Position numbers and translations under genes: made by a program. A DNA stretch of 64,000 nt from NCBI RefSeq assembly GCF_004362865.1, contig NZ_SNYI01000003.1, forward strand, positions 496,001 to 560,000, in the 5' to 3' direction. Below, one piece after another: positions 1 through 64,000 of the stretch; position 1 is the stretch's first letter, and the number at the start of each line of letters is the position of its first letter. The notes beneath the pieces are model-generated. The model was not told the origin of the DNA, made no database searches, and saw nothing but the letters and a program-made list of their open reading frames with translations. The DNA comes from Zeaxanthinibacter enoshimensis. Lineage in GTDB: Bacteria; Bacteroidota; Bacteroidia; Flavobacteriales; Flavobacteriaceae.

Positions 1-1142
1 AGGTCTGTTTCAATACCCATGGTCTGCAACAGGGGAGCCACGATAGAGGCGGTGGTGATCAGGGCAACGGTCGAAGAACCCTGTGCTGTTTTTATAGCCG
101 CACAGAGCAGGAAAGGTAACCAGATGCCCAGGTTAGCACTGGCCAGGGTATCGGCCAGGATGGCGGCAATACCGCTGTTCTGCAAAATGGTTCCGAATAT
201 CCCACCGGCCCCTGTGATCAGGATGATATTAGAAGCATCCCCCAGGGATTTCCCAACCCAGCCGGTAGTAGAAAGAATTTCATTATCCCATTTCCGGGGA
301 AGTGTAAACGCGAGGAACATTCCAATGATCAGTGCGATAACAGGTGACCCGACAAAGGAAACCAGTTGAACCCATCCCGCTTCTGGATCGGTCTTCCCGT
401 AATTGAAGTCGACCAGCGATTTCCCGACTATCAGGATAATGGGGATCAGGATTGGCAGGAAGGAGCGAAAAGCGGAGGGTGCGGTTTTCATTTTATCCCG
501 GATGAATTCTTCGGTGATATCCGGGTTAGGATCTATATAGTGTTTAGAAGCTATTTTCTTGCAGTAGATAATGGCAGGGATCAGGGACAGGATCCCTACA
601 ACCAGGCCGACCAGCATGACCAGTCCCACATCAGCGTCAAGAATACCTGCTGCAGCGATAGGACCGGGGGTGGGGGGAACCAGGACGTGGGTGATCATTA
701 ACCCAAGCATCAGGGCCACGGCAGTACCGACAATAGAAAGCCCGGCTTTTTTGGAAAGGCTTTTATTCAATGGATTCAGAATGATGAAACCGCTGTCTGC
801 GAATACAGGGATAGACACTATAAACCCGACAATACCCATGGCTTCGTGCACTCTTTTTGCACCAATAAGCTTCAGAACTTTCTCCGCAAGTTTAAATGCA
901 CCCCCGGAATGCTCCAGGAATGCTCCGATGATAACTCCCAGGATAATGACAACCCCGATCTTCCCCAGGGTAATACCAAAACCATCATTGATAGATTGAA
1001 CAATGGTATCCAGGTTCATTCCTGAGAACAGGGCGAAGAACAGGGCAGCCCCCAACAGGGCTAAAAAGGGATGTACGTTGAGTTTTGCGGTCAGTACGAT
1101 AATCAGGATCACACTGAGCAATAACAGGAGTATCGGGATCAT
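1..1142 (-). CDS. GntP-family permease (gluconate/hydroxyacid:H+ symporter), 3' part missing
   Basis: Inner-membrane permease for gluconate or a related hydroxy acid (glycerate, D-serine type substrates are also known in the family). The reading frame is open from the ATG at 1142 down to base 1, so about 380 residues are seen and the C-terminus lies outside the window. The protein is almost wholly hydrophobic, starts MIPILLLLLSVILIIV, and has two GntP signatures: DSGFIILNPLNKSLSK near residue 115 and HVLVPPTPGPIAAAG near residue 150. An in-frame ATG at 1184 would add 14 polar residues; neither start has a clear ribosome binding site. Divergent from trxB. The family is sure; the substrate cannot be read from the sequence. 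Confidence 0.9.
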   Translation of the reverse strand, partial: MIPILLLLLSVILIIVLTAKLNVHPFLALLGAALFFALFSGMNLDTIVQSINDGFGITLGKIGVVIILGVIIGAFLEHSGGAFKLAEKVLKLIGAKRVHEAMGIVGFIVSIPVFADSGFIILNPLNKSLSKKAGLSIVGTAVALMLGLMITHVLVPPTPGPIAAAGILDADVGLVMLVGLVVGILSLIPAIIYCKKIASKHYIDPNPDITEEFIRDKMKTAPSAFRSFLPILIPIILIVGKSLVDFNYGKTDPEAGWVQLVSFVGSPVIALIIGMFLAFTLPRKWDNEILSTTGWVGKSLGDASNIILITGAGGIFGTILQNSGIAAILADTLASANLGIWLPFLLCAAIKTAQGSSTVALITTASIVAPLLQTMGIETD

Positions 1143-1355
1143 GTGGTTGGTTTTATGGTTAAGTACCCCTGGGTTCCGGGTCATTTAAGGTATTCAAGGT
1201 ATTATCTTTGCTGCAGTTCACAAAACAACTCACCTTATTAATTGTAATTATGAATTATAAAGGTTTAAAAATGTAGTGATTAGGGAGATGTTGAACGTAC
1301 GTTTAAGGAGTTAATTCCTCCATGGATTCCATTATAGAACTATCATAACTTTTGA

Positions 1356-1363
1356 TATCTTTG
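1356..1363 (+). promoter_or_regulatory. Candidate -7 element for trxB
   Basis: TATCTTTG matches the Bacteroidota -7 consensus TAnnTTTG and lies 63 nt before the trxB ATG. No good TTTG -33 element is seen at the expected spacing, so this is only a candidate. A second copy of TATCTTTG is at 1203-1210. Confidence 0.35.
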
Positions 1364-1426
1364 GCCCCGTGCTTCATAGAGAAAGCCTTAATTTTACGAT
1401 CTATTAATAAAGAGAAGAACTGGATC

Positions 1427-2392
1427 ATGACAGAGAAAAGAGAACGACTGAAAACATTGATTTTAGGATCAGGTCCTGCCGGATATACAGCAGCTATTTA
1501 TGCCGCGCGTGCGGATATGAAACCCGTTATGTATACGGGGATGGAACCAGGTGGACAGTTGACCACTACCACGGAAGTTGATAACTTTCCTGGCTACCCA
1601 GATGGAGTAGATGGTCCCAGTATGATGGTTGATTTCCAGAAGCAGGCCGAGCGCTTTGGTACCGAAGTTCGCATCGGGATGGCTACGGCTGTGAAGTTCA
1701 GCGATGAGGAAGGTGGTATCCATGAAGTGACTATAGATAACGACAAAGTAGTAGAGGCCGAAGTGGTGATCATCTCAACCGGGGCATCTGCAAAATACCT
1801 GAATCTACCGAGTGAGCAACGCCTGAGAGGGGGAGGAGTATCTGCATGCGCTGTGTGTGACGGCTTTTTCTATAAAGGACAGGATGTTGCCATCGTAGGC
1901 GGGGGTGATACCGCGGCCGAAGAGGCTACTTACCTGGCCAATATCTGTAATAAGGTAACTATGCTGGTGCGAAAAGATCATATGCGGGCCTCTAAAGCTA
2001 TGCAGCACAGGGTTAATTCCACTGAGAATATCGACCTTCGATATAATACCGAAGTAGATGAGATCCTGGGAGACCAGGTGGTAGAAGGACTTCGCATGGT
2101 CAATAACCAGACCGGGGAGAAAGAAGAGATCGCTATTACAGGATTTTTCGTGGCTATAGGACACAAGCCTAACACCGATATATTTAAAGGACAAATAGAA
2201 ATGGATTCTACCGGTTATATTATAACCAAGGGTAAATCTACCAAAACTAATAAACCAGGCGTTTTTGCCAGTGGGGATGTCCAGGATAAGGAATACCGCC
2301 AGGCGGTCACAGCGGCCGGAACCGGTTGTATGGCAGCCCTGGATGCCGAACGTTACCTGGCTGCGATCAAAGCGCCGCAGGAGGTGAATTAA
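1427..2392 (+). CDS. trxB: Thioredoxin-disulfide reductase
   Basis: FAD enzyme that passes electrons from NADPH to thioredoxin in the cytoplasm. 321 residues, the usual length. N-terminal FAD motif GSGPAGYTAAIYAARA near residues 14-29, redox-active pair CAVC at Cys140/Cys143, NADPH-binding GGGDTAAEEATYLA near residue 157, and the C-terminal FAD motif FASGDVQDKEYRQAVTAAG. The frame stays open upstream to 1352, but the family N-terminus and the ATG at 1427 fix the start. Single-gene unit closed by the hairpin at 2417-2447. Confidence 0.97.
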   Translation: MTEKRERLKTLILGSGPAGYTAAIYAARADMKPVMYTGMEPGGQLTTTTEVDNFPGYPDGVDGPSMMVDFQKQAERFGTEVRIGMATAVKFSDEEGGIHEVTIDNDKVVEAEVVIISTGASAKYLNLPSEQRLRGGGVSACAVCDGFFYKGQDVAIVGGGDTAAEEATYLANICNKVTMLVRKDHMRASKAMQHRVNSTENIDLRYNTEVDEILGDQVVEGLRMVNNQTGEKEEIAITGFFVAIGHKPNTDIFKGQIEMDSTGYIITKGKSTKTNKPGVFASGDVQDKEYRQAVTAAGTGCMAALDAERYLAAIKAPQEVN

Positions 2393-2416
2393 TTAATTAT
2401 CTTAGGTATTATAACA

Positions 2417-2447
2417 TAAAAAAACCGGGAGAATCCCGGTTTTTTTA
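2417..2447. terminator. Bidirectional rho-independent terminator
   Basis: Inverted repeat AAAACCGGGA / TCCCGGTTTT with a short loop, flanked by A and T runs on the two sides. It sits between the convergent ends of trxB and the 2463-2906 gene and can serve both. Confidence 0.85.
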
Positions 2448-2462
2448 GTTGTTAGTTTGTAC

Positions 2463-2906
2463 CTAATCGATTCTTAAATAGTTTTCCGAAAAGGTCCTGT
2501 TCCCGTCTTCATCAAGTGTGATCTGGCTGTAAGTACTGTCGGTGAGGATCAGTTCAAACCTGAAGTTCCGCAATGTCTGCAGTGCTCTCATCATACTGTA
2601 ATCCCCGTATTCTATATCTTCAACCAGGTCCCGGTCTGTAATATGGTACCGGCCATAGCCAAACCGCCCTACAGTATCGTTAGGATCTGTCCTCGACCAC
2701 ATGACGCTGCCGTTATAATACATCTTAACCTGCCGATAACCATCGATAAGTTTTACGGTGTCTACTTTATCTCCATCGTAATTGTAAAAACTTTGTAGTT
2801 CCCAGGTGCCCTCCATGGTATGCATTGCATCCGGTTTTGATGTGCTGATGGTAGCTGCGGAGATTAGAATCAGCATCAAAAAAACTAATAACAGTAATTT
2901 CTTCAT
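2463..2906 (-). CDS. Exported lipocalin-like protein of unknown function
   Basis: 147 residues. Hydrophobic N-terminus (MKKLLLLVFLMLILISAATIS) looks like a signal peptide or signal anchor; no lipobox cysteine. The body opens with GTWELQSFYNYDGDKV, followed by alternating strands such as QVKMYYNGSVMWSR and FRFELILTDSTYSQITLDEDG. Gly-Thr/Ser-Trp near the mature N-terminus followed by short beta strands is typical of the small exported lipocalin-like proteins common in Bacteroidota. No catalytic residues can be named. Monocistronic and convergent with trxB. Confidence 0.75.
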   Translation of the reverse strand: MKKLLLLVFLMLILISAATISTSKPDAMHTMEGTWELQSFYNYDGDKVDTVKLIDGYRQVKMYYNGSVMWSRTDPNDTVGRFGYGRYHITDRDLVEDIEYGDYSMMRALQTLRNFRFELILTDSTYSQITLDEDGNRTFSENYLRID

Positions 2907-3020
2907 AGGTAAGGGTTTTATTGGTTACTCATTGATATCATAAAAGTTACGATTTTTTTTTAAAAGAATAACAAGAATATCCCAGATGTATTGAATAATC
3001 GTCAGTTGGTCGAAAGCGCC

Positions 3021-4070
3021 TTATTTACTGTAGTTTTGGAGAGCCACAATGAGTTGGTCAATATCCCCGGGGGTATGATTTGCATTGAGGACAAGTCGCC
3101 CGTTTTGCCCCCCGCCAGACCCGCTGTAAGGAAAATAAGTTGTCAGGATCCCGGCCAGGAATAAGTGTTCCGCCAGGGCGCCTGCTTCAAAGGTATATAC
3201 AGGATGGCCGGCAATCCTGGTAAAAGGGTGACCCGGAGGTAACAGGGATTCAAAATAAGAAATCTGCTCCTGTAATTTCAAATACTGTTGTTGGTAGAGG
3301 GCAGGAGCAGACAGGTAGGCAGCCAGATAAGCCGGGGGTATAGGGCTGGCGCCCGAAAAGAAAGGGGTATTCCTTAGTTTTTCAGTTCGTGCCCGGTTTC
3401 CGAGAATAATACCCCCGGGAATTCCCATGGCTTTATTCAGGGAAGCACAGCTGATCAGTTCAAGCGGGTTTAAGGATGCAGCAGTGTTGTATATTCCTTT
3501 GCCCCCTTCCCCGATCACGCCTATACCATGCGAATCATCCAGGACCAGGATGATCTTATCCATGGGTAATTTCTCCAGGTTGGGGAAGTCCGGATAACCA
3601 GCTCCTGTATTGTCCAGACTGTCCATAAATAACACGGGAGCTTTGGCTTGCTTCCTAGACAGGTAATCCTGCAACTCCTCCTGCAGTTGTTTCCACGACG
3701 TAAAAGGTTTCGCCTGGGCCCGGTACATGGCTGTATGCGCCTGCGGTGCGTAATATAAGGGATGGCCCTCTTCCTGTAGGCTAGTACTTAGCATCTGCCC
3801 GGCCAGATACCCGGAAGACACGGTCAGGCAGGTTTCGCTCCCTGACCACCGGGAAAGGTAAGCTTCGGCCTCCTCGTAGATACTGAGCCTGAAATTGCTG
3901 TGCCTGGAAGATCCATAACTGGTCCCGTAATGATCGAGTTTATCTTTAAGGATCTCCTTAAACTCTTTTAAATAGGGGATACCCAGGTAGGACGTGCCTC
4001 CAAAATAGTGGTAGGGACGTTGTTTTATATAGGCCAGGCGACCGTCTATATGATCAACATGAAATTTCAC
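3021..4070 (-). CDS. BioF-like PLP-dependent aminotransferase/alpha-oxoamine synthase family protein
   Basis: 349 residues, fold type I PLP enzyme closest in pattern to 8-amino-7-oxononanoate synthases. Seen: glycine-rich FGGTSYLGI near residue 23, the substrate/PLP region HYGTSYGSSRHSN, the PLP-binding Asp in LVLDDSHGIGVIGEGGKG, and the Schiff-base lysine in SLNKAMGIPGG (Lys213). It starts with GTG at 4070, overlapping the TGA of the upstream epimerase (GTGA), so the two are translationally coupled. No biotin genes are near, so a biotin role is unlikely. The partner suggests a step that consumes an amino acid freed from murein peptides, but the reaction is not known. Confidence 0.85.
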   Translation of the reverse strand: MKFHVDHIDGRLAYIKQRPYHYFGGTSYLGIPYLKEFKEILKDKLDHYGTSYGSSRHSNFRLSIYEEAEAYLSRWSGSETCLTVSSGYLAGQMLSTSLQEEGHPLYYAPQAHTAMYRAQAKPFTSWKQLQEELQDYLSRKQAKAPVLFMDSLDNTGAGYPDFPNLEKLPMDKIILVLDDSHGIGVIGEGGKGIYNTAASLNPLELISCASLNKAMGIPGGIILGNRARTEKLRNTPFFSGASPIPPAYLAAYLSAPALYQQQYLKLQEQISYFESLLPPGHPFTRIAGHPVYTFEAGALAEHLFLAGILTTYFPYSGSGGGQNGRLVLNANHTPGDIDQLIVALQNYSK

Positions 4071-5104
4071 GACAACAAAGTTACGCCGGTACCGGGTTTC
4101 TCCGGGAAGATCACTTTTCCGCTGCTGGCGATACTGACCCCGTGGGCGATGTCTTCTGCAAGCAGCATGGCACCATCCATATCCACGTAATCCAATTGAG
4201 GTAACAACTGGGCTACAGCAGAGATTCCCACTGTAGATTCCGTCATACAGCCTACCATGATCTTCAGCCCTAATTCCTTACCCCTTTTGATCATCCGTAG
4301 CGCAGGGGTCAGGCCACCGCACTTTACCAGTTTAATATTGATTCCGTGGTAATGCAATGCACATCTTTCCACGTCTGTTTCCACGATACAGCTTTCATCT
4401 GCAATTACAGGTAAAACGCTGTAGTGCATTACTTTTTCCATACCCTCCCAGTCACCTGCCGCCAGCGGTTGTTCCAGGAATTCAACCCCCAGTTCCTTTA
4501 ATACAGGGGCATTGCTGATGGTTTCCTTTGCGCTCCATGCCCCGTTGGCATCGATCCGGAAAACGGAATCCGTATGTTTTCTTAATTCCCGGACAATGGC
4601 CACATCGTCCGCCGTACCCAGTTTGATCTTGTACAATGGCCAGGGCTTCTCCTTCATTTTCGCGACCATGTTCTCAATACTGTCTATCCCGATAGTATAA
4701 TTGGTCAGCGGGTATTGTGAAGGATCAGTGCCCCACAGGCTGTACAGAGGTTCTCCCTTGATCTTCCCGTAAAGGTCGTGGGCAGCAATATCAAGCGCAC
4801 AACGGGAAAAATTGCTGATCGGTAGTTCCTTGAGAAAAGCATGAAATGCCTCCGGGTATTCAAACTGGTAGGAACAGATGGTATCTCTCTGGGCCTCTAT
4901 CTCAGCCGTCATTTGCCCGACAGAGGCATTATAATAAGAATTAGTGGTAGCCTCCCCGAAACCGGTGTGTCCGTCCTTACTGAGAGACACGATCAGGGTA
5001 TCCTGGTGGGTAATGGATTCCCGGGAAATTCTGAATGTATGTTTAAGGGGTAATTTGTAGGTAGCTAAAGATAATTGCACAGGCGTATGTTTGACTTTAC
5101 ACAC
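4067..5104 (-). CDS. L-Ala-D/L-Glu (dipeptide) epimerase, enolase superfamily
   Basis: Muconate-lactonizing-type enolase superfamily member that epimerises L-Ala-D-Glu from recycled murein. Catalytic set visible: KIK lysine in PLYKIKLGT, metal ligands Asp in RIDANGAW, Glu in FLEQPL and Asp in IADESC, and the second-base lysine in KLVKCGG. The frame is open to an ATG at 5164, but bases 5131-5158 form the terminator of the preceding gene, so that start is unlikely. I choose GTG at 5104 (346 residues), which places the family start (TYKLPLKHTFRIS) properly. GTG at 5125 is another option. Overlaps the next gene by 4 nt. Confidence 0.88.
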   Translation of the reverse strand: MCKVKHTPVQLSLATYKLPLKHTFRISRESITHQDTLIVSLSKDGHTGFGEATTNSYYNASVGQMTAEIEAQRDTICSYQFEYPEAFHAFLKELPISNFSRCALDIAAHDLYGKIKGEPLYSLWGTDPSQYPLTNYTIGIDSIENMVAKMKEKPWPLYKIKLGTADDVAIVRELRKHTDSVFRIDANGAWSAKETISNAPVLKELGVEFLEQPLAAGDWEGMEKVMHYSVLPVIADESCIVETDVERCALHYHGINIKLVKCGGLTPALRMIKRGKELGLKIMVGCMTESTVGISAVAQLLPQLDYVDMDGAMLLAEDIAHGVSIASSGKVIFPEKPGTGVTLLS

Positions 5105-5130
5105 TAAGATACATAATGAATCCACATAGA

Positions 5131-5158
5131 AAAGAAAATCCCGGGAGAGATCCCGGGA
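5131..5158 (-). terminator. Rho-independent terminator after the DUF2807 gene
   Basis: On the minus strand TCCCGGGA-TCTC-TCCCGGGA is followed by TTTTCTTTTC. It ends transcription of the 5190-5912 gene and lies just before the start of the epimerase. Confidence 0.8.
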
Positions 5159-5189
5159 CATCATGGTTGGTCAGAAACAAATGGATAGA

Positions 5190-5912
5190 TCAGTCCCTGG
5201 AGATGTTGCCTGAAACAGACTTATTCTTATGAACAGCTGCTTCCCCGCTGTAACTGATGTTGGCCCCTGAACTGGCATCAGCTGTAAGATCGTCGGAAAC
5301 ATTGACATGTACGTTGGAACCGCTGCTCGCATCGGCATTACATCTTTTGCTCCGCATGTCGGCTGCACGGACATTAGAACCACTGCTGCTGTCTACGTGC
5401 AGCATATTGGATTCTCCTTTCAGGTTTACCACGGATCCGCTGCTGCTATCAAGATCAATTTCATCCGCGTATAATTCCAGGTCAAGGTCTGCACCGCTGC
5501 TGGCATTTATGTCGATCCGGTCCCCGTTGAGTCCTTCTGTGGTAACCAGGCTGGATCCACTGGAACCCCTTAAGGCCGTGATGGCAGGAAGGGATACGTA
5601 TACTTTCTTGGTTGCCCTCCCAATATTTTCTATGGCATGAACTTTTAGTTCACCCTTCCGGATATCCGTTCCGATGAGGTCAATAATATTCTCATCTCCT
5701 TCTACAGTTATTTCAAAGTCATCAGCCTGGGTGACGTAGACTTCAATTCCTTCTGAAGCCTGGATCTCTGTAAAAGGTTCGGTAATTTCTCTCCTGTCTT
5801 CAACGACATTGCCATTTCCACTCTTGCCTTCTGCGAAACTGATATCGAATCCGCACGAACAGGCAAATAATGCCAATAATAATCCGAGGGTAATTCTTGC
5901 TAGTGTTGTCAT
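5190..5912 (-). CDS. DUF2807 (head GIN domain) lipoprotein
   Basis: 240 residues. Lipoprotein signal LLLALFACSCG, then a DUF2807 domain from about residue 45 (FTEIQASEGIEVYVTQ) to the end. The domain is a right-handed beta-helix, and the repeat is obvious: SSGSSLV, SSGADLD, SSGSVVN, SSGSNVR, SSGSNVH, SSGANIS appear about every 16-20 residues, one per rung. Family members are surface-exposed or periplasmic and often sit next to PspC proteins, as here. Function not established. It follows the PspC gene after a 146-nt gap containing an inverted repeat, so it may also have its own promoter. Confidence 0.9.
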   Translation of the reverse strand: MTTLARITLGLLLALFACSCGFDISFAEGKSGNGNVVEDRREITEPFTEIQASEGIEVYVTQADDFEITVEGDENIIDLIGTDIRKGELKVHAIENIGRATKKVYVSLPAITALRGSSGSSLVTTEGLNGDRIDINASSGADLDLELYADEIDLDSSSGSVVNLKGESNMLHVDSSSGSNVRAADMRSKRCNADASSGSNVHVNVSDDLTADASSGANISYSGEAAVHKNKSVSGNISRD

Positions 5913-6012
5913 GTTAGTTGTTTTAATATGTAATGGTTATCAGGTTAATCCGGGGTCATAAATCCACCCACGGGACAGCGATACTAAATTCGCTTACTAT
6001 ATCTTTAATTCA

Positions 6013-6027
6013 CAGTCTTAAAGACTG
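6013..6027. repeat. Short inverted repeat in the PspC-DUF2807 gap
   Basis: CAGTCTT-A-AAGACTG, 7-bp arms around one base, in the 146-nt gap between the PspC gene and the DUF2807 lipoprotein gene. It could be an operator or a weak attenuator; there is no T-run. Confidence 0.4.
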
Positions 6028-6058
6028 AGTTGTCAATACAAGGGACTGAATTGCGGGA

Positions 6059-7789
6059 TTATAATTCGTTCGTACGCATCCGTACCCCTTCTTCATTGAT
6101 CTTGAGTTCAAAACTGTCTGTTTCATCCTTGATCTTGATATCGATACCTTCATTATCAATACTGATCCGGTTGTTCTCTCCGTCTTCCTTACCTGCCGGT
6201 AACTCCTCTTCCGGGCAATCCAGGCATTGTAATTCTCCGTCAGCTTTCATCTGCCAGTGTTGTCCTATCATTTTATTCCGGTAGAAATCTCGGTCATACC
6301 GGGTACCGCGTCCTATATGACCCTGCGTACTGCGGTCCAGACGAACGACTGTGCCTTCAGGGATATAGAGCACAGCTGTTACTTCCTGGTCCCTGACCTT
6401 ATTGGAAGGATCCGTAACCAGGTGATCGTCTAACAGCAACAACCCGTCTTTCTGCTCGTAAGAGTATTGGATCGCTTCGGCCCTGCTGCGGGCGTCCGGT
6501 ACTGAATTGCCGTCGGCATCTTTTCTTACGTGGATGCGGAACAGTGAATCTTCAGAGACTTTCAGGTTAAACTGTACATCGTCGGAGTAGAGTAAAGGAT
6601 CACCGGCTTCATCATAGATCATCTTCATCCGGTCTATTCCCATACGCTGAGCGTTCCTGTCATACAGTTCATTAGAACGCATCTGGATCTGCAGGGTATC
6701 CGGGGAGTTCATGGTAAATAATTCCTCCATGGTACTGGAACTGCTGCTGAAAGCGTGAGAGGAAGCTTGCTGTATGCCTAATACCATCAGGGTGATCAGG
6801 GAGATCAGCCAAAGTCCGAGCAAAGAGAATTTAGCTACCCTGCCCATAGAATTCAGGTTATTGACCAGGATCTTCAGACCCAGGTACAGCAGGAAAAAGA
6901 ACGGAATCCCGAATGCCAGGAAGATCATAAGGCTAACCAACCAGAACGGTGCCACTGTAGAATTCAGCATGTCAAAGAAATCTACCCCGGGAATATGGAT
7001 GATATCAGCAATCCCTACGGTGAACATGCCGATAAAGAGGCCTATCAATGCTGTTGCGCCAATAATGATCAACAGGATCCCGATAAATTTCCCGATCACC
7101 TTAAAGACGAACAGGATCAGGTCGCCCAGGGAGTCAAAAAAAGACCGGGTACCATTTTTTACCTTAGTACCAACCTTTTCATAGTCCACGTTTTTTACGC
7201 GTTCGCTCACATCCTCAAATCCTTCTTTCACCTTGCGCTCGATATTGGAAATGTTTACCGGTTCGCCGGTCATATCCAGCTTTTGGGAGGTCGTTTTCGC
7301 TTCCGGAACCAGGATCCACAGCAAAATGTAAGCGATGAAACCAAATCCAGTGAAAACGGCCAGTAACAAGAACAGCAGCCGGATCCAGAGTTTGTCAATA
7401 CCCAGGTAGTATTCCAGCCCGGCACAGACTCCTCCTATATATTTATTATCGGTATCCCTGTAAAGACGCTTGATCCTTCCGGGTCTGGTTTTCTCAGCTC
7501 TTGGCACATCCTCGAAGATATCCTCATCTACCATATAATCTTCCGGCTGGCCCATTACGGCGATCACGGCTTCTACCTCTTTCATAGTGATCACCTGCCT
7601 GTCGTTTTCCATTTTTTCCTGGAACAACTCCGCGATACGCGCCTCGATATCCGCGATGATCTCGTCACTGCCAGGGGTGCCGGAAAAAGAGCGGCGGATA
7701 GCCTCCAGGTAGTGCTGTAATTTTATAAAGGCTTCTTCATCTATGTGAAAAAGTATATTGGCGAGGTTTATATTTACTGTCTTATTCAT
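6059..7789 (-). CDS. PspC domain membrane protein (envelope stress)
   Basis: 576 residues. Order: cytoplasmic N-terminal helical region (residues 1-95, with ADIEARIAELFQEKM and MGQPEDYM, like the DUF1700/HAAS region often joined to PspC), PspC domain about 105-165 (YRDTDNKYIGGVCAGLEYYLG, then a membrane helix ending ILLWILVPEA), an amphipathic linker, four hydrophobic segments between about 225 and 340, and an extracytoplasmic C-terminal half rich in beta strands. It starts 2 nt after the PadR gene stop, so the two are one operon. PspC proteins sense or answer membrane damage; the C-terminal half may be the sensing part (inference). Confidence 0.9.
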   Translation of the reverse strand: MNKTVNINLANILFHIDEEAFIKLQHYLEAIRRSFSGTPGSDEIIADIEARIAELFQEKMENDRQVITMKEVEAVIAVMGQPEDYMVDEDIFEDVPRAEKTRPGRIKRLYRDTDNKYIGGVCAGLEYYLGIDKLWIRLLFLLLAVFTGFGFIAYILLWILVPEAKTTSQKLDMTGEPVNISNIERKVKEGFEDVSERVKNVDYEKVGTKVKNGTRSFFDSLGDLILFVFKVIGKFIGILLIIIGATALIGLFIGMFTVGIADIIHIPGVDFFDMLNSTVAPFWLVSLMIFLAFGIPFFFLLYLGLKILVNNLNSMGRVAKFSLLGLWLISLITLMVLGIQQASSHAFSSSSSTMEELFTMNSPDTLQIQMRSNELYDRNAQRMGIDRMKMIYDEAGDPLLYSDDVQFNLKVSEDSLFRIHVRKDADGNSVPDARSRAEAIQYSYEQKDGLLLLDDHLVTDPSNKVRDQEVTAVLYIPEGTVVRLDRSTQGHIGRGTRYDRDFYRNKMIGQHWQMKADGELQCLDCPEEELPAGKEDGENNRISIDNEGIDIKIKDETDSFELKINEEGVRMRTNEL

Positions 7790-7791
7790 CG

Positions 7792-8127
7792 TTAGTTATT
7801 TTTATCATTTGTTACCAGGTTCACCGCGTTCCTGAGCTCATCCCAGGTGGTATTCAACTCGGTGAGGAAGATTTTGCCGGTTTCGGTCAGCCCGTAGTAT
7901 TTCCTGGGCGGACCTGATGTAGATTCTTCCCAGCGGTAATTGAGGAGGCCCGCATTCTTGAGTCGAGTCAGCAAGGGATAAATAGTACCCTCCACTACCA
8001 GCATTTTGGCATCTTTCAGGGTATCCAGAATTTCTGAAGCATACTTGTCTTCTCCCTCCAGGATAGAAAGGATACAATACTCCAACACCCCTTTACGCAT
8101 CTGCGCTTTTGTGTTTTCTATATTCAT
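7792..8127 (-). CDS. PadR-family transcriptional regulator
   Basis: 111 residues, the short PadR type with one winged helix and a short C-terminal helix. Signatures: KGVLEYCILSILEGEDKYASEILD, the wing with VVEGTIYPLLTRLKNAGLL, and PPRKYYGLTETGK. It is directly upstream of the PspC gene and probably represses its own operon, as PadR proteins coupled to membrane-stress genes often do (inference). Confidence 0.95.
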   Translation of the reverse strand: MNIENTKAQMRKGVLEYCILSILEGEDKYASEILDTLKDAKMLVVEGTIYPLLTRLKNAGLLNYRWEESTSGPPRKYYGLTETGKIFLTELNTTWDELRNAVNLVTNDKNN

Positions 8128-8202
8128 AATTTCATGATTCTATAAGTTTGACTGTTCGTTTTTTGATGATTCATTATTGTTGGTCAGTGTTTGTCGATAG
8201 CA

Positions 8203-8229
8203 GGGGGTTTGATGAGGACCCCCGGGGGT
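8203..8229. repeat. Three-part G/C repeat able to form two exclusive hairpins
   Basis: GGGGGT (8203-8208), ACCCCC (8218-8223) and GGGGGT (8224-8229). The middle element is complementary to both flanks, so it can pair with either one. It is in the leader before the PadR gene and after the DUF4870 gene. Confidence 0.4.
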
Positions 8230-8270
8230 AAAAGCTATCTTCGTTATTAAATGTTTCAATTTGTTTCATG

Positions 8271-8747
8271 TTATTTGATAAACCTGATCGTGGCCGGGTA
8301 TTCATAAAACTGCCCTTCATGGGTCCTGATGGTCGCGATGATCGTAAACACGATATTCACCAGGCTGAGGCCCAGCTGCATTAATCCGATAAGACCTACT
8401 GGCCACCAAAAGATTCCTTTGCCGAAATCCAAGTTATCGAATTCAATGTCCACTCCTTCAAAATTGTTGTACTCGGCCAGGTTCCAGAACCCCACTTCAA
8501 AGATCTCAGGTAGTACCCCCATCGCAAAAGGGATGAGGATAATGCCCAGGACCACGGAGTATAACAGCAGGCTGATCTGGAAGTTAAGTGCTTGTTTCCC
8601 GTTGTAATCCACGAATTCGTGTTCTTCTTTATTTGCCAGCCAGATCACCAGGGGAGCAATGATGTTCCCGAAAGGGATCAGGTAGCGGCTGAAGGTCGAG
8701 GCATGTACTAAAGCCGAGAGGTTACGTTGATGTTTGGTAATGGTCAT
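8271..8747 (-). CDS. DUF4870 (Tic20-like) membrane protein
   Basis: 158 residues, three to four hydrophobic segments. Family marks: NLSALVHASTFSRYLIPFGNIIAPLVIWLANK, then HEFVDYNGKQALNFQISLLLYS. A membrane protein of unknown function. It has its own promoter (8773-8805) and lies 143 nt upstream of the PadR gene on the same strand, so it may be the first gene of the envelope operon. Confidence 0.9.
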   Translation of the reverse strand: MTITKHQRNLSALVHASTFSRYLIPFGNIIAPLVIWLANKEEHEFVDYNGKQALNFQISLLLYSVVLGIILIPFAMGVLPEIFEVGFWNLAEYNNFEGVDIEFDNLDFGKGIFWWPVGLIGLMQLGLSLVNIVFTIIATIRTHEGQFYEYPATIRFIK

Positions 8748-8772
8748 TGTTAAGGCATATTAGTTTCTTATG

Positions 8773-8805
8773 CAAATATATATCCAAAAAAAGGTATTAT
8801 GCAAA
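8773..8805 (-). promoter_or_regulatory. Bacteroidota-type promoter of the DUF4870 gene
   Basis: Read on the minus strand: TTTG (8805-8802), 21 nt, TATATTTG (8780-8773). Both elements match the -33/-7 consensus, and the predicted start of transcription is about 20 nt before the ATG at 8747. Confidence 0.7.
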
Positions 8806-8893
8806 ACATAGTACTAAATATTAACTTTTTATTAACATATTTAAAGTTGATTATTTTCAATACTTTTAGGCTTCAATCCAAGCAGAACCGGCC

Positions 8894-9346
8894 ATGAACA
8901 GCAGTAAACTCAATTCTTTTCTTTTTTTTAAACTTCCCTCGGCCTGGTGGTGCGGAGTCCGGGTACATAAGATAGATCAGCACAGCGCAGAAACGCGGGT
9001 ACGACACCGCTGGTTCAATCAAAATCCTTTCGGATCCTTGTTCTGGGCGGTACAGGGTATGGCGGCCGAACTCAGTACCGGGGTTCTAGTTATGCAGGGA
9101 ATTACCAAAAGTGAGCAGGGTATATCCATGCTGGTGGCGAATAATAAAGCCAGTTTCTCCAAAAAAGCGAAGGGCCAGATCACTTTCAGCTGTGATGACG
9201 GCGAGCTTGTAGCGCCTGCAGTTGCCCGCACCCTGGAAACCGGGGAAGGACAGACGTTTTGGATGCGGTCCGTGGGAAAAGATGAAGCAGGGGATACAGT
9301 GGCGACTTTCGAATTTGAGTGGACTATCCGTGCCCGGAGGAATTAA
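8894..9346 (+). CDS. DUF4442 hotdog-fold protein
   Basis: 150 residues. Pattern of the DUF4442 branch of the thioesterase-like hotdog fold: HRWFNQNPFGSLFWAVQGMAAELSTGVL forms the helix-sheet core, followed by GISMLVANNKASFSKKAKGQITFSC. Members are probably acyl-CoA or acyl-carrier thioesterases, but no substrate is known. Cytoplasmic. Followed 67 nt later by the AIM24-like gene on the same strand. Confidence 0.85.
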   Translation: MNSSKLNSFLFFKLPSAWWCGVRVHKIDQHSAETRVRHRWFNQNPFGSLFWAVQGMAAELSTGVLVMQGITKSEQGISMLVANNKASFSKKAKGQITFSCDDGELVAPAVARTLETGEGQTFWMRSVGKDEAGDTVATFEFEWTIRARRN

Positions 9347-9413
9347 CCCACAATGGTCTGTAACAATTCTTTTAGTCCGGATACCTATAGTCAAACCATA
9401 AAACCCAGTTATA

Positions 9414-10214
9414 ATGAACGCACATGAAATAGACTACGAGATTCACGGTGAAGAAATGCAATATGTCGAGATCGAACTGGATCCGCGTGAAGCTGTCATT
9501 GCCGAGGCCGGAAGTTTCATGATGATGGAATCCGATATACAGATGGATACTATTTTTGGTGATGGCTCTAACCAAGACAAAGGTGTCCTTGGCAAGCTGT
9601 TCTCGGCAGGGAAACGTTTACTGACAGGGGAAAGCCTGTTTATGACCGCATTCCTGAATATCGGGCAGGGAAAACGAAAACTGAGCTTTGCCTCACCTTA
9701 CCCGGGGAAGATCATCCCAATAGACCTTTCCGAGAAGGATGGAAAATTCATCTGCCAGAAAGATGCTTTCTTATGTGCCGCCCAGGGCGTATCCGTGGGG
9801 ATCGAATTTTCTAAAAGGCTGGGTCGTGGTCTCTTCGGGGGGGAAGGCTTTATTATGCAGAAGCTTGAAGGAGACGGGATGGCTTTTGTGCATTCTGGTG
9901 GTACCACCGCGAAAAAAGTACTCGCCCCGGGCGAAGTGCTCAAAGTGGATACAGGCTGTATCATTGGTTTTACACATACTATCGATTACGACATATCTTT
10001 TATAGGGGGGATCAGGAATACGGTTTTCGGGGGTGAAGGTCTTTTCTTTGCTACCCTGAAAGGACCCGGAACAGTATATATACAGTCCCTTCCCTTCAGC
10101 CGGCTTGCCGGCCGGATCTGGGCTGCTGCCCCGCAGGGTCAGGGCAAAGACAGGGGAGAGGGAAGCATACTCGGAGGCCTGGGTGACATCCTGGACGGGG
10201 ATAACCGATTCTAA
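9414..10214 (+). CDS. AIM24/TIGR00266 family protein
   Basis: 266 residues. Starts with the typical YEIHGEEMQYVEIELDPREAVIAEAGSFMMME and has the glycine-rich GRGLFGGEGFIMQKLEGDG and ISFIGGIRNTVFGGEGLFFATLKGPG repeats of this double beta-sandwich family. Found in most phyla (yeast mitochondrial AIM24 is a relative); function unknown, often linked with membranes. Probably cotranscribed with the NudK gene 29 nt downstream. Confidence 0.93.
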   Translation: MNAHEIDYEIHGEEMQYVEIELDPREAVIAEAGSFMMMESDIQMDTIFGDGSNQDKGVLGKLFSAGKRLLTGESLFMTAFLNIGQGKRKLSFASPYPGKIIPIDLSEKDGKFICQKDAFLCAAQGVSVGIEFSKRLGRGLFGGEGFIMQKLEGDGMAFVHSGGTTAKKVLAPGEVLKVDTGCIIGFTHTIDYDISFIGGIRNTVFGGEGLFFATLKGPGTVYIQSLPFSRLAGRIWAAAPQGQGKDRGEGSILGGLGDILDGDNRF

Positions 10215-10243
10215 TCCAAAGTATTAACCAAAATATCGGGAAA

Positions 10244-10828
10244 TTGAAAAAGGGTCCTGTGCGCAATGTACAAACGGAAATACTGTCGGACGGCTGGTCC
10301 CGGCTTAGTCGGTTTACCTTTGAATACCTGAAGGATGACGGGCAGTGGGAAGAACAGAAACGCGAAGTCTACGACCGGGGGGACGGGGCAGTCATCCTGC
10401 TTTATAATAGCGCTAAACGCCGGGTCATCCTGACGAGGCAGTTCCGGATGCCTGTTTTCAGCAGGGGAGATGAAGATGGGATGCTGACTGAAGCCTGTGC
10501 CGGAGTGCTCGAAGAAAATGATCCCGAGGCAACCATTATCCGGGAAGTTGAAGAAGAGACAGGTTTCCGTATTGAAAAAGTGCAGAAAGTGCTGGAATCC
10601 TATATGTCTCCCGGTTCGGTCACAGAAATATTACACTTCTACCTGGGCGAATACCGCGATACTCAAAGGGTTAGCGAGGGTGGAGGTGCCGATTCCGAAA
10701 CGGAACATATCCAGGTTCTGGAATACTCTTACGAAGAAGCACTCGCCATGTTGGCCAATGGAGAGATCAGGGACGCGAAAACCTTGATCCTGTTACAGTA
10801 TGCAGCCCTGAATGGTATTCTGGACTGA
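10244..10828 (+). CDS. nudK: GDP-mannose pyrophosphatase-type Nudix hydrolase
   Basis: 194 residues. Hydrolyses nucleoside diphosphate sugars, in the family mainly GDP-mannose. Nudix box near residues 86-107 ending REVEEETGF, preceded by the family region KREVYDRGDGAVILLYN. The start codon is TTG at 10244; it is preferred because the N-terminus KGPVRNVQTEILSDGWS lines up with NudK proteins and no ATG fits. Confidence 0.9.
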   Translation: MKKGPVRNVQTEILSDGWSRLSRFTFEYLKDDGQWEEQKREVYDRGDGAVILLYNSAKRRVILTRQFRMPVFSRGDEDGMLTEACAGVLEENDPEATIIREVEEETGFRIEKVQKVLESYMSPGSVTEILHFYLGEYRDTQRVSEGGGADSETEHIQVLEYSYEEALAMLANGEIRDAKTLILLQYAALNGILD

Positions 10829-10839
10829 CAGCTGTTGGT

Positions 10840-12123
10840 TTAGTAAGTATCGCGAATATAGGCCAGTACCGCCTGCATCGCTGTCTTTACTTCGGAGGAA
10901 GGTGTTTTGAAATGATTGTTCATGTAGCTGAAGATCAGTACTTTTCCGGACTTCGTTATCAGGTATCCACTGAGACAGAAATTATTGCCCAGGCTGCCGG
11001 TCTTGGCATAGATGTAAGGTGCGTTATCCGTCCCAAACCAGTCCTCTAAAGTTCCTGAAACACCCCCGGCAGGAAACCAGCTCAGTAATCGTTCCCGGGG
11101 CACTTCCCGGTACATCCGGTGAAGTACCCTCACCATGGATTCCGGTGTAAAGAGGTTGTACCGGGATAAGCCGGAACCATCAACCCACCTTGGCGGATCC
11201 CTGAGTTCTGCCAGCTCCTCTTCCAGTAATTTTTTACGCAACACATCGCTGTTCAATGTATCTCCTACAGTGAGCGAAGCGGCCAGTAACAGTTGTTCGG
11301 CCAGGAAATTATCGCTCTCTATCATCATTTCCCGGTAAATACTATCCGTGGGGATACTGAACAATTTTTTCTTATCTGCTACCGGGAAATTCGCTGCTGT
11401 CCCGATTTTCTTCCCGACAGCCTTTTCCAGGAGTTGAAGTGTAAGACTATCCGATGTTTTATAAGGAATCACCAAGGTATCAGCAGAGCCTAGGGGGTAA
11501 AAGAAAGTGTTCTTATCCTGCAACCTTTTTTCGCGACCAGTCGTGGGGACCAGGTCATCCTTAAAAACTTTGGGTATAACCCGGAGAGAATCACTATACC
11601 ATATTTTGGCTACATTCCCATACAGGGGTAAACTATGTCGATCCGGGGAGTAATAACTGTCATAGTCCTCCCATGCCCAGCCAGGGGCCCATGGCTCATC
11701 CATGCTTGATCGTGGTACCAGTACCGGGGAGTTCTGTTGCTGCAGGAACTTTATCACAGTGCTGTCATTGAACTGCGGATGCAACTGGGAAGGGTCTGCC
11801 ATTCCGCTGAAATAGAGGGTGTCCTGCCAGTGAATGTACTCCAGGGCAGGCATTTTTTCCGGCAGGTATTTTAATCCGGCATAGAGCGTAAAGATTTTGG
11901 TATTGCTGGCCGGGGTGAAATATTTGCGGGCATTCTTTTGGTACAGGGTATCCCCGGAAATCGGGTCAAAAATGAGTATCCCGTTAAACATATTAACGTA
12001 TATATTCTCATTTAACTGCTTATCTAGATGTTTTTTCGTCACCCGTTGTTTACTCCCTGCACAGGAAACGATCAGCACAGTCAGCATGAAGTAAACAATT
12101 GATTTTAAATGATTTGTCAACAT
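10840..12123 (-). CDS. D-alanyl-D-alanine carboxypeptidase/endopeptidase (PBP4, peptidase S13), lipoprotein
   Basis: 427 residues. Cleaves D-Ala or cross-links in periplasmic murein. Active-site motifs in order: SNTK (Ser73, Lys76), SDN near residue 270, and KTG (Lys374). The N-terminus has a lipobox (TVLIVSCAGS), so it is anchored in a membrane. Somewhat shorter than classic PBP4 because the inserted domains after SxxK are reduced. Convergent with nudK; stands alone as a transcription unit. Confidence 0.93.
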   Translation of the reverse strand: MLTNHLKSIVYFMLTVLIVSCAGSKQRVTKKHLDKQLNENIYVNMFNGILIFDPISGDTLYQKNARKYFTPASNTKIFTLYAGLKYLPEKMPALEYIHWQDTLYFSGMADPSQLHPQFNDSTVIKFLQQQNSPVLVPRSSMDEPWAPGWAWEDYDSYYSPDRHSLPLYGNVAKIWYSDSLRVIPKVFKDDLVPTTGREKRLQDKNTFFYPLGSADTLVIPYKTSDSLTLQLLEKAVGKKIGTAANFPVADKKKLFSIPTDSIYREMMIESDNFLAEQLLLAASLTVGDTLNSDVLRKKLLEEELAELRDPPRWVDGSGLSRYNLFTPESMVRVLHRMYREVPRERLLSWFPAGGVSGTLEDWFGTDNAPYIYAKTGSLGNNFCLSGYLITKSGKVLIFSYMNNHFKTPSSEVKTAMQAVLAYIRDTY

Positions 12124-12219
12124 TTAATTGTGAAGTGATTTCAATAGTTTGGTCGAATATTCAGGGAAATTATCCTATTTTTAACTATAAAAAAATAATA
12201 ATCAATACCTTTTTTTAGT

Positions 12220-12227
12220 TAAATTTG
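12220..12227 (+). promoter_or_regulatory. Candidate -7 element of the 12259 gene
   Basis: TAAATTTG matches TAnnTTTG and is 31 nt before the ATG at 12259. No clear TTTG is present about 20 nt upstream, where the sequence is A/T-rich. Confidence 0.4.
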
Positions 12228-12258
12228 ATCAACAGTCCAACTAAAATCCTGAAAAAAT

Positions 12259-12456
12259 ATGGCAAGAGCTATGTTGGAGTACACTAAGACTGTGCTTCAG
12301 AAAGTAAGTTTTGACGCGAAATTATTTAGTAAGGAACTTAAAAAAGCATTAGAGAGATTACTCCCTTACGAAATTGAAGAATTGCGACACTGGTTACAAT
12401 TATTTATAATGGATAAGCCACAACTCCACCAGAGTTTGGCATACTTAAAAGCATAA
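12259..12456 (+). CDS. Small conserved helical protein, function unknown
   Basis: 65 residues, predicted all-helical: ARAMLEYTKTVLQKVSFDAK, LFSKELKKALERLLPYEIEE, LRHWLQLFIMDKPQLHQSLA. Acid/base-balanced, no signal peptide, no cysteine. Small proteins of this pattern recur in flavobacteria. It has its own promoter-like element and a strong terminator, which argues that it is real. Confidence 0.75.
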   Translation: MARAMLEYTKTVLQKVSFDAKLFSKELKKALERLLPYEIEELRHWLQLFIMDKPQLHQSLAYLKA

Positions 12457-12461
12457 ATCTT

Positions 12462-12490
12462 AAGCCACCTTACCGGGTGGCTTTATTTTT
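12462..12490 (+). terminator. Rho-independent terminator after the 12259 gene
   Basis: AAGCCACC / GGTGGCTT stem with a 6-nt loop, then TTTATTTTTTG. It overlaps the stop codon of the convergent oxyR gene. Confidence 0.8.
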
Positions 12491-13424
12491 TGTTTAAAGG
12501 ACTGATGATCTTTACGTCCTGGAAGGCGATCGCACCCCTGACTATTCCCGAGATCACATCTCTCAGCGCCTCCGTGATCTGTATTTTCAACTCGCTTTTA
12601 TGGTAGATGAGACTCACTTCCCGTGCAGGGACAGGTTCGTTGAAGTACTTTAAGTTCGATTTCTTGGATTCTCCCAGTTCCAGGGTATGCAGATAGGGTA
12701 ACAAAGTCATTCCCATCCCCTCATCAGAGAGGTTCAGCAGGGTCTCAAAGCTGCCGCTCTCTATCCGGAACGGGCCATTATTTTCCGCCCGGTCCGACTT
12801 ACATAAGTTTATGATCCCGTCGCGGAAGCAATGACCGTCCTGGAGCAGGAGGATATCCTGGATATCCAGGTCTTTTGGAGAGATCTTGTCCATAGATCCC
12901 AGCCGGTGATTCTCGGGGATATACCCTACAAAAGGCTCATAATAAAGGGGTCTTTCCTTGATGTATTCGATCTCAAGCGGGGTGGCTGCGATCCCTGCAT
13001 CCAGGTGCCCGTCCTGTATATTGCGGATCAGTTCTTCGGTATTCTGTTCTTTAATGATCAGCTGTACCTTGGGATATTTCTTAATGAAATTCCGGAGGAA
13101 CATTGGGAGCAGGGTAGGCATAATAGTGGGGATCACACCCAGTACGTATTCTCCGCCTATATATCCTTTCTCCTGGTCTACAATATCCTTGATCCTGTTC
13201 GCTTCATTAACGATGTTCTTAGCCTGTGCCACGATCTTTTTACCGGCTTCAGTAATAGAAATGGGTTTCTTACTGCGGTCAAAGATCAGTACGCCGAGTT
13301 CATCTTCCAGCTTTTGTACCTGCATGCTCAGGGTGGGCTGGGTAACGAAGCTTTTCTCGGCCGCGAGGGTGAAATTCTGGTATTCTGCAACGGCCAGAAC
13401 ATATTGTAATTGCGTAATGGTCAT
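12483..13424 (-). CDS. oxyR: Hydrogen peroxide-sensing LysR regulator OxyR
   Basis: 313 residues. LysR winged helix at residues 1-60 (TITQLQYVLAVAEYQNFTLA, QPTLSMQVQKLEDELGVLIF). The redox cysteines of OxyR are present in GHCFRDGIINLC and by count fall at Cys199 and Cys208, the same numbers as in E. coli OxyR. Divergent from dps with a 97-nt shared control region, which fits a peroxide regulon and probable self-regulation. Confidence 0.95.
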   Translation of the reverse strand: MTITQLQYVLAVAEYQNFTLAAEKSFVTQPTLSMQVQKLEDELGVLIFDRSKKPISITEAGKKIVAQAKNIVNEANRIKDIVDQEKGYIGGEYVLGVIPTIMPTLLPMFLRNFIKKYPKVQLIIKEQNTEELIRNIQDGHLDAGIAATPLEIEYIKERPLYYEPFVGYIPENHRLGSMDKISPKDLDIQDILLLQDGHCFRDGIINLCKSDRAENNGPFRIESGSFETLLNLSDEGMGMTLLPYLHTLELGESKKSNLKYFNEPVPAREVSLIYHKSELKIQITEALRDVISGIVRGAIAFQDVKIISPLNKK

Positions 13425-13461
13425 AGGTGATCATTTAAAGCAATAAAAGTATAAAAACCAT

Positions 13462-13495
13462 CAATGAAACTTATCACTATTGTCCTTTATATTTG
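13462..13495 (+). promoter_or_regulatory. dps promoter with possible OxyR box
   Basis: TATATTTG at 13488-13495 is a perfect -7 element 27 nt before the dps ATG. No TTTG -33 is present; in its place is the dyad CAAT-N13-ATTG (13462-13482). A LysR-type dyad replacing the -33 element is what an activator-dependent promoter would look like. The box is inferred. Confidence 0.5.
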
Positions 13496-13521
13496 ATAAT
13501 TTTATGTAAAAATAAGAACAC

Positions 13522-14001
13522 ATGAAACTAAACAGTATAGGCCTTGATGAAAAGAAATCCAAGGCATTAAGCAACGATCTCAATACGCTGCTGGCCAACT
13601 TTCAGCGCTACTACCAGAATCTGCGGGGAATACATTGGAATATAAAAGGAAAGCGTTTTTTTGAACTGCATCCTAAGTTCGAGGAACTGTACAACGATGC
13701 GAACCTGAAGGTGGATATGATTGCCGAACGAATCCTTACCCTTGGAGCCGTTCCCTTGCATACTTTCGAGGATTACAGCGAGCATTCCAAAGTACCCGTA
13801 GGTAAGAATGTCACCAAGGATGAAGAGGCTATCAGGCTGATCGTGGATTCCCTGAAAGAATTACTGGTCATTGAACGGAAGATCCTGGACGATTCAGCAG
13901 CGGCAGATGATGAAGGGACCAATGCCATGATGAGTGATTTTATCACGGAACAGGAGAAGACCGTATGGATGATGAAAGCGTGGCTTGCTGAAGAAATATA
14001 A
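13522..14001 (+). CDS. dps: Dps-family ferritin-like DNA protection protein
   Basis: 159 residues. Binds and oxidises ferrous iron with peroxide and forms a 12-mer shell. Ferroxidase-site residues typical of Dps are seen in RGIHWNIKGKRFFELHPKFEELYND and the following KVDMIAERILTLGAVPLHTF. Four-helix bundle length. Next to oxyR, with its own promoter, and closed by the hairpin at 14047-14076. Confidence 0.95.
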   Translation: MKLNSIGLDEKKSKALSNDLNTLLANFQRYYQNLRGIHWNIKGKRFFELHPKFEELYNDANLKVDMIAERILTLGAVPLHTFEDYSEHSKVPVGKNVTKDEEAIRLIVDSLKELLVIERKILDDSAAADDEGTNAMMSDFITEQEKTVWMMKAWLAEEI

Positions 14002-14046
14002 CAGTAACTAATGAGGTTAATAATTTACTTCTAACCTCTTAAAATA

Positions 14047-14076
14047 AAAGCCCTGCCGGGATAACGGCAGGGCTTT
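14047..14076. terminator. Terminator hairpin between dps and the 14099 gene
   Basis: Perfect 12-bp stem AAAGCCCTGCCG / CGGCAGGGCTTT with a 6-nt loop. It lies between convergent genes and can act for both, although the T-run on the plus strand is short. Confidence 0.75.
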
Positions 14077-14098
14077 GAACTTTTAAAGGGTTTTAATA

Positions 14099-14545
14099 CT
14101 AATCTCCCTCACTCAGGGAAAAACTTCCATCCCCTGAAAAATCAACCAGGACTATTGTTACTGTCCATATTCCAGGGCTGCCGGCAGCGGTTACTCCATC
14201 AATGGAATCGGGCTCCTGGTTACCTAAAATGGTCTTATCCAATACTACTGTCCCTTCTGCATCTGAAACGATCATCTGGAAGCTTCCTGCAGCGGTAGCT
14301 GTTATATCGGCATTATAATCTGCCCTGTTCAGGTTATTATTCCACTTGAAAGAGCGGGTAACTGATCCTCCATTTCCGGTAAAACTGGCATCAATATCCC
14401 CGTTAAAATCCGAAACATCTTCAAAAAGGACAGTGCCGTTGACACTGACTCTTGCAAAAGAATCATCATCATCATCACTACAGGAGAAGAGAAATATAAA
14501 AACAGGAAGTAATAGTGTTAACTTCCAAATATGGGAAAAGCTCAT
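14099..14545 (-). CDS. Small lipoprotein of unknown function
   Basis: About 148 residues. Lipobox LFSCSDDDDD, with an acidic stretch after the cysteine as is common in flavobacterial outer-membrane lipoproteins. The body is a beta-rich domain (SVNGTVLFEDVSDFNGDIDA, GIWTVTIVLVDFSGDGSFSL). ATG at 14578 would add 11 residues before the signal peptide; 14545 gives a more normal signal. No family recognised. Confidence 0.7.
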   Translation of the reverse strand: MSFSHIWKLTLLLPVFIFLFSCSDDDDDSFARVSVNGTVLFEDVSDFNGDIDASFTGNGGSVTRSFKWNNNLNRADYNADITATAAGSFQMIVSDAEGTVVLDKTILGNQEPDSIDGVTAAGSPGIWTVTIVLVDFSGDGSFSLSEGD

Positions 14546-14578
14546 GTTCAATTGTTTATTGCCGTTCACAACCATCAT

Positions 14579-15051
14579 CTTATTTTTTGACTACAACGGT
14601 CAACTTTGGGTAATATTGCTTTTGCAGCCGGGATGAAAGGGTACTAGCATAAACCTGCTAATTGTATCAAATATGGTCATGAAATTATTATTAACTCCTC
14701 CCGGGTTCTTTTCATCAACCAAGGGTCAATGTATTCGATGCGCTAGACAAAATCTCAGGATTTTTTTCACCAACGTCAGTCATCGATCGCTGCCCGCCAC
14801 TTAGTCGCTGATCGACGTAAAGCGCCTGTGTATAGCACTTTAGGGCCTTGCATTTGGTCGAATAAATTAGCTTATCATCCCAAATGACTCTACATTAGTC
14901 CTTCCCAAAGCCTAAAAACCTACTGACTGATGAACCAATATATTCCCTTAACCGGTATAATCGCAAAACCGGTTTTATAGCCACTTTTTAATATTCGGAT
15001 CTGCCTGGCGGTCTCTACGATCGGCTGCAATCCCGTGTCTCTAAAACCTTT
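14579..15051. other. 473-nt intergenic region with one hairpin
   Basis: No convincing coding frame on either strand. The only clear structure is the inverted repeat AACCGGT-N11-ACCGGTT (14950-14974), followed by TTATAG, about 85 nt before the SprF-like gene. It could mark a regulatory leader or an unannotated RNA. Confidence 0.4.
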
Positions 15052-15057
15052 TTGCCT

Positions 15058-16668
15058 ATGCCCTTAAAAATTACCCAATCCTTATCTTTACTTGTGCTGG
15101 TGGTGCTGCCCCTGACGGGCAGCCACTGCCATGCCCAACAGCAGGAATCTAACCCGTATGTATCTTACGAGGTGCCGTTCCAGAACCTTTTAAAATTTAA
15201 CCGGTTCCTGGTGAACCCGACCTTTTCCACGGTTCGCGAAAATAAATCCTATCTCAATTTTTTCCATCGCAGCCAGGCAGCGAATTACCAGGATAATCAA
15301 CAGGATTACTTCCTGAGTTACAGCGGGAGAATCGATGACCGAAGTGGACTCGGGCTAAGTGTATATAACCAGCAGGAAGGGGTCATTACCAATATTGGAG
15401 CAATGGCCAACTATGCTTACGGGGTACGCCTTACTGATAAGAGCAATTTAACCTTTGGATTCAATATCCCTTACTACCACAGCAGTTTTGATCGCGGCAG
15501 GGCTGTAACAACCGAGGAAGACCCTTTATTGGGGCAGTTAGAAGAGAATGCCATTATCGCTTTTCAACCGGGCTTTAATCTTTCATACGGGCAGTTCGAT
15601 GTAGGGGTCTTTGCGGAAAACCTACTGGATTATAACCTGAGATCAGGTGAGTTAATGACTGCTTTCCCCGAAAAGACATTTTCCGGGCATTTACAGTATA
15701 CCTATGAATTCAACGCTGCAGGCGGAGTATTCTCGGATGCGCGACTCTTACCCTTGTTGAGGGTGCGAAAGACAGGGCAGGATGCCCTGGATTACGGGGG
15801 AGGAATGATCCTTGACCTGCCACGGCTTGGATGGTTGCAAGGTGGGTATGACAGTTTCTTTGGCGCCTCTGTAGGTACCGGCTTCAACCTAAGCAGGAGA
15901 CTTTCCCTGGGGTACACTATAGAAAAAGGACTTTCCGAGAGTACCGATCACCTGGGTACTACCCACGAGATCTCCCTTGCCTTTTCATTTGTACCTAACC
16001 TGACGGAAAATATGGTATACCAGGAGATAGCCGAAGATACGGGAGCCTTTGTGATGAATGAACCCACCGATGATTCATACGATCGCCTGCTGGATAAATA
16101 TATGGCACTGGAAGCCAAGTACGAAGAAAACAACGCCCTGCTTAACGAATTGATATTCCGACAGGATTCCATCGAACTGGCCCGTGTCAGGGATGAGGAA
16201 AGAAGGTTTAACCTGGTGATGCGATCGGTAAAGAGCGAAATCAAAACGGTAGATAATGACCCAGGGCAAGACCTGGCAGCGAATAACACTAACGATGCGC
16301 CGGTAAAGGAGGTCCAGGCGGGTTATAAAAGGAAAAACGAATTTGCGGATCCCAGGAAATTGGTGGTTCGTACAATGCCCGCAATCGACGGGATTAAAAA
16401 CGGGCACTATGTAGTCGCCAATGTATTTCAGACAGAAAAATACCTGAAACAATTTATGCAGCAACTGGAGGAGCAGGGCTTAGAGCCTGCTTATTTCAAA
16501 AACCCTGAGAACGGGATGCATTATGTGTACCTGGCGCATTATGAAAACGATATACAGGCCCGCACAGCCTACCTGACAGGGATAGGGGGCAAGTACAAAG
16601 AGCAGACATGGATCATGCATGTAGAAGATCCTTATGCCAATATGGCTAAACTCGAATTTGAAGATTAA
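15058..16668 (+). CDS. PorP/SprF-family outer-membrane protein with C-terminal SPOR-like domain
   Basis: 536 residues from ATG 15058 (a TTG two codons earlier is less likely). Signal peptide ends LTGSHCHAQQQ. Residues about 30-325 are a PorP/SprF beta-barrel, the family that serves type IX secretion and gliding: NPYVSYEVPFQNLLKFNRFLVNPTF is the family opening, with repeated amphipathic strands. About 340-400 is charged and probably coiled coil (RLLDKYMALEAKYEENNALL). Residues about 440-525 resemble a SPOR fold (GHYVVANVFQTEKYLKQFMQ, then HYVYLAHYENDIQARTA). A barrel joined to a possible peptidoglycan-binding tail is less usual. No giant adhesin gene is adjacent. Confidence 0.85.
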   Translation: MPLKITQSLSLLVLVVLPLTGSHCHAQQQESNPYVSYEVPFQNLLKFNRFLVNPTFSTVRENKSYLNFFHRSQAANYQDNQQDYFLSYSGRIDDRSGLGLSVYNQQEGVITNIGAMANYAYGVRLTDKSNLTFGFNIPYYHSSFDRGRAVTTEEDPLLGQLEENAIIAFQPGFNLSYGQFDVGVFAENLLDYNLRSGELMTAFPEKTFSGHLQYTYEFNAAGGVFSDARLLPLLRVRKTGQDALDYGGGMILDLPRLGWLQGGYDSFFGASVGTGFNLSRRLSLGYTIEKGLSESTDHLGTTHEISLAFSFVPNLTENMVYQEIAEDTGAFVMNEPTDDSYDRLLDKYMALEAKYEENNALLNELIFRQDSIELARVRDEERRFNLVMRSVKSEIKTVDNDPGQDLAANNTNDAPVKEVQAGYKRKNEFADPRKLVVRTMPAIDGIKNGHYVVANVFQTEKYLKQFMQQLEEQGLEPAYFKNPENGMHYVYLAHYENDIQARTAYLTGIGGKYKEQTWIMHVEDPYANMAKLEFED

Positions 16669-16713
16669 AGAAAGAAGGGAAATCCCTTTAAAGATGTTAG
16701 TTTGATTTGTGCC

Positions 16714-16772
16714 AAAAGCCGGAAACAGCGTTCATGATGCCATGGATTGAACGTGATGTTCCGGCTTTTTTT
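16714..16772. terminator. Long bidirectional terminator
   Basis: Outer stem AAAGCCGGAA / TTCCGGCTTT, inner stem CGTTCA / TGAACG, then a T-run. It lies between the SprF-like gene and the convergent 16771-17151 gene. Confidence 0.75.
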
Positions 16773-17151
16773 AAACCTTAACTTCTTCGCCTTCCTTTTT
16801 GTTCAGGATCTCGATGATCCAGTAAATAAGTTGTCCCAGGCCATTGGCAAATAAGAAGAGCAGTATCCATACTACCAGCATATTATTGCCCTGCATGTTC
16901 GGGTTCTTTGCCGCGTGCACAATGTAAAAGACCAGGCTCGCGAAGGAGATCAGCACCACCAGCAGAACCACTATAATAAAGAAAGCAATCCCGCCCATAA
17001 GAAGCCCGTGGACTTCATCCATGTGCCCGTTATCTCCTATGTCTCCCCCTATAGCCAGGATAACAAAGAATAAATAACCGAAGATCAGCAGTATTAAAGA
17101 TACCAGGGGAGCCAGGGCAAAAAAGCCTTGCCAGAATTTATTGTTGAGCAT
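16771..17151 (-). CDS. Small multi-spanning membrane protein
   Basis: 126 residues with three membrane segments: about 10-35, 50-78 and 91-113, ending with a charged tail KKEGEEVKV. The part HAAKNPNMQGNNMLVVWILL followed by a helix resembles the short PLDc_N-type membrane modules, but the match is weak. Function unknown; single-gene unit. Confidence 0.75.
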   Translation of the reverse strand: MLNNKFWQGFFALAPLVSLILLIFGYLFFVILAIGGDIGDNGHMDEVHGLLMGGIAFFIIVVLLVVLISFASLVFYIVHAAKNPNMQGNNMLVVWILLFLFANGLGQLIYWIIEILNKKEGEEVKV

Positions 17152-17227
17152 AATTGGTTGGTTTTTATAAATGTACTAAAAATCTGTTTGCGAGCAGGTT
17201 TGGATCTGTACGCAGCTCATCTAACTA

Positions 17228-17256
17228 AAAAAAGCCTGCTTCTCAGCAGGCCTTTT
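17228..17256 (-). terminator. Terminator of the S9 peptidase gene
   Basis: On the minus strand GCCTGCT-GAGA-AGCAGGC followed by TTTTTTTAG. Confidence 0.85.
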
Positions 17257-17277
17257 CAAGTGTTCAGTATTAACTGA

Positions 17278-19299
17278 TTACTCTTTTTTATACTTATCAA
17301 ACCAGGCAAGGATGGCCGCCACTTTGGCGATCAGTTGGCTTGGTTTACCCGCAATACCATGCGAGGCCCCGGGTATACGGACCATAGCGCTTTCTACACC
17401 TTGTAATTTCAGAGCAGCATAGTATTGCTCAGATTCCGCGATCGGGGTCCTGTAATCTTCTTCCCCGGTAAGCAGCATCGTAGGGGTCGTAACATTCCCT
17501 ACATAGGAGAGAGGCGAACGCTTCATGTAGTGCTCGGGATCTTCCCAGGGTTTGGAAGGGAACCAATATTTACTGAAATATGCAGGGTTATCTGCATATA
17601 ATACGAAACTGTACCAATTGATCACCGGTTTGGCCACTACCGCTGCCCTGAAACGGTCTGTCTTACCAACAATCCAGGCGGTAAGTACTCCACCGCCGCT
17701 TCCACCGGTGACAAAGAGTTGTTCTTCATCCACATTTCCTTTCGCGATCACGGCATCTACACCGGAGATAAGATCCTCGTAGTCATGGTTAGGATAATCG
17801 TGGTGGATCAGGTTACCAAATTCTTCGCCATAGCTGGTACTTCCCCTGGGGTTGGTATAGAGCACCATGTACCCTGAAGCTGCGAACAACTGCAATTCTG
17901 CGGTAAATTCCGGTCCGTAACTGGCAAAAGGTCCGCCGTGGATCTCCAGGATAAGCGGGTATTTTTTAGCGGGGTCATAGTCCGGCGGGTATATCAACCA
18001 GCCCTGGACCTCTCTTTGATCAAAGGAAGATTTCCAGGTAAGTTCTTCTACTTTTCCCAGGTTGCGGTAAGAGAAAAGATCTTCGTTGACCCGGGTGATC
18101 CTGCGGGTGTTTTTACCATTAAATACTGCCAGGTCTGCAGGATGTTCGCTCCCGCCAAGGGTATAAGCCAGGGTGCCGTCTTCGGCTCCGGAGAAACTAC
18201 CGGAGCTGTAAGGTCTTCCTATAGACATTCCGCCAAGATTCTCCACAAGGGTACTGACCTTTCCATCAAGGGTGATATGTCCTACCTTGGTAATGCCCCG
18301 GTCTGTATATTGAAAATACAGGCCTTTCCCATTAGCCGCCCACTGGATATCTTCAATATCCCTGTCAAAATCTGCTGTGAGTAAACGGGGTTCACCTCCC
18401 TCCGCGCTCATCGTATAGAGCTGGCTGAGCTGGTACCCCTGGTAGCGGTCATCGAAACCTGTAAATGCAAGGGTTTTTCCGTCGGGAGAGAGTGCAGGGG
18501 AACGATCCGGTCCTTTCCTGCTGGTAATCGCCTTAACACTTCCATCGTTAAGGGTTAGTTCATAGATCTCACTGTTCAGGGGTTCTTCTTCATGCTCTTC
18601 ATGCAGGTTGGCCGAGAAGTATAATTTGGAACCGTCTTTTGACCAGACCGGGCTGCCATGGTCATATTCAGAATCGGTCAGCTGCCGGGGCGAGCCACCG
18701 TCAGCAGAGATGACAAAGATCTGGTCATTTCCTCCTTTCAGATAACCCTGGCCATCGCCGCGGTAATTCATCTCGTCGATATACTTTGGAGCGTCTGCCC
18801 AGCTGGCACCTTCCGGTTTTTCGGGCATGGTGATGATCGATTTTGATTTTTTCGGGACAAACATGGTAAATGCCAGTTGTTTGTCATCGTGAGACCAACT
18901 CACACCCGATGCGCTCCTGGGAGGATTCAGCAGGGTGTGAATTTCGCGTGTATCGAGCCACATCAGGTAAAGTTTGGTCTTATCGTCTTTCATATTGGAA
19001 CGGAAAACGATCTTTTTACCGTCATGCGACCAGCGAGGCGCAAAATCGCGTTGGTTTCCAGTGGTCAGCGGCCGGTTCTGACTACCGTCAGCATTCACCA
19101 TCCAGAGGTTAGACAGGTTTTTGTCGGTCATAATATCCTTGAAATTTCGGACGTAAATGATCCGTTCTCCATCCGGGGAAACCTGGGGATCAGAAATGTA
19201 TTCCAGGTCAAAGATGTCGAGCAGCTCCATGGGGCTCTTTTTTTGGGACCAGCCGGATAGTGTCACGGCCAGGAATAGGAGCAGGTAAATATTTCTCAT
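17278..19299 (-). CDS. Exported S9-family prolyl oligopeptidase-type peptidase
   Basis: 673 residues. Signal peptide ending LSGWSQ. Residues 25-400 form a WD40/PD40-type beta-propeller (repeats such as DPQVSPDGERIIYVRN, FAPRWSHDGKKIVFRS, RSPALSPDGKTLAFTG). Residues 420-673 form the alpha/beta hydrolase peptidase: GGSGGGVLTAW with nucleophile Ser534, Asp in TGEEDYRTPI and His in PGASHGI. It cleaves short or proline-containing peptides in the periplasm. Monocistronic. Confidence 0.95.
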   Translation of the reverse strand: MRNIYLLLFLAVTLSGWSQKKSPMELLDIFDLEYISDPQVSPDGERIIYVRNFKDIMTDKNLSNLWMVNADGSQNRPLTTGNQRDFAPRWSHDGKKIVFRSNMKDDKTKLYLMWLDTREIHTLLNPPRSASGVSWSHDDKQLAFTMFVPKKSKSIITMPEKPEGASWADAPKYIDEMNYRGDGQGYLKGGNDQIFVISADGGSPRQLTDSEYDHGSPVWSKDGSKLYFSANLHEEHEEEPLNSEIYELTLNDGSVKAITSRKGPDRSPALSPDGKTLAFTGFDDRYQGYQLSQLYTMSAEGGEPRLLTADFDRDIEDIQWAANGKGLYFQYTDRGITKVGHITLDGKVSTLVENLGGMSIGRPYSSGSFSGAEDGTLAYTLGGSEHPADLAVFNGKNTRRITRVNEDLFSYRNLGKVEELTWKSSFDQREVQGWLIYPPDYDPAKKYPLILEIHGGPFASYGPEFTAELQLFAASGYMVLYTNPRGSTSYGEEFGNLIHHDYPNHDYEDLISGVDAVIAKGNVDEEQLFVTGGSGGGVLTAWIVGKTDRFRAAVVAKPVINWYSFVLYADNPAYFSKYWFPSKPWEDPEHYMKRSPLSYVGNVTTPTMLLTGEEDYRTPIAESEQYYAALKLQGVESAMVRIPGASHGIAGKPSQLIAKVAAILAWFDKYKKE

Positions 19300-19394
19300 G
19301 TTCAGGTTTTTGAATTCCTGCCTAAGATATTAAAGAAATCAGAAAAAGGGATAGGAGATATCGACGTTTTGCCGGACAAATTATTCCTGAATGA

Positions 19395-19444
19395 CCGATG
19401 CCCCGGGCTGGCCGGGGCATCGGGTACCTTCCCGAGCGGGAAGG
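19395..19444. repeat. Two adjacent GC-rich hairpins
   Basis: First hairpin CCGATGCCCCGG-GCTGG-CCGGGGCATCGG (perfect 12-bp stem, 19395-19423). Second CCTTCCCG-AG-CGGGAAGG (19427-19444). They lie downstream of the 19482 gene and have no T-run, so they are not a standard terminator; REP-like or RNA-stabilising elements are possible. Confidence 0.6.
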
Positions 19445-19481
19445 CAAAGGAAGGTTGGTCTGAATATTATAAGTATACGTT

Positions 19482-20246
19482 CTACTGCCTGCTGGCTGCA
19501 GTGACCTTGGGGCCAAGACCGCTCAGGTCCGGTCGATAAACCCACAATTCTTCGTGGGTGCCTTCTACCGAGTCTTCTACCTCTTTCAGGAACTTCATAA
19601 AACTACCTTCTCCATGTACAGTCTCAAAATCCTGTGGGAAAGTATCCGGCCTGGACATGTAATTCATATTCCCAAAAAAATCTACCCATGCCAGGTCCTG
19701 GCCTTCCAGGTTAGAAAGTTCATTTACATATACACCGTATGGTTCATCCGGGTACTTCTCCATATAAAGTTTCTGGACCTTTTTGACGATTTCAATAGCC
19801 TGCATCCCTTTAAAAGGCTTTATATCCATAACAAACACAAGGAGGTTGTCTATATCAAAGTCTGCCGGAAAGTTGGAGTATTCAGGGTGAAAGCGCCAGT
19901 AATCCACACGACCTACAGTTTCCGCAAAGGGTGCGATCTTCTGGTTCCAGTGATCATTGTGCTCTTTTTCCGGTTGAATGGGGGTATCCATTGCAGACCA
20001 GGTGGTGGGTCCCATTACCCACATATAACGACCAGCATTCTTACCGCTAGAAACCCAGTACACCCGTGCGCCGTTCCCTCCATCAGCGTGAAATTTCTTA
20101 TTGTGTTCGGCCAGCCCCTGCTCAAATTGCACGATCTTCCCTGGTAACGGGGTCAGTTGCAGGTTGGTGATCACAGGATAATCCGTGCTTCCCTGGGAAA
20201 CTGCCATAAGCGGCAAAAGGAATAGTAGAAAGATAAGATTTTTCAT
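19482..20246 (-). CDS. Exported tandem ferredoxin-fold (ABM/EthD-like) protein
   Basis: 254 residues. Signal peptide LIFLLFLLPLMAVSQG. Two similar halves, each starting with a strand and a long helix: PLPGKIVQFEQGLAEHNKKF (about 33-52), then KPFKGMQAIEIVKKVQKLYM (about 139-158), as in a fused dimer of antibiotic-biosynthesis-monooxygenase-like domains. No cofactor site can be named. Last gene of a six-gene operon. It has the same length and layout as the product of 22400-23164, so the two are distant paralogues. Confidence 0.7.
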   Translation of the reverse strand: MKNLIFLLFLLPLMAVSQGSTDYPVITNLQLTPLPGKIVQFEQGLAEHNKKFHADGGNGARVYWVSSGKNAGRYMWVMGPTTWSAMDTPIQPEKEHNDHWNQKIAPFAETVGRVDYWRFHPEYSNFPADFDIDNLLVFVMDIKPFKGMQAIEIVKKVQKLYMEKYPDEPYGVYVNELSNLEGQDLAWVDFFGNMNYMSRPDTFPQDFETVHGEGSFMKFLKEVEDSVEGTHEELWVYRPDLSGLGPKVTAASRQ

Positions 20247-20269
20247 AATTGGTATCTTTTAGTTAAATG

Positions 20270-21325
20270 TTATTTATAGGCAATCGCTGCACTGCTGGGA
20301 CCGGTCAGGGGTATCAGGGTAGTTTTCCGGAAACCGGCTTCCCTGGTCCAGCGCGTAAAATCTTCTTCGGTGTAATCTGCACCATCAGCGGTCTCGATCA
20401 ACATGTTCAGGGACATTAATAACCCAAAGCTGTTTTTTCGGCGCTGGTTGTCGATAACGTTCTCTATCGCCACGAATGCCCCCCCTTCCGGCAAAGCATC
20501 ATAGGCTTTGCGGATCAGGAGTTTTTTATCGGCAATACCCCAGTCGTGCAGGATGTTACCCATGGCGATGATATCAGCCTTTGGGAAATCGTCCTTAAAG
20601 AAGTCCCCTGCCCGCACTTCTACCCGTGGCAGGCAGTCTATCCTTTCCATGTTCTCTTTCGCTATACGGGCTACCTTTGGCAGGTCAAAAGTGATGCATT
20701 TCATATGGGGATGCTGAATAGCGACCTGAGCCGACAAGAATCCCCCGGCTCCACCGATATCACAAAAGGTATTGTAGTTCGAAAAATCGAACCGGTTACA
20801 AAATGCCATGAAATTACCCATCTGGAAGCCTCCCATAGCACTGACGAATTCACGCAAACGGTCTTCGTCTTCGTAGAGCGTTTCAAAGAATGGTTTTTCA
20901 CCCTGGGCAGTTTCATTCTGCGGATCCCCGGTTTTAAGCGCCTGCTCCAGGTGCACCCAGAAAGGATATAACCGGTTATTTGCCATCTCCAGCATTCCGC
21001 CGATATAACTCCTTTTATGTTTATCCAGGAAGGCGTCTGTATCTGCCGTATTACTGTAAAGGGCATTTTCCTTTAAACCTTCTCTTTCAAGAAATCCGAG
21101 TGACACCAGAGCATCCAGGAAGTCGTAGACTGCCCTGGGATGCAGATGTAATTTCTTCTGGATCTTATGCGCAGGGACTTTCCCCTTAGAGAGATAGGTA
21201 AATAGTTCCAGTTTTACCGCGGTAAGCAATACTTTGGAGGCCCAGAAAGCCATCCCTGTCTCCATGATCTTTGCCGGGTTGGGCGCCTGCCTTGTTTCGG
21301 CTTTTTTTTTGGTAAGTACCTTCAT
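20270..21325 (-). CDS. SAM-dependent O-methyltransferase (family 2)
   Basis: 351 residues, cytoplasmic. N-terminal winged-helix dimerisation domain (MAFWASKVLLTAVKLELFTY, LHPRAVYDFLDALVSLGFL), then the methyltransferase fold with SAM motif FCDIGGAGGFLSA and the catalytic-region NILHDWGIADKK. This is the plant/polyketide type of small-molecule O-methyltransferase (CrtF, acetylserotonin-type), acting on a hydroxyl of an aromatic or isoprenoid molecule. It is the only gene of the operon whose product lacks an export signal. Confidence 0.92.
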   Translation of the reverse strand: MKVLTKKKAETRQAPNPAKIMETGMAFWASKVLLTAVKLELFTYLSKGKVPAHKIQKKLHLHPRAVYDFLDALVSLGFLEREGLKENALYSNTADTDAFLDKHKRSYIGGMLEMANNRLYPFWVHLEQALKTGDPQNETAQGEKPFFETLYEDEDRLREFVSAMGGFQMGNFMAFCNRFDFSNYNTFCDIGGAGGFLSAQVAIQHPHMKCITFDLPKVARIAKENMERIDCLPRVEVRAGDFFKDDFPKADIIAMGNILHDWGIADKKLLIRKAYDALPEGGAFVAIENVIDNQRRKNSFGLLMSLNMLIETADGADYTEEDFTRWTREAGFRKTTLIPLTGPSSAAIAYK

Positions 21326-21339
21326 CGGAACAGCAGCGA

Positions 21340-21855
21340 TTAATTGTTCATTTCTTCTGCGGCAGCTTTGTCGGCTGCGATCTTGTTCATGATCCTTATG
21401 AGCCCCGCGGTGTCATAGTAGGCGTGTTCTTCCACGACCTTCCCGTCTTTGAATTCGAGCGTAACATGTACAGGAACCACCAGGGAAGTATCCTTCTCTT
21501 TAAAAGTGGCTTCCCAATTACCCCAGAAATTCACCCATCTCTCATCTTTATCATCAATGATCATTTCATAATACTGATCGTTATCCTGGAAGCCGTAACT
21601 CTGGTAACCGGCAGTGCCTTCCTGAAAACTTTTAACGAAGTCAGAAGCCGAGATGGCACGGGTACTATTGTGGTAGATCTTTGCCGTATCGGCGTAATGG
21701 GCTTGCATGGCCTTCCAATCGCCTTTCTCATAATCCCCGATCAGGGCTTTGGTCTGGTCTATTTCAGGTGAGGAAGAAAAATAACGATCAGGCTTTTCTT
21801 CCTTGCAACCCCATAAAAGGAGAAGCGATAATACTAGAACACTTAAAGTTTTCAT
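21340..21855 (-). CDS. SnoaL/NTF2-like lipoprotein
   Basis: 171 residues from ATG 21855 (the frame continues to a GTG at 21891, which would overlap the cupin gene). Lipobox LLLLWGCKEE. The domain from about residue 30 has the NTF2-like pattern: ALIGDYEKGDWKAMQAHYAD, TAKIYHNSTRAISASDFVKS, then four strands (RWVNFWGNWEATF, VVPVHVTLEFKDGKVVEEHA). SnoaL-like folds act as cyclases or binding proteins; here it is exported and membrane-anchored. 4 nt after the cupin gene, 14 nt before the methyltransferase gene. Confidence 0.85.
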   Translation of the reverse strand: MKTLSVLVLSLLLLWGCKEEKPDRYFSSSPEIDQTKALIGDYEKGDWKAMQAHYADTAKIYHNSTRAISASDFVKSFQEGTAGYQSYGFQDNDQYYEMIIDDKDERWVNFWGNWEATFKEKDTSLVVPVHVTLEFKDGKVVEEHAYYDTAGLIRIMNKIAADKAAAEEMNN

Positions 21856-21859
21856 ATGT

Positions 21860-22258
21860 TTAGTTTTTAGGTTTGTGCATTTTATGGTCACAGGATTTCA
21901 GTTCCACCAGGATAAGCTCCATGGGTTCACTGCCATTGTTCTGGGGAAGGTGGGTGGCTTCCGGTGTGAACATGGCCGTCCCCGCTTTATTCTTGTCCTC
22001 TATCATACTCCCATCAGGTAAGGTCATCATCCCATTGCTTTCCGTAAGCATTACGGCTACTGCATCCGGATGCTGGTGCATGACCGATTTCTCGCCCGGG
22101 CCATATTTTATCCTCAGTACCCGGACCTGGTCGTTCTCGAATTCTACAGAGTAGTGCTCAGGATCTGCCTCTACCGCATCCTGTGCCTGTATTTCCGGTG
22201 TCCAGAATCCGATTAAGCACAGCAACACACCCGGCAGTGCGAATTTTAATGTTCTCAT
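21860..22258 (-). CDS. Exported single-domain cupin
   Basis: 132 residues. Signal peptide ending TPEIQAQ. Cupin motif 1 HQHPDAVAVMLTESNGMMTL with two histidines, and motif 2 around AGTAMFTPEATHLPQNNG. The metal-ligand set is partial (HxH-type plus a later His), so a metal enzyme or a pure binding protein are both possible. Starts after a 141-nt gap holding a strong hairpin. Confidence 0.85.
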   Translation of the reverse strand: MRTLKFALPGVLLCLIGFWTPEIQAQDAVEADPEHYSVEFENDQVRVLRIKYGPGEKSVMHQHPDAVAVMLTESNGMMTLPDGSMIEDKNKAGTAMFTPEATHLPQNNGSEPMELILVELKSCDHKMHKPKN

Positions 22259-22303
22259 AGTGTAGTTTGATTAAAAATTAAATAGTGAGCATTACACTTT
22301 ATT

Positions 22304-22367
22304 TCACCTGGAAAACCTTCCCGGGATAGCAGAGCCATGGTCGGCAGCTCAAGCTATTCCCAGGTGA
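22304..22367. repeat. Nested inverted repeats inside the 19.5-23.7 kb operon
   Basis: Outer arms TCACCTGG (22304-22311) and CCAGGTGA (22360-22367), inner arms GGGATAGC and GCTATTCCC (one bulge), innermost GAGC and GCTC. The outer and inner stems share bases and cannot both form fully. It lies in the leader of the cupin gene. No T-run, so it may be an attenuator, a processing site or an RNA-stability element. Confidence 0.5.
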
Positions 22368-22399
22368 TTTGCTTCTCCAGGTAAATAAAGAGGTCTGAC

Positions 22400-23164
22400 T
22401 TATTGTTTAGGACTATAGGCCAGGTCTGAACGCATTGTTCCGGTTACAACTTCCATTCCGCTCATATACTGGCTCATCTCGTCAAACAAGGGTTTGGCCT
22501 CTTCTCCCAACAAGCTGCGATTGGCTACGGCCTGTTGTTCGTAGCTCAGGGCATCCTTGGCGGCAATGGCAACCAGGAAATAGTCTTCCGGCGCACCAAA
22601 ACCACTCCGGTAAACCCGGTAGCTTACCTTAGATCCTTTATCCTGGTAGAGCTTCTTGATTTTTTTGAAGTTTTCGGCTAATTTCCCACGATTAGCAGGA
22701 GTAGTATAGACATAATAGAACTTCCGGAAATCCTGCCCCTCGGGGGTCTGGTTGATTCCTTCTGGCATATAGGTGAGTTTTTTATCCAGGTGGATGACGT
22801 AATCAAAATGCTTGTCGTAATAGTCGTTCATCTCGCTGAAGAGACTGCCCATCTTGTCTGAACCCATCTTCTCTGCCAGGGAGGCAAATACGGGCCGGTC
22901 CAGGGAAGCCATATTGTCTATTTGTCCCACATAGAGATAACGGTAATCATCGGTCTGGGTTGTGATCCACTGCTCGTCCTGGATATTATGAGCTTTGAGC
23001 TCGCTGACAAGTTTCTTATTAACATTTTCATACTTGTTCACCATGGCTGGTTTTACATGGTCTTCGTGAACCCAGAAACTCTGGTAATCGGCATCTGATT
23101 GCCCCTGCATTAATGTTGAGGAGAGAAAAAGGAGGGCTAATAAAAGTCTGAATGGTGTTCTCAT
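22400..23164 (-). CDS. Exported tandem ferredoxin-fold (ABM/EthD-like) protein
   Basis: 254 residues. Signal peptide LLLALLFLSSTLMQGQS. Two internal halves with the same layout: HEDHVKPAMVNKYENVNKKL (about residue 33) and TTPANRGKLAENFKKIKKLY (about 149), each followed by a strand such as YRYLYVGQ or EDYFLVAI. Fused-dimer alpha/beta-barrel architecture; the second half of the 19482 gene looks alike. No active-site residues can be assigned. Second gene of the operon. Confidence 0.7.
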   Translation of the reverse strand: MRTPFRLLLALLFLSSTLMQGQSDADYQSFWVHEDHVKPAMVNKYENVNKKLVSELKAHNIQDEQWITTQTDDYRYLYVGQIDNMASLDRPVFASLAEKMGSDKMGSLFSEMNDYYDKHFDYVIHLDKKLTYMPEGINQTPEGQDFRKFYYVYTTPANRGKLAENFKKIKKLYQDKGSKVSYRVYRSGFGAPEDYFLVAIAAKDALSYEQQAVANRSLLGEEAKPLFDEMSQYMSGMEVVTGTMRSDLAYSPKQ

Positions 23165-23207
23165 GATCTTGAATGTTTATTAATTAGTTATCTGTTATTA
23201 TTGGTAT

Positions 23208-23738
23208 TTATTCCAGCATTGGCGGGGTAAGGGTATACCCCAGTTGCTGCAGTAATTCTAATTCATTGTAATAGACCTGTTCTTCTGTCATTCTCCCATT
23301 AGGGTCAAATCGTATCCAGGAAATGCCGGATACATTGATCTTTTTGCCGGTCGCAGGTGTTTCCCCGAATACTCCGGTATTGGTTCCTTCTGCTTTCCAT
23401 TCTACGATCCTGTCCCGGTCTTTGCCGGCCAGGCCGGTGATCTTTATTTCCAGGTCTGGAAAGCCTTTAAAAAAGACCTGCATATTAGACTGCAGTTCCC
23501 GCTGGGTTGAGCTCACCCTGATGCCATTCATACTTCTTTTAAAACCGGAACTGGTCAATTCTTTCAGGAGCAGTGTATCCTTAAGATTCCAGCTTTTTTC
23601 CACATAGGCCCTCAACGTATGTTGCACAATACTGTCCTGTGGCTGCTCACTTGCGAATTCATCGCGGTTATTTTCCCCTGAACCACAGCAATACAGGAAA
23701 CAGCCCATCCAAATAGCTAATCCTCTGGCGATTTTCAT
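23208..23738 (-). CDS. SnoaL-like ester cyclase-type lipoprotein
   Basis: 176 residues. Lipobox FLYCCGSG. The domain matches the SnoaL-like polyketide cyclase pattern: LRAYVEKSWNLKDTLLLKEL, QVFFKGFPDLEIKITGL, then RIVEWKAEGTNTGVFGETPA, GKKINVSGISWIRFD and GRMTEEQVYYNELELLQQLG. The phrase ATGKKI...G is very typical of SnoaL-like proteins. First gene of the operon, divergent from the TPR histidine kinase gene. Confidence 0.9.
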   Translation of the reverse strand: MKIARGLAIWMGCFLYCCGSGENNRDEFASEQPQDSIVQHTLRAYVEKSWNLKDTLLLKELTSSGFKRSMNGIRVSSTQRELQSNMQVFFKGFPDLEIKITGLAGKDRDRIVEWKAEGTNTGVFGETPATGKKINVSGISWIRFDPNGRMTEEQVYYNELELLQQLGYTLTPPMLE

Positions 23739-23933
23739 TGTAAACGGTTATATGTATCGTTCTGAGCCTTCCCGCACCGCTAAGCAATAACATTCATAAC
23801 TCTGCTTAAAGATGCATTGGACGAACCGTATCTAATTATGTCCGAAGCATTTAAAAAACTTATCGGGGCCGGAGGAATCAAGATATTTTGTATCTTACTT
23901 ATCCTCATTTCCCCCGGTGAGCAATCAACCGAA

Positions 23934-25895
23934 ATGAGAACACTTACTGTAAATCGTTGTATCCTGTTATTCCTGGGCCTTATAATCGGTATTCAGGGAA
24001 TGGCTCAGCTTGTAGATCCGGACCGGAAACCGGTATACCAAAGAGTGTTCACCGAAACGGATAATTTTGGTCCTTCTTACCTTGAAAGCCTTGAAGCTGC
24101 GCTGTCTGCGCCGATCACCGACTCTGTCCGTACCCTTATCCTTTACGACCTCGCTTATTACTGGCACAGCAGGAACCTGAAGAAGGCTTTGCAATTTTCA
24201 GAATTGGGAATCAGCCGTTCCATCCGGCAAAAGGATACGGTATGGAAAGCTAAATTCCAGGGGGTAATGGCTGCTGTTCTTCTCAGGATGGAAGCCCTGG
24301 ACGAGGCTATGATCATATTGAGAGAAGCAGCCCAGGTGTTACCAGAGTCCGAAAAACCATTCCTCTATACCCAGATGGGCTACGTCTACGAGCGAAAAGG
24401 TAAGTTAGACCTGGCGACGGATTACGCTTTAAAAACTCTTGAACTGGGAAATCAGCTAGGGGATGAACGCGCTATGGCAGTCGCCTACAGCGATCTCAGC
24501 AATATTTTTTGGAAACAACAGAAATATGAACAGGCACTCCGGTACGGGCTGGAATCGGTCAGCCTGTTTGAATCCAGGGGACTGCAGGACCTCGATTACG
24601 ATTTTACCCTGTACGTGGTCGGTAATAGTTATCTGGCGCTTGGTGACCGCGAACAGGCACGCAATTATTACGAGCATGCCATAGCCATCGGGGAACGATA
24701 CGGGTTCTTTAACAACCTGAGTGATGTATATATTTCCATGGTCGATCTCTATTCCCTCTCCAATAATTACGAGCAAGCTGAGCTCTCAGGTGTAAAGGCG
24801 CTGGAATATGCCAACCTGCTAGACAACAATTTTATGGTGATGCGCTGCTACCTCGCAATAGGGAAGATGCAGAATTTACAGGGAAAATATATTTCCGCCA
24901 TAGAAAGCCTGGAAAAATGCATACAGGTAGCCACCATAGACTTTCACGATTCTTACTACCTCTCCCACGCTTATGAGGCTCTCGGGAGGTCTTATGCGGG
25001 TAATCACCAGTACCAGGAAGCCTATGCTGCACTGGAGATGTATGACAAGTACAAGAACGAAGTATTCACGGCCGAAGCGGATAACAGGACCTCTGTGCTG
25101 CAAACTGAATATAAACTTGCCGAGAAAGAGTCGACCATCCAGGAACAACAATACAGGTTGCAGAGGCAACAGGCACGCCAGACCCTGATCATCATCGTGG
25201 CAATACTGTTGTTTTTATTCCTGTTGTTACTTTACAAATCGGTCAAGAGCAACAGCCGGAAAAATCGCTTACTGCAGCAACAGAACCGGGAAAAGGAATT
25301 TTTACTCAAGGAAATCCATCACCGGGTCAAAAATAACCTCGAGATCATCTCCAGTCTTCTTTCCCTGCAATCGGCCAAAATAAACGATCCTAAGATCGCT
25401 GAAGCTATGGATAAAAGTCAGCAACGGGTGCACAGCATGAGTCTGATCCATCAAAAACTTTATAAAGGGAAAAGTCTTTCCTCCATAGAAATGAAAGAGT
25501 ATTTTGAAAACCTGGGCGAGCATATTGTGAACACCCACGGGGCAGATGGCAGGGTGCGTGTCATGTGCAAGATGGAACCACATGAACTTCATATAGACCT
25601 GGCAATCCCTATAGGTCTGATCGTTAATGAATTACTGACAAACTCATTAAAATATGCATTTCCGGGTAACAGGCCCGGAATCATAGTGATATCCCTGCAA
25701 CAGATAGAAGGAATCGTCTACCTGGAGATTTCTGATAACGGAATAGGTAAAAGCACCCATACCCCGAATACAGGAACGGGATTTGGTACCCAGCTGATCG
25801 AGTTACTCACCCGGCAACTGGATGGAAAAATGCGGCTTAACCAAAGGCCGGGAACCTCATTTACATTCGAATTCAACCCACCAAAAGCAGCTTAA
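23934..25895 (+). CDS. TPR sensor histidine kinase (HisKA_2 type)
   Basis: About 653 residues. ATG 23934 gives a signal sequence (RCILLFLGLIIGIQGMAQ); the frame is open to 23817 but that part fits poorly. Extracytoplasmic TPR array about residues 60-400 (FQGVMAAVLLRMEALDEAMI, ALRYGLESVSLFESRG and others), membrane helix about 430-448 (LIIIVAILLFLFLLLLY), then the HisKA_2 box KEIHHRVKNNLEIISSLLSL with the phosphorylated His at about 462, and HATPase motifs NELLTNSLKYAF and ISDNGIG. TPR ligands are peptides or proteins. 2 nt before its regulator gene. Confidence 0.93.
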   Translation: MRTLTVNRCILLFLGLIIGIQGMAQLVDPDRKPVYQRVFTETDNFGPSYLESLEAALSAPITDSVRTLILYDLAYYWHSRNLKKALQFSELGISRSIRQKDTVWKAKFQGVMAAVLLRMEALDEAMIILREAAQVLPESEKPFLYTQMGYVYERKGKLDLATDYALKTLELGNQLGDERAMAVAYSDLSNIFWKQQKYEQALRYGLESVSLFESRGLQDLDYDFTLYVVGNSYLALGDREQARNYYEHAIAIGERYGFFNNLSDVYISMVDLYSLSNNYEQAELSGVKALEYANLLDNNFMVMRCYLAIGKMQNLQGKYISAIESLEKCIQVATIDFHDSYYLSHAYEALGRSYAGNHQYQEAYAALEMYDKYKNEVFTAEADNRTSVLQTEYKLAEKESTIQEQQYRLQRQQARQTLIIIVAILLFLFLLLLYKSVKSNSRKNRLLQQQNREKEFLLKEIHHRVKNNLEIISSLLSLQSAKINDPKIAEAMDKSQQRVHSMSLIHQKLYKGKSLSSIEMKEYFENLGEHIVNTHGADGRVRVMCKMEPHELHIDLAIPIGLIVNELLTNSLKYAFPGNRPGIIVISLQQIEGIVYLEISDNGIGKSTHTPNTGTGFGTQLIELLTRQLDGKMRLNQRPGTSFTFEFNPPKAA

Positions 25896-25897
25896 TC

Positions 25898-26632
25898 ATG
25901 AAAGAAACAACACGAGTACTGATCGTAGAAGATGATATGATCATCGCTGCCAATATCTCCCTACAACTCAGCCGGCTTGGTTACGAGATCACCGGGATAG
26001 AATCCAGGGGGGAAGAGGCGGTACTGCATGCCAGGCGCAATGCCCCGGATATCATCCTGATGGATATCCATCTGAAAGGGGAGTTGGACGGTATAGAAAC
26101 GGCCCTACTGATTCAGGAAGAGCAGGACATTCCCATTATCTATCTCACCGCGAATAATGACGAAGTGACTTTTAACCGGGCTCGTATTACCCATCCCCAT
26201 GCTTTCGTATCCAAGCCTTTCGGAAAGCTGAATTTAGAAAGGACGGTGGCGCTCGTGACCGAGCAGATAAAAGGCCGGACAATTCCGGAAAACGTTGTTC
26301 CGAGCGGGCTACGTTTCCTTGAAGACAGGATATTTATTCGGCATCACGGGAGAATGGTCAAGTTAATGTTACAGGATATACTGTATATCGAGGCAGAAAG
26401 GAATTACTGCAACATTGTAACAGATAACGGGCGTTTCCTTGTTGTGAGTACCCTGAAAACCCTGGAGAAGGAATTACCCTCCTCCCATTTTCTCAGGGTT
26501 CATCGCTCTTATGTGGTAAATATCTCCAAACTGGATGTGCTGGCTGAAGGACACCTGGAGATCTCGCGGAAAGTTATTCCCGTAAGCAGGTCGCACCGGG
26601 AATCCCTGGTCGGCAGGTTACACACCATTTAA
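25898..26632 (+). CDS. LytTR-family response regulator
   Basis: 244 residues. Receiver domain 1-120 with acidic pocket VEDD, phospho-acceptor Asp in IILMDIHLKGELDG, and Lys in VSKPFGK. LytTR DNA-binding domain about 140-244 (DILYIEAERNYCNIVTDNGR, THFLRVHRSYVVN-like HFLRVHRSYVVNISKLD). It is translated with the TPR kinase. As it is divergent from the SnoaL/cupin/methyltransferase operon, that operon is a likely target (inference). Confidence 0.95.
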   Translation: MKETTRVLIVEDDMIIAANISLQLSRLGYEITGIESRGEEAVLHARRNAPDIILMDIHLKGELDGIETALLIQEEQDIPIIYLTANNDEVTFNRARITHPHAFVSKPFGKLNLERTVALVTEQIKGRTIPENVVPSGLRFLEDRIFIRHHGRMVKLMLQDILYIEAERNYCNIVTDNGRFLVVSTLKTLEKELPSSHFLRVHRSYVVNISKLDVLAEGHLEISRKVIPVSRSHRESLVGRLHTI

Positions 26633-26646
26633 CCCAGTATCGCATT

Positions 26647-27258
26647 TTATTCGGAATGCTTCCGGATCAGGTCCGCCATAGCACAATGTGCAGCGGTTCC
26701 ACGATTTTCCAGTTCACTGGTGATACTGGGATGATCTTCTTTTCTTGTCTGGGAAAGTTTATAGGCAGCCTGGATATCTTCTATGGCTACTTTAAATCCG
26801 ACAATACCTTTTATTTGTTTCATAGTTCGGGCAGACAGGTCGCTCATGACGACCGGGTTGGCAGAATCCTGTTCGTATTTGTCGATCAACCTCTCAAGGC
26901 TGTGCAGCAGCTCCTCTTCAGTAAGCTGGAATATACGCCCATATACATGAACCGCGATATAGTTCCAGGTGGGGACTTCTTCCTCTTTGTACCAGGATGA
27001 TGAAATGTAGGAGTGGGGACCGTTGAAGATACAAAGCACCTTTTTCTCTTCTGAAAACGATTTCCACTGGGGGTTGGCTTTGGCAACATGGCCTACCAGC
27101 CAATCCTTACCTTGTGGATCTGTAAAGAGTTCCAGGGGAAGGTGTGTGGCCCAGGGCTTATCATAAACCTGGTTGACGAGAATCCCGAAAGCATTCTCCC
27201 GGAGGAATTGCCTGACCTCATCCAGGTTTTCGTTTTTGTAGTGAGCGGGTATATACAT
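26647..27258 (-). CDS. FMN-binding PaiB-type protein
   Basis: 203 residues. PaiB family (FMN-binding split barrel, named as a transcriptional regulator in Bacillus). Signatures: MYIPAHYKNENLDEVRQFL at the start, ATHLPLELF, GHVAKANPQWKSF, FNGPHSYISSSWYKEEEVPTWNYIAVHVYG, and IKGIVGFKVAIEDIQAAYKLSQ. The real substrate or DNA target in this group is uncertain; many members are probably flavin oxidoreductases. Convergent with the response regulator, 14 nt apart. Confidence 0.93.
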   Translation of the reverse strand: MYIPAHYKNENLDEVRQFLRENAFGILVNQVYDKPWATHLPLELFTDPQGKDWLVGHVAKANPQWKSFSEEKKVLCIFNGPHSYISSSWYKEEEVPTWNYIAVHVYGRIFQLTEEELLHSLERLIDKYEQDSANPVVMSDLSARTMKQIKGIVGFKVAIEDIQAAYKLSQTRKEDHPSITSELENRGTAAHCAMADLIRKHSE

Positions 27259-27309
27259 TACCGGATCTGAAAGCTAGAGTTACTGCTGAACAAAGCTAAA
27301 GCATAATAT

Positions 27310-27510
27310 TCAATAATCTGCGGGCAAGGACAGGACTATGTGAATCCTGGGTTCCCCAGGGCAAAATTTAATTTCCTGCCGCAATTCATCTTCAAAATGT
27401 GACAACTGGGCAAGAAGTTCTTTTAGTTGTAAATCCCTGGTACCATCTTTACCGGAAAAATGAGATCCAAGAGCAATAACTCGTGCCGGAAACTGGAAAG
27501 CTGCTTTTTG
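27310..27510 (-). pseudogene. Start-less open frame, possible gene remnant
   Basis: On the minus strand 66 codons are open between a TAG at 27513-27511 and a TGA at 27312-27310. The translation looks protein-like (DLQLKELLAQLSHFEDELRQ, then PRIHIVLSLPADY) but has no ATG. It may be the tail of a decayed gene or chance. It fills most of the 306-nt gap between PaiB and the LytS-type kinase; nothing else is seen there except a small CCTGGG/CCCAGG hairpin near 27347. Confidence 0.25.
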
Positions 27511-27564
27511 CTACCTTTAATCTCTGGCGGTATGGATGCTCAATCGATCTCACAATAACGATAT

Positions 27565-28899
27565 ATGGATTCTATTGGTAAAATCTTCAGAGCGGGCCTG
27601 TTGATAGGTTTCCTGATCACCCTGGTCTTCATGGGGATCGAGTTGATCATGGGCAGGGCCATTGAGCTCAATGACAGCTTCTGGACCGGGGTTGGTTATA
27701 ATTTCCTCTACTCGGTGGTATTGACATTTATTAATGCTTCTTTCTTTAATTACCTGAATCATAAGGTCAAATGGGGCAAATACAAACGGTTCCGCCTGTG
27801 GATAGGAATATTGGGGAGTATACTGCTGACCATGGGGGGTATTTTCATGATAAGGGTTGCGGTAGAAATGACTATGGGTGGAGAGACCTGGAGCGAGTTC
27901 GTCGCTACGGAGAAAAGAATACATTACGTCATAGCCCTGATCATTACCCTGGTTGCTTCCATGATCTTTCATACCTTCTATTTCTATAAGCACTGGCAGG
28001 AAAGTAAAGTAAAGGAACAACAGATCATCGCCGGTACGGCATCGGCCAAATTTGATGCCCTGAAAAATCAACTGGATCCGCATTTTCTTTTCAATAGTCT
28101 TAATGTGCTCACCAGCCTGATCGAGGAAGATCCGAAACAGGCCCAGAATTTCACCACTTCACTATCAAAGGTTTACCGCTATATACTTGAACAAAAACAT
28201 AAGGATGTCGTCAGCCTGAGTGAAGAGTTGCAGTTTGCGAAGACGTATGTATCCCTGCTCAAAATGAGATTCGAAGACAGTATTGTTTTTGAGATGCCCG
28301 AGGAGGTAAAGAACCCCGATGCAAAACTGGTTCCCCTCTCCCTGCAACTCCTGTTGGAGAACGCTGTTAAGCACAACGTCGTTACGGCTTCGAGGCCGTT
28401 GCTGATCAGGGTATATGAAGAGGATGGGGTGCTGGTCATTGCCAACAACCTGCAGCCTAAACAGGTAATCAAGAAAAGCAGTGGAGTGGGGCTTCGTAAC
28501 ATCCGTCAGCGATACGAGATCCTGAGTTCCCGGAAAATGGAGATCCGGCAGACCGCTGATAGTTTTGAAGTGAGGCTGCCATTGCTTACCCGGAAAGTCA
28601 CCGATGCGGTGTCTCAGGAGACCTATATAGAAAGCAAAAGATATCTGAAGGCCAAGGAACGGGTAGAGGCGATAAAGGGCTTCTACGGTAATCTTACGGC
28701 GTATTGCCTGGTGATACCTTTTCTTGTCTTTATCAATTATAAAACCACTACCGATATTCCCTGGTCCCTGTTTTCTGCCGTAGGATGGGGGATAGGACTG
28801 GTATTCCATGCCTCAGAAGCTTTCGGCCGGGGCCTGGTATTAGGTAAGAAGTGGGAGGAGCGAAAGATACAGGAGTTCATACAGAAAGATAAATCCTGA
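27565..28899 (+). CDS. LytS-type histidine kinase with C-terminal 2TM domain
   Basis: 444 residues. Four membrane helices in residues 8-145, then a His_kinase (PF06580-type) domain: KNQLDPHFLFNSLNVLTSLI with phosphorylated His173, and an ATPase part with LLLENAVKHNVVTA and SSGVGLRNIRQRYEIL. Residues about 355-444 are a 2TM domain: YLKAKERVEAIKGFYGNL, two membrane helices, GWGIGLVFHA, and GKKWEERKIQEFIQKDKS. The extra 2TM module at the end of a kinase is the odd part. First gene of a five-gene operon. Confidence 0.95.
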   Translation: MDSIGKIFRAGLLIGFLITLVFMGIELIMGRAIELNDSFWTGVGYNFLYSVVLTFINASFFNYLNHKVKWGKYKRFRLWIGILGSILLTMGGIFMIRVAVEMTMGGETWSEFVATEKRIHYVIALIITLVASMIFHTFYFYKHWQESKVKEQQIIAGTASAKFDALKNQLDPHFLFNSLNVLTSLIEEDPKQAQNFTTSLSKVYRYILEQKHKDVVSLSEELQFAKTYVSLLKMRFEDSIVFEMPEEVKNPDAKLVPLSLQLLLENAVKHNVVTASRPLLIRVYEEDGVLVIANNLQPKQVIKKSSGVGLRNIRQRYEILSSRKMEIRQTADSFEVRLPLLTRKVTDAVSQETYIESKRYLKAKERVEAIKGFYGNLTAYCLVIPFLVFINYKTTTDIPWSLFSAVGWGIGLVFHASEAFGRGLVLGKKWEERKIQEFIQKDKS

Positions 28900-29011
28900 C
28901 GGAAGATATGCTTTAGTAGAATACAGTTCATCTTGCAGAATTGACAATTGGGTCTCCTTCTTTATGGGGATTGTCTAAAAGAGCAGAAATTTACATCACT
29001 AATCAAAAATA

Positions 29012-29299
29012 ATGAGCATGAAAAATCAAGATCAGGATGTACGGTACCAAAGGGCGACCAGGCGAGTAAAGGATATCAAGGACTTTTATGCCAGCCTGCT
29101 GGCCTACTGCATCGTAATTCCCTTACTGGCCTATATCAATTGGAGAACCACCAGTATTACCTGGGCAATCTTTCCTGCAATAGGATGGGGTATAGGGTTG
29201 ATTTTCCAGGGAATGAATGCCTTTAATTTTCATCCCATCCTCGGCAGGGAATGGGAGGAGAGGAAAATGCGCGAATTCATGGAGAACGATGCATTGTAA
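29012..29299 (+). CDS. 2TM domain protein
   Basis: 95 residues. RYQRATRRVKDIKDFYASLL, two membrane helices, GWGIGLIFQGMNAF, and REWEERKMREFMENDAL: the whole protein is one 2TM domain, the same unit as the tail of the upstream kinase. ATG at 29018 is an equal start. The short amphipathic ends would face the cytoplasm. Function unknown; probably binds the kinase in the membrane (inference). Confidence 0.9.
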   Translation: MSMKNQDQDVRYQRATRRVKDIKDFYASLLAYCIVIPLLAYINWRTTSITWAIFPAIGWGIGLIFQGMNAFNFHPILGREWEERKMREFMENDAL

Positions 29300-29368
29300 A
29301 AATCATTAAATATTGAATTATAATATTTTATAATAAACAGCTTCAACTAAAACTTTAAAAATAATATC

Positions 29369-29671
29369 ATGGAAGATTTTAATAAAGAGAACAAATACCT
29401 GCGCGCAAAGGAGCGGGTAGAGCACCTGCGAAAGTTCTATAATAATCTCACCTCGTACATCCTGGTGATCTCCTTCCTGGCGATTATCAACTACTGGAGT
29501 AACGAATGGAGGTATATGTGGTTTCTCTGGGCAGCGTTCGGCTGGGGAATAGGAGTTATATTTCATGCCATCGGTGTGTTCCACCTGAATCCCTTTTTCG
29601 GGCCCGGCTGGGAGGAACGTAAGATCAGGGAATTCATGGAAAAGGATCGGCAGGAAGGCCGGTGGGAGTAA
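29369..29671 (+). CDS. 2TM domain protein
   Basis: 100 residues, second free-standing copy: KYLRAKERVEHLRKFYNNLT, two membrane helices, GWGIGVIFHAIGVF, and GPGWEERKIREFMEKDRQEG. Closest by eye to the kinase tail and to the copy at 29012. 69-nt spacing upstream, 20 nt downstream. Confidence 0.92.
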   Translation: MEDFNKENKYLRAKERVEHLRKFYNNLTSYILVISFLAIINYWSNEWRYMWFLWAAFGWGIGVIFHAIGVFHLNPFFGPGWEERKIREFMEKDRQEGRWE

Positions 29672-29691
29672 ACTTTATAAAATATAACAGC

Positions 29692-30009
29692 ATGGAACAC
29701 AAGAATCACGAAAAGTATCTTAAAGCAAAGAAGAAGGTCGATGAATTAAAAGGCTTCTATATCCACCTTTTGGTTTACCTCGGGGTTAATATTTTTATCC
29801 TGGCCAATATCTACCTGGAAGTGCGGGATTCAGATCAGAGCTTCTGGCAGGCAGGACATTTCTTTACCCTGTTCTTCTGGGGAATTGGTATTCTATTCCA
29901 CGCGGCTTACACCTTTGAGTTCAACCCTTTTTTCGGAAAGGACTGGGAGGAGAAAAAGATCAGTAAATTCATGGAAGAGGATAAAGAAGAATCAAAGAAA
30001 TATCAGTAA
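29692..30009 (+). CDS. 2TM domain protein
   Basis: 105 residues from ATG 29692 (the frame is open from a GTG at 29662, which would overlap the previous gene). Third free copy: KYLKAKKKVDELKGFYIHLL, longer first helix, WGIGILFHAAYTFEFNPFFG, and KDWEEKKISKFMEEDKEESK. 21 nt before the LytTR regulator gene, so probably cotranscribed. Confidence 0.92.
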   Translation: MEHKNHEKYLKAKKKVDELKGFYIHLLVYLGVNIFILANIYLEVRDSDQSFWQAGHFFTLFFWGIGILFHAAYTFEFNPFFGKDWEEKKISKFMEEDKEESKKYQ

Positions 30010-30030
30010 ACCAACCGCTTAACACCAATC

Positions 30031-30786
30031 ATGAACGTAATTATTATTGAAGATGAGAAGCCCGCAGCACGAAGACTCTCCCGCATGCTGGGGGATCTTG
30101 ACCTGGAAGCTTCGGCTATGCTGCACTCCGTTGAAGAAGCGGTCAACTGGTTCAACTCAAATCCACATCCCGACCTGATATTCCTGGATATACAATTGTC
30201 TGATGGCTTGTGCTTCGAGATATTTGACCTGGTCACTGTTAAGAGTGCCATCATCTTTACGACAGCTTATGACGAATATGCCTTGCAGGCTTTTAAACTG
30301 AACAGCATTGACTACCTCCTTAAGCCGATCGACGAGGAGGAATTGAAGAAGGCTGTCATGAAATACGAGGAGATGCGGCCCGGTACGGGGCAGCTTGCTG
30401 TGCACTTCGAGGATATCAGGAAACTGTTGGTCAACCCGTTGGAAAGAGAATATAAAAAACGTTTCGTGGCCAGGGTTGGGCAACACCTGAAGATCCTGAA
30501 CGCAGATGAGATCGAATGTTTTTACAGTGAAAACAAGGGTACCTATGCGGCGACTATTGAGGGCAGGAATTATCTGCTGGACACTACCCTTGAGTTACTG
30601 GAAAAAGAACTGGAGCCCGAAACTTTTTTCAGGGTCAGCAGGAAGTTCTATGTCAATGTAAAACATATACAGGACATCATTTCTTACACCAATTCGCGAC
30701 TTCAGATCAAGTTAAATCGTTTCAAGGAACAAGATGTGATCGTCAGCAGGGAGCGGGTTAAAGACTTTAAGCTTTGGTTGGAATAG
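30031..30786 (+). CDS. LytTR-family response regulator
   Basis: 251 residues. Receiver (IIEDEKPAARRLSRMLGD, phospho-acceptor Asp in LIFLDIQLSDG, YLLKPID) and LytTR DNA-binding domain from about residue 145 (RVGQHLKILNADEIECFYSE, FFRVSRKFYVNVKHI). Partner of the LytS-type kinase four genes upstream. Closed by a strong terminator. Confidence 0.95.
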   Translation: MNVIIIEDEKPAARRLSRMLGDLDLEASAMLHSVEEAVNWFNSNPHPDLIFLDIQLSDGLCFEIFDLVTVKSAIIFTTAYDEYALQAFKLNSIDYLLKPIDEEELKKAVMKYEEMRPGTGQLAVHFEDIRKLLVNPLEREYKKRFVARVGQHLKILNADEIECFYSENKGTYAATIEGRNYLLDTTLELLEKELEPETFFRVSRKFYVNVKHIQDIISYTNSRLQIKLNRFKEQDVIVSRERVKDFKLWLE

Positions 30787-30852
30787 AATTATTTAAATGT
30801 CTGATTTAAAATTAGATAAATTAATCAATAACTGAGTATAAATATTTCTTAT

Positions 30853-30877
30853 AGTGGCTTTTTAGCCACTTTTTTCT
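30853..30877 (+). terminator. Terminator of the LytS/2TM/LytTR operon
   Basis: AGTGGCT-TTTT-AGCCACT followed by TTTTTTC; the stop of the convergent 30880 gene lies just after it. Confidence 0.85.
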
Positions 30878-30879
30878 TT

Positions 30880-32064
30880 TTAATCGACCCGGTTTTCGTC
30901 AAAAGCTGACGGGAGCAACTTCGGGATAAGTTTTATAAAGATAGGAAGCAGGACAGCGCCACCTGGTAAGATAAAAATGGCGAGGGAAGGAATGCTTTTG
31001 AAGATATCGATAAGCTGGTTCTGAACTTTCTTTTTTTCTTCAGGGCTCAGGTCTTTTACCGTGGATTTGGATAAGAGGTATACCAGTTCCTTGCTCTCCG
31101 AAAGTTCCTTCTGCAGCCGCTTGCTGTTTCTCAGGATGAGTTTGTTCACCACCTTGGACATGCTGTCGTAGAATTGTCCTGCCAGGTGCTGGTCTTTGAG
31201 TTGCGGAATTTTGGAAAGGTGCTGGTTAAAAAACCGGGTTACATCCACCAGGGATTTTACGATCTGCTCTTCTTCCATGCCCAGGTCCCTTCCTGCCTTG
31301 TAGATGAATTCGGACTCAATATATTCCAGGGTATGGTCTTCCCAGACCGTGAGGCAGGCCACATCCAGAAAATACTGGTTCTCTTCCGGGTGAAACTGGG
31401 CCACCAGTTTTTCCCGGTAAGATGCGTCGTATTGTTCCTGGTCACTTTCTATAAAGGAGAGGGAGGTGGCAAAGAGCTGTTCCAGTTTCTTGTTCTTCCT
31501 CTTCTTCTCCTTCGCGGTAAAGGCGTGGTAAGTGAGATTGATGGTGATATATTCCAGGTCCTGGGCGTGTTGCCTGATATCCGTGGCATTTTCCAGGTAG
31601 CGCCTAAAGGTTAGCACGTCAATGACCAGCAGCGAATTGGTAATGACCCGGTTAAAGGTCTTACTGATGACATTATCTTCCAGGTAAACCCTGGAATCGA
31701 TTAGTTTCTCGAGCTGGGAAGAGGTCTTTTTACCTGTCAGTATTTTATTCAGGAAAGAGATGCTCGCAACATCCAGCTTCTGGTAAAAATTAAATATACA
31801 ATCCAGGAAAGCATTGAAGGATTCATCCGGGTTCTTAAAACGATAGGTGAAATATAAAGCAGTCAGCAGGTTTATTTTAGCTTTCTCATCCTCGGACAAC
31901 TTGTGTTCGGGTTTGATAAAATCCGGGATCCCGATATTGAAACCATAGATAAACCCTGTCCTCTTCAGTTTTTCATAAAGCGCAGGGAAATCCGGGTAGC
32001 CGGGTGGGCGCTCTTTAACAAGGTGCCCGAATTTATCGATCCAGCCTGTTGCTGAAGGATTCAT
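30880..32064 (-). CDS. LETM1-related biofilm-associated protein
   Basis: 394 residues, mostly helical and soluble, with a hydrophobic C-terminal signature shared with LETM1: QNQLIDIFKSIPSLAIFILP followed by GGAVLLPIFIKLIPKLLPSAF. The N-terminal part (PSATGWIDKFGHLVKERPPG) matches a Bacteroidota family linked to biofilm formation. Mechanism unknown; a membrane-associated role is inferred from the C-terminus. Monocistronic. Confidence 0.88.
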   Translation of the reverse strand: MNPSATGWIDKFGHLVKERPPGYPDFPALYEKLKRTGFIYGFNIGIPDFIKPEHKLSEDEKAKINLLTALYFTYRFKNPDESFNAFLDCIFNFYQKLDVASISFLNKILTGKKTSSQLEKLIDSRVYLEDNVISKTFNRVITNSLLVIDVLTFRRYLENATDIRQHAQDLEYITINLTYHAFTAKEKKRKNKKLEQLFATSLSFIESDQEQYDASYREKLVAQFHPEENQYFLDVACLTVWEDHTLEYIESEFIYKAGRDLGMEEEQIVKSLVDVTRFFNQHLSKIPQLKDQHLAGQFYDSMSKVVNKLILRNSKRLQKELSESKELVYLLSKSTVKDLSPEEKKKVQNQLIDIFKSIPSLAIFILPGGAVLLPIFIKLIPKLLPSAFDENRVD

Positions 32065-32223
32065 ACCATTGAATATTACGATCCAAAGAAACGCAATATT
32101 TGATTACCCTCACTTTATTCGGCAGATTCAGTTAACAAGAATTTAACATTTAAAAGGAAACCCCCCGATAAAAGGTGCGTAGGTAAGGGTGTTACTAATC
32201 CTTAAATTCTAAAAAAACATAAC

Positions 32224-32910
32224 ATGAAAAAATCAAAACTTTTACTGGGTATGGCTGCACTGGCAGTGACAGGAGTTGTCCTGGTGGCCGCAGACCATTT
32301 AGACGCACCAAGCAGCGGGGGAACCACTGCTGATATTGCGGACTTCTTTGCTTTTGAACCTGAGACAGGTTCTGCCAATACCACTTTCGTGGTAGACTTG
32401 CAATCCAATGTACTGCCAGATCTTGCTTACGGCACTTTTGATGAAGATATCCTCACGGAGATCAATATTGATACCGATGGAGACCTGGTCGAGGATCTCG
32501 TCATACAAGCTATCCCAAGGGACGGGCGTATGTATTTCTTTTACGGAGAGGCAGCCGACCTGGGATTAAACAGTCAAGTGCTGGTAAATGCTCCCCTGGG
32601 AGATGTCGCTATCTCTGCAGAAACAGCTACAGTGGAAACCACCGATAGCGGAGCCCGCATCTTCGCAGGGCCGAGGCAGGATCCTTTCTTCTTCGATTTC
32701 TTCCAGTTTAACGCTGTGATCAATCCTGACCCGGAGTCCGCTCCCCTTGGATTTCTGCCACCATCAGAAGCAGAGAACACTTTTGCAGGTGCCAACACCA
32801 TGTCTATAGTCGTAGAAATGCCTAATGCAATGTTAGGAACCACCACAGCGCTAAATGCCTTTAATATCCCTGTATATAATACATGGGTGACTACCAACAG
32901 AAAACAATAA
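32224..32910 (+). CDS. Exported DUF4331-type protein (N-terminal half of the family)
   Basis: 228 residues. Signal peptide KKSKLLLGMAALAVTGVVLVAA directly followed by the DUF4331 opening DHLDAPSSGGTTADIADFFA. Also VVDLQSNVLPDLAYG and INIDTDGDLVEDLVIQ. It lacks the family's C-terminal part, which seems to be supplied by the next gene. Function of DUF4331 is unknown. First gene of an operon with the next two. Confidence 0.85.
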   Translation: MKKSKLLLGMAALAVTGVVLVAADHLDAPSSGGTTADIADFFAFEPETGSANTTFVVDLQSNVLPDLAYGTFDEDILTEINIDTDGDLVEDLVIQAIPRDGRMYFFYGEAADLGLNSQVLVNAPLGDVAISAETATVETTDSGARIFAGPRQDPFFFDFFQFNAVINPDPESAPLGFLPPSEAENTFAGANTMSIVVEMPNAMLGTTTALNAFNIPVYNTWVTTNRKQ

Positions 32911-32934
32911 TAACCTTAGAAAAAATATAATAAA

Positions 32935-33672
32935 ATGAGACTTTATAATTTAAAATATATCTTTTTATCAGGTATGCTCCTCTTCGCAGTGGCATCCTGT
33001 AACAACGACGATAACGGAATGGATCCGGAGCAGATAGCTATGCCTACCTGTGATGACGGGATCATGAACGGTGATGAAACCGGGGTAGACTGTGGGGGCA
33101 CCTGTGCACCTTGTGATGACGGGGAGGCTATGGCACCCGATTTTAGCGGCACTTACGCCCAGGTAGACCATATGGGGCGCCCGGGGATCAATACGGTATT
33201 AAGTGCTGATATGGAAGGAATGCCAAGTGTTAAGGATGCATTCAACGTTACAGTACCATCACAGATGGTCGCCGAATTCCAGGCTGGATTTGAAGCCCGC
33301 TTAGAGCAATACCACGATGTATATGCTATCAAACTGGGACTGGACCCCGCTGATGTGAATTACCAGAATAACATCCTGAACCTGGATGCCACCACGCTGA
33401 CTACTGTTCTTGCTGCAGATGTTTTACAGGTAGCACCGGATGAAGTAACTACCTATTACAATGGGACTGTGGGCCTTACCGGCCGTGCGCTAACGGATGA
33501 TGTCATTGATATCTCCCTGATCCTGTTGTTCGGAGGAGAAACCGGTGACCGCTTCAGTGGACAGGATACCGATAACGACGGCATGGCCGATCTTCCAAGA
33601 CTGACCTCTGATGGCGTAAGCTTAACCGCTACCATAGATGCTGAGTTCCCTTACGTGAGTAACCCTCAATAA
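32935..33672 (+). CDS. DUF4331-type lipoprotein (C-terminal half of the family)
   Basis: 245 residues. Lipobox LFAVASCNNDD, a cysteine-rich linker (CDDGIMNGDETGVDCGG, then CAPC), and from about residue 75 the part found late in DUF4331 proteins: HMGRPGINTVLS, then LTGRALTDDVIDISLILLFG and LTSDGV before SFPYVSNP-like EFPYVSNPQ at the end. 24 nt after the first half, so made together with it. Confidence 0.82.
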   Translation: MRLYNLKYIFLSGMLLFAVASCNNDDNGMDPEQIAMPTCDDGIMNGDETGVDCGGTCAPCDDGEAMAPDFSGTYAQVDHMGRPGINTVLSADMEGMPSVKDAFNVTVPSQMVAEFQAGFEARLEQYHDVYAIKLGLDPADVNYQNNILNLDATTLTTVLAADVLQVAPDEVTTYYNGTVGLTGRALTDDVIDISLILLFGGETGDRFSGQDTDNDGMADLPRLTSDGVSLTATIDAEFPYVSNPQ

Positions 33673-33684
33673 TAAAATGCTGTT

Positions 33685-33716
33685 CCCGGGTCCTGAAGAC
33701 CCGGGGACTCATTTTT
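33685..33716 (+). terminator. Terminator or attenuator after the DUF4331 pair
   Basis: Perfect 8-bp stem CCCGGGTC / GACCCGGG with loop CTGAA, then ACTCATTTTT. A second hairpin GGGGCC-N9-GGCCCC follows at 33765-33785, before the TPR gene. Confidence 0.7.
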
Positions 33717-33823
33717 CAATCCCATGACTGGTGGGAAAGAATTGCTAGTTGAAGAAAGTAAGTCGGGGCCTGTTACCACGGCCCCGCACTTATTCTGTCA
33801 TTAACTATTAAAAAACAACAACA

Positions 33824-35104
33824 ATGAAAAATTTATTACTATCCGCAATGGTATTATTCCTGCTGGCTTCGTGTACCTCGGAGCAGAAGGAGACCATAAC
33901 AAACCCTGCAGACTACGAATCCTTTTTAGGATCTGCGCCTGCTCCTACAACTTCCAAGTATTTTGAACTCTGGAATTCCAAAATAAAACCGGACAGCTTA
34001 CAGCTGATGAGCTTCGGGATCGTTGCCCAACAGTACGATAAGTACTTTAAAGAAACCGGGGATATCACCTATCTCAAGAAAGCCGAACAAGCATTGGAAA
34101 AAGCCGTGGAAATTGCTCATGTGGGCAGATCCGGATATTACCGTGCCCTGGCCAGGAATTACATTTCACAACACCGTTTTAAAGAAGCGCTGCAGCTGGC
34201 CGGGAAAGCAAGGGCAGAAGGCAGTGGGGTAAGGGAATCCCAATCATTACTTTTTGACATCCACATGGAGCTGGGGAACTATGAGCGTGCTGAGGTCTAC
34301 CTGGACAGTATAAAGAATATGTCAGATTACGGGTATCTCATCCGCCTGGCAAAATGGAACGATTATAAAGGCGACCTGGACACCACCATCCGGTTGATGG
34401 AACAGGCTGCTGCCAAAGCAGAAGATGCTAAAAATGTTTCCCTGATGGAATGGTCCTATACCAACCTGGCCGATTATTACGGGCATGCGGGACGAATTTC
34501 AGATTCCTATACTTATTACCTGAAATCCCTGAACCTGAACCCCGGTAGCAGTTATGCCAAGAAGGGAATTGCCTGGATCGTTTTCTCCTATGAAAAGGAT
34601 GCTGAGGAAGCCATGAGGATACTGGACTCGGTGACCAGGACTCACCAGTCCCCGGATTACTTCCTGCTTAAATCTGAAATTGCCAACTACATGGATGACC
34701 GGCAGAAACAATTAAAAAACCTGGAGAAATATATGAGCCTTGTCCGGAATGATGCTTACGGCGAGATGTACAATGCTTATAACATTAAACTGTACCTTGA
34801 CGAAACCGACGAAATTGCCGAGGCTCTGGATATAGCCAGGCGGGAAGTCAACAACCGGCCTACTCCTGAAACCTATGGGTTATTAGCCTATGCCCACCTG
34901 AAAGCCGGTGAAGAAAAGATTGCGAGGCGGATAGTGGAAGACCACGTTAAAGGGAAGACCTTTGAACCGGGTATCTTATTGCAGACCGCAGCGATATATA
35001 AAGCTAACGGACAGGAAGAAGAGGTCAGAACATTGAAAGAGGAGCTTTTAGAGGCAACCTATGAATTAGGCCCTGTAACGGAACAGGAGATCCGGAGGCT
35101 TTAG
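33824..35104 (+). CDS. TPR lipoprotein
   Basis: 426 residues. Lipobox VLFLLASCTS. From about residue 60 a series of TPR-like helix pairs (YLKKAEQALEKAVEIAHVG, YYRALARNYISQHRFKEALQ, AKKGIAWIVFSYEKDAEEAM). It follows the DUF4331 genes after a terminator-like hairpin, so its level may differ from theirs. Probably a scaffold in the periplasm or on the outer membrane; no partner is known. Confidence 0.9.
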   Translation: MKNLLLSAMVLFLLASCTSEQKETITNPADYESFLGSAPAPTTSKYFELWNSKIKPDSLQLMSFGIVAQQYDKYFKETGDITYLKKAEQALEKAVEIAHVGRSGYYRALARNYISQHRFKEALQLAGKARAEGSGVRESQSLLFDIHMELGNYERAEVYLDSIKNMSDYGYLIRLAKWNDYKGDLDTTIRLMEQAAAKAEDAKNVSLMEWSYTNLADYYGHAGRISDSYTYYLKSLNLNPGSSYAKKGIAWIVFSYEKDAEEAMRILDSVTRTHQSPDYFLLKSEIANYMDDRQKQLKNLEKYMSLVRNDAYGEMYNAYNIKLYLDETDEIAEALDIARREVNNRPTPETYGLLAYAHLKAGEEKIARRIVEDHVKGKTFEPGILLQTAAIYKANGQEEEVRTLKEELLEATYELGPVTEQEIRRL

Positions 35105-35164
35105 CATAAAAGGCTTGCCCTCAGGGGGCTGCCTGACAATTGAGGTTTGTTGTTTTTTTGGTTG

Positions 35165-35190
35165 GCGCCGGAACAGGGATGTTCCGGCGC
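35165..35190. repeat. Perfect 11-bp hairpin
   Basis: GCGCCGGAACA-GGGA-TGTTCCGGCGC, 60 nt after the TPR gene. Followed only by TTTC on the plus strand and preceded by a T-run, so a terminator for the TPR operon is likely but not ideal. Confidence 0.55.
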
Positions 35191-35353
35191 TTTCAGTTCA
35201 TCGAGTATTTAACCTTTTTTTAGGCTTTCATAGATGAAATGCCTAATTTTTACGTTTAAATACATAGTGGGACTATGTGATTCTTGCCTTTAAAAGCGGG
35301 TCTATTGTCCTAATGTTCTGATTTATAAAGAAGTAACCCCCAAGTCAACGTGT

Positions 35354-35470
35354 ATGGCGTATTTATTATTTTTTATCTGGACGGCCGCAATGGGTTTTGT
35401 GATCTACAAGATCTGGGCGGCACACAAAGCATTACAAAATTCTCTTAAAAAACATGAGCCTATAGCCTGA
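35354..35470 (+). CDS. Possible 38-residue single-helix membrane protein
   Basis: ATG at 35354, stop at 35468. MAYLLFFIWTAAMGFVIYKI gives one membrane helix, followed by a charged tail (WAAHKALQNSLKKHEPIA). The layout is that of a real small membrane protein, and it occupies the middle of an otherwise empty 437-nt gap. No conservation data, so only moderately sure. Confidence 0.45.
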   Translation: MAYLLFFIWTAAMGFVIYKIWAAHKALQNSLKKHEPIA

Positions 35471-35541
35471 TTTTACTTAACCCCTGATCGATCTTCAACA
35501 ATATAGCCTGCGGCAGCACCTTTCCGCGGGCTAAAAATGTA

Positions 35542-36330
35542 TCAGATATCGATGAAATTATCGAGATCCAGGGTCCAGTCGTAATTTTTATAACTAAGAT
35601 CAACTCCTTTGCTTGTGGGTATGATCCCGTAGTCTACGAGGATCTCTTTGACTCCTTTTTTACAGTTGAAATCCCCCCTGAACCAATTAAAGAGTGAAGT
35701 GACCCTGGCGGTTTTGGTTTCCGGCTGGTATTCCGTAGTTCTCTCCAGGTAGCGTGCTGTACTTTTATCCAGCTGTGCTTCCAGCCTTTCCGGCTCGTAG
35801 ATAGCTACCGGGGGACAATCCCTGGCCCCGCAATTCAGTGCAAAATGGATGCGGAAATCCCGCTCTTCTACCCGCAGCTTTCTTTCAAATTTACCGGGAA
35901 ACCATTTCCGGATATATCCCAACCCGTATTCCCACTGGGACTTCCGGATGATACCGTGCTCAATTTTTGCAAATGAGATCTTTCTCCCCGCGATGGGAAT
36001 CTGATCGGCAGCGAAAAAGCTTCCCCTGTCCTCGTAGCGTTCCGGATTCTCAGAGAGGATCACCTGGATATATCCATTGTAGATATTGATCCAGAAAGCC
36101 AGTTTTTCCGCATCTGTACTTAAACCCTTTTCGAGGGCCTCCAGGCTTGTATTCTCTAACGCTTCCCGGATTTCCCCGGTGTCCTGCCCGGCTTTAATCC
36201 GTTTTAGAAAGGTCTCTGAGAGCTGGTTGAAATCAACCTCTTTCTGTACGGGGGGTAGAGGGGGGGATGGATTCATGAGCATTACGATTACTGTCAGGAA
36301 TACCGAATATTTTACAAGATCAAGGTTCAT
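35542..36330 (-). CDS. DUF547 exported protein
   Basis: 262 residues. N-terminal hydrophobic segment (YSVFLTVIVMLMNPSP). DUF547 core: KLAFWINIYNGYIQVILSEN, IEHGIIRK, HFALNCGARDCPPVAIYEPE with two conserved cysteines, and SLFNWFRGDF. Related to transglutaminase/NlpC-like folds, but the reaction is unknown. DUF547 genes are often next to TIGR04283 glycosyltransferase genes, as here (divergent). Confidence 0.92.
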   Translation of the reverse strand: MNLDLVKYSVFLTVIVMLMNPSPPLPPVQKEVDFNQLSETFLKRIKAGQDTGEIREALENTSLEALEKGLSTDAEKLAFWINIYNGYIQVILSENPERYEDRGSFFAADQIPIAGRKISFAKIEHGIIRKSQWEYGLGYIRKWFPGKFERKLRVEERDFRIHFALNCGARDCPPVAIYEPERLEAQLDKSTARYLERTTEYQPETKTARVTSLFNWFRGDFNCKKGVKEILVDYGIIPTSKGVDLSYKNYDWTLDLDNFIDI

Positions 36331-36486
36331 AGCTATTCACTTTTATGGTATATTAAGGCAGGCTTAAACGGTCATACACATACTTGGTCGTGAAGTAATG
36401 CTTATAGTTACTTTATGTTTTAAAAATACGTGTAAATCTCCGGCCTTCGCTCTGGATAACCAAAATACTCTCTTTCCTGCACCTCG

Positions 36487-37203
36487 ATGATCAGTATAAT
36501 AATTCCCGCTCATAACGAAACTGCGAACCTGGATGAACTTTTGCCATGCCTGGACCGTTTAAATAATTCTACCGGGTTGATGGAGGTCGTTGTAGCCTTA
36601 TCGGCCACATCTGCCGGGTACGAGACAAGGGATCAGCTGGAAAGTAATTTCAGTGTCATCCGCTGTTCTGCCAACGGCAGGGCCCTGCAGATGAATGAAG
36701 GTGCGGAGGTAGCGAAGGGAGAAATCCTCGCTTTCATGCATGCCGATGTGCGTCCCCCGTCAGATTTCCTCGTCAATATCCGGGATGCCATGGATAATGG
36801 ATACGATGCGGGTTTCTTTTCCTACCGATTTGATTCAAATAGCCCACTGCTAAGGGTGAATGCCAGTTTTACAGGGAAAGACGGGTTTTTTACCGGGGGT
36901 GGGGATCAGTGTCTCTTTATCCTGAAAGCTTGTTTCCAGGCGCTTGGCAAATTTGATTCCCGGCAGGTACTGATGGAGGATTTTGAATTTTTTGAACGAA
37001 TGAAGAAGAATCGGGTCTCTTATACCATAATTAAGAATGACCTCCTGGTGTCTGCGCGTAAATACGAGCTGAACTCATACCTGAGGATCAACCTGACCAA
37101 TCTTCTACTGGTCGTCATGTTCCGTATGGGAGCCCCCGCCAGGAGGTTGAAAGGGATACATGATTTTATGCTCAAAACGGAATACCAGAAACCATTAGGC
37201 TGA
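36487..37203 (+). CDS. TIGR04283-family GT2 glycosyltransferase
   Basis: 238 residues, GT-A fold: SIIIPAHNETANLDELLPCL, VVALSATSAGYET, CSANGRALQMNEGAEVAKGE and FMHADVRPP. The GRALQMNEGA and HAD motifs are those of the TIGR04283 group, which databases connect with arsenosugar biosynthesis. No ArsM or the usual radical-SAM partner is in the window, so the acceptor is open. Confidence 0.9.
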   Translation: MISIIIPAHNETANLDELLPCLDRLNNSTGLMEVVVALSATSAGYETRDQLESNFSVIRCSANGRALQMNEGAEVAKGEILAFMHADVRPPSDFLVNIRDAMDNGYDAGFFSYRFDSNSPLLRVNASFTGKDGFFTGGGDQCLFILKACFQALGKFDSRQVLMEDFEFFERMKKNRVSYTIIKNDLLVSARKYELNSYLRINLTNLLLVVMFRMGAPARRLKGIHDFMLKTEYQKPLG

Positions 37204-37278
37204 TCAGGAAAAATGACCCTTGGGCGTCCCATGCAAAATTAAAGGAACGCCTCAAAGCCCGAGTAAGTCGGTAAAAGA

Positions 37279-38082
37279 TCAGGATGTGGCTACTGCTCCC
37301 AGGGTATACAATTGTTCCAGGGTTGGGGATTCACTTCCTCCCGCGGGTTCCAGTGTAATACCGAAGGCTTCTGTCTCGTTGGCGTTTGGCAGCACAAAAA
37401 CCTTGTTGTCATCTGTGGCAAACGACTCCAGCAAACCAATGCTGGTCGGCGTAAGAGGCGACAGCTTTAAGGACCACACCTGGTAAACCATCCCCGGAGG
37501 GGGTTCAGGTAATCCCTGTGCATCTATATAGACCTCCTGTGTATCTTTTTTCCAGTAAGCCCGGGCATATGCGTCAGGTGCAACTTGCTGCCCGCTCAGG
37601 GGCACGATAGTGACATCCTTATCCCGTAACTGGTTAAACAGTTCTCGGGTTTGAACGAGGGAGTTACGGGCCGCCTCGATCTGGCTTTCCAGTTGCTGGA
37701 CTTCATTCACCCTGGTCTGCATATCTGTGCGGAGCTCCTGGTTTTGATTATATACCCACCAAAGGCCTGCAAGCAGTACAAGAGCTGCGGCCCACCCGGT
37801 ATAGGCAAACCAATTGGTGCGCGGTTTCTCCATTTTAATTACCGGCTTGTTTTCCCGTTCATCCATGGTTGCCCATAGTTGTTCTATTCTACTTTTTTCG
37901 GTAATGCCGGGAGAAGCTGCTTTGCTCAGTGCCAGTACACCGGCTTCTATTGCCCTGATTTCTTTTTCAATTTCAGGGTGAGATTTGGCGTATTCGGACA
38001 CCTCCCTGTTCTCAGCCTCTGTAAGAAGGCCGGCAACATAGAGCTCCAGTATTCCGGACGAAATGTATTTTTCTATATCCAT
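37279..38082 (-). CDS. Anti-sigma factor (RskA-type)
   Basis: 267 residues. Cytoplasmic sigma-binding region 1-90 (SGILELYVAGLLTEAENREV), one membrane helix about 92-112 (TGWAAALVLLAGLWWVY), a coiled coil, and an RskA C-terminal domain from about 155 (RAYWKKDTQEVYIDAQGLPE, YQVWSLKLSPLTPTSIG). It holds the ECF factor whose gene it overlaps by 10 nt. The zinc-binding HxxxCxxC motif is absent, as in many RskA proteins. Confidence 0.93.
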   Translation of the reverse strand: MDIEKYISSGILELYVAGLLTEAENREVSEYAKSHPEIEKEIRAIEAGVLALSKAASPGITEKSRIEQLWATMDERENKPVIKMEKPRTNWFAYTGWAAALVLLAGLWWVYNQNQELRTDMQTRVNEVQQLESQIEAARNSLVQTRELFNQLRDKDVTIVPLSGQQVAPDAYARAYWKKDTQEVYIDAQGLPEPPPGMVYQVWSLKLSPLTPTSIGLLESFATDDNKVFVLPNANETEAFGITLEPAGGSESPTLEQLYTLGAVATS

Positions 38083-38621
38083 TCCAAATCAATATTATCT
38101 CTCAGTTTAGAGATGCAGTTCCTGTTCCTTGTTTTAACAGTCCCTAAGGGTATTTTCAGTTCTTCAGAGGCATCTTTCTGGGTGAAACCTTTAAAATATA
38201 ACAACTCCAGGAGTTCGATACATTTTTCTTTAAGTCCGTTGACAAGTTTCTTCAAACCTTTTGTGTCCGGGGTTTCAGTATCCTCGGAATCTGCCCTTTC
38301 CAAAATACCTACGAAGTAATCGGCGGAAAGGTTCTTTTTTAAGTTCTTATAGTTCCTGGAACGCAGTTCATCGATCGCAGTATTGCGAGCTATATTAAGG
38401 ATCCAGGTAAAGAACCTGCCCTTAGAAGAGTTGTAACTCGCAGCATTGTTCCAGATCTTTATGAAGACATCCTGTGCCAGTTCCTCTGCGAGTTCCCTGT
38501 CACGGACGATGGTGTGGATCACACCGTGTATATTGACGTGGTACATTTCGTACAGCTTCTCAAAAGCCCTGCGATCCTTTTCCTGGAATCGCTGTACCAG
38601 CAGATCTAATTCCATTAGCAA
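38073..38621 (-). CDS. ECF RNA polymerase sigma factor
   Basis: 182 residues. Sigma region 2 (FEKLYEMYHVNIHGVIHTIV, AQDVFIKIWNNA, RFFTWILNIARNTAIDELRS) and region 4 (LKEKCIELLELLYFKGFTQK, IPLGTVKTRNRNCISKLRD). An ATG two codons inside is also possible. Cotranscribed with the RskA-type anti-sigma gene. Targets unknown; the nearby DUF4331/TPR and SOD genes are candidates. Confidence 0.95.
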   Translation of the reverse strand: MLMELDLLVQRFQEKDRRAFEKLYEMYHVNIHGVIHTIVRDRELAEELAQDVFIKIWNNAASYNSSKGRFFTWILNIARNTAIDELRSRNYKNLKKNLSADYFVGILERADSEDTETPDTKGLKKLVNGLKEKCIELLELLYFKGFTQKDASEELKIPLGTVKTRNRNCISKLRDNIDLEWI

Positions 38622-38633
38622 ATTTTCATTAAA

Positions 38634-38665
38634 TATATAAAAAAAGCTGCCTGTATGGCAGCTTT
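38634..38665 (-). terminator. Terminator of the SOD gene
   Basis: Stem AAAGCTGCC / GGCAGCTTT; on the minus strand the T-run TTTTTTTATAT follows. It separates the SOD gene from the sigma factor gene downstream on the same strand. Confidence 0.8.
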
Positions 38666-38687
38666 AATACTATTGTGATCTGTGTTT

Positions 38688-39269
38688 TTACTGGATGATC
38701 CCGGTACAACTTACCCGGGCACCGGCAGCACCACTTGGCTGAGAAGTAAAGTCATCAGCTCCCTGGTGTACGATAACGGCTTTGCCCATCAGGTTCTTGG
38801 TTTCATCCTCGCAACCCAGGCACCACATATCTGTAGAGAACTCTACCGTGGCATTACCTTCAGCATCGGCGGTGAAATTACCTATATCACCACGGTGAAA
38901 CCCTTCTTCAGCTCCCCATTTACCATGTGGTTCTGCGGTCGGGTTCCAATGTCCCCCGGCAGATGTACCGTCTGCTGCAGAACAATCTGCATTTTCATGG
39001 ATGTGAATAGCATGTTCCCCCTCCGACAGCCCGCTCAGGTTTGCGGTCATCATAACCTTCCCGTCTTCTTCCCGGAAAGTGACATCTCCTTTTACATCAC
39101 TGTCACTTTTTGCCTCCATGGTAAACTTCACCACTTTAACTTCTTTGATTACTTTTTCTTTTTTCATTTCCATATCATCCGCAGACGCATCATTCTCTTT
39201 TTTAGCGTCTTTACATTGATAGGTCAAAAACAGGAATAATCCTGCTATCAGTACTCTTAGTGTCTTCAT
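38688..39269 (-). CDS. sodC: Copper/zinc superoxide dismutase lipoprotein
   Basis: 193 residues. Lipobox LFLFLTYQCKD. Cu ligands in HAIHIHENADCS, Zn/Cu region GGHWNPT and GFHRGDIGNF, and His in AVIVHQGADD; the structural disulfide cysteines are in ADCS and VSCTG. A pair WCLGC before the last His is extra relative to classic SodC. ATG 39269 is chosen over 39323 because the lipoprotein signal starts there and a promoter lies between the two (39293-39324). Removes superoxide outside the cytoplasm. Confidence 0.93.
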   Translation of the reverse strand: MKTLRVLIAGLFLFLTYQCKDAKKENDASADDMEMKKEKVIKEVKVVKFTMEAKSDSDVKGDVTFREEDGKVMMTANLSGLSEGEHAIHIHENADCSAADGTSAGGHWNPTAEPHGKWGAEEGFHRGDIGNFTADAEGNATVEFSTDMWCLGCEDETKNLMGKAVIVHQGADDFTSQPSGAAGARVSCTGIIQ

Positions 39270-39292
39270 TTTTTCAGGTTTTGTTAGAAATT

Positions 39293-39324
39293 TAAAGTTA
39301 AACAATTTAAGAAGCGTTGTCAAA
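39293..39324 (-). promoter_or_regulatory. Promoter of the SOD gene
   Basis: On the minus strand: TTTG (39324-39321), 20 nt, TAACTTTA (39300-39293; one mismatch to TAnnTTTG). The start of transcription would be about 17 nt before ATG 39269, which settles the start codon. Confidence 0.6.
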
Positions 39325-39557
39325 CAAACCGCTAATTGTTTTATGGCATTCCGGGTGATCTGCCTGTATGGGAATTCAAGCCCAAAACCCGGTTGATTAT
39401 TTAGTACAAAGCACTACGAGTTTGAAATTGGCGAGCGATAATGATTCTTGGTAATAAAGGTGTTTTCAAAAAAAAGCATGTTAAATTGAAAAAATCGGTG
39501 CCTTCCCTAGGCACGTATTCTTGTATCTTTAAGGCTTCTTCAAAAACAGTAAATACA

Positions 39558-42500
39558 ATGAAATTTAAGTCGTTCCTTATAGGCCTGGCGGGGCTTTTGA
39601 TATTGAATTCCTGTGATCGTCAACGCCCGGGTAACCCGAAGGTCCTGGTATTTTCAAAAACCATGGGTTTTAAACATTCCTCTATTCCCCAAGGAATTTC
39701 GGCTATATATAAATTAGGAAAGGAGAATACTTTCGCGGTGGATACCACCACCAATGCCGCGGTCTTTGAATCAGATTCTTTAAACCAATATGCGGCCGTG
39801 GTGTTCCTGAGTACCACCGGGAATGTTCTCGATTACCGGCAGGAAGCCGGCTTTGAGCGGTACATACAGTCAGGTGGGGGTTTTGTCGGGGTACACGCTG
39901 CTGCCGATACCGAATACGACTGGAACTGGTATGGCCGCCTGGTGGGCGGATATTTTGAAAGTCATCCCAGCGGAACGCCAACGGCCGATTTTATCATTAA
40001 GAACCGCGATTTTGCAGCCACCGACTTTTTCAAAGACAGTACCTGGACCAGGACCGACGAACTTTATAATTTCAAGAAACTCAACCCGGATGTAAACATC
40101 CTGATGACTGTGGATGAAAGTACTTATAAAGGAGGCACCAACGGGGATTTTCATCCCATGAGCTGGTACCATGAATATGATGGCGGGAGATCTTTTTACA
40201 CAGCCCTGGGGCATACAGAAGAAAGTTTTGAAGATCCGTTATTCCTGAAGCATCTTCTCGGGGGTATACAGTATGCCATAGGGGAGAACCTGGAGCCAGA
40301 CATGGAGCATGTTACAAGTTCTTTTCCCCCCAAGGAAGAGCGTTTTACAAAAGTGCCCCTTGTTAACGGGGAATTTTTTGAGCCTACGGAGATGGCCGTA
40401 CTCCCGGATGGGGATGTACTGGTAGCCCAGCGCAGGGGAGAGGTTATGCATTATGATCGCGCCAGTGGGAAGCTCTCCCAGGTAGCATTGCTGGATGTAT
40501 ACCACAAGACCCTGGAAACCCCGGGAGTTAATGCAGAAGAAGGACTGATGGGGCTGCAAAAAGACCCACAGTTTGAAAAGAATCACTGGGTTTACCTTTA
40601 CTATGCTCCCACCGGGGATAAGTGGGTTAACCGGCTGTCTCGCTTTAAGTTCGAGAACGGGGAATTCAGGCTGGATACAGAACAAGTGATCCTTGAAGTG
40701 GAAAGTCAGAGAGAGATCTGCTGCCATACGGGTGGTTCAATCGCCTTTGGTCCTGATGGATTGCTATACCTATCCACCGGGGACAATTCCACCCCTTTCA
40801 ATGAAAAAGGCGCTGCCTATGTCAATAATGGTTATGCCCCACTGAATGATGAACCGGGGCATGAACAATACGATGCCCGCAGGAGTTCAGGGAATACCAA
40901 CGACCTCCGGGGCAAGATCTTACGCATCAGGGTGGAGGAAGACGGAAGCTATACCATTCCCGAGGGTAACCTCTTCCCGGAAGGGACAGAAAAGACCCGG
41001 CCGGAAATTTACACCATGGGGCACCGGAACCCTTACCGCATCTCTGTGGATCCTAAGAATGGCTACCTGTACTGGGGCGATGTTGGGCCGGATGCCCGGG
41101 TTGACAGCCTGGTGACCAGGGGGCCTATGGGCTATGATGAAATGAACCAGGCAAGGAAGGCAGGGAACTTCGGTTGGCCATTTTTTATTGCCGATAATCA
41201 GCCCTACGTGGAATACAATTACGCCACCGGGGAAAGCGGAAAATCCTTTGATCCAGCCAGGCCTGTGAACACTTCCAGGAACAATACCGGACTGGAAGTT
41301 CTCCCGCCAGCGCAGCCTGCCTATGTCTATTACCCGTACGGGGAATTTGGAACCTTCCCGGAAGTGGGCTCCGGCGGGCGAAATGCGATGGCCGGTCCTG
41401 TGTATTACAGCGATCTGTACCAGGGAGAAAATGCCCTACCTGAATACTACGACGGGAAGGTGATCATTTATGAATGGATGAGGGGCTGGATGAAGGCTGT
41501 CTCCTTGTTTAAGGACGACACCTTTAATAAAATGGAGCCTTTTGCACCGAACATACAATTGAATAACCTTATCGATATGGAGGTCGGGCCGGACGGGACT
41601 ATTTATCTTCTTGAATACGGTACCGGTTGGTTCACAAGAAACGATAATTCAGCGCTCAGTTATATCGCGTATAATGCGGGCAACCTTGCCCCGGAGATCA
41701 GCAGCCTGGAGGTAGATAAAATATCCGGTCAATTACCCCTGCAGGTCAGGGCAGAGGTTACTGCCAGCGATGGGGAAGGGCAGGAACTCAGCTACCTGTG
41801 GGACCTTGGGAACGGTGAGCAACAGCAAACCGCTTCACCTTTCCTGGAATATACATACGAGACTGCAGGTACCTATAAAATCAGTGTACAGGTTTCTGAC
41901 GGGAATGGAGGAGAAACGGCAAGTGAAAGTATTAAAGTGGTGGCCGGTAATACCATGCCCGAAGTTAATATTACCTTCAAAGGTGGTATGCCGGCATTTT
42001 ACCTGCCGGGACGAGCCCTGGAATACGAGGTCCATGTGACCGACCCGGATAAGGATCAGCCGGTGAACCCGGGAGACATCTATGTTTCCGTAGATTATAT
42101 GCAGGGGATGGACCAGGTAAACAAGTCGCTCGGTCACCAGCAGGTCTCAGCCGCGATCACCGGGAAAGCTTTGACGCAAGGTATGGATTGCAGGGCATGT
42201 CATAAGGAGCAGGAGAAGTCTATCGGACCTTCATACAGCGAGATCGCTGCGAAGTATAAAGGGGATTCCAATGCTATGGTCTACCTGCAGAAAAAAGTAG
42301 TTGAAGGAGGTTCCGGGGTATGGGGCGAAGTGATGATGCCTGCACACCCTAAACTCACTTCGGAGGAGACCCGGCAGATCGCATCTTATATCATGTCGCT
42401 TTCAGGCGAAGAAAGGAAAAGATCCTTGCCGGCAAAAGGTACTATTATCCCGGAGCGCAAAGAACCCGGACACCATATGGTGATCACGGCCAGTTACACG

Positions 42501-42944
42501 GATCCGGGCAACGGGAATGCCTTACCTCTTACGGGAGTTAGTTCCGTAGCGATCCCGGACAACAGCATGAACATGCAGGAAAATATGGCAGGGGAAGGCC
42601 TGACATTTGTAAAATATGGCGGTGCCGATCTTCTGCTGATCGAGGGTAAAGAAGGATGGTTCCAGCTCAAGGATGCAGATCTTATCGGTGTCAAGGCCGT
42701 GATCCTTGCCCTGGGATGGCAGGAAGCACCTGTAAGAGCAATGGAACTAAAGCTAAGAAAGGGATCCCCGGATGGAGAGGTGCTGGCTGCAGGTACACTG
42801 CAGATGCCGCAGGCAGGGGAAGGAACTGCTGTGCCCCTGGTACTGTCCAGACCTGCAGACGGAAAACAATCCCTCTTTGTCACCTTCAGCATGGATGAAG
42901 CCCCGGAAAGTCCGTTGGTCTTCGCCAGGATCATCTTCCAGTAA
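39558..42944 (+). CDS. ThuA / PQQ-type sugar dehydrogenase / PKD / cytochrome c multidomain lipoprotein
   Basis: 1128 residues from ATG 39558 (the lipobox LLILNSC fixes this; the open frame begins at 39441). Domains: ThuA-like about 25-235 (VLVFSKTMGFKHSSIPQG, GGFVGVHAAADTEYDW), a glucose/sorbosone dehydrogenase beta-propeller about 255-700 (TEMAVLPDGDVLVAQRRGEV, HTGGSIAFGPDGLLYLSTGD, GHRNPYRISVDP), PKD about 705-790, class I cytochrome c about 865-950 with heme site CRACH, and a C-terminal beta-sandwich resembling CBM6. A single chain that could bind sugar, oxidise it and take up the electrons in heme. The substrate is unknown. Confidence 0.93.
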   Translation: MKFKSFLIGLAGLLILNSCDRQRPGNPKVLVFSKTMGFKHSSIPQGISAIYKLGKENTFAVDTTTNAAVFESDSLNQYAAVVFLSTTGNVLDYRQEAGFERYIQSGGGFVGVHAAADTEYDWNWYGRLVGGYFESHPSGTPTADFIIKNRDFAATDFFKDSTWTRTDELYNFKKLNPDVNILMTVDESTYKGGTNGDFHPMSWYHEYDGGRSFYTALGHTEESFEDPLFLKHLLGGIQYAIGENLEPDMEHVTSSFPPKEERFTKVPLVNGEFFEPTEMAVLPDGDVLVAQRRGEVMHYDRASGKLSQVALLDVYHKTLETPGVNAEEGLMGLQKDPQFEKNHWVYLYYAPTGDKWVNRLSRFKFENGEFRLDTEQVILEVESQREICCHTGGSIAFGPDGLLYLSTGDNSTPFNEKGAAYVNNGYAPLNDEPGHEQYDARRSSGNTNDLRGKILRIRVEEDGSYTIPEGNLFPEGTEKTRPEIYTMGHRNPYRISVDPKNGYLYWGDVGPDARVDSLVTRGPMGYDEMNQARKAGNFGWPFFIADNQPYVEYNYATGESGKSFDPARPVNTSRNNTGLEVLPPAQPAYVYYPYGEFGTFPEVGSGGRNAMAGPVYYSDLYQGENALPEYYDGKVIIYEWMRGWMKAVSLFKDDTFNKMEPFAPNIQLNNLIDMEVGPDGTIYLLEYGTGWFTRNDNSALSYIAYNAGNLAPEISSLEVDKISGQLPLQVRAEVTASDGEGQELSYLWDLGNGEQQQTASPFLEYTYETAGTYKISVQVSDGNGGETASESIKVVAGNTMPEVNITFKGGMPAFYLPGRALEYEVHVTDPDKDQPVNPGDIYVSVDYMQGMDQVNKSLGHQQVSAAITGKALTQGMDCRACHKEQEKSIGPSYSEIAAKYKGDSNAMVYLQKKVVEGGSGVWGEVMMPAHPKLTSEETRQIASYIMSLSGEERKRSLPAKGTIIPERKEPGHHMVITASYTDPGNGNALPLTGVSSVAIPDNSMNMQENMAGEGLTFVKYGGADLLLIEGKEGWFQLKDADLIGVKAVILALGWQEAPVRAMELKLRKGSPDGEVLAAGTLQMPQAGEGTAVPLVLSRPADGKQSLFVTFSMDEAPESPLVFARIIFQ

Positions 42945-42948
42945 ATAG

Positions 42949-42979
42949 AAAAGGGTAGCACATGGCTACCCTTTTTTTT
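42949..42979. terminator. Bidirectional terminator
   Basis: AGGGTAGC / GCTACCCT stem with A-run before and TTTTTTTT after, between two convergent genes. Confidence 0.85.
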
Positions 42980-42991
42980 AGGCCGGTCGTA

Positions 42992-44608
42992 TCAGAGTTC
43001 CTCCCGTTCAATGTAAAAATTAGGATCCCACTGCAGTTCTCCTGTGCCTGGTAATTCTTCTGATTTCCATTCAGCGGAAGGAAATAACCAATACTCTTTT
43101 TCCCCGAGAAAAATTCGGATTGGCATATCAAAACCTTCCACTATATCGGTATAGCGGTACCGGATGTTGTTGCCTTTTAATTCGTACTGTAACACGGGGA
43201 TATCTGTCGTTCTCAGGTATTGATCAAAGAATGCAGAAAGGTCTTTCCCTGTCCTATTGCTGAGGTAGTTCTCTATTTGCTGCGTGGTGACGGTCTGGTG
43301 ATAGAATTCCTCGTTCAGGCCCCTTAAGACAGACCTCCACAGTTCATCGTCTTCCAGTAGCTGCCGGAGCGTGTGCAGCATATTAGCTCCTTTGTAGTAC
43401 ATGTCCCCGGATCCCTCTGCATTTACACCGTAAGGACCGATAATGGGTCTGTCATTCTGTACGTTAGCCCGTGTCCCGACAACATATTCGGCCGCAGCCT
43501 CTTTCCCGTAATGATAGTCCAGGTAGAGATTTTCTGAATAGGCGGTAAAGCTTTCGTGAATCCACATATCAGCGATATCCTTGTAGGTGATATTATTGGC
43601 AAACCACTCGTGTCCGGCTTCGTGGATGATGATAAAATCGAATTTCAATCCCCAGCCGGTACCGGAGAGGTCTCTGCCGAGGTAGCCATTCTTATATTCA
43701 TTCCCGTAAGTCACAGAGCTCTGGTGCTCCATTCCCAGGTAAGGTACCTCTACCAGTTTAAAACTGTCTTCATAAAAAGGGTAGGGGCCAAACCAGTGTT
43801 CAAAGGCGTCGAGCATCATGGGTACCTGCCTGAACTGTTCTTTGGCCTTTTCCTTGTTATACGGAAGGACGTAATAGTCCAGGTCAAGTTTGCCTTTTTC
43901 GCCCTGGTAAGTGTCGCCAAAATGTACATAATCCGCCATATTTACATTTACCCCGTAATTGTTGATAGGGTTGTCTACATACCAGTGGTAGGTTTTCTGC
44001 TCCCCCTTCACCTCGGTTTTACGCAGTCGACCATTACCCACTCCTACCAGTTCTTTGGGAGTGGTAATCCTGATAGCCATGCTATCTACTTCGTCATACA
44101 TATGATCTTTATTGGGCCACCAGACACTGGCACCCAGCCCCTGGTTCGAGGTGGCCACGAAGGGCTTCCCGTTGGCATCTGTCTTCCAGGAGAATCCCCC
44201 GTCCCAGGGAGCCCTCCTGGCTGCCCGGGGTTTTCCTTCAAAGTAAACGGTAAGCTGTTTCAATGCCCCTTTTTCCTGAGGATCTTGCAGGGTTATAAAA
44301 TGGGCATTTCCCCTGGTGTCAACCTCGAGTTCCTTTCCTTCCTGTACCACCCGGGTGATCTTCATCGGGGGCTGCAGGTCGATCTGCAGCCTGTCATTTT
44401 CCTCCAGCACTCTATATTGTACCAGGTTACTCCCCGAGATAAATTTATTTTCAGGGTCTACGGCTACCTGCAGGTCGTAATAATCCAGGTCCCACCAGGC
44501 TCTTTCCGGGGTGATACTGCCCCTCAGGGTATCCTGCATGGTAAATTCCTGGGAATGGCCGGCAGCTGCTATGCTTAAAGCCAGCAGTGCGATGTAAAGT
44601 TTTCTCAT
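42992..44608 (-). CDS. Exported M1-family metallopeptidase
   Basis: 538 residues. Signal peptide ending AAAGHSQ. Aminopeptidase-N type N-terminal beta domain (WWDLDYYDLQVAVDPENKFI), then the zinc site HEAGH at 329-333 with the third ligand Glu352 in DMWIHESF, and exopeptidase/substrate motif GMEHQSSV upstream (family GAMEN variant). Shorter than typical M1 proteins, since the C-terminal helical domain is missing. Its ATG overlaps the stop of the dienelactone hydrolase gene (ATGA), so the two are coupled. Confidence 0.95.
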   Translation of the reverse strand: MRKLYIALLALSIAAAGHSQEFTMQDTLRGSITPERAWWDLDYYDLQVAVDPENKFISGSNLVQYRVLEENDRLQIDLQPPMKITRVVQEGKELEVDTRGNAHFITLQDPQEKGALKQLTVYFEGKPRAARRAPWDGGFSWKTDANGKPFVATSNQGLGASVWWPNKDHMYDEVDSMAIRITTPKELVGVGNGRLRKTEVKGEQKTYHWYVDNPINNYGVNVNMADYVHFGDTYQGEKGKLDLDYYVLPYNKEKAKEQFRQVPMMLDAFEHWFGPYPFYEDSFKLVEVPYLGMEHQSSVTYGNEYKNGYLGRDLSGTGWGLKFDFIIIHEAGHEWFANNITYKDIADMWIHESFTAYSENLYLDYHYGKEAAAEYVVGTRANVQNDRPIIGPYGVNAEGSGDMYYKGANMLHTLRQLLEDDELWRSVLRGLNEEFYHQTVTTQQIENYLSNRTGKDLSAFFDQYLRTTDIPVLQYELKGNNIRYRYTDIVEGFDMPIRIFLGEKEYWLFPSAEWKSEELPGTGELQWDPNFYIEREEL

Positions 44609-45426
44609 TGTAATTTTTCTAACAGCGATTTCCAGGCTGCAACATGTGCCTCTTTGTTTGGTCCGGATGTCTCTTCCGCACCCCTTCTCATAAATGCATG
44701 CCCGGCACCTTCATATATAACGGTTTCATAAACCTTGCCATATTTTTCCATGGCTTCTTTGGTTTCGGGGATGGTTGCATTTACGCGGTTGTCATCGCCC
44801 CCATAAAAGCCGTATACCGGGCACTGTATGGTCTGTAATACAGATTTGTCCTCCGGTGCGGTCCCGTAAAAAACCAAGGCCCTCTCTAATTCCTTGTTGT
44901 TGGTTGCATAGCGAAACGTCTGCGATCCTCCCCAGCAGAATCCCATGACCGACACCGTGCCGGTAGAAGATGGTAATCCTCTTACATGTTGAAAAACTCT
45001 GTCCAGGTCCCTGGTTACCCCGTCCGGATCCAGGTTATATAACGCTTCCCTTGCTTTGTCCGAATTTTCGAAGTCTGTAGTGCGTTCAACACCTTCTACA
45101 GTATTCGAGATGAGATCCGGTGCAATTACCAGGAATCCCTGTGCGGCCAGGGAATCAGCAAAGCTCCGGGCCCAGTCGTTCAACCCCCTGTTCTCGTGGA
45201 TGACGATCACCGCATCTGCGTTATCCTTGCGCTCAGGAAATACCAGGAATGCTTTGAGAACGGAGCCATCTTCCCTTTCCAGGCTTACCCATTCATGATG
45301 GCGGACAGATGCCGACAGTTGGTCAGCCGTTTCTTCCTGCTGGGCCATCACGGTATTCTTCTTCTCTTGCTTGCATCCAAAGACCAGAAATCCGATAAGA
45401 ATAATAAAACTTAGCTTTTTCATCAT
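44605..45426 (-). CDS. Dienelactone hydrolase-family lipoprotein
   Basis: 273 residues. Lipobox ILIGFLVFGCKQ. Alpha/beta hydrolase with a cysteine nucleophile in SVMGFCWGGSQ, Asp in FYGGDDNRVN and His in YEGAGHAFMRRG; the oxyanion region is IHENRGLNDW. Ester or lactone hydrolysis outside the cytoplasm. First gene of a two-gene operon with the M1 peptidase. Confidence 0.95.
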   Translation of the reverse strand: MMKKLSFIILIGFLVFGCKQEKKNTVMAQQEETADQLSASVRHHEWVSLEREDGSVLKAFLVFPERKDNADAVIVIHENRGLNDWARSFADSLAAQGFLVIAPDLISNTVEGVERTTDFENSDKAREALYNLDPDGVTRDLDRVFQHVRGLPSSTGTVSVMGFCWGGSQTFRYATNNKELERALVFYGTAPEDKSVLQTIQCPVYGFYGGDDNRVNATIPETKEAMEKYGKVYETVIYEGAGHAFMRRGAEETSGPNKEAHVAAWKSLLEKLQ

Positions 45427-45498
45427 ATATAGATTTAGTGCCCGGCAGCCATCTTGGCTTTATTCTTTGTCATGTTCCATTCGCTGCCCGGCCCGGGT

Positions 45499-46833
45499 TC
45501 AGTCTCTCATGATCTGGTTGGGGAAGACCACCAGGCTTTCGAATCCATTGGCACCTACTGCTGCAACACCAAAGAAGTAATTGTCGATTACTATGCCTTC
45601 CAGCGTGTGCGAGGTAGCATTGGAAACAGGCCTGCTGTGATCCCAGGTAGGAGAGGTGGTGTCTCTCCAATAGATCTTATACCCGGAAGCTCCTTCCACT
45701 TCGTTCCAGGCCAGCTTTGCCGATGGCTCTACGATCCCGCCTATCTTCACAGTTTCCGGTGCCGGGGGTGCCCAGGCCAGGGACGCCAGGTTTATGGCAT
45801 TTACAGCGGTGAGCTTGGCGGCATAATCAAAATTGACATGTTCCAGCACATCCCCGTAGGCTATCCCGTTCTCTGTCCGTATATCCTGGTGTTGCTGGGT
45901 ATAATTCTCATGGGATTCCATGATCCGGATCCCGGCGAACCCTGCATCGTTAAAAGGTCTGTGATGCCCACCCCGGCCAAACCGATCCAGCCGGTAGATC
46001 ATCGTCGGGTTCATCTCCGGCATAAAACGCCGGGTGGTTTTATGAACATAGCGCGCCAGTTGCCTGGAGATACCGTCTACTTCACCCCCGTAAAACCTGC
46101 GGGCCCTGCGCTCTTCCTCGGTTTCGTTAGGTGGTACAGGTTCAGAAAAGATCCTGAAATCCCTGTTACTCACCACCCCGTCTACCCCGGTTATATTCCC
46201 GATCATATCATTATTGAGGATCCCGATGATCTCCCAGCCTTTCTCTTTAGCGTAGGCGGCTAGGCTCTTTCCACCAAAGAGTCCCTGTTCTTCCCCGGAC
46301 AGACCGACAAAGATGATGCTGCTCTCAAAATCGTATTTAGAAAGGACTCTAGCGGCCTCGATGGTGCCGGCCATACCGCTGGCATTGTCATTGGCCCCGG
46401 GAGACTCCGAGGTGAAGTCCGTGGGGTCGCTTACCCTGCTGTCAATATCCCCGCTCATGATCACGTAACGGTTGGGATATTTCTTCCCGCGTTTAACGGC
46501 TACTACGTTCACCACTTCCACATCTTTTACGATGCGGGCATTGGTGCCTTTCTTTATTAGTTCTTTCTGGTAGAACACTTCCAGGCAACCCTGGCAATCT
46601 GAAGAGATCTGTTCGAACTCGCTTTTGATCCAGCGCCGGGCAGCCCCGATTCCCCTGGTGTCAGATACGGTGTCACTCAGGGTATGCCGGGTTCCGAAGT
46701 TGGCGAGTTTCGCCACATCGTTCCCGATGCGTTCTGCTGATACATTATTGATAATGTCGTAGATGTCTGCCTCTGATTGAGCATAAGTGTGCATTCCAAC
46801 CAGGAGAAATAGGGATAGTATAATTTTTCTCAT
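45499..46833 (-). CDS. Exported M28-family peptidase with C-terminal fibronectin-type domain
   Basis: 444 residues. Signal peptide ending GMHTYAQ. M28 zinc-site motifs: MSGDIDS (the usual first ligand His is replaced by Asp), PGANDNASG, GLSGEEQGLFGG, ILNNDMIGN and ESHENYTQQHQD. Residues about 360-444 look like an Fn3 domain (VEPSAKLAWNEVEGASGYKI, YWRD, NYFFGVAAVGANG). Aminopeptidase-like activity is expected but the His-to-Asp change is worth testing. Confidence 0.93.
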   Translation of the reverse strand: MRKIILSLFLLVGMHTYAQSEADIYDIINNVSAERIGNDVAKLANFGTRHTLSDTVSDTRGIGAARRWIKSEFEQISSDCQGCLEVFYQKELIKKGTNARIVKDVEVVNVVAVKRGKKYPNRYVIMSGDIDSRVSDPTDFTSESPGANDNASGMAGTIEAARVLSKYDFESSIIFVGLSGEEQGLFGGKSLAAYAKEKGWEIIGILNNDMIGNITGVDGVVSNRDFRIFSEPVPPNETEEERRARRFYGGEVDGISRQLARYVHKTTRRFMPEMNPTMIYRLDRFGRGGHHRPFNDAGFAGIRIMESHENYTQQHQDIRTENGIAYGDVLEHVNFDYAAKLTAVNAINLASLAWAPPAPETVKIGGIVEPSAKLAWNEVEGASGYKIYWRDTTSPTWDHSRPVSNATSHTLEGIVIDNYFFGVAAVGANGFESLVVFPNQIMRD

Positions 46834-46925
46834 TCGCTAAAGATAACGAATAATCAAATTCTCCAAAAGAGTGGATTGCAGTACTGATTATAAGGCTAAG
46901 GTTTTGAGATGGCTCCTCTTTCGCT

Positions 46926-49139
46926 TTATGTATTCATTACAAACCTGCTCAGTAAACCACGGACATTCTTTATACTGTCTAAGAAGTACCTCGCCTGGGT
47001 TTTTTGCCTGCCTACTTTGACGGTTACAGCGGAAGGCGGGAGTTCCTGGAACATGAACTCATCGGTCCAGTCGTCTCCAATGGCGAATACAAAATCGTAT
47101 TCTTTTTCTGCAAAAACCCGCATTGTCGCCCGGCCTTTATTCACGTTACTGCTTTTGATCTCCATCACCTTGTTCCCGTTCAGTACGCTGAGGTCATCAT
47201 TTGCTATCAGGCTGCGGAGCACCGTATTGAGTTCTGCTGCCCTCTTCTGTCCAAAGTCGGGGTCCGTTTTGCGGTAATGCCAGGCCAGGGAATAATTTTT
47301 TTCTTCGATAAAACTTCCCGGGGTACGGTCAACAAAGGATTCCAGGACGGGACGGATTTTAGACATCCAGTCTTTCTTTACGTTTTCCAGCATTTTAAAG
47401 TCTTCTCCATCCCTGGAGATCCACACCCCGTGTTCAACGATCATGTTGTACCCTTTAGGCTGGAACCACTTGGAGAAGGTTTCTTTGTCCCTTCCGCTGA
47501 CCAGGTAAAGATCAGTATTCGGGAGTGCATTCAGGGAATCCAGTAAATCGTATAATTCATCATCGGGCCCTGCTTTCTGGGGATCGTTATGGAACCCGGC
47601 CAGGGTTCCGTCATAATCCAGGAACAACAGGCGCCTCTCGGCATCCTGGAAATCGTTCAGTACAATATTCATCAGGTCTACCGATAACCTCCGGGCTACG
47701 TAAGATTTCTCTTTCTGGCCCTGCTCGGTGAGGGATCCCATGAAATCCTTTGCCCAGTTCTCCACGTTGTAACGCTCCAGGCGTTTCTGAAGTACGGCAT
47801 TCCTGGACTTTTGTTCCTCCAGGGGCATGTTTATGGCGCGGTCCAGTGTATCGGCAATCTCTTCAAAATTGTTGGGGTTGATCAGCAGGGCTTCGTTCAT
47901 CTCGTTGGCAGAACCTGCCATTTCACTCAGGATAAGCACACCGCTCCGGTCTGTCCGGGTAGCAATGTACTCTTTGGCAACCAGGTTCATCCCGTCCCTG
48001 ATGGGTGTCAGCCAGGCAATATCGCAGGTCGTATACAGATCAATTAAGTTCTCAAAAGGCATAGAGCGATAGAAATACCAGATGGGGGTCCAGTTCACCG
48101 TAGCGAATTCCCCGTTAATACGGCCTACGAGCTCATCTACCTCTCTTTTAAGTAGTTGGTATTGGGGTACGTTAGAACGGGAAGGTACAGCGAGGATAAT
48201 AAGCCGGACCTTTTCCTTGTACTGGGGATATTTGTTCAGGAAATATTCAAAGGCATTCAGCCTTTTCGCTATCCCTTTGGTATAATCCAGCCGGTCTATG
48301 GAAAGCAGAAACTTAGCATCCGGACTTAGGTTCTTATGGAGATTCAGCCTTTTCTGGAGTTCAGAGAGTTCCTCCTCTTTCCTGTTGGCATGTTTGGCAG
48401 CAGTCTCACTGAACTTTTTATAATCGATGCCCATCGGAAAGGAGTCTACTTCTACCATGCGGTCTTCGTAATAGATATCGTTAAAACTCACTTCCAGGCC
48501 TAATAAACGGCGTACAGAACTGAGAAAGTGCCTTTCGTAATCATAGGTGTGAAAGCCGATGAGATCTGAGCCCAGCAAACCTTCAAGGATCTCTTTCCTC
48601 CAGGGCAGAGTCCGGAATATCTCGTAGGAAGGAAAGGGGATATGCAGGAAGAACCCGATAGAGATATCCGGTAATTGTTCCCGGACCAGCTGGGGCACCA
48701 GCATCAGCTGGTAATCGTGAACCCAGATGGTGTCATCCGGATCCGCTTTTTCAACGATGGCATCCGCAAACTTCTGGTTTACGGCCTGGTAGGACTCCCA
48801 GCTGTCCCACTCAAACTCGGTATACTCCATAAAATAATGGAATAGTGGCCAGATAGTACGGTTACTGAAACCATAGTAGAATCCATCGATATCTTCCTTG
48901 GTCAGCTGTACTTTTGAGGATCCGTGTTCTGCAAGTGCCTGGTCTATTTTGGGTTCCAATTCTTCAGAAATATCTTCCTCGACCAGTCCGCTCCATCCGA
49001 TCCAGAGACTGTCACCGTCAGAATGCACGGATTTCATACCCGTGGCCAGCCCTCCTACACTCGGGATAGCATTAATCGTCCCGTTGCTGATTTCTAACTG
49101 GACGGGGAGTCTGTTTGATATTATGATAGTTTTACCCAT
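46926..49139 (-). CDS. Bifunctional trehalose-6-phosphate synthase/phosphatase
   Basis: 737 residues, an OtsA-OtsB fusion. Residues 1-465 are GT20 trehalose-6-phosphate synthase (SNRLPVQLEISNG, WIGWSG, VHDYQLMLVPQLVRE, SIDRLDYTKGIAKRLNAF). Residues about 495-737 are a HAD phosphatase with LFLDYDGTLAGF (nucleophile Asp about 508) and IGDDWTDEFMF. It turns UDP-glucose plus glucose-6-phosphate into trehalose in the cytoplasm. Divergent from the GH15 gene across 105 nt. Confidence 0.97.
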   Translation of the reverse strand: MGKTIIISNRLPVQLEISNGTINAIPSVGGLATGMKSVHSDGDSLWIGWSGLVEEDISEELEPKIDQALAEHGSSKVQLTKEDIDGFYYGFSNRTIWPLFHYFMEYTEFEWDSWESYQAVNQKFADAIVEKADPDDTIWVHDYQLMLVPQLVREQLPDISIGFFLHIPFPSYEIFRTLPWRKEILEGLLGSDLIGFHTYDYERHFLSSVRRLLGLEVSFNDIYYEDRMVEVDSFPMGIDYKKFSETAAKHANRKEEELSELQKRLNLHKNLSPDAKFLLSIDRLDYTKGIAKRLNAFEYFLNKYPQYKEKVRLIILAVPSRSNVPQYQLLKREVDELVGRINGEFATVNWTPIWYFYRSMPFENLIDLYTTCDIAWLTPIRDGMNLVAKEYIATRTDRSGVLILSEMAGSANEMNEALLINPNNFEEIADTLDRAINMPLEEQKSRNAVLQKRLERYNVENWAKDFMGSLTEQGQKEKSYVARRLSVDLMNIVLNDFQDAERRLLFLDYDGTLAGFHNDPQKAGPDDELYDLLDSLNALPNTDLYLVSGRDKETFSKWFQPKGYNMIVEHGVWISRDGEDFKMLENVKKDWMSKIRPVLESFVDRTPGSFIEEKNYSLAWHYRKTDPDFGQKRAAELNTVLRSLIANDDLSVLNGNKVMEIKSSNVNKGRATMRVFAEKEYDFVFAIGDDWTDEFMFQELPPSAVTVKVGRQKTQARYFLDSIKNVRGLLSRFVMNT

Positions 49140-49244
49140 AAAGCCCTTTATTTTCCGGTGATTCCTTTTGAAATTTCTCTAAATTTCGGTAAAATCAGAG
49201 GTAATAACAATTAATGACACCGATAAAGATAATTTTAAAACGAT

Positions 49245-51047
49245 ATGGACAATCTGGATTATGGAATAATAGGGAATTGCAGGAGTGCGGCACTGGTATC
49301 AAAGACCGGCTCCATAGACTGGTGCTGTTTACCCGAATTTGATTCCTCTTCGGTCTTTGCAAAATTACTGGACGAGGAGATAGGCGGCAGTTTCGAAATC
49401 CTGGTAGGGGACGATTATTCTATCAGCCAGAAATATTTAAAGCGGACGGCTTTACTGATCACCACTTTTTCTAACGGGGAGGACAGTTTCGAAGTATATG
49501 ATTTTATGCCCCGGTACCACAAGGAGGGCGGAGGCTACCATGCACCCCCGGAACTGATCCGGTACTTTATACCGCTCTCAGGGAGACCTAAGTTCAGGGT
49601 GAAATACGATCCCAAACTGGAATATGCCATGGGGGAAACTGAAACTTATGTGAAACGGAATTTTGTGGCCAGCCTGACCTACGGGGAGAAGTTCGATACG
49701 GTTTTTCTCTATACAAGCTTTAACAAGAATGCCGTAATTGAAGGACGGGAGATCGAACTGACAGAAGACGGTTATTTTTCAATGGCTTATAACGAAAAGA
49801 TTTTCAAATCCACGGTTAATTCGGCCTACCTGGATATGGAGCGGACCAAGGTGTACTGGCTCAACTGGAGCAGCCGCACCTCCCGCTATACAGAATATAC
49901 ACAGCAGATCAACCGGAGTGCGATAACCCTCAAGATGCTCAGTTACGACCGGTCGGGGGCTGTATTGGCCGCAGCGACTACGTCCCTGCCCGAAACGATA
50001 GGGGAGGTCCGGAACTGGGATTACCGCTTCTGTTGGATCAGGGATGCTTCCATGGTGGTGAAGGTGGTATCAGATCTGGGTCATAAGAACATTGCCAAAA
50101 GATACCTGAAGTTTATTATCGACCTTATTCCCGATAAGGACGAAAAACTACAGATCATGTACGGGATCAACAAGGAAAAGAAGCTGACCGAAGAGACACT
50201 GGACCATCTCAGTGGTTATAAAGGTTCTAAACCTGTCCGCATCGGGAATGCCGCATATGCGCAGCGACAGAACGATATATACGGAATCCTGATGGACGTG
50301 ATCCACGCACAACTGGTTCGGTTCCAGACCGATATCGAAAACGGGGAGGAATTATGGACCATTACCAAGGGGATCGTATGGATCGTAGGGAAACACTGGC
50401 AGGAGCCCGATAAGGGGATCTGGGAGTTTCGTACGGAGGACCGTCACTTTACCTTCTCCAAGATGTTGTGCTGGGTGGCAGTGGACCGGGCGATAAAGGT
50501 GGCCAGGATCTTTGGCAAGACCCACAAGATCGATAAATGGAAACTGCTTGAACAGGAGATCAGGGCAGACATTCATGAAAATGCCTGGAGTGAGAAGGCC
50601 CAGGCCTTTACGCAGTCCTATGGTTCTGAATTCCTGGATGCCTCGGTTCTGCTGATGGAATCCTACGGGTTTATCGACGCGAAAGATCCCAAATACGTCA
50701 GTACGGTACATGCCGTGGAACGGGAACTCAGCAATGACGGATTGTTATACCGGTACAAGAATGAAGATGATTTTGGACTGCCTTCTTCCTCGTTCACTAT
50801 TTGTACCTTCTGGTTCATCAACAGTTTATTCAAGATCGGCGAAGTGGACAAGGCACGGAAACTCTTCGACCAGTTGCTGGGTTACAGCAACCACCTGGGA
50901 TTGTTCAGCGAAGATATCGATTTTAAGACCAAGAGGCTGTTGGGGAATTTCCCTCAGGCCTACTCGCACCTAGCTTTGATCGAATGCGCTATCAACTTCT
51001 CCAGGAAAGCAAGTGAAGAGCAGGTTCGCGCTAATATGGAAGAATAA
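49245..51047 (+). CDS. Glycoside hydrolase family 15 enzyme (trehalase/glucoamylase-like)
   Basis: 600 residues, no signal peptide, so intracellular. GH15 N-terminal beta domain (YGIIGNCRSAALVSKTGSID, WCCLPEFDSSSVFA) and the (alpha/alpha)6 barrel with NWDYRFCWIRDASM and WEFRTEDRHFTFSK (catalytic acid region). Its place opposite otsAB suggests that it hydrolyses trehalose or an alpha-glucan, which would give a control loop for trehalose (inference). Confidence 0.95.
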   Translation: MDNLDYGIIGNCRSAALVSKTGSIDWCCLPEFDSSSVFAKLLDEEIGGSFEILVGDDYSISQKYLKRTALLITTFSNGEDSFEVYDFMPRYHKEGGGYHAPPELIRYFIPLSGRPKFRVKYDPKLEYAMGETETYVKRNFVASLTYGEKFDTVFLYTSFNKNAVIEGREIELTEDGYFSMAYNEKIFKSTVNSAYLDMERTKVYWLNWSSRTSRYTEYTQQINRSAITLKMLSYDRSGAVLAAATTSLPETIGEVRNWDYRFCWIRDASMVVKVVSDLGHKNIAKRYLKFIIDLIPDKDEKLQIMYGINKEKKLTEETLDHLSGYKGSKPVRIGNAAYAQRQNDIYGILMDVIHAQLVRFQTDIENGEELWTITKGIVWIVGKHWQEPDKGIWEFRTEDRHFTFSKMLCWVAVDRAIKVARIFGKTHKIDKWKLLEQEIRADIHENAWSEKAQAFTQSYGSEFLDASVLLMESYGFIDAKDPKYVSTVHAVERELSNDGLLYRYKNEDDFGLPSSSFTICTFWFINSLFKIGEVDKARKLFDQLLGYSNHLGLFSEDIDFKTKRLLGNFPQAYSHLALIECAINFSRKASEEQVRANMEE

Positions 51048-51052
51048 AAGGA

Positions 51053-52489
51053 TTATTTTCCAAGGAACCCTGATCCGAGGTGTTTAACCCTGTTAAGCAT
51101 ACCTTGCAGGTGCTCTTTCGTAGTAAAAGGATTCATCAGGGTGGTACGCAGGTAAAAGGTACCACCCAGGGTGGTCTGTACGACATAATATTCTCCTGAT
51201 TCCAATAGCTTTTTGCGGATGTCCGAATTCAGTTTATTTAATGTAGCCGCATCACTTTCCCCTGCCACGTAGCGGAAACAAACGATATTAGACATGGGTT
51301 TTACCGCAAGTTCCAGCATAGGCTCAGCGGCAACCATTTCACCAAGGGTATGCCCAAGGTCATAGAGCGTGGTAACAAATTCATCGAATAAGCCTTTCCC
51401 ATAGGTTTTAAGAAGGACAAACCAGTGAAGGCTCATCATATACTTGGTACATTCAAAGGTGCGCTTTGCCAGGTTGTACCAGTCCTCATCAGATGAGTCC
51501 TGCAGCAGGTAATCGGCTTTCTGAACAAAGGTATTGTGCGAGTCGCGTTTATCCCGGAATAATAGGGCAGTAGTGATGGCGGGCATCATCATCATCTTGT
51601 GACCGTCTATAGCGATAGAATCTGATAAATCGGCTCCCTTGAGAAGCTGTCGGTATTTGCCCGAAAACATGGCGGCTCCCCCGTGGGCTCCATCTACATG
51701 GAACCAAAGGTTCTTATCCGCGGCAAAATTCTGCAGGATCTCAAGGTCATCGTAGATCCCGGTTGCCGTGGAGGGTGCGCTGCCTACCAGGGCAAATACC
51801 TGCAGGCCATCTGCCTTTGCCTTATCATACACTTCCTGGAGTAGATTGGTCCGGATTCTGAAATCCTTACCCGCCGGCACTTTCAATATTCCCCTGGTGC
51901 CCAGCCCCATGATCCTGGCTGCACGGTCCACGCAATAGTGTGCTTCTTCAGAGACCATGATCGCCAGGGCGGGCCCGGAACCATTTTCCCATACATTATG
52001 CCCTACTTTCCGCTTCCTCGCGCTGAGCAGTGCGGTAAGTGTGGCAAGAGTTCCCCCGGAGGTTAGGAAACCGGCGGCTTCCCCGGGATATCCCAGGGTT
52101 TCACACAAGGTATCCGTTACCAATCGTTCCATTATTGTGGGTCCTGCACCCATTTCATAGACTCCCATACCATTGTTGAGCAGGGCACTGGCAAGGCCTG
52201 TCAGGCCGGTAAGGGGGACAGGCGGACTTATCTGGTGGCCCATATAGCGGGGGTTATGGAGATGGATGCTGTGCTCCAGTAATTTTTCCGGCCAGGCTCC
52301 GGCTACCCCTTCTTCCAGGTAATTTTTCCAGTATTGCAATTCTTCCGTCGGAGTAGCATGATCGATAACCTTTTCCTTTTCTTCTTGAAAAACTTCCTTT
52401 AAATGGTCGCCCAGCAGGTCGATCAATTGATGTCCTTCCCGGCGAAAATTCTCGGGATCATATGCTTTTTTCAGAAGGCTTGTGCTCAT
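51053..52489 (-). CDS. PLP-dependent (group II) amino acid decarboxylase
   Basis: 478 residues. Aromatic-L-amino-acid/glutamate decarboxylase fold: HLHNPRYMGHQISPP, FLTSGGTLATLTALL, WFHVDGAHGGAAMF, and the Schiff-base lysine in AIDGHKMMMMP (Lys298). The substrate (aspartate, glutamate, tyrosine or diaminobutyrate) cannot be settled by eye. Convergent with the GH15 gene, 5 nt apart. Confidence 0.93.
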   Translation of the reverse strand: MSTSLLKKAYDPENFRREGHQLIDLLGDHLKEVFQEEKEKVIDHATPTEELQYWKNYLEEGVAGAWPEKLLEHSIHLHNPRYMGHQISPPVPLTGLTGLASALLNNGMGVYEMGAGPTIMERLVTDTLCETLGYPGEAAGFLTSGGTLATLTALLSARKRKVGHNVWENGSGPALAIMVSEEAHYCVDRAARIMGLGTRGILKVPAGKDFRIRTNLLQEVYDKAKADGLQVFALVGSAPSTATGIYDDLEILQNFAADKNLWFHVDGAHGGAAMFSGKYRQLLKGADLSDSIAIDGHKMMMMPAITTALLFRDKRDSHNTFVQKADYLLQDSSDEDWYNLAKRTFECTKYMMSLHWFVLLKTYGKGLFDEFVTTLYDLGHTLGEMVAAEPMLELAVKPMSNIVCFRYVAGESDAATLNKLNSDIRKKLLESGEYYVVQTTLGGTFYLRTTLMNPFTTKEHLQGMLNRVKHLGSGFLGK

Positions 52490-52533
52490 AGGTATTCCCA
52501 GTTAAGACATGGCTGACAAGATACGGCAGCGGC

Positions 52534-52561
52534 ATAAAAAAACCGCCTGTGAAAAGCGGTT
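52534..52561 (-). terminator. Terminator of the beta-oxidation operon
   Basis: On the minus strand AACCGC-N9-GCGGTT followed by TTTTTTTATG. Confidence 0.8.
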
Positions 52562-52586
52562 CTTGATAAATACCGTGAATAAGTAA

Positions 52587-54404
52587 TTAGATAGTATCAA
52601 AGTAATACCCATTCTCAGCTGCTACGTTGTCTGCGATCTGCTCCCGCAGTTTCGCCACGTTGGGGTATTCCTGGTATTTAGTGAAACGCTTAAGCCCCAT
52701 CAGCAGCATTTTCTGCTCGTCCCCTTCAGCAAAAACCAGGATGGCTTCTTTGGCTTTCTGGATAATGATGTCAACGGCTTCGTACACATAAACCTGGGCC
52801 ATCGCGATCTGTATGGCCTGCTTATCCTCGCCAAAACGCTTAACATTCTTCTCGGTACGGAGAACCGTAGATTCTGCCATATAGATCTCGATCAGGATAT
52901 CTGCGGCAGCTAGCAACAGTTGCTGGTGCTTCTCCAGTTCCGGCCCATATTTCTTGACGGCACTCCCAGTCACCATGAGGAATACTTTTTTCATCCTTTT
53001 GATGAGATCTTTTTCCTGGGCCAGGGTTTCTGAAAAGTCCGGGGTATCAAAAGAAGGGATACCCATCAGTTCTTCGCCCACGGCTGTAGCCGGTCCCAGC
53101 AGGTCTACATGACCTTTCATGGCTTTTTTGACCAGCATACCCACGGCGAGCATCCTGTTGATCTCGTTGGTTCCTTCGTAGATCCTGGAGATCCTCGCAT
53201 CACGCCAGGCCGATTCCATCGGTGCCTCTGCACTGAATCCCATCCCCCCAAAAACCTGTAATCCTTCATCCGCACTGATCTGCAGATCCTCGGACACGGC
53301 AACTTTTAACAGGGAGCATTCTATAGCGTATTCTTCCACACCCTTAAGTTCTGCTTCCTGCAGGCTATTCCCATCTGCAAGGCGTAAATGGATACGGTCT
53401 TCAATATTCTTGGCAGCACGGTAAGAAGCGGATTCCCCGGCATAGGCATTCACGGCAATCCTGGCGATCTTGGCTTTTACTGCCCCGAAATTGATGATAG
53501 GAGTTTTAAACTGCACCCTCTCCTTGGCGTATTTAACCGCCTCGTCGGCCACCCTTCTCTGGGCTTCGAGACATGCAGCTGCCAGCTTAATACGGCCAAT
53601 ATTCAGGGCGTTCATAGCGATCTTAAAACCATTGCCACGCTCAGATAACATATTTTCTACCGGCACCTTGGTCTCGTTAAAGAATACCTGGCGGGTAGAA
53701 GAGGAGTGGATCCCTAATTTCTTTTCTTCTTCCCCGAGGGTGATACCGTTTTCAGGATCGTTCTCTACGATGAAACCGGTAATATTCTTGTCATCCCCGA
53801 TCCTTGCAAACACGATGAATAGCTGGCAGAACCCCGCGTTCGATATCCACATTTTCTGCCCGGTGATGCTGTAGTATTTTCCATCCTCGGATAGCACAGC
53901 TTTGGTCTTGCCCGAATTGGCGTCAGAACCTGCTCCCGGTTCGGTAAGGCAATAAGCCCCGAACCATTCGCCCGTAGCCAGCTTAGGCACGTATTTCTGC
54001 TTCTGTTCCTCGGTGCCGTAAAGTGTGATCGGCATGGTACCAATACCTGTATGCGCTCCGAATGCCGTACTGAAAGAGCCGGTTACCCCGGAAATATAAT
54101 CACAGACCAGCATGGTAGATACAAAACCCATTCCCATACCCCCGAAAGCTTCGGGTACGGCGACGCTCAATAAGCCCAGTTCCCCTGCTTTTTTCATACA
54201 GGCCTCGGTAAATGCATAATCTTTCTTTTCAAACCGTTCCCAGTTGGCCCATAGCTCACGGTCGGCAAACTCATTGGTGCTGTCGCGCATCATGCGCTGT
54301 TCTTCACTCAGGTCTTCCAGGGTGAAGATCTCCTCGCAGGCTGTTTCCTTAACTAGGAACTGCCCGCCTCTTAAAATTGATTTCTTTTCTGTTTCCGTAC
54401 TCAT
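52587..54404 (-). CDS. fadE: Acyl-CoA dehydrogenase
   Basis: 605 residues, the long Bacillus YusJ/FadE-like type with a C-terminal extension. Seen: CLTEPGAGSDANSGKTKAVL (FAD/substrate), KMWISNAGFCQLFIVFARIG, FGGMGFSAEAPMESAWRDAR and IYEGTNEINRMLAVGM. First oxidation step of fatty-acid degradation. Last gene of the operon MarR-fadN-fadA-fadE; 5 nt after the thiolase gene. Confidence 0.95.
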   Translation of the reverse strand: MSTETEKKSILRGGQFLVKETACEEIFTLEDLSEEQRMMRDSTNEFADRELWANWERFEKKDYAFTEACMKKAGELGLLSVAVPEAFGGMGMGFVSTMLVCDYISGVTGSFSTAFGAHTGIGTMPITLYGTEEQKQKYVPKLATGEWFGAYCLTEPGAGSDANSGKTKAVLSEDGKYYSITGQKMWISNAGFCQLFIVFARIGDDKNITGFIVENDPENGITLGEEEKKLGIHSSSTRQVFFNETKVPVENMLSERGNGFKIAMNALNIGRIKLAAACLEAQRRVADEAVKYAKERVQFKTPIINFGAVKAKIARIAVNAYAGESASYRAAKNIEDRIHLRLADGNSLQEAELKGVEEYAIECSLLKVAVSEDLQISADEGLQVFGGMGFSAEAPMESAWRDARISRIYEGTNEINRMLAVGMLVKKAMKGHVDLLGPATAVGEELMGIPSFDTPDFSETLAQEKDLIKRMKKVFLMVTGSAVKKYGPELEKHQQLLLAAADILIEIYMAESTVLRTEKNVKRFGEDKQAIQIAMAQVYVYEAVDIIIQKAKEAILVFAEGDEQKMLLMGLKRFTKYQEYPNVAKLREQIADNVAAENGYYFDTI

Positions 54405-54409
54405 TTCGG

Positions 54410-55600
54410 TTAGTTTAAAAATTCATAGATTCCGGCAGCTCCCTGCCCGGTCCCGACGCACATGGTCACCATGCCGTATTTACCTTTCATATCCCGCTTA
54501 CGCATTTCATCAAATACCTGCACGGATAATTTAGCTCCTGTACATCCCAGGGGATGACCCATAGAGATGGCGCCCCCGTTTACATTGATGATCTCGGGGT
54601 TGAGGTCCAGTTCCCTGATCACGGCAAGTGACTGGGATGCGAAAGCCTCGTTCAGTTCGATAAGTCCGATATCCTCCTGTTTTAACCCGGCTTGTTTCAA
54701 GGCCTTTGGGATGGCTTTTACCGGGCCGATCCCCATGATGCGCGGGGGTACCCCGGCTGCGGCATAGCTTACCAGCCTGGCGATAGGCTCCAGTTTCAGT
54801 TCCTTGACCATTTCTTCACTCATCACCATGACAAAAGCGGCCCCATCACTCATCTGGGAAGAGTTCCCCGCAGTGACACTTCCGCCGGCAGCAAAAACGG
54901 GTCTCAGCTTAGCCAGTACCTCCAGGGAAGTATCGGCACGAGGTCCTTCATCCTTATTGACGGTATAGGTCCGGGTTGCTTTTTTGCCGGAATCATCTAC
55001 GTAATTCTCTTTAACCTCGATAGGAACGATCTGGTCCTGGAAGCGGCCTTCTGCCTGGGCTTTAAGCGCTTTCTGGTGAGAATTATACGCAAAGGAATCC
55101 TGGTCCTCTCTTGATACTTTGTACTGCTGGGCTACAGCTTCTGCTGTGAGTCCCATTCCCCAGTAGTAATCCTCATGACCTTCTTTCGCTGTTTCATAAT
55201 CCGGGGTAGGCTTATACCCTCCCATGGGAATAAAACTCATGCTCTCGGCTCCCCCGGCTATAATGCAGTCGGCCATGCCGGTCTGTATCTTTGCGGTGGC
55301 GATACCAATAGTTTCCAGGCCCGAAGCGCAGTAGCGGTTTACGGTTACCCCGGGGACATCCTCGATCTCGAGACCCATGAGCGAAATCAGCCTGGCCATG
55401 TTCAGACCTTGTTCAGCCTCAGGCATGGCGTTACCGACCATGACATCGTCAATACGTTTTTTATCCAGTTGGGGCAATTGCTCCATCATGTAACTGATGG
55501 TTTCTGCAGCCAGTTCATCGGGGCGTTTAAAGCGGAACAATCCCCTTGGGGCTTTCCCGACAGCAGTCCTGTATGCTTTTACTATATATGCGGTTTTCAT
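54410..55600 (-). CDS. fadA: Acetyl-CoA C-acyltransferase (thiolase)
   Basis: 396 residues. Catalytic Cys in VNRYCASGLETIGIA, then GGAESMSFIPMGG, His/Gly motif NVNGGAISMGHPLGCTGAK and the second Cys in MVTMCVGTGQGAAGIYE. Cleaves 3-ketoacyl-CoA. 3 nt from fadN and 5 nt from fadE. Confidence 0.97.
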   Translation of the reverse strand: MKTAYIVKAYRTAVGKAPRGLFRFKRPDELAAETISYMMEQLPQLDKKRIDDVMVGNAMPEAEQGLNMARLISLMGLEIEDVPGVTVNRYCASGLETIGIATAKIQTGMADCIIAGGAESMSFIPMGGYKPTPDYETAKEGHEDYYWGMGLTAEAVAQQYKVSREDQDSFAYNSHQKALKAQAEGRFQDQIVPIEVKENYVDDSGKKATRTYTVNKDEGPRADTSLEVLAKLRPVFAAGGSVTAGNSSQMSDGAAFVMVMSEEMVKELKLEPIARLVSYAAAGVPPRIMGIGPVKAIPKALKQAGLKQEDIGLIELNEAFASQSLAVIRELDLNPEIINVNGGAISMGHPLGCTGAKLSVQVFDEMRKRDMKGKYGMVTMCVGTGQGAAGIYEFLN

Positions 55601-55603
55601 GTC

Positions 55604-58009
55604 TTAGTTTCTTAGGGGTTTACCCGTTTTTAACATATGTTGAATTCGTTCCAGTGTTTTTCGCTCGGTTGCCAGGGAGAGGAAGGCTTCCCTTTCCAGG
55701 TCCAGCAGGTATTGTTCGCTGACATAGCTGGCTTCGGAAAGATCCCCACCGGCCATTACGTAGGCCAGTTTATTGGCGATCTTCTTATCGTGATCAGAAA
55801 TGTAGTGGCCCGCTTCCATGGAATCTGTTCCTACAAGGAACATCCCCAGGGCCTGTTTCCCTAGTACCTTGACGTCTTTACGTCTAGGGGGCATGGTATA
55901 CCCGCTCTCGGCCATCAGCAGGGCGTGGGCCTTGGCTGTGGCGATCTGCCGGTCCTTGTTGACCACTACGATATCTTTTCCTTTCTGTAACAGCCCAAGG
56001 TCGTATGCTTCGTAGGCCGAGGTTGACACCTTGGCCATCCCGATGGCCAGGAAGTACTCCTGCAACACATTCAGCTCCACATCGTTCTTGCGGAAGGTAT
56101 CCGAGGCTCTTAGCGCCATCTCCTTGGATCCGCCTCCGCCGGGAATCACACCGACACCGAATTCCACGAGGCCGATATAAGTTTCAGCGGCTGCAACCAC
56201 TTTATCGGCGTGCAGGCTCAGTTCGCAACCTCCCCCCAGGGTCATTCCGTGGGGCGCCGCAATGGTGGGGATAGATGAATACCGCATCCTCATCATGGTA
56301 TCCTGGAAGGCTTTTATAGAGTAGTTCAGTTCGTCATATTCCTGTTCCACCGCCATCATAAAGATCATTCCAATATTCGCACCCACCGAAAAATTAGCCG
56401 CCTGGTTGCCTACCACCAGTCCCTGGAAATCCTTTTCGGCAAGGTCTATAGCCTTGTTCAGGCCTGAAAGGACATCGCTGCCGATGGTGTTCATTTTAGA
56501 TTGGAATTCAACGTTCAGGATCCCGTCTCCCAGATCTTCCACCACCACTCCTTTATTCCTGAAGACAGCTTTGGATTCCCGGATATTGTCAAGGATGATA
56601 AATGCATCCTGTCCCGGGACCGCGATCATATCTTTTTTATCGAGGTCATAATAATAGGTGGCACCATCTTTTACGGAGTAGAAAGACCCGATGCCTGCCT
56701 TTTTCATATCGCCGACCCAGGAAGCAGCTTCCTGCCCCGATTCTTTGATCAGCTCTAATCCTTTTTCAAACCCTATGGCATCCCAGACCTGGAAAGGTCC
56801 GTGCTCCCAGCCGTAACCGGCTTTCATTGCATCGTCTATCTTGTAGAGCTCATCAGAGATCTCGGGAACCCTGTGCGTCACGTATGCAAAGAGGGCACCA
56901 AAACTCAGGCGGTAGAATTTACTGGCTTTATCGTCCCCATCGATCAGTACAGGGAAACGGTCGATTACCTTGTCTATCGGCTTGGTTCGTTCCAGAGAGG
57001 CAAAGCTTGCTTTCTTATTCTCCCGGTATTCCAGGGTATCCAGGTCCAGTGTGAGGATAGTGCTCTTCCCGTCTTTACCTTTTTCCTTTTTATAAAAACC
57101 TTGCCCGGTCTTACTGCCGTACATTTTCTTCTCTAACATGGCATTGATGAAATCGGGCTGCTGGAAAACCTCGCGGCGCTCATCGTCCGGACAGTTCTCG
57201 TAAACTCCCTGGGCAACGTGGGCCAGCGTATCCAGCCCCACCACGTCCACGGTCCGGAAGGTGGCCGATTTAGGCCTGCCTATCACCGGGCCTGTCAGCT
57301 TATCCACTTCCTCAACGGTTAGACCAAGGTCCCGCACCAGGTGGAAAAGGCTTTGTATGCCAAATGTTCCGATCCGGTTGCCGATGAAGGCCGGGGTATC
57401 TTTTGCCAGCACCGAGGTCTTACCCAGGAATTTCTCGCCATATCCTTCAAGGAAGGCAAGGATCTCAGGTTTCGTTTTCGGACCGGGAATGATCTCGAAC
57501 AGTTTCAGGTACCGGGCCGGGTTAAAGAAATGGGTTCCGCAGAAATGCTGCTGGAAATCTTCACTCCGTCCTTCACTCATAAAAGCAATGGGTATCCCGG
57601 AGGTATTGGTCGTGATCAGGGTACCCGGGGTCCGGTGTTTCTCCAGCTTCTCAAATACCTGTTTCTTAATATCCAGTCGTTCAACGACCACCTCTATGAT
57701 CCAGTCTGTATCCGCGACCTTGGAAATGTCATCTTCCAGGTTCCCAGTGGTAATACGGTCTGCGAATTTCTTGTGATAGATAGGGGAGGGACTGGATTTT
57801 AAAGCGGTGGCCAACGAGGTATTTACGATCCTGTTGCGAACCACTTTATCTTCCAGGCTGAGTCCCTTTGACTTTTCTGCATCGGTGAGCTCCCTCGGAA
57901 CGATATCGAGCAGAAGAACTTCTACTCCTATATTGGCAAAATGGCAGGCGATACCGCTTCCCATGATCCCTGAACCGATTACGGCTACTTTATTGATGTG
58001 TCTGTTCAT
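55604..58009 (-). CDS. fadN: 3-hydroxyacyl-CoA dehydrogenase/enoyl-CoA hydratase
   Basis: 801 residues, Bacillus FadN (YusL) layout with the dehydrogenase first. NAD motif VIGSGIMGSGIACHFANIGV, HFFNPARYLKLFEII, then the crotonase half from about residue 500 with SVGANIGMIFMMA and MTLGGGCELSLHADKVVAAA. Two middle steps of beta-oxidation on one chain. 12 nt after the MarR gene. Confidence 0.96.
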   Translation of the reverse strand: MNRHINKVAVIGSGIMGSGIACHFANIGVEVLLLDIVPRELTDAEKSKGLSLEDKVVRNRIVNTSLATALKSSPSPIYHKKFADRITTGNLEDDISKVADTDWIIEVVVERLDIKKQVFEKLEKHRTPGTLITTNTSGIPIAFMSEGRSEDFQQHFCGTHFFNPARYLKLFEIIPGPKTKPEILAFLEGYGEKFLGKTSVLAKDTPAFIGNRIGTFGIQSLFHLVRDLGLTVEEVDKLTGPVIGRPKSATFRTVDVVGLDTLAHVAQGVYENCPDDERREVFQQPDFINAMLEKKMYGSKTGQGFYKKEKGKDGKSTILTLDLDTLEYRENKKASFASLERTKPIDKVIDRFPVLIDGDDKASKFYRLSFGALFAYVTHRVPEISDELYKIDDAMKAGYGWEHGPFQVWDAIGFEKGLELIKESGQEAASWVGDMKKAGIGSFYSVKDGATYYYDLDKKDMIAVPGQDAFIILDNIRESKAVFRNKGVVVEDLGDGILNVEFQSKMNTIGSDVLSGLNKAIDLAEKDFQGLVVGNQAANFSVGANIGMIFMMAVEQEYDELNYSIKAFQDTMMRMRYSSIPTIAAPHGMTLGGGCELSLHADKVVAAAETYIGLVEFGVGVIPGGGGSKEMALRASDTFRKNDVELNVLQEYFLAIGMAKVSTSAYEAYDLGLLQKGKDIVVVNKDRQIATAKAHALLMAESGYTMPPRRKDVKVLGKQALGMFLVGTDSMEAGHYISDHDKKIANKLAYVMAGGDLSEASYVSEQYLLDLEREAFLSLATERKTLERIQHMLKTGKPLRN

Positions 58010-58021
58010 TGCAGCTTTGGA

Positions 58022-58468
58022 TTATTTAGTGTTGTTATGGTATATTTTCTTTTGAGTGACCACTTTATTGATGATCTCCATCACTTCAAAGAAGTGATCT
58101 AACTTTTCGGGGGAGGTTTGCGCCCTGACGGCTTCATTGAACCGCAGTACGGCGTCTTTAGAATCTTTCCGTTTTTCAAGTCCAAACTCGGTCAGGAATA
58201 ACAGGACCCCGCGACCATCTTCAGGGTTTGGCTGACGGGTGATCAGGCCTTTCTCTTCCATGCTCTTCAGGATACGGGAAAGGCTTGTCGCTTCCATTCC
58301 CATCCTTGGACCGAGGGCCGTAGACGGGGTTCCTTTTTTAGGGTCCAGGCTCAGTAGTGTAAAACCTACCGCCATGGTCGACCCGAATTCTTTAGCCTCT
58401 TCATTATACATCCTGGCGACGGCTTGCCAGGTAGCCCTGAGGGCGTAATCAATGGTGATTTCCTTCAT
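58022..58468 (-). CDS. MarR-family regulator of the fad operon
   Basis: 148 residues. Winged helix: GFTLLSLDPKKGTPSTALGP, RMGMEATSLSRILKSMEEKG, LITRQPNPEDGRGVLLFLTE. First gene of the operon and next to a perfect 26-bp palindrome; probably a repressor released by acyl-CoA, as in other flavobacterial and Gram-positive fatty-acid operons (inference). Confidence 0.95.
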   Translation of the reverse strand: MKEITIDYALRATWQAVARMYNEEAKEFGSTMAVGFTLLSLDPKKGTPSTALGPRMGMEATSLSRILKSMEEKGLITRQPNPEDGRGVLLFLTEFGLEKRKDSKDAVLRFNEAVRAQTSPEKLDHFFEVMEIINKVVTQKKIYHNNTK

Positions 58469-58485
58469 AATGGTTTGATGGAAAC

Positions 58486-58523
58486 CAAATATAGGAAAAT
58501 TTATTATGCATGCATAATAAATT
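58486..58523 (-). promoter_or_regulatory. fad operon promoter and MarR operator
   Basis: A perfect 26-bp palindrome at 58498-58523, half-site AATTTATTATGCA. On the minus strand the -7 element TATATTTG is at 58493-58486, 18 nt before the MarR ATG, and the palindrome covers the region where the -33 element should be. Binding there would block RNA polymerase. Confidence 0.85.
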
Positions 58524-58600
58524 GCAATTATTTTGGTAAGGTCCTGTTTATGTAGGTTTTATGCCCGGTTAAGGCCAGGGGAAAGGGAGTTGATCACTGC

Positions 58601-60370
58601 TTACCTGCCGTAGATATCTTCATAAAGACCGAAGTACTTCTGTTTGATCTGGGCTCTTTTCAGTTTCATAGTAGGGGTAAGCAAACCATTGTCTACCGTC
58701 CACGCATCCGGAGTCAGCCGGAATTGCTTTACTTTTTCCCATTTGGCGAAATTCTCGTTGGCCAGGTCCACTTCTTCCTGTATACGGTCTATGACACGCT
58801 GGTCATTAACCATCTGCTCGGTACCGTTAAAGTTAAGTTCGTGAATTTTTGCCCAGTCCTCCAGGAATTCGAAATTCGGCTGGATCAGGGCAGCAGGCAT
58901 TTTTTCACCTTCACCCACCACCATAACCTGTTCTATGAAGCGCGATTGCTTCATGCGGTTTTCCAAAAGCTGAGGGGCAACATACTTTCCTCCGGAAGTT
59001 TTAAACATTTCCTTCTTCCGGTCTGTGATCTTCAGGAAACCTTCATCATCCAGCTCCCCGATATCACCGGTATGGAAATAGCCGTCTTTGAGCACTTCTG
59101 CGGTCTTCTCAGGATCTTTATAATAACCAAGCATTACGTTTGGCCCCTTGCAAAGGATCTCACCGTCCTTGGCGATCCTGACTTCCACTTTTCCTATAGT
59201 CTTGCCTACTGTGCCTATTTTCCAACCCTTGTTGCGTTGGTCGTTTACAGAAATAACTGGGGAAGTTTCCGTTAATCCATAGCCTTCCATTACAGGGATT
59301 CCGGCGGCACCAAAGATCCTGCTCAGCCTGGGCTGCAGGGCAGCACTTCCGGATACCATGGTTTCTAGGTTTCCGCCGAGGCCTGCCTGCCATTTACTGA
59401 AGATGAGTTTCCTGGCAATTTTCAGCCGGAATTCGTACCACCAGCCGTTGGCCCCGTAAGGCTCGTACTGCAGTCCGAGTTCTACGGCCCAGAAAAATAG
59501 TTTTTTCTTGATACCAGTGAGGTCTGCGCCTTTTGCAATGATCTTGTCATAGACCTTCTCCAGCAGGCGGGGAACGACCGTCATTACGTTAGGCTTTACT
59601 TCCTTAAGGTTATCGCTGATCGCTTCTATACCTTCTGCAAAATAAATGGTGATCCCGCAGTATTGGTAGAGGTAGAGGATCATCCGTTCAAATATATGGC
59701 ACACAGGTAAAAAACTAAGCGAAGTGGCTCCCGCTTCAAAAGGTACCCGTTTTTCACTCGCGAGCACGTTAGAGACGATGTTGTCATGCGAAAGCATCAC
59801 TCCCTTCGGTTTACCGGTGGTTCCGGAAGTATAGATCAGGGTAGCTACATCTCCGGGTTTAACAGCTTTCTTGCAAGCTTCTACATCTTCCTGGTTTTCG
59901 GTATCGGCACCGAGCTGCAGTACCTCTTCCCAGCTTTTGCAGCCAGGTATGTCATCAAAAGAGTAAATTTCTTTTAGCCCCGGTACCTGGTCCCGTACGC
60001 TTTGGACCTTTTCAAATACCTCTCCGCAGGATACAAAGCAATGTCTTGCCTCTGAATGGTTTAGCACATAGGCGTAATCCTCTTCGGAAATGGTGGGGTA
60101 GATCGGAACGGTTTGGGCACCGAGTTGTAATACCCCGATATCCATGATATTCCATTCCGTCCTGTTGGTAAGGGATATGATGGCAACCTTGTCATCAGCT
60201 CTTACGCCCATCTTCAGCAAAGCCCTGCTAATCGTATTGGCTTTGTCTATATATTCCCGGGTTGATGTTGCTACCCAGTTACCGTTGTATTTGGTAACCA
60301 GGGACTTATCCATATTATAACGTTCCAGTTGGTAATACGGGAAATCAAAGAGTCGGCTTATGGTTTGCAT
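58601..60370 (-). CDS. Long-chain fatty acid-CoA ligase
   Basis: 589 residues. AMP-binding motif ATLIYTSGTTGKPKGVMLSH, then GYGLTETSPVISVN, YFHTGDIGELDDEGFLKITD and RKKEMFKTSGGKYVAP. Activates fatty acids with ATP and CoA. It lies upstream of the fad operon on the same strand but 132 nt away, and the MarR operator stands between them, so it seems to be a separate unit. Confidence 0.96.
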   Translation of the reverse strand: MQTISRLFDFPYYQLERYNMDKSLVTKYNGNWVATSTREYIDKANTISRALLKMGVRADDKVAIISLTNRTEWNIMDIGVLQLGAQTVPIYPTISEEDYAYVLNHSEARHCFVSCGEVFEKVQSVRDQVPGLKEIYSFDDIPGCKSWEEVLQLGADTENQEDVEACKKAVKPGDVATLIYTSGTTGKPKGVMLSHDNIVSNVLASEKRVPFEAGATSLSFLPVCHIFERMILYLYQYCGITIYFAEGIEAISDNLKEVKPNVMTVVPRLLEKVYDKIIAKGADLTGIKKKLFFWAVELGLQYEPYGANGWWYEFRLKIARKLIFSKWQAGLGGNLETMVSGSAALQPRLSRIFGAAGIPVMEGYGLTETSPVISVNDQRNKGWKIGTVGKTIGKVEVRIAKDGEILCKGPNVMLGYYKDPEKTAEVLKDGYFHTGDIGELDDEGFLKITDRKKEMFKTSGGKYVAPQLLENRMKQSRFIEQVMVVGEGEKMPAALIQPNFEFLEDWAKIHELNFNGTEQMVNDQRVIDRIQEEVDLANENFAKWEKVKQFRLTPDAWTVDNGLLTPTMKLKRAQIKQKYFGLYEDIYGR

Positions 60371-60437
60371 AGGGTAGTAAAAGATAATCCCTGCAAAATA
60401 GGAAAAGAACCTGAATTTTAAAATGCCAACGGCATAT

Positions 60438-60477
60438 TAAAAAAAGATGGTAACCCGGAAGAGCAATCCTCCGGGTT
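60438..60477 (-). terminator. Terminator of purL
   Basis: On the minus strand AACCCGGA-N10-TCCGGGTT, then ACCATCTTTTTTTAATATG. Confidence 0.8.
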
Positions 60478-60494
60478 CTAGTGGTCACTTGAAA

Positions 60495-63400
60495 TTATAA
60501 GGCTTCCAGCCACTTGCGGGCATTTTCGAATGCCCGTAGCCACGGACTTACCTTATCATTTTCCCTGCCCGGGTAATAGGCCCAGTTCCAGGGGAAGACA
60601 GACCGTTCTATATGAGGCATGGTAACCAGGTGTCTTCCGCTGGCATCGCACAACATAGCTGTATTGTAATCACTGCCATTGGGGTTGGCGGGATATTCTG
60701 TATACCCGTACCCGGCGACAATATTATATTTGTCCCTGTCTTCAGGCAAGCGGAATTTACCTTCACCATGTGATATCCAGACACCCAGGGTGGTGCCGGC
60801 CATGTCTGATAACATCACGGAATTATTCTCCTGTATGGTGACCGAGGTAAAAGCGCTTTCGTGCTTGTGGGAATCGTTATAGGTCATTTTTCCGTGGGTT
60901 TCATGTTCCGGGTACAGCAATTCCAGTTCCATGAACAACTGGCAGCCGTTACAGATACCTACAGATAATGTATCCGGCCTGGCGAAGAAATTATCCAGGG
61001 CCTTCCTGGCCTTCTCATTGTATTTAAAGGCACCTGCCCATCCTTTGGCACTTCCCAGTACATCACTGTTAGAGAAGCCGCCTACAGCTCCTATAAATTG
61101 TATATCCTCCAGGGTTTCCCTGCCACTGATAAGGTCTGTCATATGCACATCCTTCACATCAAAGCCTGCCAGGTACATCGCATTGGCCATTTCCCTTTCA
61201 GAATTACTCCCTTTTTCCCGGAGGATGGCTGCCTTTGGCCTTTTTCCTTCTGCAGGTCTCTTGGGTAATTCCCCGGTAAATACCTCGGGAAAAGTATAAT
61301 TTAAGGGTTGGTGTTTGTAATTCTTGTACCGGTCAGCAGCGAGCCCGTTAGCTGTCTGCTGATTGTCTAAGAGGTAGCTGGTCCTGTACCATTTATCTCG
61401 CAGCTGTGCTATGTCAAACTCGTATTCAGAATCCTGGTTCCTTACCTTTAATACCGGGGTGGTGGTTGCTTTACCTATGTGGTAACACTTTATCCCGGCA
61501 TCCTGCATAGACTTCTCAAGGTCGGGTTGGTCACTTTGCAGGACTACCCCGGAATTTTCCGCGAAAAGTACGCGTATACTGTCTTTTTCACCCAGGGAGC
61601 TCAGGTCTATTTCAGCCCCGGTTCCGGTGTCAGGGAAACACATTTCGAGCAGGGTAGTGATAAGTCCGCCAGAAGCTACATCATGCCCGGCCTGTACATG
61701 ACCCGCTCGGATAGCTGCCTGTATAGCGTTAAATGCCTTGGAAAAATGTGCACTGTCTTTTATGGTAGGAGCCTGGTCACCCACGCTGTTCAGTAGCTGG
61801 GCAAAGGAAGAACCTCCAAGTTTAAAGTCATCCGCAGAGAGGTTGAAGTAATAGAGGGCGCCCCCATCTTTCTGCAACATGGGTTCGGTCACCTTGTTGA
61901 TATCACTGCAATGCCCGCTTGCAGAGATGATCACCGTTCCCGGGGATAGTACTTCCCCATCCTTATATTTTTGTTTCATGGAAAGGGAATCCTTTCCTGT
62001 AGGTACATTTATACCCAGTTCTATAGCGAAGTCAGATACGGCTTCCACCGCCTCATACAGGCGGGCATCTTCTCCCTCATTATTGCAGGGCCACATCCAG
62101 TTGGCAGACAGGGAAACGGACCTGAGGCCTTCCTCCAGGGGAGCCCAGACGATATTGGTCAGTGCCTCTGCAATACTGTTGCGACTACCGGCTGCAGGAT
62201 CGATCAGTGCAGATACGGGCGAATGGCCGATAGAGGTCGCTATCCCGGCATCGTTCCTGAAATCGAGCGCCATTACCCCGCAATTATTGAGGGGTAACTG
62301 CAGAGGACCAACACATTGTTGTTTTGCTACCCGACCGCCCACACATCGATCTACTTTATTGGTCAGCCAGTCCTTGCAGGCCACCGCTTCCATCTGCAGC
62401 AGCTGTTCCAGGTACTGGTGTAATTTTTCCGACTGGTACTCCGGGGCTTTATAATTTCGTTCCACGCTCTGGTCTGTCATGACCATCTTAGGTGAGCTGC
62501 CGAACATTTCAGACAGTTCTAAATCCATTGGAGACTTAATGCCATCCCCGGCCTTAAAGGTAAAACGGTGATCCCCGGTTACATCGCCCACCACGTACAT
62601 CGGTGCACGTTCCCTCTCAGAGATGCGTTGCAGCAGGTCCAGGTCTTTTTCGCCCAGTACCAGTCCCATCCGTTCCTGGGATTCGTTCCCGATGATCTCT
62701 TTGGCAGAGAGGGTAGGGTCTCCCACCGGGAGTTTATCCAGTTCAATGGCGCCCCCGGTCTCTTCTACGAGTTCAGAAAGGCAATTCAGGTGTCCCCCGG
62801 CTCCGTGGTCGTGAATGGATACTATTGGATTATCTTTCCCTTCAACCATACCGCGGATGGCATTAGCTGCTCTTTTCTGCATTTCGGGGTTGGATCGCTG
62901 AACCGCGTTCAGGGTGATTGCAGAGCTGAAAGCTCCTGTATCGGCGCTGGAAACGGCGGCCCCGCCCATCCCGATACGGTAATTATCACCCCCAAGGATC
63001 ACGATCTTGTCTCCCTTCGCAGGGACATCTTTCAGGGCCTGGTCGGCTTTCCCATAGCCGATACCCCCGGCGAGCATAATGACCTTGTCAAAACCGAGTT
63101 TCCTGTTGTCTTCTTCATGTTCAAAAGTAAATAGCGAACCGGCAATTAGGGGCTGCCCGAACTTATTCCCGAAATCAGAAGCCCCGTTCGAAGCTTTGAT
63201 CAGGATATCCAGTGGTGTCTGGTACAGCCACGGCCGTTCCTCCATCCCGTTTTCCCAGGACCGGCCTTCTGCAAGCCTGGGGTAGGAGGTCATGTAAACT
63301 GCTGTTCCTGCCAGGGGCAGGGAGCCTTTTCCACCTGCGAGGCGGTCACGGATTTCTCCCCCGGATCCTGTCGCTGCCCCGTTGAAGGGTTCTACCGTCG

Positions 63401-64000
63401 TAGGGAAATTGTGAGTCTCCGCTTTCAGGGATAATACCGATTCAAAGGGTTCCTCGGTGTAATAATCGGGTTGGTCTGCACGGCTGGGTGCAAACTGGGT
63501 TACAACGGGCCCCTTGACAAAAGCCACATTATCTTTGTAAGCCGAAACGATGCTGTTCGGGTTCTTTTCAGATGTCTTACGGATCATCTTAAAAAGAGAA
63601 CTGGGTTTTTCCTTCCCGTCAATGACAAATGTGCCGTTAAAGATCTTGTGCCTGCAATGTTCTGAATTCACCTGGCTGAAACCAAATACTTCAGAATCAG
63701 TAAGGGGGCGACCCAGTTTTTCGGAAAGTTGTTCCAGGTAGGATACCTCTTCTTCGTTCAGTGCCAGTCCTTCCTGCTGGTTGTAAGCAGCAATATCTTC
63801 AATATCTTTTACGGGCTCCGGGCTAAGATCTACAGTGAATATATCCTGTGTGAGGGCCTCGTATTTCTGGGAAAGCATGGGATCAAACTTCTTGTCATCT
63901 GCGCTCGAAGCATGGAATTCTTCTATCCTTATGATCCCGCTGATGCCCATATTCTGGGTGATCTCGGTGGCGTTGGTACTCCAGGGAGTGATCATGGCTG
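60495..64000 (-). CDS. purL: Phosphoribosylformylglycinamidine synthase, 5' end missing
   Basis: The large single-chain FGAM synthase of purine synthesis: FGAR + ATP + Gln gives FGAM. About 1168 residues are seen. The frame is open through base 64000; the Met at 63995 sits in the family phrase (A)MITPWSTNATEITQNMGISG, which in relatives is about 55 residues from the N-terminus. Motifs: SEHCRHKIFNGTF, AETHNFPTTVEPFNGAATGS, HDHGAGGHLNCLSE, and the C-terminal glutaminase with nucleophile Cys in VGICNGCQLFMELELL. Terminator follows at 60438-60477. Confidence 0.97.
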   Translation of the reverse strand, partial: AMITPWSTNATEITQNMGISGIIRIEEFHASSADDKKFDPMLSQKYEALTQDIFTVDLSPEPVKDIEDIAAYNQQEGLALNEEEVSYLEQLSEKLGRPLTDSEVFGFSQVNSEHCRHKIFNGTFVIDGKEKPSSLFKMIRKTSEKNPNSIVSAYKDNVAFVKGPVVTQFAPSRADQPDYYTEEPFESVLSLKAETHNFPTTVEPFNGAATGSGGEIRDRLAGGKGSLPLAGTAVYMTSYPRLAEGRSWENGMEERPWLYQTPLDILIKASNGASDFGNKFGQPLIAGSLFTFEHEEDNRKLGFDKVIMLAGGIGYGKADQALKDVPAKGDKIVILGGDNYRIGMGGAAVSSADTGAFSSAITLNAVQRSNPEMQKRAANAIRGMVEGKDNPIVSIHDHGAGGHLNCLSELVEETGGAIELDKLPVGDPTLSAKEIIGNESQERMGLVLGEKDLDLLQRISERERAPMYVVGDVTGDHRFTFKAGDGIKSPMDLELSEMFGSSPKMVMTDQSVERNYKAPEYQSEKLHQYLEQLLQMEAVACKDWLTNKVDRCVGGRVAKQQCVGPLQLPLNNCGVMALDFRNDAGIATSIGHSPVSALIDPAAGSRNSIAEALTNIVWAPLEEGLRSVSLSANWMWPCNNEGEDARLYEAVEAVSDFAIELGINVPTGKDSLSMKQKYKDGEVLSPGTVIISASGHCSDINKVTEPMLQKDGGALYYFNLSADDFKLGGSSFAQLLNSVGDQAPTIKDSAHFSKAFNAIQAAIRAGHVQAGHDVASGGLITTLLEMCFPDTGTGAEIDLSSLGEKDSIRVLFAENSGVVLQSDQPDLEKSMQDAGIKCYHIGKATTTPVLKVRNQDSEYEFDIAQLRDKWYRTSYLLDNQQTANGLAADRYKNYKHQPLNYTFPEVFTGELPKRPAEGKRPKAAILREKGSNSEREMANAMYLAGFDVKDVHMTDLISGRETLEDIQFIGAVGGFSNSDVLGSAKGWAGAFKYNEKARKALDNFFARPDTLSVGICNGCQLFMELELLYPEHETHGKMTYNDSHKHESAFTSVTIQENNSVMLSDMAGTTLGVWISHGEGKFRLPEDRDKYNIVAGYGYTEYPANPNGSDYNTAMLCDASGRHLVTMPHIERSVFPWNWAYYPGRENDKVSPWLRAFENARKWLEAL

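Follow-up and report, generated by a model that had tools for sequence, protein, structure and literature searches.

Organization of the locus

We analyzed a 64,000-nucleotide stretch of the Zeaxanthinibacter enoshimensis genome (the window), in which six open reading frames (ORFs), g1 to g6, occupy positions 19482-23738 of the minus strand, and a sensor histidine kinase gene and a response regulator gene run divergently from them. The ORFs, their strand and their order, as well as the pairing of a TPR kinase with a LytTR regulator, were as the original prediction had described. Taking the ATG at 21855 as the start of g4, for which the ORF list gives a GTG start at 21891, the gaps from g1 to g6 measured 43, 141, 4, 14 and 23 bp. 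The short spacing claimed for the set was found at four gaps (4-43 bp), the exception being the 141-bp gap between g2 and g3 (22259-22399, minus strand), where folding revealed a strong stem-loop (-44.7 kcal/mol, z -3.9). This stem-loop is a possible attenuator, terminator or processing site, and may cut off g3-g6 from the operator described below. In the sister species, the gap had a different, shorter sequence with its own inverted repeat, as judged by eye on a stretch that included some coding sequence.

The first gene behind the operator, g1 (23208-23738, minus strand), encodes a SnoaL-type protein with a hydrophobic N-terminus (PF07366, 62 bits against a cut-off of 28.4). It is a probable lipoprotein; its lipobox is not strict. 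The product of g3 (21860-22258, minus strand) is an exported cupin-like protein that stayed below the cut-off of Cupin_2 (PF07883, 20 against 27.2 bits), and g4 (21340-21855, minus strand) encodes an NTF2-like lipoprotein that stayed below that of SnoaL_2 (PF12680, 25.7 against 27 bits). The methyltransferase g5 (20270-21325, minus strand), which has no export signal, is of the COMT type, with both Methyltransf_2 (140.9 bits) and Dimerisation (53.7 bits) over their cut-offs.

Both g2 (22400-23164, minus strand) and g6 (19482-20246, minus strand) encode exported proteins of 254 aa, and each was predicted to fold into two ferredoxin-like halves (mean pLDDT 94.0 and 87.6, respectively). The predicted models had the dimeric alpha-beta barrel fold, with Z scores of 12-15 to solved examples; in a second look, the best values were 14.9 for g2 to the anthrone-oxidase-like protein 5f9p and 15.1 for g6 to the marine metagenome protein 2pgc. 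No Pfam match at E ≤ 0.1, including to the antibiotic biosynthesis monooxygenase family (PF03992), and no NCBIfam match was found for either protein; a profile search of solved sequences returned nothing for g6 and a single weak match, 4dpo (E 0.11), for g2. Profile comparison indicated that g6 is a distant paralogue of g2 (hhalign probability 96.9). H33, D35, G101, Y116 and G190 of g2 were invariant in an alignment of 52 sequences, and H48, H53 and H96 were among the residues of g6 invariant in 19 sequences.

The original prediction had been made to depend on the SnoaL, cupin and ferredoxin-like folds; the first and the last were recovered, and the cupin only weakly, below the Pfam cut-off. 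Its export pattern, in which all products except that of g5 carry a signal, was supported by inspection of the N-termini by eye and a crude hydrophobicity measure.

The kinase (23934-25895, plus strand) carries TPRs, HisKA_2 and HATPase_c (Pfam), with a transmembrane segment and a signal-peptide-like N-terminus read from its sequence. Its ORF is listed from a TTG at 23817; the ATG at 23934 appears the more likely start, because the TTG overlaps the operator and the ATG puts the signal-peptide-like N-terminus first. The regulator (25898-26632, plus strand) consists of a receiver and a LytTR DNA-binding domain, both over curated Pfam cut-offs (PF00072, 66.6 bits; PF04397, 73.3 bits). A relative of this regulator at E ≤ 1e-45 was present in 42 of 199 Flavobacteriaceae genomes, one being taken per genome among the matches listed, with up to 13 candidates scored in each.

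A conserved candidate operator between cassette and kinase

Motif search revealed a candidate operator core, TTCGGACA-N13-TTCGTCC, at 23819-23846 on the minus strand, with half-sites 21 bp apart from start to start. This pattern occurred in all 17 divergent kinase/cassette regions (10 perfect and 7 with one to three mismatches). These regions, the window and 16 loci, had been picked by hand from the neighbourhood table; L076, in which no cassette gene adjoins the kinase, was not among them. The best spacing was 21 bp in every region, tied with two others in L182. Two further features emerged from the flanks of the 44 perfect sites reported below, which lie outside the pattern used to select those sites. 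First, a third, weaker half-site was located 21 bp upstream (23860-23867, minus strand in the window), where all 44 sites have G at -18 and A at -14. Second, a -7-like promoter box, TTGCTTAG, was found at a fixed distance from the operator (23780-23787, minus strand), with T at +59, +63 and +64 in 0.89, 0.84 and 0.98 of the sites, respectively. The repeats are about two helical turns apart and 5' of the core promoter, a geometry of the LytTR type. According to two papers, the core of the LytTR protein AlgR is CCGTTCGTC (PMC4064291), and LytTR regulatory system operons have 9-bp repeats that lie upstream of -35, in most cases with a separation of 12 bp (PMC6193735).

Distribution of sites across genomes

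Perfect sites numbered 44 and were found in 25 of the 199 Flavobacteriaceae genomes, as against 5 for a reversed control pattern, and all 25 genomes were among the 42 with a regulator orthologue (Fisher, 6e-21). At the preset cut of E ≤ 0.01, the site model R1 matched 39 of these 42 genomes. Among regulator genomes without a training site, 14 of 17 had a match, compared with 7 of 50 control genomes chosen by hand from those without the regulator (5e-7); at E ≤ 1e-3, a cut picked post hoc for the control genomes, the latter figure fell to one (E 1.9e-5). These p values overstate the association because the genomes share ancestry. In the three regulator genomes without an R1 site, the regulators were 34, 37 and (G111) 58% identical. 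Outside the training family, R1 found four sites in Algoriphagus antarcticus (class Cytophagia), on a piece shared with the same kinase/regulator pair and a methyltransferase.

Looser searches were less informative. With two mismatches allowed, sites were no more numerous than control matches in many genomes among the matches listed, and the Zeaxanthinibacter genome itself gave 9 sites against 22 for the control; its sites beyond the window were weak (E 2e-4 to 3e-3). One-mismatch sites in L263 and L272, which lie inside long ORFs, and the hit in G078 (L295) were judged to be chance occurrences and were left out of the first-gene set below.

The operator might belong to another regulator that co-occurs with the kinase pair, with the adjacency of the LytTR gene being incidental, as co-occurrence cannot separate the regulator from the kinase or from any other co-inherited gene. 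However, the 21-bp register, the AlgR-like core and the promoter-proximal position fit LytTR proteins, and 37 of 42 genomes had an R1 site (E ≤ 1e-3) no more than 3.5 kb from the regulator, a linkage that recurs in Algoriphagus, which makes this explanation highly unlikely. We consider it very probable, from these sequence comparisons, that the LytTR regulator acts through this operator, and likely that it does so as an activator. The conserved operator also backs the original claim that the cassette is tied to the divergent kinase pair.

Genes behind the sites

The first genes behind the 44 perfect sites comprised 13 SnoaL/NTF2-like proteins, 14 ferredoxin-fold proteins (by sequence or profile), 4 members of a probable further tandem family, 1 methyltransferase, 1 SDR and 11 others. 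Among these others were two proteins with discoidin domains, one of 2005 aa with a subtilase domain, one that by eye resembles nucleotide cyclases and lies 371 bp away, and a doubtful ORF of 151 aa. Together with genes behind one-mismatch or model sites, the first-gene set amounted to 80 (the window included), and an SMP-30-like lipoprotein was also found behind a site. Many sites were located at other places in the genome, where the genes behind them encode exported proteins of the barrel or NTF2-like type, a methyltransferase, a dehydrogenase and others; in the Zeaxanthinibacter genome, the genes behind such sites encode a paralogue of g6, an ABM-like protein and an exported protein of 263 aa from the probable tandem family. 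BLAST comparison with the six window proteins revealed an enrichment of their families behind sites (6/26 against 3/273, p 1.7e-5). A second enrichment based on HMMs (14/28 against 9/271) was discarded as circular, the HMMs having been built from the first genes themselves. Two target proteins matched dirigent/allene-oxide-cyclase models below the cut-off (E 0.03-0.06). Among 78 methyltransferase loci of named genomes, only 3 had a site matched by the model; thus, g5 appears to be mostly outside the regulon.

One might suppose that the cassette serves outside the cytoplasm as the tailoring part of a pathway with its core elsewhere, producing or completing a secreted small molecule such as a signal or a pigment-like compound. 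Tailoring-type folds stand together here, PenE and an anthrone-oxidase-like protein are among the fold relatives, and RedM, from a bisindole pathway, is the closest solved relative of g5. Yet Pfam analysis of the ten proteins at 16771-26632 found no synthase (ketosynthase/carrier or other), so that they do not qualify as an aromatic polyketide cluster, gene content turns over strongly, and the sites precede many different first genes. We regard such a pathway as unlikely.

Conservation of the cassette

Neighbourhood analysis covered 60 g2 loci out of the 63 listed beyond the window, omitting G024, the second place in G005 and a weak one in G104. All six genes were present in only one of these loci, that of the sister species (L092), and two more carried all but the cupin. 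The most frequent partner of g2 was g4, which 43 of 60 loci carry on the strand of g2 and no farther than 4.5 kb from it; g5 was near g2 in 7 and g3 in 3. Furthermore, 24 of the 60 g2 loci had a different chromosomal context without kinase or regulator; in L033, the one annotated, the neighbours were a Cons_hypoth95 methyltransferase, DUF3822 and a DNA polymerase III gamma/tau-like protein. This context led us to reject the idea that g2-g4 are invariably linked to the kinase pair.

The first reading of the locus was a self-contained six-gene system around one methyltransferase, whose genes should stay together elsewhere. The sister species keeps the full set, which is what such a system would predict, but the other g2 loci do not, and the rarity of g5 and g3 near g2 makes a self-contained system most improbable; the count ruled out the six-gene unit as a conserved object. 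The core recurs as a mosaic, with strong turnover of gene content between genomes, and what is conserved is the control (the operator) and not the exact gene set. Since the complete set was confined to the sister species and 24 of 60 loci were free of the kinase, the locus appears to be one cassette of a mosaic regulon and not a six-gene machine.

A proposed regulon for envelope proteins

We propose, with moderate confidence and on the strength of sequence comparison, that an activator-type two-component regulon, with products that would act on small molecules in the envelope, has the cassette among its targets. The TPR/HisKA_2 kinase would read an envelope condition and phosphorylate the LytTR regulator, which would bind the three half-sites in their 21-bp register just 5' of the promoter with the -7-like box and turn on g1-g6; the same regulator would act at the further sites elsewhere in the genome. 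More tentatively, the exported proteins might act outside the cytoplasm by binding or converting compounds that are small, hydrophobic and possibly aromatic, the methyltransferase and dehydrogenases in the cytoplasm might handle compounds that enter, and the whole might serve as a defence or scavenging response.

The two parts of this proposal differ in strength. For the circuit, sequence comparison by itself gives good support: the operator, its geometry, its position at the promoter, its co-occurrence and linkage with the regulator, and targets among which exported proteins of the ferredoxin-barrel and NTF2 folds abound. The chemistry is what we infer. That the exported proteins handle small molecules is plausible without being probable, and that these molecules are aromatic in particular is doubtful. 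The aromatic reading was based on fold analogies, the methyltransferase family and intradiol dioxygenase-like genes, which two genomes carry on a piece that also has sites; the small aromatic ligand originally predicted is unproven and rather speculative.

A broader interpretation, which we advance as a possibility only, is that the regulon, in flavobacteria and some relatives, deploys a changeable extracytoplasmic set for handling small molecules: tandem barrels, NTF2 folds, a cupin, RidA-like proteins, a ring-cleaving dioxygenase and possible dirigent-like barrels, complemented by methyl-, sulfo- and redox-tailoring in the cytoplasm. Such a set might form an inducible tailoring or detoxification layer against foreign, perhaps algal or microbial aromatic, chemicals. 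On the other hand, the same regulon might direct a general envelope or surface-lifestyle response in which the barrel and NTF2-like proteins are non-catalytic and serve in binding, adhesion, structure or signalling. Many proteins with folds of the g2/g6 type and NTF2-like folds bind without catalysis, g2 and g6 match no curated family, the kinase has TPRs and no known small-molecule sensor domain (Pfam), and the discoidin-domain, subtilase-domain and SMP-30-like first genes would suit such a response. Arguments against it are that methyltransferase, SDR, NmrA, epimerase, RidA-like and dioxygenase-like genes keep recurring alongside, and that His and Asp residues of g2 and His residues of g6 are invariant; we consider it not very likely.

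With the proposed regulon, a puzzling group of six genes becomes a gene-control network that can be tested. A single 28-bp motif with defined flanks identifies a regulator, its sites in 39 of the genomes that carry it, and its targets; several exported families without a Pfam name are grouped into one functional network, and an inducer of the promoter would offer a route to their ligand. To our knowledge, few such operators are known in Bacteroidota. Among the papers listed, titles and the beginnings of abstracts yielded no description of the operator or the regulon, which is weak evidence of absence as it concerns open-licence literature, and a text search of a paper on a Riemerella two-component system (PMC5399024) gave no occurrence of LytTR.

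Comparison with known systems

The predicted g2 and g6 structures resemble tandem dimeric alpha-beta barrels in having two ferredoxin-like halves in one chain, with Z scores of 12-15 to the anthrone-oxidase-like protein 5f9p, PenE and sulfur oxygenase reductase, and of about 8-9, a match by fold alone, to coproheme decarboxylase (HemQ)/chlorite dismutase. They differ from these relatives in being exported, in lacking a Pfam match and in an identity of no more than 14% among the matches listed. Similarly, g1 passes PF07366 and has SnoL, one of the SnoaL/SnoL polyketide-tailoring enzymes of the NTF2 fold, as its nearest solved sequence; however, this match reaches only E 9e-5, and g1 is exported or lipoprotein-like and has no adjoining synthase among the ten proteins tested. 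The best solved relative of g5 is RedM, a COMT-type N-methyltransferase of reductasporine biosynthesis (E 5e-83, nearly full length). The His in the NILHDW motif of g5 aligns with S253 of RedM, the position of the residue usually called catalytic in the COMT-type family (PMC10784701). FimS and PhyK (NCBIfam) matched the kinase partially (E 7.5e-19 and 3.7e-36, respectively), far below curated cut-offs (67.4 against 600 and 124.8 against 750).

Finally, the circuit is similar to the LytTR regulons of AlgR in Pseudomonas and HdrR/BrsR in Streptococcus mutans in its LytTR domain and in an operator just 5' of the promoter, and to most LytTR regulatory system operons (PMC6193735) in the 21-bp spacing of half-sites from start to start. 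GTTCGTC is common to the AlgR core and the third half-site of the window, whereas AlgR sites are not necessarily spaced repeats (PMC4064291). What sets the present system apart from these regulons is a candidate operator with three half-sites, a TPR/HisKA_2 kinase as the partner, and a predicted set of targets made up of exported barrel and NTF2-like proteins.

The cassette, the operator and its flanks

As in the original prediction, six minus-strand ORFs were found at 19482-23738 in the order claimed: a SnoaL-type protein (g1), an exported tandem ferredoxin-fold protein (g2), a cupin-like protein (g3), a SnoaL_2/NTF2-like protein (g4), a COMT-type methyltransferase (g5) and a second exported tandem ferredoxin-fold protein (g6). 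The divergent TPR/HisKA_2 sensor kinase and receiver-LytTR regulator (plus strand, 23817-26632) were also confirmed. Past the regulator lies a 444-aa ORF (27565-28899), membrane histidine kinase-like by eye; a family resembling it by length (f28) was present at 10 of 70 clustered loci.

Comparison of kinase/cassette intergenic regions revealed TTCGGACA-N13-TTCGTCC in 17/17 of them (10 perfect, 7 with 1-3 mismatches), with half-sites 21 bp apart; at L182 alone, other spacings scored equally. The sole window match with fewer than three mismatches occupies 23846-23819 (minus strand). Across 199 Flavobacteriaceae genomes, we found 44 perfect copies in 25 genomes, compared with 5 for a reversed-pattern control. 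When two mismatches were allowed, the excess over control disappeared in many genomes (9 vs 22 in the own genome), and therefore only the strong sites are trustworthy.

The flanks of the 44 perfect sites had no role in site selection. All 44 carry G at -18 together with A at -14, and these bases, judging from sequence, form another half-site, the third, which keeps to the 21-bp register. Further along, T occurred at +59, +63 and +64 in 89, 84 and 98 percent of the sites, respectively, which fits the -7 box consensus of Bacteroidota; a -33 element was weak at best. The first gene started 43-98 bp beyond the site in 29 of 43 cases (the window's site excluded), and the operator position appeared to be that expected of a promoter-proximal activator site.

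The regulator as candidate reader of the operator

Among the matches listed, a regulator relative (E<=1e-45) was present once per genome in 42 of the 199 genomes, and all 25 genomes with perfect sites fell within these 42 (Fisher 6e-21, with genomes not being independent samples). A sequence-only operator model trained on the 44 perfect sites matched (E<=0.01) in 39/42 regulator genomes, including 14 of the 17 that had supplied no training sequence; the three regulator genomes without a model site at this threshold count against the regulator-operator link. Among 50 genomes without the regulator, seven matched at E<=0.01, one of them below 1e-3. In 37/42 genomes the regulator gene had a site (E<=1e-3) no more than 3.5 kb away. 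When the model was applied to 78 methyltransferase loci of named genomes, three matched: the sister species, Maribacter arcticus and Algoriphagus antarcticus. The last belongs to a different class from the training genomes, and its 19-kb piece carried four sites together with the kinase (49 percent identical), the regulator (55 percent) and the methyltransferase.

Genes behind the sites

Downstream of the 44 perfect sites, the first genes encoded g1-type SnoaL (9), other NTF2-like (4), g6-type (7) and g2-type (4) proteins, a further tandem barrel (1), single ferredoxin-domain-like proteins (2), a methyltransferase (1), an SDR (1), a probable further tandem family (4, by weak profile similarity only) and others (11). 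Where loci had been fetched solely because of a perfect site, 6/26 first genes were related to one of the six window proteins, vs 3/273 other genes. By a crude measure, a hydrophobic N-terminus was commoner in first genes than in other genes (23/28 vs 113/271). In the own genome, the genes behind the other model sites, which are individually weak (E 2e-4 to 3e-3), encode a paralogue of g6, an ABM-like protein with 22.9 bits to PF03992 (cut-off 23.1) and an exported 263-aa member of the probable tandem family; for the first two, the corresponding site in the sister species is perfect.

Two site-bearing pieces encoded both a methyltransferase and an intradiol ring-cleavage dioxygenase-like protein (PF00775) with a Tat-like N-terminus (L182:7431-8318 and L087:17482-18363), about 0.7 kb apart in Maribacter arcticus and about 7 kb apart in another genome, G025, where a divergent site pair faced the methyltransferase and an exported putative cyclase. 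G025 also contained a tandem array of many similar membrane proteins (L087:3096-19440 and L296:1-8372; one member confirmed as DUF6090, the remainder by eye), interrupted by variant sites with two mismatches; this array may belong to the regulon. Separately, an exported family of 208-239 aa lay behind sites at L244:7285-7911, L268:1439-2080 and L289:2743-3462, and two of the three proteins gave sub-threshold dirigent/allene-oxide-cyclase-like barrel matches.

Predicted folds and conservation of the cassette

Profile searches of g2 and g6 returned no Pfam or NCBIfam match. Structures predicted from 52 and 19 aligned sequences, respectively, had two ferredoxin-like halves with good confidence, and the closest structural relatives of these models were tandem barrels: an anthrone-oxidase-like protein, PenE, sulfur oxygenase reductase and uncharacterised monooxygenase-like proteins. 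The two profiles matched each other (hhalign probability 96.9), and g2 and g6 are therefore distant paralogues. His and Asp were invariant in g2, and His in g6. RedM was closest to g5, which, however, has the usual catalytic His.

Relatives of g2, g6 (many matches weak) and g5 (E<=1e-20) were found in 61, 59 and 18 of the 199 genomes, respectively. At 60 g2 loci, drawn from 63 listed places beyond the window, the neighbours on the same strand up to 4.5 kb away were g4 (43), g1 (14), g6 (8), g5 (7) and g3 (3); the kinase and regulator both lay within 5 kb at 20. The expectation that the six genes are kept together held for the sister species and failed at the other loci of the 60, two of which have five genes without the cupin. 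A second conserved chromosomal context, lacking the kinase pair, accounted for 24/60 loci (L033:9420-10723 and 23 others including L034, L036 and L039), usually with g4 (19/24); at L033, g2 had a Cons_hypoth95 methyltransferase/DUF3822 block on one side and a DNA polymerase III gamma/tau-like gene on the other. On these counts, the cassette is a mosaic; elsewhere it acquires an epimerase, SDRs, RidA-like lipoproteins and extra NTF2-like proteins.

A strong stem-loop occupies the g2-g3 gap (22259-22399) and may cut g3-g6 off from the operator in the window. The sister species has other sequence in this gap, with an inverted repeat seen by eye.

Proposed working and comparison with known systems

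If the kinase N-terminus is a signal peptide, its TPR region would be periplasmic. In the most likely mechanism, an envelope cue would lead to phosphorylation of the regulator, which would activate from the triple site, and the exported products would bind or alter a small molecule. Sequence comparison makes the regulatory half of this proposal well supported. The chemical half is putative and draws on the folds, the invariant g2 and g6 residues and the tailoring enzymes encoded nearby; a serious rival is that the exported products serve the envelope without catalysis.

A search of open-licence literature, by title and start of abstract, found no description of the triple operator, the kinase type or the target set. 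One study reports that in LytTR regulatory system operons the repeats are separated mostly by 12 bp and sit immediately before the promoter (PMC6193735), and another gives the AlgR core as CCGTTCGTC (PMC4064291). The system described here is a LytTR two-component system, a type already known.
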